The notes under the pieces were generated by a model that was given only the letters and a program-made list of their open reading frames with translations, did no database searches and was not told the DNA's origin. A program made the translations under genes and the position numbers. 39,520 nucleotides of DNA from Bacteroidales bacterium (GTDB lineage Bacteria > Bacteroidota > Bacteroidia > Bacteroidales > Cfx3-03): assembly GCA_023251485.1 (NCBI GenBank), contig JAHEYR010000007.1, forward strand, positions 1-39,520. Reading direction: 5' to 3'. Below are positions 1-39,520 of the stretch, one piece after another; position 1 is the stretch's first letter, and each line of letters starts with the position of its first letter.

Positions 1-693
1 TTTGACATAGGGGGTAATGATATCGATAGGGAGTTTGCTGACTTTCAGATTGATTTTGTATTCATTCGTCTGAAGATTTAGCGTGGTACGACTGTCCACA
101 GTAGCTTTGTCGCCTATCTTCAGGTGAATTCCGGCATCGGTATTGCCTTGATCAAAAGCAAGTTTGAGAATAGATACGCCCAGTTCATTCATCGTGATGG
201 TGCTTTTCAATTGCAAGTCGCTGTAGATAAGCTTGCCACCACTGACATAAATATTCTTAAGTACGATGGATTTTGGAAATGAAGACTTTGCTTTTTTTAC
301 CTTGCTCGTATCTTCTTTAGGCATGAGGTCATCAAAATTAAATTTACTTCCATTTTGAAGGATCTCAGCGTAAGGATGGATGACTTTTATTTCGGTTACT
401 TCAACTCTTTTGCTGATCAGTTTATACAGTGTCATGTTCATCTTAAAGGAGTCGACAGAAGCAAACAAATCGTGATTATTTGCTTCATACATCTTGATGA
501 AATTCATTCTCAATGATCCTGTGAAGATATTCAGATGCAGATCTTTAATCGTTACTTGTCGTCCGATGAGTTCTTTACTATGTTTTTCTATATAGTTTTT
601 AGCGATGGGCGAAATAGATAATGCCAGTGCCAGAATGATTACTGCCAATATTGATACAATGATCAGTGTTATCTTTATTATCTTGCGTTTCAT
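1..693 (-). CDS. AsmA/DUF748-like protein, N-terminal part (runs off left edge)
   Basis: An open frame of 231 codons starts at an ATG (complement of 691-693) and stays open to base 1, so the stop lies outside the window. The protein starts MKRKIIKITLIIVSILAVII, giving a short basic head and one membrane helix at about residues 6-27. It continues with a periplasmic, beta-rich region containing SPIAKNYIEKHSKELIGRQV and VTEIKVIHPYAEI. This layout (N-terminal anchor, a segment about entering the membrane and 'GRQVTIKDL', then repeated short strands) is that of AsmA/DUF748/YhdP-like envelope proteins, which act in outer-membrane lipid homeostasis. The family assignment rests on this partial N-terminus only. 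It is divergent from the ndh gene. Confidence 0.6.
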   Translation of the reverse strand, partial: MKRKIIKITLIIVSILAVIILALALSISPIAKNYIEKHSKELIGRQVTIKDLHLNIFTGSLRMNFIKMYEANNHDLFASVDSFKMNMTLYKLISKRVEVTEIKVIHPYAEILQNGSKFNFDDLMPKEDTSKVKKAKSSFPKSIVLKNIYVSGGKLIYSDLQLKSTITMNELGVSILKLAFDQGNTDAGIHLKIGDKATVDSRTTLNLQTNEYKINLKVSKLPIDIITPYVK

Positions 694-828
694 GATGGGA
701 TACTATATAGTTTTAACCTTTACTGAGAAATAGTATAACAAAATTCAGCTAATATTTGTTAAATAGCAAATCAAATACTTTGTTTTTGGTTTAGCGCAAC
801 TGATTGTTAAACTTAAAAAAGGGGTGAA

Positions 829-915
829 ATGAAATTAACTTCACAATGGGAAGGAGCCATTAGTGATGGATTTAAAAATGAATTTAATGAGATTAAAGTT
901 AACGATGATAAATGA
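829..915 (+). CDS. Possible 28-residue peptide or gene remnant
   Basis: A short ATG frame of 28 codons ends in TGA. It is preceded by a purine-rich stretch (AAAAAGGGGTGAA) that could serve as a ribosome binding site. The peptide begins MKLTSQWEGAISDGF and is mostly polar. It is not recognised and has no membrane segment. It sits between the divergent AsmA-like gene and ndh, in otherwise AT-rich DNA. It may be a decayed N-terminus of a larger gene or a chance frame. Confidence 0.25.
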   Translation: MKLTSQWEGAISDGFKNEFNEIKVNDDK

Positions 916-976
916 ATATTTCGGATATAAATTATATCAATTTGATAATAAATGATTTAATTGACTCAGGATTATA

Positions 977-2233
977 ATGAAAACAAAACAGAAAGTAATT
1001 GTAGTAGGGGGTGGCTTCTCTGGTATACAGCTTGTCAAAAAACTGGATGAGGCGTTGTTCGATATTCTCCTTATCGATAAAATTAATCACCACCAATTTC
1101 AACCTTTGTTTTATCAGGTTGCTACTTCACAGATAGAACCCTCAAGTATTTCTTTTCCTCTTCGAAATATTTTCAAGAATAAACCAAATGTACAAATACG
1201 ACTTGCCGAGGTTTTAAGCATAGACAGTGCAAATAACACAATAACCTCAACAATTGGCGACTTTGATTACGACTATCTGGTTATTGCATTAGGATGTAAA
1301 ACTAATTTCTTTGGCAATAATGATATTAGCAAATACGCCTTTACTTTGAAAACTACTTATGATGCCATTACGATTCGTAACCATATATTGCAAACTTTTG
1401 AAGATGTAATTTCTGCTAATGAAAACGAAAAGGAGGGATTGTTAAATGTTGTTATAGTGGGTGCCGGTCCTACCGGTGTTGAGCTGGCCGGTGCTTTTGC
1501 CGAGATTAAAAAAAATGTTTTGCCGAGAGACTATTCGGGAATAGATTTCTCAAAATTTAAAATCACATTGATAGAGGGGAGTCCGCATACGTTAAACGGC
1601 ATGAGCTTAAATGCCAAAACTGCTTCGTTAAGGTACCTGCAGGAAATGGGAGTGCACGTTTTGACTGAAACATTTGTAAAGAACTATAACGGGGATATGC
1701 TGGAATTAAATAATAGCGATTCGATCAGCGCTAAAACTGTTATATGGGCTGCCGGGGTTACGGGTAATACGATTCAAGGTCTGCCTGAAGAATATTATAC
1801 TAAAGGGAATCGTATTATTGTCGATAGAACAAACAAGGTGGTTAATAGTGAAAACATCTATGCAATTGGCGACATTGCTTATATGGTTACGCCAAAATAT
1901 CCTTTTGGGCATCCACAAGTAGCTAATGTGGCCATTAATCAGGCCCGGACTTTGGCAGAGAACCTTAAGAAAACAGTTCAAGGTGAAAAACTTATCGACT
2001 ATGAATATAAAGACTTTGGATCTATGGCTACTATTGGCCGGAATAAGGCTGTTGTTGATTTTCCGTTCTTTAGGTTTAAAGGGTATTTCGCATGGTTAAT
2101 CTGGATGTTTTTGCACTTAATGCTTATTCTGAGTGTCAGAAATAAAATCATTATTTTTATCAATTGGGCTTGGGGCTACATCACAAAAGATACTTCGCTT
2201 CGCTTAATATTGACGCAGAATAAAGGCAAATAA
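977..2233 (+). CDS. ndh: Type II NADH:quinone oxidoreductase (NDH-2)
   Basis: The 418-residue product is a pyridine nucleotide-disulfide oxidoreductase. NDH-2 enzymes oxidise NADH and pass electrons to the quinone pool without pumping protons. The FAD-binding GGGFSG lies at about residues 11-16. The NAD(P)-binding VGAGPTGVELAGA lies near 161-173, and the second FAD contact, AIGDIAY, near 296. The C-terminal ~50 residues are hydrophobic and aromatic (GYFAWLIWMFLHLMLIL), which is the membrane-attachment segment typical of NDH-2. Length is normal for the family. The ATG start leaves the Rossmann motif close to the N-terminus as expected. The gene seems to stand alone and ends at a strong hairpin. 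Confidence 0.88.
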   Translation: MKTKQKVIVVGGGFSGIQLVKKLDEALFDILLIDKINHHQFQPLFYQVATSQIEPSSISFPLRNIFKNKPNVQIRLAEVLSIDSANNTITSTIGDFDYDYLVIALGCKTNFFGNNDISKYAFTLKTTYDAITIRNHILQTFEDVISANENEKEGLLNVVIVGAGPTGVELAGAFAEIKKNVLPRDYSGIDFSKFKITLIEGSPHTLNGMSLNAKTASLRYLQEMGVHVLTETFVKNYNGDMLELNNSDSISAKTVIWAAGVTGNTIQGLPEEYYTKGNRIIVDRTNKVVNSENIYAIGDIAYMVTPKYPFGHPQVANVAINQARTLAENLKKTVQGEKLIDYEYKDFGSMATIGRNKAVVDFPFFRFKGYFAWLIWMFLHLMLILSVRNKIIIFINWAWGYITKDTSLRLILTQNKGK

Positions 2234-2300
2234 CGCGTGGATATGTAGTGACGATTTTGTCAGTTCCCGTTAATAACTGTGATCCGGGTTTATGTTATAT

Positions 2301-2339
2301 CAAAAGAGGCTGTCCCGATATTCAAGACAGCCTCTTTTG
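2301..2339. terminator. Bidirectional hairpin terminator between ndh and the S41 protease gene
   Basis: A perfect 14-bp stem (CAAAAGAGGCTGTC at 2301-2314 paired with 2326-2339) encloses an 11-base loop. The stem ends are A- and T-rich, so a U-run forms on either strand. It sits exactly between the two convergent genes, so it probably stops transcription from both sides. Confidence 0.8.
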
Positions 2340-2355
2340 ATTAATGTTAAAAATA

Positions 2356-3960
2356 TTATTTCATCTTAGTAATCTCTTTTAATGCCCGATGAAAGGCTAC
2401 ATCGTCTTCTAGAAGCATGGGGAAGAAGCCATTGTCGCCATAGATATTACGGGCGACATATGCTTTGAGGAGGAGGTTGATTTTCTCTTCCATTAGTTTC
2501 GCATTCTTGGCATCGTATTTAATTCCGGCTTTTTCTCCTCGTTTGGTTAGCTCTGAAAACATTTCAGGCGTGACCTTAAAGCTCCTTTTAAAGTTTTCGA
2601 AGTTTTTATTGGTCATTAACGATTTTCGTAACCGATCGGTTAATTCAAAGGCATATTCGAAGATAACACCTTTGTTGACCAGTGCATTATAATAACGATA
2701 TTTCTCACCTGTCTCGACAGGAATAAAGATATCAGGAGTAATTCCACCTCCACCATAAACAGTCTTTCCACCAGGTGTCTTAAACTTTAATGAATCGACA
2801 TACTTGATGCTGTCTTTGTTGGTAAGCTCACCATCCAATACGCGTTTGTAGAATTCGTTATAATAAGCTTCTGTGCCGTCTTTGTATGATTTCTGGATAC
2901 ATCGTCCGGTTGGTGTGTAATATCTTGCTACGGTTAATCTGACAGCTGCTCCGTCGGGGAAACTCATCTGCTGTTGTACTAACCCTTTTCCAAATGACCG
3001 ACGACCAATGATTAAACCACGATCGTTATCCTGAATAGCCCCTGCCATGATTTCTGAAGCCGATGCAGAGCTTTCGTCGATCAACACCACCAACGGTTGC
3101 TTTTCAAAAATGCCATCTTGTGTTGCATAGAACGACTCTTTCGCCTGGTGGGTACCTTTGGTATATACGATCAACTTTCCTTTTGGTAAGAACTGGTCAA
3201 TCATCTGAATGGCTGCCTGCATAACACCTCCGGGATTGCCTCTCAGGTCGATCACCAAACGTTTCATACCAGAATGAAGAAGCTTCAGCAGCGCGTTATT
3301 AAACTCTTCACCGGTATTTTCGGCAAACTTATTGACCTTGATATAGCCGGTGCCTGGTTCTACCATGTATGCAATATCAATACTATTAATTGGGATTTTA
3401 TCTCTGATGATGGTGAAATCTGTCAATCCTTTAGTCCCTCTGCGATAGACAGAGATATTAACCTTAGTTCCTTTCGGGCCTTTAAGTAGTTTCATCACCT
3501 TTGGATTGGTGATTTTCTTCCCTGCAATAAGTTGTCCGTCTACTTTTACAATACGATCGCCACCTTTCAATCCAACTCTTTCAGAAGGACCTCCACTGAC
3601 GGGTGTTACAATTACGACGGTGTCTTTTTCTAATCTGAATTCAACACCGATGCCATCAAAACCTCCTACCAACGGATCATTAACTTCATTAAACTCCTCA
3701 GCGGAGATATAAGATGAATGGGGATCCAGACTTTGCAACATTCCCTCAATTGCCTGTTGATAAAGTTTGTTCTTATTTACAGTATCTACATAATTTTCGT
3801 CCACATAATTGATCAGGTCGTCAATCTTGTTATTCCCTCTGTTTGAATGAAAGATTCCTCCAGATTGTGATCGGGAGATTAACATCCCTAAAAGCATTCC
3901 ACCAACTAAAACTACTGCTAAAACGATGGGCAGATAGGTTGGGATTTTCTTATTTTCCAT
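2356..3960 (-). CDS. S41-family C-terminal processing peptidase (CtpA/Prc-like)
   Basis: The 534-residue protein begins with a single membrane helix (about residues 9-29), placing the protease domain in the periplasm. A PDZ domain follows at about 95-180, with GIGVEF and the GLKGGDRIVKVDG strand. The S41 catalytic core has DLRGNPGGVM near 238-247, ESSASASEIMAGA around 296-308, and GRRSFGKGLVQ at 319-329. S300 and K325 are spaced 25 apart, matching the Ser-Lys dyad of Prc/CtpA. Such proteases trim or degrade envelope proteins from their C-termini. The gene is monocistronic: it has its own promoter-like element and ends at the shared hairpin. Confidence 0.92.
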   Translation of the reverse strand: MENKKIPTYLPIVLAVVLVGGMLLGMLISRSQSGGIFHSNRGNNKIDDLINYVDENYVDTVNKNKLYQQAIEGMLQSLDPHSSYISAEEFNEVNDPLVGGFDGIGVEFRLEKDTVVIVTPVSGGPSERVGLKGGDRIVKVDGQLIAGKKITNPKVMKLLKGPKGTKVNISVYRRGTKGLTDFTIIRDKIPINSIDIAYMVEPGTGYIKVNKFAENTGEEFNNALLKLLHSGMKRLVIDLRGNPGGVMQAAIQMIDQFLPKGKLIVYTKGTHQAKESFYATQDGIFEKQPLVVLIDESSASASEIMAGAIQDNDRGLIIGRRSFGKGLVQQQMSFPDGAAVRLTVARYYTPTGRCIQKSYKDGTEAYYNEFYKRVLDGELTNKDSIKYVDSLKFKTPGGKTVYGGGGITPDIFIPVETGEKYRYYNALVNKGVIFEYAFELTDRLRKSLMTNKNFENFKRSFKVTPEMFSELTKRGEKAGIKYDAKNAKLMEEKINLLLKAYVARNIYGDNGFFPMLLEDDVAFHRALKEITKMK

Positions 3961-3987
3961 ATTCAGTTATTTATTCCTTGAAAAAAG

Positions 3988-3995
3988 CAAAGTTA
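3988..3995 (-). promoter_or_regulatory. Bacteroidota -7 promoter element for the S41 protease gene
   Basis: On the minus strand the sequence reads TAACTTTG, an exact match to the Bacteroidota -7 consensus TAnnTTTG. It lies about 28 bases before the ATG at 3960. A TTTG lies further upstream, but at a shorter spacing than the usual -33 element. Confidence 0.5.
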
Positions 3996-4113
3996 GAGAT
4001 TTTGCAATGACAAATTATGTTACAAACATAAAAGAGATAAACCAAAAGAGCTATCCTTTAGTTCATCGACATTGAAGAATGAATCATTCAAATAAATTGT
4101 GGAATAGAGATTG

Positions 4114-5052
4114 TTAAGCCATTTCGAAACTCATTATAGTTGAATAGACTCTTTCCTTTATTTCGTCAGGAGTAGGATTAAGCTCTTCTGTTGTGAAAGT
4201 GCCTTCCTCTATATTTATTCTTTCGAAGACCATGAGGTACAGATTAAAAATAATTTCGAGGCTTAAGCGATAACGCGGTTCAAGCAGGGGAGCAATGGCA
4301 TCGATTACCTTCCATGTTTTTATACGGTATTCATCTGCTAGCTGATAATATTCATTGATCATATTTCTGAACCCCTGTGGTATCGGGGCTCCATATGCAA
4401 TACTTCTGAGTTCCTGTCTGCTCAATCCGTTCTTTTCAATCAGGTCGTCAGCAAAATAGTTCAGGTTGTTGAATTGGTCTTTCTGAAAATCACGAATGAT
4501 ATGAACTAAATAGCTAAAAATGGCACAGGGTGTTGCGGCTTCCTTTACATCAAATTCGGGATCTGTATATTGTCCGAATTGGTTTTTGTGGATACCGCAG
4601 AGATGAACAAATATAGAAGCCGGAGCCACAGATGCGCCTGCCGAGTAATCAAGAAAGGCCTGTACCGTAGGAAATCCATCGTGGTGAATATCATAAATCA
4701 TCGATTTCGCAAAAGCCTCCATGGGCCATAGCGGAATCTGAAACTTGTCGAGTGTGTCGATTAGTTCTTTTTGAATAGGACTATTATTTGTGGCACTGAT
4801 GATAGAAGCAATCCAATCATCAACATTTGCAACGAATTGATCTTTTTCATTTTCGGCAATAACAATATTGCTGGCCTTATGATCGTCTATCAAGTCATCT
4901 ATCGCCCGCATGAATTTGTAACAGGTCTTGGCAGAATCATATCTTTCGTCATCCCAAAACCTTGCGGCAATTAGAATGTTTGGATGATCTTTTATCTTCT
5001 CGAAAGATATTGAATTGAATATTTCAATGTAAGATTCTGTTAATGTGTCCAT
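4114..5052 (-). CDS. crtB: Squalene/phytoene synthase family protein
   Basis: The 312-residue protein belongs to the head-to-head prenyl synthases, which condense two prenyl diphosphates to phytoene (C40) or (dehydro)squalene (C30). The first aspartate-rich motif is MRAIDDLIDD at about residues 49-58. The second, HIIRDFQKD, lies at about 186-194 and corresponds to the RDVxxD motif. Length fits the family. It follows the phytoene desaturase-like gene by 52 bp on the same strand, so the two probably form one transcript. The sequence around the motifs is divergent from textbook CrtB, so the chain length of the product (C30 or C40) cannot be decided here. The symbol is given by context. Confidence 0.75.
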   Translation of the reverse strand: MDTLTESYIEIFNSISFEKIKDHPNILIAARFWDDERYDSAKTCYKFMRAIDDLIDDHKASNIVIAENEKDQFVANVDDWIASIISATNNSPIQKELIDTLDKFQIPLWPMEAFAKSMIYDIHHDGFPTVQAFLDYSAGASVAPASIFVHLCGIHKNQFGQYTDPEFDVKEAATPCAIFSYLVHIIRDFQKDQFNNLNYFADDLIEKNGLSRQELRSIAYGAPIPQGFRNMINEYYQLADEYRIKTWKVIDAIAPLLEPRYRLSLEIIFNLYLMVFERINIEEGTFTTEELNPTPDEIKERVYSTIMSFEMA

Positions 5053-5104
5053 TTATAATAATATTAATTGTGAACGAGATCGGGTCTTAATTCTTTACAA
5101 TCAC

Positions 5105-6598
5105 TTAGCGTTTGGTTGCATCTTTTATAATGCGTTCTGAGGTGAGTTTTGCGGATAACAATACCAATGGAATTCCATTTCCCGGATGGGTGCTGCCACC
5201 AACGAAATAGAGATTCTTGTAACGATTGTGTTTGTTGTGGGGACGAAAGTATCCCATTTGAAAGATGCTATGATTCAAGCTGCCGAATACAGCGCCTCTC
5301 GAAACGTTGTAAATGCTTTTCCATGTCTGGGGCAAATAACAGATCTCGAATTTAATATGACTTTCAATATCTTCTAACCCTAAGGCTTTTAATCGATTGA
5401 TTACTGAAGAGCGGGCACTGTTTTTTAGTTTATTCCAGTCATGGTTGTGCTTCATGTCTAGATGGCCCGCCGGGATAACCACCGACAAGGTGTCCTGATC
5501 TTTTGGTGCTGCTAAAAGATCGGATCTGACCGGTGCATGAATATAAAAGTTCGGATGATCTGCAATAGCTTTTTCTTTAAAGATCTTATCCATGCTGAAA
5601 TGATATCCTTCTGAAAAGAACACACTGTGGTGTCCTAACTGAGGATATACTTTATCGAGTCCCCAATGAAAAACAATGGCAGAGCAGGCATATTTCATTC
5701 CGTCTATTCTGGATGAAATCTTTTTATCAGGCAGTAATTCACGATAGACATAAGGCAGGTCAGCATTTGCAATGATCGTATCTGCCACTATTTCTGTTCC
5801 ATTACTTAAAAGAATACCGCTAGCCACATTGTTATGGATAACTATTTTAGAAACGGGGTTGCTATAATAAAACTGAACTCCTAATTCAGTTGCCATGTCG
5901 ACAAGCTTTTCAACAATACGGTACATTCCACCCTTAATTGAAAACGAACCTTCTCTCAATTCGGCTGCAGGTAACATTGAAAATAGAGCAGGTGATTGAA
6001 AAGGACTTTGACCAATGTAAATATTCTGAAAGGTAAAAGCCATCTGTAGATGAGGGTTCTTGAAATATTTCTTAATAAAGAAGCTGTGTTTAATATATGT
6101 CTTTAGCTTTATTAAGAGTATCGTGTTTTTAAGCGTAATAAAATCGATCAATCTAAAGAAGTTTCGTCCAATCAATTCCTTCATCGAAAGTTGAAAGAAC
6201 TTATACCCCTTGGTAGTATAAGATTGCATTTTCTTAAAACTACCCGGTTCTATCACCTCCATTTGCTTCTGCATCTTTTCTTCATCAGCGGTAAATGAAA
6301 ACTGTGATCCATCAGCAAAGTACAATTTGTAAAGCGTAGATAGTGGGGCGACTTCAAAATTGTCTTCCAGTTTCAGTCCCAGTGAAGCTAGGACCTCTTG
6401 ATAAACAGATGGCATCAGAAACATGGTCGCCCCCAGATCAAACCGGTGTCCATCACGAATGGTCTGTCCACATCTGCCTCCAGGTGAAGAATTTTTCTCA
6501 TAAATCTTTACGTCGTAGCCATTCTTTGCCAAATAAATGGCAGTAGCTATTCCTCCTATCCCGGAGCCAATTATGATGGCAGACCTTTTGTCAGACAT
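5105..6598 (-). CDS. crtI: Phytoene desaturase family protein (CrtI-type)
   Basis: The 497-residue flavoprotein introduces double bonds into a carotenoid precursor. An N-terminal dinucleotide fold is seen as AIIIGSGIGGIATAIYLAKN, followed by KNSSPGGRCG at about 35-44. The CrtI-type C-terminal signature, FVGGSTHPGNGIPLVLLSAK, lies near the end and is the typical FAD-binding close of CrtI/CrtN/CrtD proteins. Its length is close to the usual 490-510. It is the first gene of a two-gene unit with the synthase downstream. No cyclase, hydroxylase or ketolase gene is in the window, so the final pigment is unknown. CrtN or CrtD function cannot be excluded. Confidence 0.88.
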   Translation of the reverse strand: MSDKRSAIIIGSGIGGIATAIYLAKNGYDVKIYEKNSSPGGRCGQTIRDGHRFDLGATMFLMPSVYQEVLASLGLKLEDNFEVAPLSTLYKLYFADGSQFSFTADEEKMQKQMEVIEPGSFKKMQSYTTKGYKFFQLSMKELIGRNFFRLIDFITLKNTILLIKLKTYIKHSFFIKKYFKNPHLQMAFTFQNIYIGQSPFQSPALFSMLPAAELREGSFSIKGGMYRIVEKLVDMATELGVQFYYSNPVSKIVIHNNVASGILLSNGTEIVADTIIANADLPYVYRELLPDKKISSRIDGMKYACSAIVFHWGLDKVYPQLGHHSVFFSEGYHFSMDKIFKEKAIADHPNFYIHAPVRSDLLAAPKDQDTLSVVIPAGHLDMKHNHDWNKLKNSARSSVINRLKALGLEDIESHIKFEICYLPQTWKSIYNVSRGAVFGSLNHSIFQMGYFRPHNKHNRYKNLYFVGGSTHPGNGIPLVLLSAKLTSERIIKDATKR

Positions 6599-6615
6599 AG
6601 TTTTAATTGCTTATG

Positions 6616-6623
6616 CAAAGATA
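6616..6623 (-). promoter_or_regulatory. -7 promoter element upstream of crtI
   Basis: The minus strand reads TATCTTTG, an exact TAnnTTTG match. It lies between the DUF2141 terminator and the crtI start codon at 6598, implying a short leader of roughly ten bases. It suggests the carotenoid unit is transcribed separately from the upstream exporter operon. Confidence 0.45.
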
Positions 6624-6640
6624 ATTTTCTAATCACAAAT

Positions 6641-6677
6641 AAAAAAGCCCCTGAACAAACATCGGTTGGTTCAGGGG
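6641..6677 (-). terminator. Rho-independent terminator after the exporter/DUF2141 operon
   Basis: Read on the minus strand, a 9-bp stem (CCCCTGAAC at 6669-6677 paired with 6648-6656) is followed directly by a run of six T (complement of 6641-6646). This is a classic intrinsic terminator just downstream of the DUF2141 gene. Confidence 0.85.
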
Positions 6678-6693
6678 GATATGCATTGAATAC

Positions 6694-7140
6694 TTACAAG
6701 TACTTAATATTAATCTCGATGGTTTTGCTATTTGAATTTATCTCAAATGAAGCGCTTTCAAATGATGGTGGCCCCATGAAGCTTTTCGGATTGTTAGACG
6801 CTCCAAATCCCTCTTTGGGCATCCCAATGAAATTTGTATCCATTTTGTTGTTCAAATTTTCATCATGTAAAACTCCTACCGCATAAGTTCCATAAGGCAA
6901 ATCGGTAAATTCAATCGTAGCCTGTTTGCCTTTTATACCACATCGCATTATCTTAAATGCTTTGTCGTGTTTGCCAGGAAACCCTTTCGAATTGTTAAAC
7001 AGCGAAACACAAGTCTGACCCTTATCGTTTCTAAAACCATTTAGTTTAATGGTTAGCGCTCCCTTGTTATTCGGGTTTTGACAAACACCCATAGATGTCA
7101 ATCCAATAATAAGTAAAAGAGAAAAGATAAGTCGGTACAT
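6694..7140 (-). CDS. DUF2141 domain secreted protein
   Basis: The 148-residue protein has an N-terminal signal peptide (MYRLIFSLLLIIGLTSMGVC) and then a compact beta-rich domain. Typical DUF2141 features are GALTIKLNGFRNDKGQTCVS, the strand FTDLPYGTYAVGVLHDENLN near residues 78-97, then NKMDTNFIGMPKEGFG. The biochemical role of DUF2141 is not established. The HDENLN/NKMD stretch resembles a loop that could bind metal, but that is inference. It starts 17 bp after the adaptor gene and is followed by the operon's terminator, so it is the last gene of the exporter operon. The signal peptide ends in a Cys, so a lipoprotein form is possible. Confidence 0.75.
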   Translation of the reverse strand: MYRLIFSLLLIIGLTSMGVCQNPNNKGALTIKLNGFRNDKGQTCVSLFNNSKGFPGKHDKAFKIMRCGIKGKQATIEFTDLPYGTYAVGVLHDENLNNKMDTNFIGMPKEGFGASNNPKSFMGPPSFESASFEINSNSKTIEINIKYL

Positions 7141-7157
7141 TTACTTTGATTTAATTA

Positions 7158-8258
7158 TTAAGAAGCTTTAGGTGCTTGGGGTTCAACGGATTTTATTTTT
7201 TCTTTGATCTTCAATCCTGATAAAACCTCAATATTTAACCCGTCGGATAAGCCGGTTTTGATATATCTCTTCGTGAATTTCTGTGGTGCTGTTTCAATTT
7301 CTACAAAGGTTTTCTGACCTTCAAACTGAATCATGCTTTCGGGAATTGCCATTACTTTATCACGTCGTTCCAAAACGATATCGGCATTTGCGCTGTAACC
7401 TGCACGGATAAAGCTGTTTTTCTTTAGCTTGACGGCTGCCTTAATCTCAAATTGAATCGCTCCATTTTCTGTCACTCCTTTTGGAGAGATATGTTCGAGG
7501 TTAGCATCAAACTTTAGATTATCAATTGCCCCTATCGAAAGGATCAATGGCATTCCTTCGTGGAGTTTTCCAACTTCACTTTCATCTACTTTACCTTTAA
7601 AAATCATCTCTCCCATATCGGCAATAGTAGCAACTGTAGTACCGGCATTAAACGTGTTGGCTTCAATAACCGAATTACCAACTTCAACAGGGACTGTTAA
7701 AATCATCCCATCAATGGTTGAGCGAATAATGGTATTTCCACTTTCGGCTGCTTTACCGGTAACCCCTTCACGAACAAGATGCAGATTATCTGTTGCGGAG
7801 GTAACGGCCTCTTTTGCATTTGTGAATGCTGTTTCATATTGTTGAAACTCTCCGGCAGCAATAACCCTTTTCTCAAAAAGCACCTTTTGCCTGCCGTAAA
7901 CTTTTTTGGCATCTTCTAATCCAATGTTGGCTCTATTTAAGCGCGACTCAGCCTCATTAAGTGCTACCATATTCGGTATAATCTTAACCTTGGCAATCAT
8001 ATCTCCTTTTTTAATCATCTTGCCTGCTTCGATAAATATCTTTTCGATGATTCCCGAAACCTGTGGTTTTATTTCGATCTCTTTTCTTGGAGTGATCGAT
8101 CCGGTTGCAACTGTCTTCTTTACGATAGACGAAATGGTTGGTGTAGTGGTTTTGTAAACGACTGGTTTTGTTTTCGATTTCTGATAAAGGAAGAACAGTG
8201 TTCCACCGAAGATACCAATCACAAGAATGAGTAGGAAAATTTTGAGTACTTTTTTCAT
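7158..8258 (-). CDS. HlyD/MacA-type periplasmic adaptor of an ABC exporter
   Basis: The 366-residue protein has a membrane anchor at about residues 5-26 and then the membrane-fusion-protein layout. A lipoyl-like half (TGSITPRKEIEIKPQVSG) precedes a coiled-coil hairpin at about 95-160. The second lipoyl half (IDGMILTVPVEVGNSV) and beta-barrel strands follow. It would bridge the inner-membrane permeases to an outer-membrane TolC-like channel. No TolC gene is in the window. It lies 29 bp after the second permease gene and 17 bp before DUF2141. The pairing with FtsX/MacB-type permeases rather than RND pumps makes a MacA-like role most likely. Confidence 0.85.
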   Translation of the reverse strand: MKKVLKIFLLILVIGIFGGTLFFLYQKSKTKPVVYKTTTPTISSIVKKTVATGSITPRKEIEIKPQVSGIIEKIFIEAGKMIKKGDMIAKVKIIPNMVALNEAESRLNRANIGLEDAKKVYGRQKVLFEKRVIAAGEFQQYETAFTNAKEAVTSATDNLHLVREGVTGKAAESGNTIIRSTIDGMILTVPVEVGNSVIEANTFNAGTTVATIADMGEMIFKGKVDESEVGKLHEGMPLILSIGAIDNLKFDANLEHISPKGVTENGAIQFEIKAAVKLKKNSFIRAGYSANADIVLERRDKVMAIPESMIQFEGQKTFVEIETAPQKFTKRYIKTGLSDGLNIEVLSGLKIKEKIKSVEPQAPKAS

Positions 8259-8287
8259 TGCCGTATAGTTTTTACCTGTTTTTAAAT

Positions 8288-9550
8288 TTATTCGTAACGT
8301 AATGCATCAATTGGTCTTACTTTAATTGCTCTACGAGCGGGGATCAAACCAGCCAAAGCCCCTGAAATGATTAAGATTGTTAAAGCAGTAATTGCCATAT
8401 TAAAATCAACGGATGGATTTTTAAACATCTGTCGCGACTCAACATTGCTTGTCATCGCCATATTAATCAGTTGTATCAAACCGACCCCAAGGGTTAGTCC
8501 AACAAAACCGGCAATAGTGGTTAAAACCACTGATTCCATCACAATTTGCGATATTATTGCAATCGGTGAAGCACCAATGGCACGTTGAATACCTATTTCT
8601 TTTGTCCGTTCCTTTACAATAACCAGCATGATATTACTGATTCCGATAACGCCGGCTAAAAGGGTTCCGGTTCCAACTAACCAAACCAGAAAGTCGATAC
8701 CCATAAACAGACCGCCTATCTGTTTGAAGATCTCTTCCAGGTTAAAGTTTCCTATTGCCTGTTCGTCATTTGGTGCGATAGTATGCCGTCTCTTTAATAA
8801 TTTAATGGCTTTATCACCAACACTTGCTGCACTGCTTCCAGTCTTTGCCGTTACTGCAATGAAGTCTAATGAATTACCAAAGTTATAGGCTCTCTGTACA
8901 GTGGTAAAAGGCATGAAGATGGTTTGTTGTTTATCCCCACCAAAGTTTATGTTTTGGCTTTTAGGTTTAAATACACCAATAACCTGAAACCATACACCTT
9001 GAATACGTATGTATTGTCCTATCGGATTCTCCCCATTCTTAAATAATACCTCTTGTACTCTATTTCCGATTACAGCTACTTTTCTTGAGTCAATCACGTC
9101 CTTATCATTGAGCAGACGCCCCTGAATCACATTTACAGGATCGATTTTACACCAATCGGGTACGTCGCCAAATAATGTAAAGACTCCACCTTTTAGTCCA
9201 TGAATTACATTATCACCCGGTCCACTGTTTACTCCAATTCTGGGTGCTATATGCTCTATATCGGGCACCTCTTTTCTTAGTGCATCAAGGTCGTCATTGT
9301 TGAATTTAAAGTTTCTTCCACGAGGTAGTCCTTTATAAGGAATAGTAGTCGACTGCGACCAAATGAAAACACTGTTGGTTGCAAAATCTTTCATGCCATC
9401 GGTAACGCCATTTCTGAGACCATTACCCGATCCCATCATCACTACAAGCATAAAAATACCCCAGAACACACCAAATGCCGTAAAGAATGTGCGCATTTTG
9501 TTTTTTTGCAACACATGATATATCTCTTGCCATCTATCTAAATCAAACAT
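8288..9550 (-). CDS. MacB/FtsX-type ABC transporter permease (second copy)
   Basis: The 420-residue protein has one N-terminal helix (about 20-45, FFTAFGVFWGIFMLVVMMGS), a large periplasmic MacB_PCD domain, and three helices in the C-terminal FtsX domain. The conserved RTKEIGIQRAIGASP loop lies before the C-terminal helices, and the protein ends in the RRAIKVRPIDALRYE motif usual for this family. The ATPase is separate, unlike E. coli MacB where it is fused. It is clearly paralogous to the gene just upstream, from which it is separated by 28 bp, so the pair probably forms a heterodimeric exporter. Confidence 0.88.
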   Translation of the reverse strand: MFDLDRWQEIYHVLQKNKMRTFFTAFGVFWGIFMLVVMMGSGNGLRNGVTDGMKDFATNSVFIWSQSTTIPYKGLPRGRNFKFNNDDLDALRKEVPDIEHIAPRIGVNSGPGDNVIHGLKGGVFTLFGDVPDWCKIDPVNVIQGRLLNDKDVIDSRKVAVIGNRVQEVLFKNGENPIGQYIRIQGVWFQVIGVFKPKSQNINFGGDKQQTIFMPFTTVQRAYNFGNSLDFIAVTAKTGSSAASVGDKAIKLLKRRHTIAPNDEQAIGNFNLEEIFKQIGGLFMGIDFLVWLVGTGTLLAGVIGISNIMLVIVKERTKEIGIQRAIGASPIAIISQIVMESVVLTTIAGFVGLTLGVGLIQLINMAMTSNVESRQMFKNPSVDFNMAITALTILIISGALAGLIPARRAIKVRPIDALRYE

Positions 9551-9578
9551 AGTCAGATCGATTTTATAATGTGATTAA

Positions 9579-10811
9579 TTATTCGTCTCTTAATGCCTCA
9601 ATGGGTTTAATTGCTGCAGCTTTACGGGCAGGGATAAAGCCGGCAACAGCACCTGCCAGAATCAGTAGAACTGTTGCAGAAATTGCAACCGACAGATCTG
9701 CTTCAGGATTTACAAAGAATTGAGTACGTACATTTTTTGCTACGATTTCCAGAATTCCAATTCCCAGAACCATTCCAATATATCCGGCCAGTGAAGTAAT
9801 GAATATTGATTCCTGTAAAATCATACTGATGATAGACCAGGGAGTAGCACCAATGGCTTTGCGGATACCAATCTCTTTGGTACGTTCGCGTACAACCACT
9901 ACCATAATATTGCTTACACCTACTATCCCGGCAATAATGGTCCCAAAACCAATGATCCAGATGAAAAGACGGATACCGGCAAACAGACTTAAAAGCTGTA
10001 TATACTCTTCGAGGGCACTATATGAAAACATAGCTTGCGTATCTGATGGATCATAATGATGTCGTTTTGCCATTATGTTTTTCAACCGTTCGTGTATCGC
10101 CTTGCTCTGTTCTTCCGTTGCGTTCCCGGTAGTTACTGAGATATTATGCAATATATTAAAACCAGAGAAGACGCGTTGAGCAGTAGAGATGGGCATATAT
10201 AATGTTTTTGCGTCACGCTCACGTTCATTATCAGGAATATATACACCAATTACCTGAAAAGGAACACCCGATACGGTGATGTAATTACCCAAAGCTTCTC
10301 CATTTTTAAAAAGACTCTCTTTGGCTTTCTTACTTATTACAGCAACTTTGTTGAATTGTTGAAGATCGAATGTGTTGAAAAACCGTCCTGATGTCATATC
10401 AACCTTTTCAATCTTGATAAATTCAGGATGTACTGCTCTTAAATCCATAGCAGCAAACTCCTTTTTATAAGCCACAATAGCATTATTCGAGATATAGTAT
10501 CTCCCCGAGCTAAACTCTATTCCCTTCGTGCTCTCTTTAATGTAGTCGAGATCTTCGTTGGTATACTGAATCTGACGTCCGGTTTTATTTCCCTTATATG
10601 CTTTACTGGTTTGTCCGGGATAAAGGAAGATAGCATTTTTAGCTCTTTTATCAAATTGAATATGAACAGAGTTTTCCATTCCCTTGCCACTTCCCAACAA
10701 AAGAATTAACATGAAGATACCCCATGCTACACTAAACCCGGTCAGAAAAGTCCGCAGTTTATTTTTACTGATGGTAGCAAATATCTCTTGCCACTTGTCA
10801 ATATCAAACAT
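9579..10811 (-). CDS. MacB/FtsX-type ABC transporter permease (first copy)
   Basis: The 410-residue protein shares its start (MFDIDKWQEIF), the first membrane helix with WGIFMLILLLGSG, the MacB-like periplasmic domain, the loop RTKEIGIRKAIGATP and the ending ARKAAAIKPIEALRDE with its downstream paralogue. It therefore looks like the product of a tandem duplication. It starts 3 bp after the stop of the ATPase gene, which implies translational coupling. Together these parts make a tripartite exporter for an unknown substrate such as a peptide, lipid, antibiotic or siderophore. Confidence 0.88.
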   Translation of the reverse strand: MFDIDKWQEIFATISKNKLRTFLTGFSVAWGIFMLILLLGSGKGMENSVHIQFDKRAKNAIFLYPGQTSKAYKGNKTGRQIQYTNEDLDYIKESTKGIEFSSGRYYISNNAIVAYKKEFAAMDLRAVHPEFIKIEKVDMTSGRFFNTFDLQQFNKVAVISKKAKESLFKNGEALGNYITVSGVPFQVIGVYIPDNERERDAKTLYMPISTAQRVFSGFNILHNISVTTGNATEEQSKAIHERLKNIMAKRHHYDPSDTQAMFSYSALEEYIQLLSLFAGIRLFIWIIGFGTIIAGIVGVSNIMVVVVRERTKEIGIRKAIGATPWSIISMILQESIFITSLAGYIGMVLGIGILEIVAKNVRTQFFVNPEADLSVAISATVLLILAGAVAGFIPARKAAAIKPIEALRDE

Positions 10812-10814
10812 GAG

Positions 10815-11540
10815 TTAGTTGGATTGAGTGGTTAATAGTACATTATGGTGTTGTTTCAGCATCTCAGGTGTAAGATTGTCATGTTCAATCAAACCATCAC
10901 GCAGTCGGATGATTCTATTGGTACTCATGGCAACTTCATTTTCGTGGGTAACGATAATGACGGTGATCCCGGTTTTATTAATTTCCTTAAATATTTCCAT
11001 CACCTCTTTAGAGGTAGTACTATCCAAAGCCCCGGTTGGTTCGTCGGCTAAAATAATCTTCGGTTTACTGATTAGTGCACGCGCAATAGCTAATCGCTGT
11101 TTCTGTCCTCCCGATAGTTCGCTCGGTAGATGATTGGCCCAATCTTTCAGTCCCATCATATCAAGATACTCTAATGCCATGATGTTCCTTTTTTTCCGGC
11201 TAACCTTTTTATAATATAAAGGAAGCGCAACATTTTCAACCGCATTCTTAAATGAAATCAGGTTAAATGATTGAAAAACAAAACCGATATATTGATTTCT
11301 CAACAAAGCAGCTTGGGTTTCGTTCATATGCTTTATTACCTTTCCATCCAGTATAAATTCTCCCTCATCATAAGTATCCAGAATGCCAACAATATTCAGT
11401 AATGTAGATTTCCCGGATCCAGATGCACCCATGATAGAGACGAGTTCGCCGTTTCCGATGTGTAGATCAATTCCTTTTAGTACGTGTAGACTGGTTGAGC
11501 CAATTCCGTATGATTTGTGCAAGTTGTTTAGGCGGATCAT
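10815..11540 (-). CDS. ABC transporter ATP-binding protein (MacB/LolD class)
   Basis: The 241-residue ATPase energises the downstream permeases. Walker A is GASGSGKST at residues 38-46. The Q-loop region is FVFQSFNLI, the signature is LSGGQKQRLAIARAL, and Walker B is ILADEPTGALDS, with the switch histidine in VTHE. The GALDS form of the D-loop and the Y-G-x-G-rich N-terminus are typical of the LolD/MacB subfamily. It is the first gene of a five-gene minus-strand operon. It is divergent from the sensor kinase gene, with about 100 bp between them. No perfect -7 element was found for it; TAACTTTT is the nearest candidate. Confidence 0.92.
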   Translation of the reverse strand: MIRLNNLHKSYGIGSTSLHVLKGIDLHIGNGELVSIMGASGSGKSTLLNIVGILDTYDEGEFILDGKVIKHMNETQAALLRNQYIGFVFQSFNLISFKNAVENVALPLYYKKVSRKKRNIMALEYLDMMGLKDWANHLPSELSGGQKQRLAIARALISKPKIILADEPTGALDSTTSKEVMEIFKEINKTGITVIIVTHENEVAMSTNRIIRLRDGLIEHDNLTPEMLKQHHNVLLTTQSN

Positions 11541-11630
11541 GATAAGTGCTTTTTGTTGCTAAATGATCATTTTTATACATCCTTTGACTACATGTTGATC
11601 AAAAAGTTACAGTCAAATGATAAAATGAGT

Positions 11631-11638
11631 TAATTTTG
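11631..11638 (+). promoter_or_regulatory. -7 promoter element for the kinase-hemW operon
   Basis: TAATTTTG is an exact TAnnTTTG match on the plus strand. Transcription would begin close to 11645, which falls inside the longest version of the kinase reading frame (first TTG at 11643). This favours the internal start at 11679. Confidence 0.5.
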
Positions 11639-11678
11639 AAGTTTGAGTTATTCTGTATTCATTCAAAAGATTTGTGCA

Positions 11679-13172
11679 TTGAGCATCTACACACAAAAGC
11701 GTCATTGGAAGTGGGTTTTATTTGTTATAGCCGTTCTAATTGTAATCATATCAATTTTCTACACCAATATATTGGTAAAGAAGATTGCAAGTGATGAACG
11801 CGAAAAGATAAGAACATGGTCTAAGGCTGTTCAACAACAAGCTGAGTTGGTTAGCAACAATGAAATCTATTATCGCAAAATGCAGCTCGAAGAGCAAAAA
11901 CGTGTTGAGTTACTTGCATTAGCTTATAGAAAGTTAGCGGAATCACCCATGGAAGAAGAAGTTAGTTTATATATTGAAGTCATTTCTCAAAATAAATCTA
12001 TTCCAGTCATTATTACCGATGTAGACCGGAATATTAAATGGGTAGGAAATTATAATATTAAAATCGGTACCAAATTGAGTGGGAAACTGCTTAAGGATTT
12101 TACTAAATACCCACCTGTTGAAATAAAATACGGTAAGACAGATTATTTATACTATAAAGATTCTCAAATTTTTACAGAGCTCCGTGAGTTTTACGATACC
12201 AATGTTCAGTCTTTCTTTTCCGAAGTAGCCAATAATTATGCATCGGTACCCGTCATTATTACCGACGTTACCAAAACAAAGATCATCAACAGTGGTAATA
12301 TATCACGAACCCGTTTAAACGAACCCGAATTTCTTAAACAAACGATTAACGAAATGAGCTCAGAAAACGAGCCCATTCAGGTAGAAATTAGCGGACACGG
12401 AACGCAGTATATCTTTTATAAGGATTCAAAATTGCTCACCCAGCTTCGCTATTACCCGGTCATTATGTTTTTGATTATTGGTATCTTTTTAGTCGTCGCC
12501 TACCTTTTATTCAGTATTGCCCGCAAGGCTGAGCAAAATCAGGTATGGGTGGGATTGGCAAAGGAAACGGCCCACCAGCTTGGAACGCCACTCTCTTCAA
12601 TTATGGCATGGGTTGAGATTTTAAAGATGCAGGATGTAAGTGAGGAAACGATTGTTGAGATGCAAAAGGATGTCGATCGGCTCCAGACTGTGGCAGAACG
12701 CTTTTCGAAGATAGGATCGCAGACTACGCTCACCAAGATGAATATCACCGAACTGATCTATAACTCTATTGCTTATCTGAAAACCAGAACTTCACAAAAC
12801 GTAAGATACTATATCCTAACTCCCAGTGAGGTTAATATTTACGCTCCGATTAACCAACAGCTATTCGAGTGGGTCATCGAAAACTTATGTAAGAATGCTG
12901 TTGATGCCATGGAAGGTAAAGGATCAATTACCATTAACATTACTGAAGATCAGCATACCGTCTCATTAGATATTACTGATACGGGCAAAGGAATCCCCAA
13001 ATCGAAATTCAAAACCATTTTCAATCCCGGATATACCAGCAAACAGAGAGGGTGGGGACTAGGCTTGTCGCTTTCAGAACGCATCATTACCAATTACCAC
13101 TCAGGGAAGATTTTTGTTAAATCATCTATCATCGATAAAGGAACTACTTTCCGGATTATCCTTAAAAAATAA
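11679..13172 (+). CDS. Membrane sensor histidine kinase with duplicated sensor segment
   Basis: The frame is open from a TTG at 11643, but no ATG precedes the first membrane helix. The TTG at 11679 is preferred: it gives the start SIYTQKRHWKW just before the helix, and the -7 element sits immediately upstream of 11643. Numbering here is from 11643. Helix 1 is at about 24-42, and a periplasmic coiled coil and sensor region run from 50 to 270. Helix 2 is at 272-292. The phospho-acceptor box is KETAHQLGTP with H311. The ATPase domain has ENLCKNAVDAM, DTGKGIP and GWGLGLSLSERI. Two similar blocks (PVIITD...YKDS) occur in the sensor region. No response regulator gene is adjacent. Confidence 0.87.
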   Translation: MSIYTQKRHWKWVLFVIAVLIVIISIFYTNILVKKIASDEREKIRTWSKAVQQQAELVSNNEIYYRKMQLEEQKRVELLALAYRKLAESPMEEEVSLYIEVISQNKSIPVIITDVDRNIKWVGNYNIKIGTKLSGKLLKDFTKYPPVEIKYGKTDYLYYKDSQIFTELREFYDTNVQSFFSEVANNYASVPVIITDVTKTKIINSGNISRTRLNEPEFLKQTINEMSSENEPIQVEISGHGTQYIFYKDSKLLTQLRYYPVIMFLIIGIFLVVAYLLFSIARKAEQNQVWVGLAKETAHQLGTPLSSIMAWVEILKMQDVSEETIVEMQKDVDRLQTVAERFSKIGSQTTLTKMNITELIYNSIAYLKTRTSQNVRYYILTPSEVNIYAPINQQLFEWVIENLCKNAVDAMEGKGSITINITEDQHTVSLDITDTGKGIPKSKFKTIFNPGYTSKQRGWGLGLSLSERIITNYHSGKIFVKSSIIDKGTTFRIILKK

Positions 13173-13177
13173 ATTCT

Positions 13178-14314
13178 ATGGCAGGAATCTATATCCATGT
13201 TCCTTTTTGCAAACAAAAGTGCCACTATTGCAATTTTTTTTCGGTGGCATCACTCCGAAATAAAAAGGAGATGGTTCAAGCAATTGTTGCCGAGCTAAAA
13301 CTTCAGAAATCATATCTTGGCGATGAATCGATAAAGACCATCTATCTGGGTGGTGGCACTCCTTCTTTGCTCACAGAGGATGAGTTAAACCATCTGTTTG
13401 ATGCCATCTACACAAATTATAAGGTAGACAATGACGCCGAGATCACATTGGAAGCCAATCCTGATGATCTCCATACAGAAAAGGCTGATATCATCCGACG
13501 TAGTAAGATAAACCGATTGAGCATCGGTATCCAGAGTTTTCACGACGAGGATCTTCTTGCACTCAACAGAGTTCATTCAGCCCGCCAGTCTCTCGATGCG
13601 ATCAAGACAATGCAAGATTTTGGCATTACTAATATCAGCATCGATTTGATTTATGGCATTCCAGGATTAACCGATGAGACGTGGCACCAGAATCTGGAAA
13701 CGGTAAAGCAGTTGCAAATCCCTCATCTCTCAGCGTATGCTCTCACCGTTGAGGAGCGGACGGCTTTAGATTGGCTGATTAAAAAAGGACGGATGACTCC
13801 GGTTAACGAAGAGATGAGTATTGCTCACTTTCGATATCTACAGCAATACGCACAGGAGAATGGATACGAACACTATGAAATATCCAATTTCTGTCGTCCC
13901 GGAATGTACTCGCGTCACAATACAGCCTACTGGTCGGGACAGAAGTATCTGGGGGTAGGCCCTTCTGCACACTCTTTCGATCAGAATAGCCGGCGTTGGA
14001 ATGTGTCGAACAACACCAGATATATGGAGGGCATCACCAACAACGAACCTGTTTTTGAAGAGGAGGTATTAAAGACTACTCAAAAATACAATGAATATAT
14101 TCTGACTAGCCTCCGAACTCGAAAGGGCTGCAGTCTCAATGATATTAAAGATCATTTTGGGGAAGGATATTATAACACCTTTTTAGCAAACCTCTCGGCC
14201 AGTCAATATCAGCATTGTTTCACTTTTGCTGATCAGCTCTTGGTGCTTACTCCAGAAGGCATGTTGTTTGCTGATGCCATCACTGCCGAACTCTTTATTT
14301 CGGACGAAAGATAA
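13178..14314 (+). CDS. hemW: Radical SAM heme chaperone HemW
   Basis: The 378-residue protein belongs to the HemN/HemW group of radical SAM enzymes. The start IYIHVPFCKQKCHYCNF carries the CX3CX2C cluster ligands C11, C15 and C18. GGGTPS and IGIQSFHDEDL follow, then the C-terminal HemN_C region. HemW binds heme and delivers it to respiratory proteins, while true coproporphyrinogen dehydrogenase (HemN) is longer, about 450 residues, and has an extra N-terminal cysteine-containing segment that is missing here. It lies 5 bp after the kinase stop, so the two are co-transcribed. The ATG gives the expected N-terminus for HemW. Confidence 0.88.
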   Translation: MAGIYIHVPFCKQKCHYCNFFSVASLRNKKEMVQAIVAELKLQKSYLGDESIKTIYLGGGTPSLLTEDELNHLFDAIYTNYKVDNDAEITLEANPDDLHTEKADIIRRSKINRLSIGIQSFHDEDLLALNRVHSARQSLDAIKTMQDFGITNISIDLIYGIPGLTDETWHQNLETVKQLQIPHLSAYALTVEERTALDWLIKKGRMTPVNEEMSIAHFRYLQQYAQENGYEHYEISNFCRPGMYSRHNTAYWSGQKYLGVGPSAHSFDQNSRRWNVSNNTRYMEGITNNEPVFEEEVLKTTQKYNEYILTSLRTRKGCSLNDIKDHFGEGYYNTFLANLSASQYQHCFTFADQLLVLTPEGMLFADAITAELFISDER

Positions 14315-14322
14315 AACACCTC

Positions 14323-14344
14323 GAGACGCACGATCGTGCGTCTC
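14323..14344. repeat. Perfect 22-bp palindrome, REP-like element
   Basis: Two inverted copies of GAGACGCACGA abut without a spacer. The core GACGCAC...GTGCGTC is the same as in the longer inverted pair at 35736-35817, so it belongs to one interspersed repeat family. It lies between the convergent hemW and endonuclease genes and could also act as a bidirectional transcription stop. Confidence 0.85.
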
Positions 14345-14374
14345 TAAACAAATGGGTTATTGAATCCATCCGTT

Positions 14375-15442
14375 TTATTTTAGCTTCACCTTTAACACTA
14401 CCGGTTGATGATCCGAATTCTCAAAGCCATTCGCAACTGTTTTAACCGATACGATCTTAATATTGGGCGAGGTTAAAAAGAAATCAATAATCGTCGTAGG
14501 TGTTCTGCCTTTCAGATAAGCTTCATTTACATTTCTGTTTGTAGCTTTCGATTGATCGACAGCCCAGTTCCATCCCTCAGGTTTAAAAGTATCCGGGACA
14601 TGTTCAAAAGCAAATACCTTGTTTCCGTCAGTAATTAACGAAGTATTAAAGTGTGGCGGATTCTGATTCCAATCACCCCCGACAATGACATACTGTCCTT
14701 TTGCGTAAAGATCAGTTATCAACGCCTTGATTTTTTCAAGTTCCATCTTTCTTGCTTCTGCAGCATCACTAAAAGCAGAGTTATGAAGATTGATCAACGA
14801 AAGTGTTTTCCCCGAAGGAAGTGTAAATTGTGTGTGAATAAAACAGCGATCGAGTAGAAACAATCGTTTTGGCCAACTATAGCTTCCTTGCAACGCATAG
14901 CGGGTGGCATTATCAGGTACAAGTGTACTCAATGTCATTTGTCCTGCCGACACCCTTCCCATAGGCTCCCTTAGCGGAACCGGTACAAAAGGAACATCAT
15001 AATTTTTGGCAAAGACACTGTGAAAGCCGGGCATTACCTCCTCTACCTTAGCTACCTCATCTATTTTATATGTTCTGTGTGAATAGGCATCTACCTCTTG
15101 CAAAAAGACGAAGCTAGCCGAATCTACTGAGTTTATCGTTTGCAGGATATGTTGGAGATATCTCCTACATTGCGCCTTTGTAGGTCTCACCATTGTACCT
15201 CCTTCATAGAAGAAATCCATATCTTTACCCAACCCGGCATATCCTATGTTCCATGTAAGCAGATTAAATGTATCCTTCAGGTCTTTTTGCGAAGCAGTTG
15301 AACTCAAAACAATTTTAAGATCTGAAACCGGTAATGGCTTATATTTTACTAATGTCACATAACCAAGAAAGCCGGCTATGCACAACGCCATAAACAAAAT
15401 AAACAGGCCCAATGTTACGAGCAATCCTTTTATAAGTTTCAT
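14375..15442 (-). CDS. Endonuclease/exonuclease/phosphatase family protein
   Basis: The protein belongs to the metal-dependent EEP phosphohydrolase fold, which includes exonuclease III, DNase I and lipid or inositol phosphatases. Motifs in order are LTWNIGYAG (metal and substrate Asn), FLQEVD (catalytic Glu), GGDWNQNPP (Asp/Asn pair) and the terminal NSDHQPVVLK (catalytic His). An N-terminal membrane helix (LIKGLLVTLGLFILFMALCI) makes it membrane-anchored with the domain outside the cytoplasm, so a phosphodiester lipid or extracellular substrate is more likely than genomic DNA. The frame extends to a TTG at 15457, but the ATG at 15442 is the better start. The substrate is not determinable. 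Confidence 0.8.
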   Translation of the reverse strand: MKLIKGLLVTLGLFILFMALCIAGFLGYVTLVKYKPLPVSDLKIVLSSTASQKDLKDTFNLLTWNIGYAGLGKDMDFFYEGGTMVRPTKAQCRRYLQHILQTINSVDSASFVFLQEVDAYSHRTYKIDEVAKVEEVMPGFHSVFAKNYDVPFVPVPLREPMGRVSAGQMTLSTLVPDNATRYALQGSYSWPKRLFLLDRCFIHTQFTLPSGKTLSLINLHNSAFSDAAEARKMELEKIKALITDLYAKGQYVIVGGDWNQNPPHFNTSLITDGNKVFAFEHVPDTFKPEGWNWAVDQSKATNRNVNEAYLKGRTPTTIIDFFLTSPNIKIVSVKTVANGFENSDHQPVVLKVKLK

Positions 15443-15843
15443 AAGCCCTCTCTTCAATTAATTATTAAAAATAAGCATTGCCGGCACTAGATATTCAACC
15501 ATCCCAAATAATTTATGATTTTTTAAAGTTAGAATAAAATTGAAATCACGAAACAAAAATACTTTTCACCATTACAGCACGTCACTTTATAAACCCGAAA
15601 AGATTGCCAAGGGTAAAAGCCATTATATCAAATTATAAAAAGATAATGAGTATACCTTCAAAAATCAAGATCATCAAATTATTGATTTTAAATGTACTCA
15701 ATTTGAAAAAATAATTAATGCAAAATGAATAAAAAATGTTCAATATAAATGTCAAACTGTCTATCTCGCCTCACTATAAAGAGACCGGTATTAAATAATT
15801 TTATCTAATTTTATCGCCAGAAAAAACCTAAAACTTGAAATCC
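15443..15843. other. AT-rich divergent intergenic region
   Basis: About 400 bases between the divergent EEP-phosphatase and GH3 genes hold no convincing gene. On the minus strand CAAAAATA at 15554-15561 reads TATTTTTG, an exact -7 promoter match that could serve the EEP gene with a long leader. On the plus side TAATTTTA near 15806-15813 is a near match ahead of GH3. A 22-codon frame around 15646 was not accepted. Confidence 0.5.
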
Positions 15844-17382
15844 ATGCCTATTTTAGGATCCATTATTAAAAGTGCTATTGAATTAGGAAGCAAATTACCT
15901 GTTGAGGGTAACCGAAATTTAAACCCCATCCTGGCGCAGGAGAAAACATTGCGCAAAATGCTTAAGAAGGCTCAAAACACCGCCTTTGGTGAAGAGTATG
16001 AATTTTCAGAACTCATTCGCCGCAAAGATGTTATCAGTGCATTTCAAAATAAAGTTCCTCTTTTCGATTACAACTCCATTCACAAAGCGTGGTGGTATAG
16101 AATACTCAATGGTGAAAGTTATGTGTGTTGGCCTGGCAGTGTTAAATATTTTGCGTTAAGCTCCGGAACATCAGAAGCTACAAGTAAATATCTACCGGTG
16201 ACCAGCGATATGTTGAAAGCCATTAAAAAGACAAGTACCCGACAGATATTCTCTTTAGCCAAATATGATTTTCCAAAGGAATTTTATCAAAAAGGAATCC
16301 TGATGTTGGGTGGTTCAACACATCTTGAATTTAACGGAACCTATTACGAAGGCGATCTCTCAGGTATCACCACCGGTAATATTCCTTTCTGGTTTCAGCA
16401 TTTCTACAAGCCCGGTAAACGTATTTCCCGCGAAAGAAACTGGACTACTAAGCTCGACGAGATTGTCGCTAATGCTGGAAACTGGGATATCGGAGTCATT
16501 GTCGGAGTACCCGCATGGCTTCAGATCCTGATGGAGCGTATCATCAAAGAATACAACCTCAATACCATTCACGATATCTGGCCAAACCTCTCCATCTATG
16601 TTCACGGTGGTGTTTCGTTTACTCCATATATGAAGAGCTTTGAAAAGCTGTTAGCACATCCCATCACCTATATCGAAACATACCTTGCTTCCGAGGGCTT
16701 CATGGCTTATCAAAGTCGTCCAAACTCCGACGGTATGCAGCTGGTACTTGATAACGGACTCTTTTTTGAATTTGTTCCTTTCAACGAACAAAACTTCGAC
16801 GATGACAGCAACCTACGGCCTACCGCAAAGACTGTAACTATTGCCGATGTGGAAGAGGGTGTAGACTATGCACTGTTAATTACCTCGGTAGCCGGAGCAT
16901 ATCGTTATTTAATTGGCGACACCATTCGTTTTACCTCCAAGGAGTTGTCTGAGATCGTCATTACCGGACGTACCAAACACTTCCTGAGTATCTGTGGTGA
17001 ACACCTTTCTCAAGAGAACATGAACAGAGCCATCGAAATGTTGAGTCAACAACTCAATGTCTCCATTACTGAATTCAGTGTAGCCGGTTTCAAATATGAA
17101 AGTATGTTTGCTCATCGCTGGTATCTGGGTACCAATGACACCATCGATATAGAGAAGGCACGCAAATTAATCGACGAGAATCTAAAACTACTCAACGATG
17201 ATTATAGGGTAGAACGACTACATGCAGTGCGCGATGTATTTGTGGAGGTGCTTCCGGTCGAGGTCTTCTATAACTACATGCGAAAATGTGGTAAAGAAGG
17301 TTCTCAAAATAAATTCCCAAGAGTACTAAAAACAGCTAAGTTAGAAAATTGGGAACAATATCTCAAGTCAATAGGAAAATAA
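15844..17382 (+). CDS. GH3 auxin-responsive promoter family protein (acyl-adenylating)
   Basis: This 512-residue protein is of the GH3 family within the adenylate-forming (ANL) superfamily. Plant GH3 enzymes join carboxylic acids to amino acids through an acyl-AMP. Family motifs are visible: LSSGTSEATSKYLPV (phosphate loop) near residue 105, YIETYLASEGFMA in the middle, and AGAYRYLIGDTIRFTS further on. The frame opens at a TTG (15835), but the ATG at 15844 gives the usual Bacteroidota start MPILGSIIKSAIEL. A LysE-type exporter follows after 6 bp. The bacterial substrate is not established. The length fits the family. Confidence 0.85.
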   Translation: MPILGSIIKSAIELGSKLPVEGNRNLNPILAQEKTLRKMLKKAQNTAFGEEYEFSELIRRKDVISAFQNKVPLFDYNSIHKAWWYRILNGESYVCWPGSVKYFALSSGTSEATSKYLPVTSDMLKAIKKTSTRQIFSLAKYDFPKEFYQKGILMLGGSTHLEFNGTYYEGDLSGITTGNIPFWFQHFYKPGKRISRERNWTTKLDEIVANAGNWDIGVIVGVPAWLQILMERIIKEYNLNTIHDIWPNLSIYVHGGVSFTPYMKSFEKLLAHPITYIETYLASEGFMAYQSRPNSDGMQLVLDNGLFFEFVPFNEQNFDDDSNLRPTAKTVTIADVEEGVDYALLITSVAGAYRYLIGDTIRFTSKELSEIVITGRTKHFLSICGEHLSQENMNRAIEMLSQQLNVSITEFSVAGFKYESMFAHRWYLGTNDTIDIEKARKLIDENLKLLNDDYRVERLHAVRDVFVEVLPVEVFYNYMRKCGKEGSQNKFPRVLKTAKLENWEQYLKSIGK

Positions 17383-17388
17383 GATAAA

Positions 17389-18018
17389 ATGCTTCACCCG
17401 TTTTTTGAAGGTATAATTATAGGTCTTACATTGGCCGTAATGCTTGGTCCCGCTGTGTTTGCTCTGTTGCAAACAAGCATACACCGTGGGACGAAACCGG
17501 GTATTATTTTAGCTTTAGGTATCGCTCTTAGCGACCTCACTGTGTTGGTTATGAGTTCACTCGGAGCCGCACAATTATTAACCGATGGGAAACGAAGTTT
17601 AATTGTAGGATTAATCGGCGGCTCCATCCTTATCATTTTCGGCATCGTAACTTTCACCCGAAAGGTACAGATCGAAGATCCCGGAAACCTATTAGAACCC
17701 AAACGCGTTCCGGGACCGTTAACTTATATCGTTAAAGGCTTTTTTCTCAACATTGCCAATCCTTTTGTCTGGTTCTTGTGGTTCTCTATCATGATGGGAG
17801 TTTCCGGAACCTATGGATCGGAAAGATCATCTCTCTCCGCTTTAATCGGAGGTGCCGTATTGACCATCTTTAGTACTGATGTGTTAAAAGTTTTGATAGC
17901 CTCACAAATCAAACGTTACCTCACACCCAAAATCCTCAATCTATTTAACCATGCAGTAGGTTTATTGCTCGTCATCTTTGGTATCATCCTCATCGTTAGA
18001 TCTACTATTACCTTCTAA
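17389..18018 (+). CDS. LysE-family translocator
   Basis: The 209-residue integral membrane protein has about six hydrophobic helices. The family signature LTLAVMLGPAVFALLQTSIH near residues 13-32 corresponds to the conserved GPxxxxxxxxxxxxG start of LysE/RhtB exporters. The segment ANPFVWFLWFSIM at about 124-136 is also typical. LysE/RhtB proteins export amino acids or related small molecules. The start lies 6 bp after the GH3 stop, so the genes are co-transcribed. This suggests it moves a substrate or product of that enzyme, though this is inference. Nothing in the sequence reveals the cargo. Confidence 0.82.
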   Translation: MLHPFFEGIIIGLTLAVMLGPAVFALLQTSIHRGTKPGIILALGIALSDLTVLVMSSLGAAQLLTDGKRSLIVGLIGGSILIIFGIVTFTRKVQIEDPGNLLEPKRVPGPLTYIVKGFFLNIANPFVWFLWFSIMMGVSGTYGSERSSLSALIGGAVLTIFSTDVLKVLIASQIKRYLTPKILNLFNHAVGLLLVIFGIILIVRSTITF

Positions 18019-18098
18019 GCACATTTCAACATCCTCTTTTTACCACATCCCTTTTTTGTTTTCCTCAATCTTATACCTCTTTATAAATTTAAAAGTCC

Positions 18099-18106
18099 TA
18101 TTTTTG
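18099..18106 (+). promoter_or_regulatory. -7 promoter element for cysDN
   Basis: TATTTTTG matches TAnnTTTG exactly. It would give a transcription start near 18113 and a leader of about 75 bases before the preferred cysD ATG at 18188. No clear -33 TTTG is seen at the usual distance. Confidence 0.5.
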
Positions 18107-18132
18107 CATTGTAATACTTAAATAAACTGAAG

Positions 18133-18160
18133 AGGGTCATCTACATGAACGATGAGCCCT
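18133..18160 (+). promoter_or_regulatory. Leader hairpin upstream of cysD
   Basis: AGGG-TCATC at 18133-18141 can pair with GATGA-G-CCCT at 18151-18160, leaving one bulged G and a 9-base loop. The hairpin covers an ATG (18145) and sits just before another (18152). It may control translation of the cysDN messenger. No known riboswitch class was recognised. Confidence 0.4.
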
Positions 18161-18207
18161 TTAGCAGCATCATACAAACAACCGGCAATGAAGAAATACC
18201 AGCTTAA
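18145..18207 (+). CDS. Possible 20-residue upstream ORF overlapping the cysD start
   Basis: An ATG frame of 20 codons (MNDEPFSSIIQTTGNEEIPA) begins in the loop of the leader hairpin and ends at a TAA inside the first codons of cysD, overlapping its start at 18188 in another frame. It has no Cys or Met enrichment, so it is not an obvious attenuator peptide. It may be chance. Confidence 0.2.
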   Translation: MNDEPFSSIIQTTGNEEIPA

Positions 18208-19093
18208 TCATTTGCGCGAACTAGAGTCGGAGGCTATATTTGTTATCAGAGAAGTAGCTGCGCAATTTGAACACCCATGTTTGCTTTTTTCAGGGGGCAA
18301 AGATTCAATCGTTTTGGCCTATCTTGCCATGAAAGCCTTTTGGCCAGCCAAGATGCCCTTTCCATTGGTACATATCGATACAGGTCACAACTTTGAGGAG
18401 ACCCTGACTTATCGCGACCAGCTCGTCGAGAAGTTTGGAGCCCAACTCATTGTAGGCTCTGTTCAAGAGAGCATAGAGACTGGGCGCGTAACCGAAGAGA
18501 AAGGATTCAATGCCAGTCGCAATCTATTACAAACCACCACCCTTCTCGATACCATAGAAAAACATAAGTTCGATGCCGCCATGGGCGGTGGACGTCGCGA
18601 CGAAGAGAAAGCACGTGCCAAAGAACGGTTCTTCTCTCACCGCGATGAATTCGGACAGTGGGATCCAAAGAACCAGCGTCCCGAGCTCTGGAACATCTTT
18701 AATGGCCGCAAACACATGGGCGAACACTTCAGAGTATTCCCCATCAGCAACTGGACCGAGATGGACGTATGGCAATACATTCTGATGGAAAACATCGAGA
18801 TGCCCAGCCTCTATTTTACCCACATGCGCGAAGTCTTTAACCGCGATGGCGTATGGCTCTATCACGCCCCCTTCATGAAACTGAAGCCCAACGAAAAAGT
18901 CGAAATAAAACAAGTACGGTGCCGCACCATTGGTGATATCTCATGCACCGGACTCACACTCTCCTCCGCCGAAACACTTGCCGACATCATCTCTGAGATT
19001 GCAGCCACCCGTGTCACCGAAAGAGGCGGACGCGAAGACGACAAACGCTCTGAAGCTGCAATGGAGGACCGCAAACGCGAAGGATATTTCTAA
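18188..19093 (+). CDS. cysD: Sulfate adenylyltransferase subunit 2 (CysD)
   Basis: CysD makes adenosine 5'-phosphosulfate from ATP and sulfate, with CysN as the GTPase partner. The protein has the PP-loop motif LLFSGGKDSIVLAYLAMK. Further conserved CysD segments are VHIDTGHNFEET, AAMGGGRRDEEKARAKER and RVFPISNWTEMDVWQYI. The preferred ATG at 18188 gives MKKYQLNHLRELESEAI and 301 residues, matching the family length (E. coli about 302). An in-frame ATG at 18152 would add 12 residues not seen in the family. It is the first gene of cysDN. Codon choice is richer in C/G-ending codons than in the genes to the left. No cysH, cysC or cysIJ is in the window. Confidence 0.95.
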   Translation: MKKYQLNHLRELESEAIFVIREVAAQFEHPCLLFSGGKDSIVLAYLAMKAFWPAKMPFPLVHIDTGHNFEETLTYRDQLVEKFGAQLIVGSVQESIETGRVTEEKGFNASRNLLQTTTLLDTIEKHKFDAAMGGGRRDEEKARAKERFFSHRDEFGQWDPKNQRPELWNIFNGRKHMGEHFRVFPISNWTEMDVWQYILMENIEMPSLYFTHMREVFNRDGVWLYHAPFMKLKPNEKVEIKQVRCRTIGDISCTGLTLSSAETLADIISEIAATRVTERGGREDDKRSEAAMEDRKREGYF

Positions 19094-19114
19094 ACCAACA
19101 ACTTAATTTTGACG

Positions 19115-20389
19115 ATGACTCAGTTTTCTAACAACTCATATTTAGACATGGAGCTGTTGCGTTTCTCAACAGCAGGTAGCGTTGATGACGGAAAAAGCAC
19201 CTTAATCGGACGGCTGTTATACGACAGTAAATCCATCTTCGAAGATCAGCTCGAAGCCGTAAAGCGTGCCAGTATCAAAAAAGGTACCGAGCATCTCAAC
19301 CTTGCTCTCTTTACTGATGGACTTCGTGCCGAGCGCGAACAAGGCATCACCATTGATGTAGCCTATCGCTACTTCGCCACCCCTAAACGCAAATTCATCA
19401 TTGCCGATACCCCGGGCCATATCCAATATACCCGCAACATGGTAACCGGAGCCTCTACAGCCAATGCCGGTCTTGTACTCATCGATGCCCGCAATGGCAT
19501 CACCGAGCAAACCTGTCGCCACTCCTATATTTCGTCGCTACTCAAGATCCCTCATCTCATCTTTTGCATCAATAAGATGGATCTGGTCAACTATAGCGAA
19601 GAAGTTTACAAACAAATTACCGAAACCTTTACCGTATTTGCAGAGAAACTCGATCTCCGCGACATTCGTTTTGTACCCATCAGTGCCCTGTTTGGCGATA
19701 ACGTAGTTGACCGCTCTACCAATATGCCCTGGTATACCGGCGGTACCCTGCTCGAAGAACTCGAAACCGTGGAGATCGATCATGATAACGATTTTACCTC
19801 ACCTCGCTTTCCGGTGCAATATGTCATCCGGCCCGAGTCTACCGAATACCACGACTACCGTGGCTATGCCGGTCGCGTGGCAGGTGGTGTTTTTGCCAAA
19901 GGCGATCAGGTTACAGTGTTGCCCTCCGGTCTCACCAGCACCATCAAGACCATCGACACCTATACCGGCGAGCTCGACGAAGCTTATCCACCCCTCTCTG
20001 TTACTATCCAGTTGACCGACGATATTGACATCAGTCGTGGCGATATGATCGTCAAGGCCGATAATATGCCGCGAGTAACCCAGGATTTAGAGGTGATGAT
20101 GTGTTGGATGAATGCACGTCCGTTGCAGTTAAACGGAAAATATATCGTCAAGCACACTACTCGCGAAGTACGCTGCGTGGTAAAAGAGATCCAGTACAAA
20201 GTCAATGTCAATAACCTCGAGCAGATCACCGACGACACCACCGTTCGGTTAAACGATATCGCCCGCGTCGTCATTCGTTGCACCAAGCCCCTGTTTGTCG
20301 ATTCTTACAAGCAGAACCGTATCACGGGAGCCCTCATCCTCATCGACGAAGGCACCAACGAAACCGTTGGAGTGGCAATGGTAGAATAA
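19115..20389 (+). CDS. cysN: Sulfate adenylyltransferase subunit 1, GTPase (CysN)
   Basis: CysN is an EF-Tu-like GTPase whose GTP hydrolysis drives APS synthesis by CysD. G-motifs are visible: GSVDDGKST (G1), the effector-region EREQGITID, DTPGH (G3) and NKMD (G4). The C-terminal part contains two beta-barrel domains. The product has 424 residues, which means it lacks the C-terminal APS kinase (CysC) domain present in CysNC fusions, so APS would be reduced directly or phosphorylated by a separate kinase. The open frame extends to a TTG at 19109; the ATG at 19115 is preferred. It starts 21 bp after cysD. Confidence 0.94.
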   Translation: MTQFSNNSYLDMELLRFSTAGSVDDGKSTLIGRLLYDSKSIFEDQLEAVKRASIKKGTEHLNLALFTDGLRAEREQGITIDVAYRYFATPKRKFIIADTPGHIQYTRNMVTGASTANAGLVLIDARNGITEQTCRHSYISSLLKIPHLIFCINKMDLVNYSEEVYKQITETFTVFAEKLDLRDIRFVPISALFGDNVVDRSTNMPWYTGGTLLEELETVEIDHDNDFTSPRFPVQYVIRPESTEYHDYRGYAGRVAGGVFAKGDQVTVLPSGLTSTIKTIDTYTGELDEAYPPLSVTIQLTDDIDISRGDMIVKADNMPRVTQDLEVMMCWMNARPLQLNGKYIVKHTTREVRCVVKEIQYKVNVNNLEQITDDTTVRLNDIARVVIRCTKPLFVDSYKQNRITGALILIDEGTNETVGVAMVE

Positions 20390-20391
20390 AC

Positions 20392-20399
20392 TATCTTTG
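20392..20399 (+). promoter_or_regulatory. -7 promoter element for the C69 dipeptidase gene
   Basis: TATCTTTG, an exact TAnnTTTG match, lies just after the cysN stop and 30 bases before the dipeptidase ATG. A TTG at 20367-20369 is 22 bases upstream and could act as the -33 element. The gene may therefore be transcribed independently of cysDN. Confidence 0.5.
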
Positions 20400-20428
20400 G
20401 AACCCAAATTAAAACCCTTATCATAACA

Positions 20429-22069
20429 ATGAAATCATATCGTCAAACTATTTTAGCCACTGTCCTTGTAGCAACAGCGCTTTTTATGGCGACACCTACC
20501 AAGGCCTGTACCAACCTGTTGGTCACCAAAGGAGCCACAACCGATGGTTCCACCTTCATCTCCTATAATGCCGACTCGCACACCCTCTATGGCGAGCTCT
20601 ACTACTGGGCAGCAGCTACCCATCCCAAGGGATCGATGCTCGATGTTTACGAGTGGGATACTAACGAATTTCTGGGCAAAATCAAGCAAGTTTCCCAAAC
20701 CTATAAAGTAGTGGGCAACATGAACGAGTATCAGGTAGCTATTGGCGAAACGACCTATGGTGGTCGCGAAGAGCTGCAGAAACAGCCCGGTGCCATCGTA
20801 GACTATGGGAGTCTCATCTATATCGCCCTGCAGCGTTCAAAGACAGCACGCCAGGCCATCAAAGTGATGACCGACCTCGTGGCCGAATATGGCTATGCCA
20901 GCGAAGGTGAGTCCTTCTCCGTATCCGATCCCAATGAAGTCTGGATCTTTGAGATGATCGGCAAAGGAGCCGGCGAAAAGGGAGCCGTTTGGGTAGCCCG
21001 TCGCATCCCCGAAGGATACATTTCGGCCCATGCCAACCATGCACGTATCACGACCTTTCCGTTGAACGATCCTGAAAATTGTATGTATGCTCCCGATATC
21101 ATCACCTTTGCTAAGAAAAAAGGATATTATAAAGGAGCTGATGCCGATTTCAGTTTCTCCGATACCTATGCACCCGTAGATTTCGATGCAGCCCGTTATA
21201 GCGAAGCCCGTGTGTGGTCGATGTTTAATCGGTTGAATCACGAGGCCATGGCCCCCTATCTCGACTATGCCATGGGCAAGAACTTAAAGAACCGCATGCC
21301 GTTGTGGATCAAGCCTACCCAGAAAGTAAGCGTTCACGATGTGATGGAGATTATGCGCGACCATTATGAGAACACCCCGATGGATATGACCAAAGACATG
21401 GGTGCAGGGCCTTACGATTTACCCTATCGTTGGCGTCCATTGTCGTGGAAAGTAGATGGCGTTGAATATCTCAACGAGCGTGCTGTTTCTACACAGCAGA
21501 CCGGATTTTCCTTTGTAGCGCAAAGCCGGAGTTGGTTGCCCAATACGCTGGGTGGCATCATCTGGTTTGGTGTAGACGACACCTACAGCACCATCTACAC
21601 ACCGATGTATAGCAATATCAGTAGTGCCCCGGAAAACCTGAAGGCAGGCAATGGAGCGATGATGACCTTTTCAGAGACCTCCATGTTTTGGATCTTCAAT
21701 CAAGTAGCCAATTTCGCTTATACCCGTTATCGCGATATCATTCCTGAGGTCAGAGCCAAGCAGGCACAATTGGAGAGCAAATACATCGCTATGGTGGCTG
21801 AGAACGACACCAAATATCTACAGCTAGCCAAACAGAACCCCAAGGCCGCGGTGCAGGCCCTTACGCTCTTCTCTCATGCCCAGTCGAAGAATACCTTTGC
21901 CACATGGAAGACCCTCTATCAAGACCTCTTTATGAAATATATGGATGGCAACATCAAGACCGTGATACCCGGTAAACGCGATCCCAAGGTTTCGCAGCCC
22001 GGATATGGTGATGCCTGGTACCGCAAGATCGTAACAGAGACTGGCGACAGACTGAAAGTGTTGAAATAA
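20429..22069 (+). CDS. Secreted C69-family dipeptidase
   Basis: The 546-residue protein belongs to the peptidase C69 (PepD) family of N-terminal nucleophile hydrolases. A signal peptide of 26 residues ends in TKA, and C27 follows directly (ACTNLLVTKGATTDG). Removal of the leader would expose this Cys as both N-terminus and catalytic nucleophile. Conserved segments are SDPNEVWIFEMIGKG, ISAHANHARITTFP and RYSEARVWSMFNRLN. It would act in the periplasm or outside on dipeptides. It ends at a strong terminator. Its codon use matches cysDN rather than the AT-richer genes nearby. Confidence 0.9.
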   Translation: MKSYRQTILATVLVATALFMATPTKACTNLLVTKGATTDGSTFISYNADSHTLYGELYYWAAATHPKGSMLDVYEWDTNEFLGKIKQVSQTYKVVGNMNEYQVAIGETTYGGREELQKQPGAIVDYGSLIYIALQRSKTARQAIKVMTDLVAEYGYASEGESFSVSDPNEVWIFEMIGKGAGEKGAVWVARRIPEGYISAHANHARITTFPLNDPENCMYAPDIITFAKKKGYYKGADADFSFSDTYAPVDFDAARYSEARVWSMFNRLNHEAMAPYLDYAMGKNLKNRMPLWIKPTQKVSVHDVMEIMRDHYENTPMDMTKDMGAGPYDLPYRWRPLSWKVDGVEYLNERAVSTQQTGFSFVAQSRSWLPNTLGGIIWFGVDDTYSTIYTPMYSNISSAPENLKAGNGAMMTFSETSMFWIFNQVANFAYTRYRDIIPEVRAKQAQLESKYIAMVAENDTKYLQLAKQNPKAAVQALTLFSHAQSKNTFATWKTLYQDLFMKYMDGNIKTVIPGKRDPKVSQPGYGDAWYRKIVTETGDRLKVLK

Positions 22070-22092
22070 TCAGATTCTTATATACAAAGAAA

Positions 22093-22126
22093 CCGGGGTG
22101 TCTTTTAATTAATAAAGATACCCCGG
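22093..22126 (+). terminator. Hairpin terminator after the C69 dipeptidase gene
   Basis: A 13-base arm (CCGGGGTGTCTTT at 22093-22105) pairs with 22114-22126, with one mismatch and an 8-base AT loop. A T-rich tail follows. It lies 24 bases after the stop and faces the convergent small gene, so it may work in both directions. Confidence 0.75.
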
Positions 22127-22152
22127 CTTGGTTTATTCAATAATTAATTTCA

Positions 22153-22497
22153 CTATTGATTTGCTTTTTTATCTTCATTTAGAATTCCTTTTTTATTTGC
22201 TTGTATTATTTTCACTGTTATATAGGCTAGTCCAAATCCAATTAGATATAAAGTCCCATCTCCTATTGGTGCTGCATTCTCATTTCCATTCGCACCTCTT
22301 TGTGGCAAATCCGGAGGGTCGGAACTAGGCAAGTCTTGACCTGAAATTGATCCTATGAAAAGGAAGAAAAAAAGAATAAGAAGTATTTTTTTTAATCGAG
22401 AATAGAAACCGTTAGTTGTAATATGAAAGAAAGTAACCCCTTTGATTTTTAGAGAGCATATGTCTCCATTGTTTTTAAATAAATTGTAGTTTTTCAT
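22153..22497 (-). CDS. Small secreted protein with PID-CTERM-like C-terminal anchor
   Basis: The 114-residue protein has an unusually long N-terminal region (about 34 residues) before a hydrophobic stretch (ILLILFFFLFIGSIS, about 38-52) that ends in GQ like a signal peptide. A short proline/acid-rich linker (PSSDPPDLPQ) follows. The C-terminus has PIGDG at 77-81, then about 18 hydrophobic residues and a basic tail (IIQANKK). The order 'PI-D/G-G, membrane helix, basic end' resembles the PID-CTERM sorting tail of Bacteroidota, though the match is imperfect. It starts 12 bp after the large T9SS protein gene and is almost certainly in one operon with it. Function is unknown. Confidence 0.6.
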   Translation of the reverse strand: MKNYNLFKNNGDICSLKIKGVTFFHITTNGFYSRLKKILLILFFFLFIGSISGQDLPSSDPPDLPQRGANGNENAAPIGDGTLYLIGFGLAYITVKIIQANKKGILNEDKKANQ

Positions 22498-22509
22498 GAT
22501 TGTTGATTT

Positions 22510-25500
22510 TTAGGTGATTCTGATTTTCCGAAAGAATAATTTGTTGTTGTATTGAATTTTAATGATGTATATTCCATTGTTTTCTAATTGAAATTCGAGA
22601 GAACTACTTTGTAGTTTTAAATTCTTTATTAATTTTCCTGAAATATCATAAATTGTGACATCACCTGGTTTTACAAAATCAGACGTTCTTAAATACACCG
22701 TTTTTTGAAAAGAATAAAGTGTAATACATTTATTATCAGACGAAGGGTCTAATCCTGTGATAACATCTATTTGTAGTGAAAACCTGTCTTTTATATCAGT
22801 AGAGTCACTTTTAAAAGTAAAAGATGATGAATTACTTAGCATGTATTTCTTTTTATCTAGTTTATCTTCCAATGTAAACGTAGAACTCTTTAACCAATCA
22901 TCTGAAATCTCGGCTTTGAGAGTATATTCAGTAGATAACCCTTTTATAAACTGAAAATTAAATGATAGTGATGAGGCTGGAGGAACACTATTGGTGGATA
23001 ATTTTTGGCCATTACTTAAGATTGAATAGAATAGAGGCGTTCCATACATCCCTTCTAAAAATGGAGAATCATATTCGGCATCAAATAGGTTTGATGCCTT
23101 ATCATTAAGGATGAGTTTTGTCTCTGAATAAGTATTATCTGTGGTACTATTAATGATGAGTTTTATTTTCTTTACCGAACTGGCTTTTAGACTTTTCCAT
23201 CCACTGGCTATCGCATGAACTCTTGCAGACGTTGGAATTGTAATGGAATTAGTATTATTGATAGCTCGAATGAAAAATCCGTTCATTGACGGTATTATTT
23301 CTCCTTCCTCCATATCAGAGTAAGTTCCTCCACTATTGAGAATCTTGGCTATTGAATTAATTCCAACAGTATTCCATCCTGTATACCAGGTTAATCCACT
23401 TGTAAATGGATTTCCCAATAAATGCCATCCCCGATTATTAGTCAAGGTGAGATTTGTAAATTTGATATCCGTATTATTTGGTGTTCCGGCAATAGATCTG
23501 ATTATTTCTGTATAATAGGAAGCCAGATAACCCTCGCCATTATTAAAGGAAACAAGATTATTTGAACCTAACTTTTGGTTAATCCATAAGTTATCAGATT
23601 CTCGATAACCAAATAAATCATCATCTAAGCTTGGTTTAAAAGAGTCACTTATCAGCGGATTATCAACAGGCGAACTTATAAAATGCCATCCATCTGTTTC
23701 TCCAACGTATTTAATGATAAAACGTTCAATCAGTATTGTTCCACTACCACTGATTTTTCCATTACAAATAAAAGAGGCTGCTGCACCATGATTGTTTGGC
23801 GATTTTAAAACCATACAATTCACCCCTTCAAATGAACAGTTACCACTTACGGTTAACGTCGTTCCAGCCTTAAGTGATAATACTGCACCAGTTCTAATAA
23901 TCAATGATTTTAGACTGATATCTTTTGAGTATATTGGTTTGTTAGTAACATCTGGTATTTCAACATCCGAATCCATTCCGGGAGCCACGCCAGTTGCCCA
24001 GTTTCCTGCCGTTTCCCAATCAGTTGAGATACCACCTTTCCAAACAATTGCATTACTGGCACCATAATCTGAAATTGCAATATCGTCTATGTTAATAGCC
24101 GAAGCTATTGCTGTTAAAGACTGAAGAATCCTAAACCTTATATTACCTGTTTTATTGATTGTGAAATGTACCATTTCCGGATTCTCTGAACATGAAATTT
24201 CCGAACCCTCATTAACCCATGAAATCCCACCATCTATTGAACTTTGTAGTCGCCATTTCCCTCCTGTGTCCGATCCGTAGTTTGAATAACTTACCAATAC
24301 ATCTCCAGCTCCATTTGTTTTGTCATAGCACATTGTAATACTTCCTGCCACATTTGTAATACTATTTATTTGGAGACGTGCAGACTTTCTTCCCCTCTTG
24401 TAGTCCAATGTAGTATTTCCAATTAGTGCATCTTTAAATGACCATGATCCTTTAGTACCCGTTATGAGTTCTGTATTGTTATCTGTTTGAGTCCCTTTCT
24501 CAAAATTTTCAATCCAATTCATCTCATACACGGACCCGCTAATCGGAATAGTGCTCAATAATACACCGTCAATAGTATGGGTGATAAGATCATTAGAATA
24601 ACTCCCTGCTCTTGCTGATGCAGCACATCGAACATAAACTTTTTGGGAAGACAAGGTTGATGTTGAATAGGGTAAAGAACAACTAGGTGAAAAAATTTGA
24701 TTATCCATTGATACTTCATAATTGGTTGGTGCAGTTATGATGATAGGATTGCCTCCGGATGGTAGATCGTCACCTGAAAGAAGATATTGTTTTGGGACAG
24801 ACGCAATACTGTCCTGAATTCCATATAACCCTGTTATTGATTTGGGAGACACTGATAAAGTTGGAGCTGCCGGAACAATCCATTTTATTGTAACATCATC
24901 TATTGCCAAGAAATGTGCTAATGGAGATGTACCAGCTTTATTCCATCTTATTATGAGATATGATCCAGGGGGTATACTTATTCCCTGGATTGATATATCT
25001 TTAAAAGTTACACTATTTTCAGGTAAGTTACCGTTTAATTTTGTTGAAGGCGGTCCATATTTAGGTGTGTCAAATTCGAGTGCAGGAACTGTAGTCCATC
25101 CCGAACCTGTGACAATCTGATTGAAAATTGATACAATCTTATATCCAAATTTTATCTCTTGAAAACTTGTATAACCTCCATTAAACCATTGTTCGCCTTT
25201 ATAACTAATACTAACTTGAGAGATATTCTTTGATGATTTATTTTGTAGAGCCACTCCCATAGCTAAAGAATAATCTTTATCTGGAACCACTCCCATTGCT
25301 CTATCACTACTTCCTGTGACTCCAAAACTCTTTTTCCCTGAAGTGGCATCTGTTCCATCTGTTGCAGAATAAGTGAAATACTTATTCTGATTTTGAATTT
25401 GCCAATACCAGCCAGGGATGGTGTTATTGTCTGTCCATGAGGCTGACCCTGAAGGCACAAGATTTTCAAAATTCTGACTATATGAGCCAGTATGTATCAT

Positions 25501-25590
25501 CTCTATTTGCGCTTCTCCATTAATAGGGGAAAAGATTCCTATTAAGGACATTGCATTTACAAAGTAGCAAATGAATGTCACTTTTTTCAT
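22510..25590 (-). CDS. Large secreted T9SS cargo protein, putative adhesin
   Basis: The roughly 1,025-residue protein has a signal peptide (MKKVTFICYFVNAMSLIGIF, ending GEAQ). The frame extends to an ATG at 25605, but the internal ATG at 25590 gives a normal signal peptide. It then has beta-rich modules typical of Bacteroidota surface proteins. One is a concanavalin-like N-terminal block (YSQNFENLVPSGSASW). Another is an Ig-like block starting TLSVSPKSITGLYG. A third contains WKGGISTDWETAGNWATGV, followed by a strand-rich region. The C-terminal ~75 residues (VYLRTSDFVKPGDVTIYDIS...IYIIKIQ...FRKIRI) form a type A T9SS sorting domain, so it is probably exported by the type IX system and attached to the surface. 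No catalytic motif was seen. Confidence 0.8.
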   Translation of the reverse strand: MKKVTFICYFVNAMSLIGIFSPINGEAQIEMIHTGSYSQNFENLVPSGSASWTDNNTIPGWYWQIQNQNKYFTYSATDGTDATSGKKSFGVTGSSDRAMGVVPDKDYSLAMGVALQNKSSKNISQVSISYKGEQWFNGGYTSFQEIKFGYKIVSIFNQIVTGSGWTTVPALEFDTPKYGPPSTKLNGNLPENSVTFKDISIQGISIPPGSYLIIRWNKAGTSPLAHFLAIDDVTIKWIVPAAPTLSVSPKSITGLYGIQDSIASVPKQYLLSGDDLPSGGNPIIITAPTNYEVSMDNQIFSPSCSLPYSTSTLSSQKVYVRCAASARAGSYSNDLITHTIDGVLLSTIPISGSVYEMNWIENFEKGTQTDNNTELITGTKGSWSFKDALIGNTTLDYKRGRKSARLQINSITNVAGSITMCYDKTNGAGDVLVSYSNYGSDTGGKWRLQSSIDGGISWVNEGSEISCSENPEMVHFTINKTGNIRFRILQSLTAIASAINIDDIAISDYGASNAIVWKGGISTDWETAGNWATGVAPGMDSDVEIPDVTNKPIYSKDISLKSLIIRTGAVLSLKAGTTLTVSGNCSFEGVNCMVLKSPNNHGAAASFICNGKISGSGTILIERFIIKYVGETDGWHFISSPVDNPLISDSFKPSLDDDLFGYRESDNLWINQKLGSNNLVSFNNGEGYLASYYTEIIRSIAGTPNNTDIKFTNLTLTNNRGWHLLGNPFTSGLTWYTGWNTVGINSIAKILNSGGTYSDMEEGEIIPSMNGFFIRAINNTNSITIPTSARVHAIASGWKSLKASSVKKIKLIINSTTDNTYSETKLILNDKASNLFDAEYDSPFLEGMYGTPLFYSILSNGQKLSTNSVPPASSLSFNFQFIKGLSTEYTLKAEISDDWLKSSTFTLEDKLDKKKYMLSNSSSFTFKSDSTDIKDRFSLQIDVITGLDPSSDNKCITLYSFQKTVYLRTSDFVKPGDVTIYDISGKLIKNLKLQSSSLEFQLENNGIYIIKIQYNNKLFFRKIRIT

Positions 25591-26036
25591 TCGCAGTTGT
25601 TGCATGACAATTAAGAATTAAAAGTGATATTTCTAAAAAAGCCAAAAAATGAAGAGAGTAAAATGGACAGGAAATCATAAAAAGACTAGGTGGCAAATTG
25701 CTCAGGTCAAAATGAATTAGTAAAAGATCTTTTAACTTCAATATTGTAGCTACTAAATATACAAACTAATTATATCAGATTCAATATGCTTTGGTCTAGA
25801 TTGTTATAATTTGTATTTATTATAAATTAATATCAAAATCATCTTTTAGTATGCAAACTAATTGAATTTGTAGTTAATTTGATTAATTAAAAAGTCGACA
25901 ATTAATGAGGCTAGAACTATTACAAATAGTCACTTTTGATTTTGACAAGTAAAGATCTTTGGAAATTAGAAATTTAAAGATGCACTAAACTTTATGTTTA
26001 TGTAATTGATTAGTGAAATTGAAAAAATTAAGAATT

Positions 26037-26073
26037 TTCTCAAAAACTACTTTTTAGAAGCAGTTTTTGAGAA
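26037..26073. repeat. Perfect 12-bp inverted repeat upstream of the PUL
   Basis: TTCTCAAAAACT at 26037-26048 and its exact inverse at 26062-26073 flank a 13-base AT-rich loop. No T-run follows, so it may be an operator or RNA hairpin rather than a terminator. Confidence 0.55.
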
Positions 26074-26150
26074 GATTCGGATGAAAAGTTTCTCCTAAAT
26101 TGATGAAATATGGATGAAGAAATAAAAAATGTTGGAGGACAATAATTCGT

Positions 26151-26158
26151 TAAATTTG
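26151..26158 (+). promoter_or_regulatory. -7 promoter element for the pectin utilisation locus
   Basis: TAAATTTG is an exact match to TAnnTTTG. It implies a transcription start near 26165 and a leader of about 65 bases before the ATG at 26231. Confidence 0.45.
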
Positions 26159-26230
26159 TGTTCAATATTCAATAATTTAGGATCATCTTATTTGTTTGAA
26201 CCTGTCATTCTAACAAAAAATCATAGTACT

Positions 26231-26500
26231 ATGAAGCAGATTATCTCTCTACTTTTCACCTTGATTGTATCTGTCTCTTATGGTCAGGTTCAGTTGAACA
26301 AAGAGTTTGAAAAGTATGCCAGAAAACTGGATAGCCTTTTCCTGAAGAAATCGATAGAGGCCGGGTATTTTGATTATCTACACATCATGGCAGACAGGGA
26401 TCTCGACTATTTTAATCAGTCACCAGATAAATTCGGATTAGGGGCTACTATTATAAAATACAACATCAATAATCCTGCTCTGTTTTGGCAGATACCTTAA
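26231..26500 (+). CDS. Small secreted protein of unknown function, first gene of the PUL
   Basis: The 89-residue product begins with a signal peptide (MKQIISLLFTLIVSVSYGQ). The mature part is about 70 residues, with a helical stretch (FEKYARKLDSLFLKKSIE) and an aromatic C-terminus ending NPALFWQIP. The open frame extends to 26129, but the -7 promoter lies inside that extension and the signal peptide begins at 26231. It stops 10 bp before the rhamnosidase gene, so it is in the same operon. No family was recognised. It may be a truncated remnant of a longer protein or a small periplasmic partner. Confidence 0.65.
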   Translation: MKQIISLLFTLIVSVSYGQVQLNKEFEKYARKLDSLFLKKSIEAGYFDYLHIMADRDLDYFNQSPDKFGLGATIIKYNINNPALFWQIP

Positions 26501-26510
26501 CTAAGTATAC

Positions 26511-29345
26511 ATGAAAAGACGAACGTTCTTGCTTCAGGGTGCTTCTACTGCAGGAGTTTTATTATGCCATATGCCATCATTTTCAAATGTCTTTCTTAAA
26601 TCAAAGGATGATAATCTGTACGCATTATTTGATAATGTATCTGCCAACTATCGTCCTTTCGTTCGTTGGTGGTGGAATGGGGATAAAATAGAGAAAACGG
26701 AAATCGCCAGAGAACTTCAACTATTGAAAGCGGTTGGTATTGGGGGTGTGGAGATTAACCCTATCAAATTTCCGCAACGGACAGATGATATGGGGATTCA
26801 TTCTTTGCAATGGCTAAGCCCGGAATGGATTGAGATGCTCGATTTCACGTTGACTGAGGCAAAAAGACTGGGGCTGACTTGTGATCTGATTGTGGGATCT
26901 GGTTGGCCTTTTGGGGCCGAATACCTTACGGGTGAGGAACAAGCACAGATCATGATGATCGGCGTGAAGAAACTAGAGGGTGCCATAGACTTTGAGGCTC
27001 CCATGTTTGATATTCTAAAGGAGGTTGATCCTGCTACTACCAGCCCATATGCGCATCGTAGGATTGAGGTCGTTTCCCTGTTGCTGGTACCCGATCCAAT
27101 GTCGGGATTGCATGAGATCGTCAATCTGTCGAATCAAATCGAGAGTGGTTTCGTTAAGGTTGCGATTCCGAAAGGGAAATATGCACTGTATGCGCTGGCT
27201 AGGGTGTCGGGATTTCTGGAGGTGATCAATGGCGCCCCGGGTGCAAATGGGCCTGTATTGAACCACTATAACAAGGATGCGGTAAATAAATACTTACATC
27301 ATATGAGTGATGCCATTCAGCAACAGATTGGTCCACTTAAAAATAGGATCCGCTCCTTCTTCATGGATAGTATGGAGATGGAAGGAGCCAATTGGACGAT
27401 GGATATGGCGGATGAATTTAAAAGAAGAAGGGGTTATGATATCATGCCCTATCTGCCTTTCGTGTTGCTCAAAACAGGAGGCATGGGAAATGTGACTGAT
27501 TACAATTATGGCACTTCATACACTATTGCGTTTGGTGAGGTGCTTGAAAGGATGCGGTATGACTTTGATAAAACGAAGACCGAGTTATTGCAGGAACGCT
27601 TTGTCGACTCGTATAGCAACTGGTGTAAAGAAAATGGAATTAAATCGAGGGCGCAGGCTTACGGCCGCGGTTTCCATCCGTTGGAGGGAAGTTTCAGCAT
27701 GGATATCCCCGAGTGTGAGACCTGGATAAAATATGGCCTCGGAAATGAGTTGTCGGAAACGGATTATCGGTTAGGTAGAGCCTATTCTATGGTTAATAAA
27801 TATGTTTCGTCAGCTGCTCACCTGCAAGGAAAACGTCTGGTCAGTTGTGAAGAACTGACTAATACGGACATGGTATTTAATGAGACTTTATCGATATTGA
27901 AGATCGGTGCAGATCAAAGTACGATCTCGGGTGTTACGCATCCCGTCTTTCACGGCTTTAACTATTCACCTAAAAATGCTCCCTTCCCTGGCTGGATACG
28001 CTATGGTAATTTCATGAATGAGAAAAATACCTTCTGGCCATATTTCCAGTACTTCAATGATTACAAAGCAAGGCTGTCGGTGCTTTTGCAACAGGCTGAT
28101 ATGTTCGCAGATATCGCCATCCTCCCACCTGTTTATGATTGGTGGGCTAAATACGGTTCACCCAACGAGCCTTTCCCTTCGTTTACTTTTCCGAATTATC
28201 TTTCCTTGATATGGGAAGCAATCCATCAGAATGGACATGGTTGCGATTATGTCTCTGATTCGGTAATTAATAGCGCTGAGATGAGCGATGGCTTTCTCAG
28301 ATTTGGCCCTCGAAAATATCATACGCTCTTCATGGTTGAGGTGGAGAGTCTGGATCCGGTAACAGCTAAAAAGCTGTTGGCATTTTTGAAAGTGGGAGGA
28401 CGGATCTTCTGTATTGAATCGGTTCCTTCTAAATCATTAGGGTTTAATAACTTCCAACAACGTGATGCTGAGGTTCTGGCACTGGTTGCAGAGATGAAAT
28501 CGGTTACCGATCGTTTTATCTTTATCAGGAAACCCGATAAAGATTATTCTACGTGGTTTAAAGAACTCCGTTCAAAATATGGTTTCACTCCTTATGTGGC
28601 GATTGATCATACGGATCCTTTCATCACGCAGATTCGCTATCAGGCAAAGGATGCTGAAATATTGGTGTTTACAAATTCGAGTAACGAAAAAACTTTTAAG
28701 ATCTCCATAACACCCAACGAAAAAATGGTTATGGGTAAATATGGATGGCTATGGGATGCTGTTACCGGAAAAAGGTTTAGGTTGCCGAATAGCCGGGAAA
28801 TAGCATTGACATTATATCCTGCAGACTTGAGAATCATCGTTTTTGATAAACATTCAGGGGAAAAAGACTATTTCAAAGAGTATCCGATGCCGGATAGTCA
28901 TTCGAGAGTGCTTACTCAACCATGGAGTGTTGAATTCCATCATATTGATGGTTCAGTAAATAAGACAAATTTTAATACGTTGCCTGACCTAAAAGAGCTA
29001 CCAGATTTTGTGAATTTCTCCGGAACGGTTATTTATAGTTGCAGCTTTGAGATAGCCGGAAATATCAATTGCTCTTTTCTGGATCTGGGCAAAGTATATG
29101 GTATATCCGATGTGAAACTGAATGGGTTTCATTGCGGTGTAAGATGGTATGGCCGACACATCTACGCCATTAGTGATATGGTGAAGCAGGGTTCGAACAA
29201 CCTGGAGATCAGCATTACCACTACAATGGGTAATTATATGAAGACATTAAAGGATAATGCTGTTGCACAATACTGGACCAACGAAAAAAGAAAGAATCAG
29301 CCTATTCAGTCGATGGGACTTGTTGGTCCTGTGATCTTGTTATAA
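26511..29345 (+). CDS. GH106-type alpha-L-rhamnosidase (glycosyl hydrolase)
   Basis: The 944-residue protein resembles glycoside hydrolase family 106, retaining or inverting enzymes that release terminal rhamnose. The N-terminal block RPFVRWWWNGD followed by LLKAVGIGGVEINPIKFP is the family's characteristic start of the catalytic barrel. A conserved helical part follows (FFMDSMEMEGANWTMDM). The C-terminal part has a beta-sandwich with a carbohydrate-binding look (SFLDLGKVYGISDVKLNG). The start MKRRTFLLQGASTAGVLLC carries a twin-arginine-like RRxFL sequence, so Tat export is possible. It sits 25 bp before a GH28 gene, which suggests cleavage of rhamnose side groups or backbone fragments of rhamnogalacturonan. 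Confidence 0.82.
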   Translation: MKRRTFLLQGASTAGVLLCHMPSFSNVFLKSKDDNLYALFDNVSANYRPFVRWWWNGDKIEKTEIARELQLLKAVGIGGVEINPIKFPQRTDDMGIHSLQWLSPEWIEMLDFTLTEAKRLGLTCDLIVGSGWPFGAEYLTGEEQAQIMMIGVKKLEGAIDFEAPMFDILKEVDPATTSPYAHRRIEVVSLLLVPDPMSGLHEIVNLSNQIESGFVKVAIPKGKYALYALARVSGFLEVINGAPGANGPVLNHYNKDAVNKYLHHMSDAIQQQIGPLKNRIRSFFMDSMEMEGANWTMDMADEFKRRRGYDIMPYLPFVLLKTGGMGNVTDYNYGTSYTIAFGEVLERMRYDFDKTKTELLQERFVDSYSNWCKENGIKSRAQAYGRGFHPLEGSFSMDIPECETWIKYGLGNELSETDYRLGRAYSMVNKYVSSAAHLQGKRLVSCEELTNTDMVFNETLSILKIGADQSTISGVTHPVFHGFNYSPKNAPFPGWIRYGNFMNEKNTFWPYFQYFNDYKARLSVLLQQADMFADIAILPPVYDWWAKYGSPNEPFPSFTFPNYLSLIWEAIHQNGHGCDYVSDSVINSAEMSDGFLRFGPRKYHTLFMVEVESLDPVTAKKLLAFLKVGGRIFCIESVPSKSLGFNNFQQRDAEVLALVAEMKSVTDRFIFIRKPDKDYSTWFKELRSKYGFTPYVAIDHTDPFITQIRYQAKDAEILVFTNSSNEKTFKISITPNEKMVMGKYGWLWDAVTGKRFRLPNSREIALTLYPADLRIIVFDKHSGEKDYFKEYPMPDSHSRVLTQPWSVEFHHIDGSVNKTNFNTLPDLKELPDFVNFSGTVIYSCSFEIAGNINCSFLDLGKVYGISDVKLNGFHCGVRWYGRHIYAISDMVKQGSNNLEISITTTMGNYMKTLKDNAVAQYWTNEKRKNQPIQSMGLVGPVILL

Positions 29346-29370
29346 GTTTCCAAAAAAAATATAGTATGTT

Positions 29371-30834
29371 ATGATACATCAAAAAAAGAGTTTCGTTATT
29401 CTGTTGTTCCTTCTTCAGGTGCTGATGGTTCAGGCAAAAGATTATCCGGCTTCCTTATTCCGCATTAAGTCTGATGGAGTTACTTTGAACACCCGATCTA
29501 TTCAATTTGGGATCGATTATATCAGTAAGAACGGGGGCGGTCGGTTGGTATTTTATGTGGGTAGATACCTCACGGGCTCCATCCATCTAAAATCGAATGT
29601 CACCATCCAACTGGAAGAGGGTGCTGTATTGGTGGGCTCAGTAAATCCTTTTGATTATGATCGGTCTGCTTTGTCTGCTGCGTTGGTATTGGCTGACGGA
29701 CAGGAAAATATTGGCATAACAGGAAAGGGGGTGATCGACGGACAGGGTAGAGCACTTGCGAATAACACGATTGAAAATGTACATAACGGGTTGATTAAGG
29801 ATCCTTTGAAATACGACCGAACGCAGGAGCGGCCAATGATAATATATATGCGGTCGTGCAGGAATGTCAGGATGAACCATATCACACTACAGAATTCTGC
29901 TTTTTGGTTACAGACGTACGATCAATGCAAGAACTTGCTTGTTGACAGCGTGACAGTACATAATGTGGCCTTCTGGAATAGTGATGGAGTTGATATTGTG
30001 GATTGTGATAGTGTTCAGGTCAGTAATTGTTATATCGATGCTGCGGATGACGGTATTTGTTTAAAATCGCATGATGCAAAGGCTTTTTGTAATAATGTGC
30101 TGATCCGGAATAATGTGGTACGTTCGAGTGCTAACGGGATTAAGTTCGGAACAGCTTCGCGGGGTGGCTTTCGAAATATAAAGATCTTGAATAACACGGT
30201 GTTTGATACCTATCGGTCGGCTATTGCATTGGAGAGTGTGGATGGTGGTTTTTTGGAAGATGTAGTCGTTGATGGTTTAAAGAGTGTGCATACAGGTAAT
30301 GTTATCTTTTTACGACTAGGTGAGCGGGTAGCAGGAAAGAAATCGACCATGCAGCGGATTACGATCAGGAATGTGGTTGCTGAGGTTCCGCAAGACAAGC
30401 CCGATGCGGGTTATGATTATGAGGGTCCCGTTGAGGATATGCCACGCAATATTTCGCCTGTGATCATTGCCGGATTGCCCGGACAATATATCAATGATAT
30501 TACTTTCTCTAATATCGACATTAAATATCCGGGGGGAGGAAAGGCACTATTTGCAAATGTTCCTTTGGATAAGCTGGAAAGCATTCCGGAAATGGCTGCA
30601 AGTTATCCTGAGTTCTCCATGTTTAAGGAGGTTCCGGCTTGGGGTATCTATATCAGACATGCAAGAAACCTTCATTTTTCTGATATTAAGTTGAAAGCTG
30701 AAAAGAAGGACTATCGGCTTCCTATTGTGATGGACGATGTACAGGCAGCTCAACTGGATCAAATCAAGATTGAGCAGATTGGATTAAAGAAGATTTATCA
30801 TGCTTATAAATCCAGTGAAGTCAATGTGAAGTAA
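29371..30834 (+). CDS. GH28 polygalacturonase-type pectinase
   Basis: The 487-residue protein has a signal peptide of about 22 residues (ending VQA) and a right-handed parallel beta-helix. GH28 active-site motifs are visible: NSDGVD at 203-208 and ADDG at 225-228 (the Asp residues). The ANGIKFG at about 254-260 replaces the usual GHG motif. Such enzymes hydrolyse galacturonic acid linkages in pectin or rhamnogalacturonan. The replacement of GHG suggests an exo- or specialised activity rather than classical endo-polygalacturonase. It lies between the rhamnosidase and susC genes and is co-directional with both. Confidence 0.86.
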   Translation: MIHQKKSFVILLFLLQVLMVQAKDYPASLFRIKSDGVTLNTRSIQFGIDYISKNGGGRLVFYVGRYLTGSIHLKSNVTIQLEEGAVLVGSVNPFDYDRSALSAALVLADGQENIGITGKGVIDGQGRALANNTIENVHNGLIKDPLKYDRTQERPMIIYMRSCRNVRMNHITLQNSAFWLQTYDQCKNLLVDSVTVHNVAFWNSDGVDIVDCDSVQVSNCYIDAADDGICLKSHDAKAFCNNVLIRNNVVRSSANGIKFGTASRGGFRNIKILNNTVFDTYRSAIALESVDGGFLEDVVVDGLKSVHTGNVIFLRLGERVAGKKSTMQRITIRNVVAEVPQDKPDAGYDYEGPVEDMPRNISPVIIAGLPGQYINDITFSNIDIKYPGGGKALFANVPLDKLESIPEMAASYPEFSMFKEVPAWGIYIRHARNLHFSDIKLKAEKKDYRLPIVMDDVQAAQLDQIKIEQIGLKKIYHAYKSSEVNVK

Positions 30835-30906
30835 CGTAAAATAAATTAATTCAATAAACACATTAAGACGTTGATTCGTCATTTACTAAATGAAAAACTA
30901 CTATTT

Positions 30907-33900
30907 ATGAGAATTGCTGTTTTTTTAATATGCCTCGGAATACTACAAGTATTTACTACAAATGCCTTTTCAAACAAGAACAAAGAGTCTTTAAATTTCA
31001 ACCTTCTCAAGTCAGACGAGATCATTGACAATAATGCAGTCACCATTGATCGGAATGTCAGTTTAACTGCTGAAGATTTACCACAGCAGAAGAATAAAGT
31101 TTCAGGTACTATTACGGATGCCAGCAGTGGAGAAACACTCACCGGGGTCAATATTCTGATAGAAGGAACGAGTTTTGGAGTGGTCACTGATCAGAAAGGT
31201 CACTTCAGCATCAATGCACCAAAACTTAATTCGGTTTTAAACGTGTCGTATAAGGGCTATAAGAGCCAACGTATAGTTTATATCGGACAACAAATTTTAG
31301 ATATTAAACTTGTTGCGGGTGTTGAACTATTGAATGAAGTAGTCATTGTAGGTTATGGCAATCAAAAGAGAAGAGATCTTACCGGTTCTGTCTCTAATCT
31401 AAAAGCTGTTGACGTGAAAGATGTGGCCGCTGCAGAATTCGGTCAAAGATTACAGGGTAAAGTAGCGGGATTGCAGGTAAGTGAGGTTTCGGGAAGGCCA
31501 GGACAGGGGATGACCTTTAGAATAAGAGGTGCAGCGTCTTTAAGTTCAGGAAATCAGCCATTATACGTTATTGACGGGCAACCGATTACAGGTGACATCA
31601 ACCTCGTTAATCCGGATGATATCGAAAGTTTCAGCGTTTTAAAGGATGCTGCTGCCACTTCGCTTTATGGAAGTAGGGCCAGCAATGGTGTTATTTTGAT
31701 AACTACCAAACAGGGTCAAAAAGGCCAGACTTCTTTAACTGCCAATATTTATTATGGAATTCAAGAAGTTCCTCAGCGTGGAAGACCTGATCTGATGAAT
31801 GCAAATGAATTTGCCACTTTTATGAAGGGGTATTATGAGGATAAAATAAAATATGAAAACTGGAAGAACCCCTCAACGGGCCTGGCAGAAGTACCTGCTG
31901 AATATGCTGATCCCTCAAAATACGGTAAAGGAACTGATTGGTATGATGCTGTATTAAGAAAAGCGCCCATACAGAATTATAGCTTAACCTTCACTTCGGG
32001 CAATGACAAGTCGACTTCAAGTTCATCGTTGACCTATTTTGACCAGGATGGGGTTGTTCTGAATACGAATACGCATCATTATGCATTTAGAACAAACAAT
32101 GAATACAGACCTAACGACAAGGTAAAGGTGGGATTGAATTTGGCCCCCACTTATCAGCTTGATCACAACACCCGTGCATCAATTGATGGCAACAGGGCTA
32201 TTATAAGCGGTTCCGGGACAAGCTCTCCTTTGATTAGTGTCTTTGATAATACCGGAAACTACAACTTGAGTACGAGCTCTTATGGCATGTATGCGTTACC
32301 AAATTTCGTACAACAGGCTCAACTGCTTTCAGTAAACCAAAACACCTTTAGGATGCTTGGAAACCTCTATTTTGATGTGGAAATTATTAAGAACCTACAT
32401 GCAAAGGCCGCTGTTAGTACAGACTTAGGAGCTGCTGATTACAACGCATACTATGGAAAACTTTATGGCTCGTTTGGTTCACCTCCTCCCCGTGCAACGG
32501 CTACTGCCCTATCATCATCATATAATTACACCTCCTGGTTGAGTGAAAACACCATTACCTATGCAAACAATATAGGAGAACATAACTTTGATTTTCTTTT
32601 GGGGTATAGTTCACAAAAATATGAACAGAATAACCGTGTAGTTAATGGTTCGGGCTTTGCCAATGATGCTATTCCCTGGATCATTGCCGCCACTACGACC
32701 TCAGGAAACACAAACCATGCCGCATGGTCTGTTGCTTCTGTATTTGCAAGAGCAAACTATAACTTTAAAAGCCGATATTATCTCAATTTCAATATTCGCA
32801 GAGACGGCTCTTCCCGTTTTGGTGAAAATAAAAAATACGGCAACTTCCCTTCAGCCTCTGTCGGTTGGATCATGAGTGATGAATCTTTCTTCCCAAAATC
32901 AAATATCGTTTCTTTCTTTAAACTGAAAGGTAGCTATGGACTTACCGGTAATTTCAATGTTGGTAACTATACACAGGTTTCTTTATTAAGCGCCACAAAT
33001 TATGTGTTTAATAATACAACTACAATGGGGCAGTCTATGACCAGCTTGGGGAATAAAGATTTAACCTGGGAAACATCGAAACAAACGGATATCGGGGCCG
33101 AAATGAGATTGCTCAAAAACAGAGTTACCGTTAGTTATGATTATTATATGAAAAGGACAGATGGTATGTTGTCTTCTCTGCAAATCCCTTATGCTTCAGG
33201 ATATTCAGTGATATCGTATAACCTTGGAAACTTCAAAATGTGGGGGCATGAAATACAGGTGAGCTCAGACAATCTAACCGGTCTGCTAAAATGGACCACC
33301 GATTTTAATATCGCATTTAATGATAACAAGGTAATTAAATTAATTAATGGCACCCCGCTGGGCGGCGTTAACACCTATAATGATTTTAATCGCACGGCAG
33401 AAGGACATCACATTGGTGAGTTATATGGATATGTTTATGAAGGGGTATACAAAGATCAGGCAGATCTTGATAACTCTCCGAAAGAGGCTACTTCTGCTAT
33501 CGGCACTGCAAAAATGAAAGATGTAAATGGTGATGGTAAAATCGATATTAAGGATAGAACATTTATCGGCAATCCAAATCCTAAATACATTTTTGGAATC
33601 ACCAATAATTTCAAGTATAAAAATTTCGATCTGAATATCATTATAGCCGGCCAGATCGGGAATAAGATTATGAATATTAATCTTCAGAACGAGCAGAATC
33701 TTGATGGCATTTTTAATATCGATAAAAATATGCAGGATAGATGGCGTTCGGAAGCAAATCCGGGAAATGGACAGGTACCCAGAACATTGAGCAATACGAC
33801 AGAACTGTACCGAACCACCAATACCAATTGGGTGTTTAGTGGCGATTATCTAACCGTAAAAAATATTTCACTGGGCTACACTTTTAACGCTAAACAATGT

Positions 33901-34080
33901 CGATATTTTAAAGGCATCCGCATTTATACAAGTGTTCAGCAGGCTTTTGTATTTACTAAATATCCGGGGCAGAACCCTGAAGTAAATGATAGCAGGGATA
34001 GCCAAACCACAGCGGGACTGGATAATGGTTCATTCCCGATTCCGAGAACATTTATGATCGGCGCAAACATTAGTTTTTAA
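30907..34080 (+). CDS. SusC/RagA-family TonB-linked outer membrane protein
   Basis: This large TonB-dependent transporter imports oligosaccharides across the outer membrane with its SusD partner. The frame opens at a TTG (30871), but the ATG at 30907 gives a proper signal peptide (MRIAVFLICLGILQVFTTN). A CarboxypepD_reg-like domain (VSGTITDASSGETLTGVN) is followed by the plug with the SusC hallmark NQPLYVIDGQPI and a long beta barrel ending in aromatic-tailed GANISF. No FecR-interacting STN domain is seen, so direct anti-sigma coupling is unlikely. SusD follows after 25 bp. It probably takes up rhamnogalacturonan or pectin fragments. Confidence 0.93.
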   Translation: MRIAVFLICLGILQVFTTNAFSNKNKESLNFNLLKSDEIIDNNAVTIDRNVSLTAEDLPQQKNKVSGTITDASSGETLTGVNILIEGTSFGVVTDQKGHFSINAPKLNSVLNVSYKGYKSQRIVYIGQQILDIKLVAGVELLNEVVIVGYGNQKRRDLTGSVSNLKAVDVKDVAAAEFGQRLQGKVAGLQVSEVSGRPGQGMTFRIRGAASLSSGNQPLYVIDGQPITGDINLVNPDDIESFSVLKDAAATSLYGSRASNGVILITTKQGQKGQTSLTANIYYGIQEVPQRGRPDLMNANEFATFMKGYYEDKIKYENWKNPSTGLAEVPAEYADPSKYGKGTDWYDAVLRKAPIQNYSLTFTSGNDKSTSSSSLTYFDQDGVVLNTNTHHYAFRTNNEYRPNDKVKVGLNLAPTYQLDHNTRASIDGNRAIISGSGTSSPLISVFDNTGNYNLSTSSYGMYALPNFVQQAQLLSVNQNTFRMLGNLYFDVEIIKNLHAKAAVSTDLGAADYNAYYGKLYGSFGSPPPRATATALSSSYNYTSWLSENTITYANNIGEHNFDFLLGYSSQKYEQNNRVVNGSGFANDAIPWIIAATTTSGNTNHAAWSVASVFARANYNFKSRYYLNFNIRRDGSSRFGENKKYGNFPSASVGWIMSDESFFPKSNIVSFFKLKGSYGLTGNFNVGNYTQVSLLSATNYVFNNTTTMGQSMTSLGNKDLTWETSKQTDIGAEMRLLKNRVTVSYDYYMKRTDGMLSSLQIPYASGYSVISYNLGNFKMWGHEIQVSSDNLTGLLKWTTDFNIAFNDNKVIKLINGTPLGGVNTYNDFNRTAEGHHIGELYGYVYEGVYKDQADLDNSPKEATSAIGTAKMKDVNGDGKIDIKDRTFIGNPNPKYIFGITNNFKYKNFDLNIIIAGQIGNKIMNINLQNEQNLDGIFNIDKNMQDRWRSEANPGNGQVPRTLSNTTELYRTTNTNWVFSGDYLTVKNISLGYTFNAKQCRYFKGIRIYTSVQQAFVFTKYPGQNPEVNDSRDSQTTAGLDNGSFPIPRTFMIGANISF

Positions 34081-34105
34081 TTTACCACACAATAATATTT
34101 TGAAA

Positions 34106-35641
34106 ATGAATAAATTATTCAATTATATCCTCCTGTTAACAATCATTATCAGTACGTCTTGTAAAAAGGATTTTCTGGAATTATATCCGGAAGGACAAAT
34201 TAATGAAGGAAATTTTTATAAAACTACTGCCGACTTTCAACAGGCCGTGGTGGGTGCATATGTCCCGTTAAGAGATATTGCTACCTATGCTTTCTATATG
34301 GAAGAGATGCGTAGTGATAACACTGAATATGATTATAATTCGAAAGACCGGGGAGGGGCAGGATATGAGCAGTTTGCCGATTTCCTGGATGTCTCTTCGA
34401 ATCCTGTACTTGCTAATGTATGGCAGGCTGCCTACAAAGGAATACAACGAACGAATGTGGTATTAGACAGAATTAATAATACCGCATCTACTACTATTGG
34501 TGATGCTGATAAAAAACAAATTACTGGAGAAGCTAAAGCATTAAGAGCTCATTACTATTTTGAACTTGTGAGATTATTTGGCGGTGTACCGTTGTATTTA
34601 CATGAAGTGAAAGACAACACATCATCTTTTGTCAATCGCTCTTCAGTAGATGAAGTTTATACGCAGATTATTGCTGATTATACAGATGCATTAGGATTGT
34701 TAGCTCCACCGGCTAAATTTCCTCAAAGTGGAGTGGTTACCAAAGGAATGGTTGCAACCGAATTAGGGCTCGTATACCTCACCCGTAAAGATTACGCAAA
34801 AGCAACCCCATTGCTGCAAAGTGTAACTCAGATGGGCTATGGATTACTACCTAATTATGCAGATGTGTTTAAGCTAGCAAACAAAAACAGTAAAGAATCC
34901 ATCTTTGAGGTTCAATATAAAGCAGGGACTGATGGTCAATCGAGCTCGTTTATTTACAAATTCATACCTGTCACACCGAATACGACGAATATCTTAGGAG
35001 TCAACTATAATAATACCTCAGGCGGATTTAATGTGCCTACGCCTGATATGGTAGCTGCTTATGAAAAGGGTGATACCCGATTGGATGCAAGCATTGCAGT
35101 GGCTAAAGGTAAATTCAATTCAAATGTCGACTTTATAGCCGACAGTGTGGTCAGTATTCTGAATCCTTCAACACAAGGCAGCGTTTCGAAAATGTTTATC
35201 AGGAAATTTTATAATAAACCCTATGGACTTCAAAATAATACAGATGATAACTGGCCTTTATATCGTTATTCTGATGTCTTGCTGATGCTGGCTGAATCAT
35301 TGAATGAGCAGGGTAAACCAACAGAAGCACTGCCTTATTTGAATCTGGTTAGAACCCGCGCTGGTTTAGCATCTGCTACTTCATCAGATCAGGCTATCTT
35401 AAGAAATATTATCATGCATGAAAGAAGAGTTGAGTTAGCATTTGAAAATCATCGGTGGTTCGACTTGTTACGCACAGGTCAGGCAATACCTGTCATGAAT
35501 GCATTTGGCATACTGCAAAAAATGAAATATGCTTATATCTTACCAGCAGCCTATAATGTTACAAATGAGCGTTTAATCTACGCTATTCCTTTCAGAGAAA
35601 CTCAGGTAAATACAGCACTTACACAAAACCCCGGTTATTAA
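34106..35641 (+). CDS. SusD/RagB-family nutrient-binding lipoprotein
   Basis: This surface lipoprotein caps the SusC channel and binds the oligosaccharide. The start MNKLFNYILLLTIIISTSC gives a lipobox with C19, followed by KKDFLE, a charged region compatible with the Bacteroidota lipoprotein export signal. The SusD-type helical TPR core is seen as ITGEAKALRAHYYFELVRLF and DVLLMLAESLNEQGK. The C-terminal RRVELAFENHRWFDLLRTG is the family's most conserved segment. The frame opens at TTG 34100; the ATG at 34106 is chosen. It is the last gene of the PUL in this window. Confidence 0.93.
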   Translation: MNKLFNYILLLTIIISTSCKKDFLELYPEGQINEGNFYKTTADFQQAVVGAYVPLRDIATYAFYMEEMRSDNTEYDYNSKDRGGAGYEQFADFLDVSSNPVLANVWQAAYKGIQRTNVVLDRINNTASTTIGDADKKQITGEAKALRAHYYFELVRLFGGVPLYLHEVKDNTSSFVNRSSVDEVYTQIIADYTDALGLLAPPAKFPQSGVVTKGMVATELGLVYLTRKDYAKATPLLQSVTQMGYGLLPNYADVFKLANKNSKESIFEVQYKAGTDGQSSSFIYKFIPVTPNTTNILGVNYNNTSGGFNVPTPDMVAAYEKGDTRLDASIAVAKGKFNSNVDFIADSVVSILNPSTQGSVSKMFIRKFYNKPYGLQNNTDDNWPLYRYSDVLLMLAESLNEQGKPTEALPYLNLVRTRAGLASATSSDQAILRNIIMHERRVELAFENHRWFDLLRTGQAIPVMNAFGILQKMKYAYILPAAYNVTNERLIYAIPFRETQVNTALTQNPGY

Positions 35642-35735
35642 AATAATGTGAGATGATCGTTAAGTAAAAAAGGGATTAGTTGAAAAAGTTGGGGAGAGGG
35701 AAATGAAGCAAATCGAATTAAAACGGATTGATCAT

Positions 35736-35817
35736 TCGTAGAGACGCACTGCCGTGCGTCTTGTATATTTGCATTAAAAGACAAAAACAAAAGACGCACG
35801 GCAGTGCGTCTCTACGA
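35736..35817. repeat. REP-like inverted pair of palindromic repeats
   Basis: A 27-base arm at 35736-35762 (starting TCGTAGAGACGCACTG) is exactly inverted at 35791-35817, with a 28-base AT-rich spacer. Each arm is itself an imperfect palindrome built on GACGCAC...GTGCGTC with a single central mismatch. The core matches the palindrome at 14323-14344. The unit looks like a BIME-type REP pair of the Bacteroidota. No transposase gene (RAYT) is next to it. Confidence 0.88.
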
Positions 35818-35891
35818 AAAAGATTTATGAAACAAAGTTACAACTTGTTTTTACAACCAAAGTGAAATGATTGTAGAAATTGGATTACATT

Positions 35892-37226
35892 TTATTCTTC
35901 TGCAAGCTTAGAAATCAATGTGCCGGCAGTGCAATCTGTTACAGTTACCGTTACATAGTCGCCGGGTTTAAAATCATGTGCTTCGAAAACAGCAACCTTG
36001 TTCTGACTGGTGCGACCAAAGAGGAACTTCTTTGATCGTTTACTGAAGCCTTCAACCAATACTTCAAAGGTTTTACCAACATCTCTGCGGTTGCTCTCAA
36101 GTGAGAGTTGCTGTTGAAGGTCGATAATCTCCTGTAAGCGGCGTCCTTTTACCTCTTCGGGTACATCATCAGGAAAGCGTTTAGCCGCGGCAGTATCGGG
36201 GCGCTCAGAGTACTTAAACATAAAGGCGGTTTCGAATCCAACCTCCTTCATCAGACTCATGGTCTCCTGATGGTCCTCCTCCGTTTCACTACAGAAGCCT
36301 GCAATGATATCGGTAGAGAGTGTGCATTCGGGCAGACGGCTCTTGATGGCTGCAATACGATCCAGGTACCAGCTGCGGTCGTATTTGCGATTCATCTTGG
36401 CCAGCATCCGTGTAGATCCACTCTGTACCGGAAGGTGAATAGCCTTACAGATATTGGGATAGCGGGCAATCATATCAATCAACTCGTTCGAAAGATCTTT
36501 AGGATGCGAGGTAGCAAACCGAACCCTGAGAAGTGGATTTACCTGTGCTACTTTTTCTATTAACCCGGCAAAATTGAAAGGAGTATCTTCTTCCGTCTCC
36601 CAACGATAGGAGTTTACATTTTGTCCCAACAGCGTTACTTCGCGATATCCTTTTGCAAAAAGATCGGCAGCTTCGTGTATAATAGTCTCGGGGTTACGGC
36701 TTCGCTCTCTGCCACGCGTATAGGGCACCACGCAATAGGCACAGAAATTTTCGCAACCACGCATGATAGAGATAAAAGCAGAAACGCCATTGTTGTCGAG
36801 ACGGATAGGCTCAATATCTTCGTAGGTCTCTGATGTTGAGAGTAGCACATTAACAGCTTTCTGTCCATCTTCTACATCGGCCATCAGTTTGGGTAAATCG
36901 CGATAGGCATCGGGACCTGCAATGACAGTTACATGTGGTTCCTCTTCGAGGATCTTTTCTTTCAGTCTCTCAGCCATACAGCCTAAAAGACCAATTACAA
37001 GATTTGGATTTTTCTTTTTCAACGCTTTAAATTCGCGAAGTCTAGCTCTCACCCTTTGTTCTGCATTATCACGGATAGAACATGTATTCACAAATATTAC
37101 GTCGGCTTCTTTTATCTGCTCTGTTTTTTCAAAGTTGGCATCAGCCATGATAGAACCTACTATCTCACTATCGGAGAAGTTCATCTGGCATCCATACGTT
37201 TCGATGTATAATTTTTTCTTCTGCAC
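35892..37226 (-). CDS. miaB: tRNA-2-methylthio-N6-dimethylallyladenosine synthase (MiaB)
   Basis: The 444-residue radical SAM methylthiotransferase adds the 2-methylthio group to i6A37 of tRNA. The N-terminal [4Fe-4S] cluster ligands are C13 (ETYGCQMN), C49 (VNTCSIRDNAEQR) and C83 (LLGCMAE). The radical SAM cluster is RGCENFCAYC, with C158, C162 and C165. The region YTRGRERSR follows, and a C-terminal TRAM domain ends the protein. The order and length match MiaB and not RimO or MtaB, which lack this CSIR context. It is monocistronic, divergent from topA, and has its own -7 element. Confidence 0.93.
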   Translation of the reverse strand: MQKKKLYIETYGCQMNFSDSEIVGSIMADANFEKTEQIKEADVIFVNTCSIRDNAEQRVRARLREFKALKKKNPNLVIGLLGCMAERLKEKILEEEPHVTVIAGPDAYRDLPKLMADVEDGQKAVNVLLSTSETYEDIEPIRLDNNGVSAFISIMRGCENFCAYCVVPYTRGRERSRNPETIIHEAADLFAKGYREVTLLGQNVNSYRWETEEDTPFNFAGLIEKVAQVNPLLRVRFATSHPKDLSNELIDMIARYPNICKAIHLPVQSGSTRMLAKMNRKYDRSWYLDRIAAIKSRLPECTLSTDIIAGFCSETEEDHQETMSLMKEVGFETAFMFKYSERPDTAAAKRFPDDVPEEVKGRRLQEIIDLQQQLSLESNRRDVGKTFEVLVEGFSKRSKKFLFGRTSQNKVAVFEAHDFKPGDYVTVTVTDCTAGTLISKLAEE

Positions 37227-37303
37227 TATATCTCCCTGTTATCGAATGGTAAAGTTTGCATTTTTGATTCCTTTTGAGCTGAATGTCAAGAGGAATTCGG
37301 ATG

Positions 37304-37311
37304 CAAAATTA
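37304..37311 (-). promoter_or_regulatory. -7 promoter element for miaB
   Basis: The minus strand reads TAATTTTG, an exact TAnnTTTG match, 78 bases before the miaB start codon. Confidence 0.5.
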
Positions 37312-37346
37312 CACAATTTAAACAAAATGAACACCCAAGCTTAACA

Positions 37347-37384
37347 TTTGTTGTGGGGATTTACATAATAGTCCTCACCACAAA
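37347..37384. promoter_or_regulatory. Imperfect 13-bp dyad between miaB and topA
   Basis: TTTGTTGTGGGGA at 37347-37359 and TCCTCACCACAAA at 37372-37384 form an inverted repeat with one mismatch and one wobble pair, separated by 12 AT-rich bases. It may be an operator or an RNA hairpin in one of the divergent leaders. Confidence 0.4.
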
Positions 37385-37441
37385 TCGAATTATTGTTTTA
37401 CTTTGCACAACTTTTAAAGCGATTATACTAGATCAGTATTT

Positions 37442-39520
37442 ATGACAAAAAATCTTGTTATTGTGGAGTCACCAGCCAAAGCCAAAACCATTGAAGGGTT
37501 TTTGGGTAAGGATTTTTTGGTGAAAAGTAGTTTTGGTCATGTACGTGACTTAGCTAAAAAGGATTTAGGAATAGACCTGGAGCATGATTTTCGACCTATT
37601 TATGAAGTGAGTCCGGACAAAATTAAATTAGTAAGTGAGCTTAAGAAATTATCGAAGGAGGCCGAAACGGTTTGGTTAGCTTCCGATGAAGACCGCGAAG
37701 GGGAGGCTATTTCATGGCACCTGGCGGAAACATTAAAACTCGATATGAGCAAGGTTAAACGTATTGTTTTTCATGAAATTACGAAACCAGCTATCCTGAA
37801 TGCCATTGAGAATCCCAGAGATATAGATCTAAATCTTGTTAATGCTCAGCAGGCCCGTCGTGTGTTAGACAGACTCGTGGGTTTTGAGCTTTCGCCTGTT
37901 CTTTGGAAAAAGGTGAAACCATCACTCTCTGCAGGTCGTGTTCAAAGCGTAGCTGTTCGTCTGATTGTTGAGCGCGAAGAAGAGATTCGCAACTTCAACA
38001 GTGTTGCAGCATATAGAGTGACTGCTCGTTTTGAGGTTAAGTCGAACGAGCGTATGGCAGTGTTGAATGCTGAACTACCCAAACGCTTTACCGAAAGAGT
38101 CCTTGCACATGACTTTCTTAAGAAATGTATAGGTGCTAAATTTTCTATCGCTGATATCGAAACCAGTCCGGGTAAGAAATCGCCCGCTGCTCCGTTTACT
38201 ACATCCACCTTACAGCAGGAGGCCAGTCGCAAACTGGGATTCTCTGTTGCGAAGACGATGTTGGTAGCACAACAGCTTTATGAAGAGGGAAAGATTACTT
38301 ACATGCGTACCGACTCGACCAACCTGTCTGAGATGGCATTAGGTATGGCAAAAGCCGAGATTACGGCATTGTATGGTGCAGAGTTTGTCAAAATAAGACA
38401 TTATACCACTAAATCAAAAGGGGCACAGGAAGCACATGAGGCTATTCGTCCTACTTATCTGAATCAATCATCGATAAAGGGAGATAACTCACAACAGAAA
38501 TTATACGATCTGATCTGGAAAAGAACCATCGCCTCACAGATGGCCGATGCAATTCTTGAAAAGACCAATGTTACCATTGATATATCAACCACTCCTGAAA
38601 CGCTTGTAGCAAAGGGAGAGGTCATTAAGTTTGAAGGTTTTCTCAAGGTTTATCTGGAATCAACAGATGACGAGCCTTCAGATAAACCCGAAAAGGAAGA
38701 CAACGTATTGCCTCCAATCACCATTGGCCAGGTTTTACCGCTTATCCAGATGGACGCTGTTGAACGTTTTAGTCAGCATCCGTCTCGCTACACTGAAGCC
38801 AGCCTTGTAAAGAAACTGGAAGAGCTAGGTATAGGCCGTCCTTCTACTTATGTGCCTACCATCTCAACAATTCAGAAGAGAGAGTATGTAGTTAAAGAAG
38901 ATCGGGATGGGATTACGCGCGAGTTTAATCACCTCATTCTGAAAAACGATAAGATAAAGGAAGATATTAAGTCGGAAAGAACCGGTTTTGAAAAGTCGAA
39001 ACTGTTTCCAACGGATATAGGCAGTTTGGTGAATAAGTTCCTGGTTTTGAACTTTGGAGATATCCTCGAATATAATTTCACCGCTATGGTTGAAAAGGAG
39101 TTTGATGATATTGCACAGGGATTTAAGATCTGGACTGATGTGATCCGCGATTTCTATGGTCCGTTCCATGTTAAAGTTGTTGATACGATCGAAACTTCTG
39201 AAAAGGTTTCGGGTGAGCGGTTGCTGGGTATCGATCCTGCCAGTGGTAAGAATCTATATGTGAGGTTGGGCAGATTTGGTCCGATGGCTCAGATTGGTGA
39301 GACTTCAGAAACCGAAGAGAAACCACGTTTTGCCAGTTTGAAGAAGACGCAAAGCATCGAAAATATCACCTTGGAAGAGGCTCTTGAGTTGTTTAAGTTT
39401 CCAAGAAATATAGGTCAGTTTGAAGATGCTGATATGAAGGTGGCTATTGGGCGCTTTGGTCCTTATATCAGTCATAACAAGGCATTCTATTCATTGGGTA
39501 AAGATGATGATCCCGTCACC
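37442..39520 (+). CDS. topA: DNA topoisomerase I, type IA (runs off right edge)
   Basis: The open frame gives 693 residues with no stop before the window end. The protein relaxes negative supercoils by a single-strand break and passage. The Toprim domain begins with NLVIVESPAKAKTIEGFLGK and contains the acidic WLASDEDREGEAISWHL triad. The catalytic tyrosine is Y287 in ITYMRTDSTN. Further motifs are ASLVKKLEELGIGRPSTY and SAGRVQSVAVRLIVERE. The C-terminal part shows the start of short repeats (VRLGRFGPMAQIG, VAIGRFGPYISHN), which are the toprim-type C-terminal repeats of this family in Bacteroidota, not zinc fingers. The gene is divergent from miaB. Confidence 0.95.
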   Translation, partial: MTKNLVIVESPAKAKTIEGFLGKDFLVKSSFGHVRDLAKKDLGIDLEHDFRPIYEVSPDKIKLVSELKKLSKEAETVWLASDEDREGEAISWHLAETLKLDMSKVKRIVFHEITKPAILNAIENPRDIDLNLVNAQQARRVLDRLVGFELSPVLWKKVKPSLSAGRVQSVAVRLIVEREEEIRNFNSVAAYRVTARFEVKSNERMAVLNAELPKRFTERVLAHDFLKKCIGAKFSIADIETSPGKKSPAAPFTTSTLQQEASRKLGFSVAKTMLVAQQLYEEGKITYMRTDSTNLSEMALGMAKAEITALYGAEFVKIRHYTTKSKGAQEAHEAIRPTYLNQSSIKGDNSQQKLYDLIWKRTIASQMADAILEKTNVTIDISTTPETLVAKGEVIKFEGFLKVYLESTDDEPSDKPEKEDNVLPPITIGQVLPLIQMDAVERFSQHPSRYTEASLVKKLEELGIGRPSTYVPTISTIQKREYVVKEDRDGITREFNHLILKNDKIKEDIKSERTGFEKSKLFPTDIGSLVNKFLVLNFGDILEYNFTAMVEKEFDDIAQGFKIWTDVIRDFYGPFHVKVVDTIETSEKVSGERLLGIDPASGKNLYVRLGRFGPMAQIGETSETEEKPRFASLKKTQSIENITLEEALELFKFPRNIGQFEDADMKVAIGRFGPYISHNKAFYSLGKDDDPVT

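Follow-up and report, generated by a model that had tools for sequence, protein, structure and literature searches.

A subclass of type A T9SS cargos is paired with small PID-CTERM-like proteins in Bacteroidota

The window, i.e. the whole 39,520-nucleotide stretch of DNA that was analysed, is contig C46 of genome G000 (3.3 Mb, 82% complete, 322 contigs), which is probably a metagenome assembly. G001 (JACAUB010000001.1) and G002 are genomes of the same genus; numbers beginning with L denote loci. The features discussed below are as follows.

22510..25605, minus strand: cargo ORF, 1031 aa, a T9SS type A cargo and the first gene of the pair
22516..22869, minus strand: C-terminal region of the A2 subclass, LxDLxTG...RFxLHF...IYSYxNxVYI, then the CTD without a PNP start
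22522..22683, minus strand: T9SS type A sorting domain; the TIGR04183 match starts at profile position 15 and the PNP start is missing
22498..22509, minus strand: intergenic gap of 12 bp, from the cargo stop to the small-protein ATG
22153..22497, minus strand: small-protein ORF, 114 aa, PID-CTERM-like, a predicted exosortase substrate
22396..22497, minus strand: N-terminal extension, 34 residues ahead of the signal peptide; its ATG is the sole ATG/GTG/TTG start upstream of that peptide
22336..22395, minus strand: signal-peptide-like segment LKKILLILFFFLFIGSISGQ, hydropathy peak 2.3, aligning with the signal peptides of the family
22273..22335, minus strand: Pro/Gly/Asn-rich segment of 21 residues, the predicted mature peptide according to the family alignment
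22255..22272, minus strand: APIGDG motif (residues 76-81), the proposed exosortase recognition site; family consensus AP[IV]G[GS]G
22204..22254, minus strand: membrane helix TLYLIGFGLAYITVKII and basic tail, from hydropathy; family consensus LxILLxLGAAYGxKK
22093..22126, no strand assigned: GC-rich inverted repeat CCGGGGTGTC...GATACCCCGG, terminator-like, read directly from the sequence
C311:2529-3131, minus strand: exosortase of G000, outside the window on another contig; C105, R146 and H165

The ORF coordinates confirm what an earlier note had read from the DNA: a protein with a type IX sorting domain is followed 12 bp later, on the same strand, by a 114-residue protein. Because both ORFs lie on the minus strand, the cargo gene comes before the small one. 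The short gap is consistent with a single transcript for both. The inverted repeat sits between the small-protein gene and a convergent C69 peptidase gene (window positions 20429-22069) that adjoins the pair. Such a peptidase gene is found beside or close to the pair in the window, G001, L275, L306 and L198, although for L245, L275 and L306 this link is biased, as those loci were fetched using C69 as the query. In L275, L306 and L198 an exosortase and a FemAB-like gene are also close by. Positions 26511-35641 of the window hold a divergent polysaccharide-use cluster with GH106 rhamnosidase, GH28, SusC-like and SusD-like genes.

The C-terminal part of the small protein is built as had been claimed, from PIGDG, a membrane helix and a basic tail. 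The hydrophobic stretch covers residues 82-98 (KD mean 1.74 over 17 residues), a Lys-rich end comes after it, and one membrane helix is predicted downstream of the signal peptide. The 114-aa protein itself matched nothing in NCBIfam or Pfam, even at E<=10 and E<=1, respectively, and neither the whole protein nor its tail matched the PID-CTERM model NF046080 (curated cut-off 26 bits) at E<=10. Relatives of the protein were found by phmmer in 60 genomes, and 8/12 rows of their alignment do match NF046080 PID_CTERM (best e-value: 1.5e-11). The proposed resemblance to PID-CTERM thus stands through the relatives, but not as a match of the window protein itself. A family profile made from ten relatives, with the window protein and its G001 ortholog left out, gave the window protein 44.5 bits, against 7.3 for the highest of 2000 shuffles. 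Because these relatives had been collected by means of the window protein, the score checks consistency and is not a blind test.

The G001 ortholog is 71% identical. Members of the family are about 68-83 aa long if counting starts at the methionine closest to the conserved part, and their plan is uniform: a signal peptide ending in AQ, a Pro/Gly-rich stretch, AP[IV]G[GS]G, LxILLxLGAAYGxKK and a basic end. Among 73 members the P of the motif is conserved in 99%, the first G in 79% (D in 14%) and the last G in 97%. A tail-only profile produced about 130 matches in 34 genomes, all on ORFs of at most 212 aa save one at chance level (E=0.045). The tail is confined to short ORFs and is therefore not a tag spread across unrelated large proteins; a role as a general tag of large proteins was rejected on these grounds.

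The long N-terminus before the signal peptide, previously described as unusual, is real as an ORF and is open both in the window genome and in the G001 ortholog. It is not a family feature, as typical members lack it, and it shows no codon-position bias: between the two species, substitutions at codon positions 1, 2 and 3 number 10, 12 and 18 in the extension, compared with 13, 5 and 33 downstream. Judging by these sequences, the extension may be translated yet unconstrained, and we give it no weight as a component of the system.

The C-terminus of the cargo passes the T9SS type A model TIGR04183 (31-33.8 bits, cut-off 23) and falls just below the cut-off of Pfam PF18962 (26.8, cut-off 27). 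It did not match the T9SS type B models and stays below the type C model NF033708 (18.1 bits, cut-off 40). Beyond the sorting domain, nothing in the cargo rises above Pfam or NCBIfam cut-offs, a phmmer search against the PDB gave no match, and an AlphaFold2 model of the N-terminus from a two-row alignment has a mean pLDDT of 30.6. G000 encodes a full-length SprA (2626 bits), and T9SS is therefore likely to be present in the window's genome. Of its 14 TIGR04183 domains above cut-off, 13 start at profile positions 1-3 with the PNP start, and the window cargo alone starts at position 15.

The same peculiarity is found in the partner cargos of other small proteins. Their C-termini form one alignable subclass, here called A2, with LxDLxTG...RFxLHF...IYSYxNxIYI and then the remaining sorting domain; PNP is present in only 1/66 of them. 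TIGR04183 matches each of the 31 A2 rows, and 27 of them also give a weak match to the type C model. The window cargo scores 102 bits over the full length of the A2 profile, whose alignment includes the window row. In nine genomes, where TIGR04183 cargos number from 14 to at least 150 per genome, none of the 150 best-listed TIGR04183 matches has a small-protein gene directly after it, and all 150 include the PNP part; this comparison was made by position among the highest scorers. By the A2 profile, about 20 of 34 strong full-length matches are followed by a small-protein gene (in eight of the nine genomes and G002) and about 14 are without such a neighbour, while 21/24 small proteins in the same eight genomes and G002 come after an A2 match. 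The A2 profile favours paired cargos because it was trained on the partners; the PNP and TIGR04183 results are independent of it. Pairing is confined to this one type A subclass, in which the sorting domain has no PNP start.

Some A2 loci have no small protein of this family. In G014 and G029 an A2-type cargo is present and both the tail protein and the exosortase are absent. In L228, L229, L231, L232 and L235 (genomes G014, G029 and G031, without the tail protein), A2-type cargos are followed by other ORFs of 52-67 aa, which share a pattern KPxxxxIxLDxxISLxxMS...PP...NPFK-like end and resemble precursors of peptide natural products; in L231 one of them lies beside a PqqD-like protein. In L244 (G032; positions 478-840, reverse strand), a protein of 120 aa that carries a different tripartite tail (PIPVSIPTNAYFILTLATLYIVYVLLFRKKRKE) comes after an A2-type cargo. 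G032 contains an XrtX-like enzyme and no PID match, so this tail may represent a further type of tag belonging to that enzyme family.

Conservation of the pair was found well beyond the window. In G001 the orthologs of cargo and small protein adjoin each other, 14 bp apart, and the peptidase gene lies beside them there too. In 60 regions chosen by small-protein score, 65/73 family members lie directly 3' of a T9SS-tailed ORF on the same strand, with a median gap of 36 bp. Among the remaining eight, one comes after another small protein and seven have no cargo upstream (one of these at a contig edge). For other genes of the same loci, a T9SS cargo was the upstream neighbour in 6/113 cases. A further 80 loci were fetched with the C69 peptidase as query and hence blind to the small-protein family. 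Three of them (L245, which is G001 itself, L275 and L306) contain the small protein, and in all three it directly follows an A2-type cargo. Similarity among small proteins of one genome tracks that of the cargo C-termini (rho 0.65; 0/2000 shuffles), and from this co-divergence it follows that the pairs are inherited as units. On this evidence the pairing is not accidental.

The family also co-occurs with an exosortase. Among 392 genomes of the order, the small protein was found in 118 and an XrtX-like exosortase in 153: 109 genomes have both, 9 the small protein only, 44 the exosortase only and 230 neither (Fisher p 5e-49, a value that ignores the relatedness of the genomes and for which only some candidates per genome were scored). 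An XrtX-like match is thus present in 109/118 genomes with the small protein versus 44/274 without it. Within the window's genus, small protein and enzyme occur together in G000 and G001 and are both absent from G002. The G000 exosortase was missed by a PF09721 profile search of the genome and found with NF046081 (XrtX). It passes TIGR04178 (41.2 bits, cut-off 23) and is far below the XrtX cut-off (68 bits, cut-off 170), although XrtX is still its best exosortase equivalog. C105, R146 and H165 are each conserved in 96-100% of 27 sequences.

In a few loci the genes are also linked. In L123 the genes for cargo, small protein and exosortase stand side by side, as they do in L225, where the small protein is diverged; in L221 and L222 stand-alone copies of the small protein adjoin the exosortase, with no cargo beside them. 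In L275 and L306 the distance from the pair to the exosortase is no more than about 5 kb, and a FemAB-like gene is close by; FemAB-like neighbours of the exosortase also occur in L198, L218 and L224. These FemAB-like proteins are related to TIGR03019 of the PEP-CTERM system. The G000 exosortase adjoins a glycosyltransferase. In the window's genus (L216, 6436-8147; L215, 2529-3829), a family 2 glycosyltransferase gene immediately precedes the exosortase gene in the same orientation and slightly overlaps it; this glycosyltransferase gene is a candidate for synthesis of the acceptor. The FemAB-like family is noted to have a relative in VimA, a protein that P. gingivalis requires for the linking sugar of its T9SS (PMC7468200); this kinship is a hint as to the acceptor only.

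The small protein is probably a dedicated exosortase substrate, co-expressed and acting with its own T9SS cargo as a co-inherited two-gene unit. The two-part system of the earlier note is supported by the conserved pair and the PID-CTERM matches of the family. The note had named the lack of any sorting-profile match together with a pair not conserved elsewhere as grounds for calling it accidental, and neither applies, since the family matches the profile and the pair is widespread. It had missed a third part, the exosortase, and the restriction to A2. Both precursors would be exported by Sec, and the tail would hold the small protein in the inner membrane until the exosortase acts. The enzyme would cleave the small protein at APIGDG or right beside it and attach the C-terminus so formed to a lipid-linked sugar acceptor. 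The cargo would cross the outer membrane via T9SS, with its sorting domain removed by PorU, and at the cell surface it would be met by its own anchored peptide, serving as anchor, linker or assembly partner. We infer such physical joint action of the two proteins; the 1:1 gene pairing suggests that they are needed in equal amounts, as for type B cargos and SprF-like shuttles. More tentatively, one T9SS cargo class might require its own exosortase-processed, glycolipid-bound peptide as surface anchor or assembly partner; the type IX pathway and a sortase of the inner membrane would then converge on one product. We regard this broader proposal as possible and rather doubtful.

Other readings share part of this evidence. 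The small protein might stay uncut as a single-pass inner-membrane protein, with its periplasmic peptide escorting or holding the cargo before T9SS translocation. Strict pairing and co-divergence with the cargo agree with such a role, as does a conserved part that spans the helix and the following YGxKK segment, more than a simple anchor needs. However, the very strong co-occurrence with the exosortase, the adjacency in some genomes and the order of motif, helix and basic tail, which is the usual architecture of an exosortase signal, make it unlikely. Less likely again is an exosortase substrate with a general surface function (e.g. a matrix- or capsule-linked peptide) that was placed after the cargo merely for shared expression. 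Genomes with several similar copies, the stand-alone copies beside the exosortase in L221 and L222 and the roughly one tenth of copies without an upstream cargo would all fit, but the pairing is confined to one sorting-domain subclass in genomes with up to at least 150 other cargos, and the two genes co-diverge within genomes.

That the small protein gives immunity-like protection from its own cargo is suggested by the gene order, in which the gene for a large exported protein has a small gene immediately 3' of it. The same small family stands behind cargos of varied size, no toxin domain was found in the window cargo and the exosortase link would be left unexplained, and we consider this highly improbable. 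Accidental neighbours, finally, would account for the lack of a direct profile match of the small protein and for nothing further. With the ortholog pair in G001, the blind C69 loci, the 65/73 pairing and the co-divergence all against it, this explanation was rejected as scarcely credible.

The tag and the enzyme have already been named by NCBI (NF046080 and NF046081). As the two NCBIfam accessions are consecutive, the curators probably paired tag and enzyme. Our literature search, to which most subscription journals were outside so that a prior description is possible, found no paper on PID-CTERM, XrtX or T9SS coupling. In the parts that were accessible, none of the literature treating exosortases and T9SS together appears to describe the pairing of cargo and small protein. 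In F. johnsoniae, xrtF affects surface colonisation, and its substrates were left to future work (PMC10936215). The pairs make up a putative natural substrate set for Bacteroidota exosortases, with linked cargo and enzyme. The two-gene unit recurs across many Bacteroidota genomes and links two protein-display systems previously studied apart. The unit further points to diversity among type A cargos, of which one subclass has a dedicated partner gene.

Among known systems, PID-CTERM/XrtX shares the tail architecture and includes the best equivalog of the enzyme, but the window protein does not match its tag model and the window genome's enzyme scores far under its cut-off. F. johnsoniae RemA and RemZ (PDB 8gl6 and 8gl8; PMC10994853) are type A proteins whose C-termini match the whole length of the A2 profile (49.9 and 46.4 bits); in the portions of that work available to us, a PID-CTERM partner is not among their described features. 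The PEP-CTERM/exosortase (EpsH) system has in common the signal peptide, motif, helix and basic tail, a Cys/Arg/His exosortase and some FemAB-like neighbours. There the tail is carried by many unrelated large proteins, whereas here it belongs to one small-protein family paired with T9SS cargos. A dedicated partner gene behind the cargo gene is an arrangement that we otherwise found described for type B cargos only, with their PorP/SprF-like shuttles (PMC12618676). In that system the partner is an outer-membrane beta-barrel; here a type A domain is combined with a tiny membrane-tailed partner.
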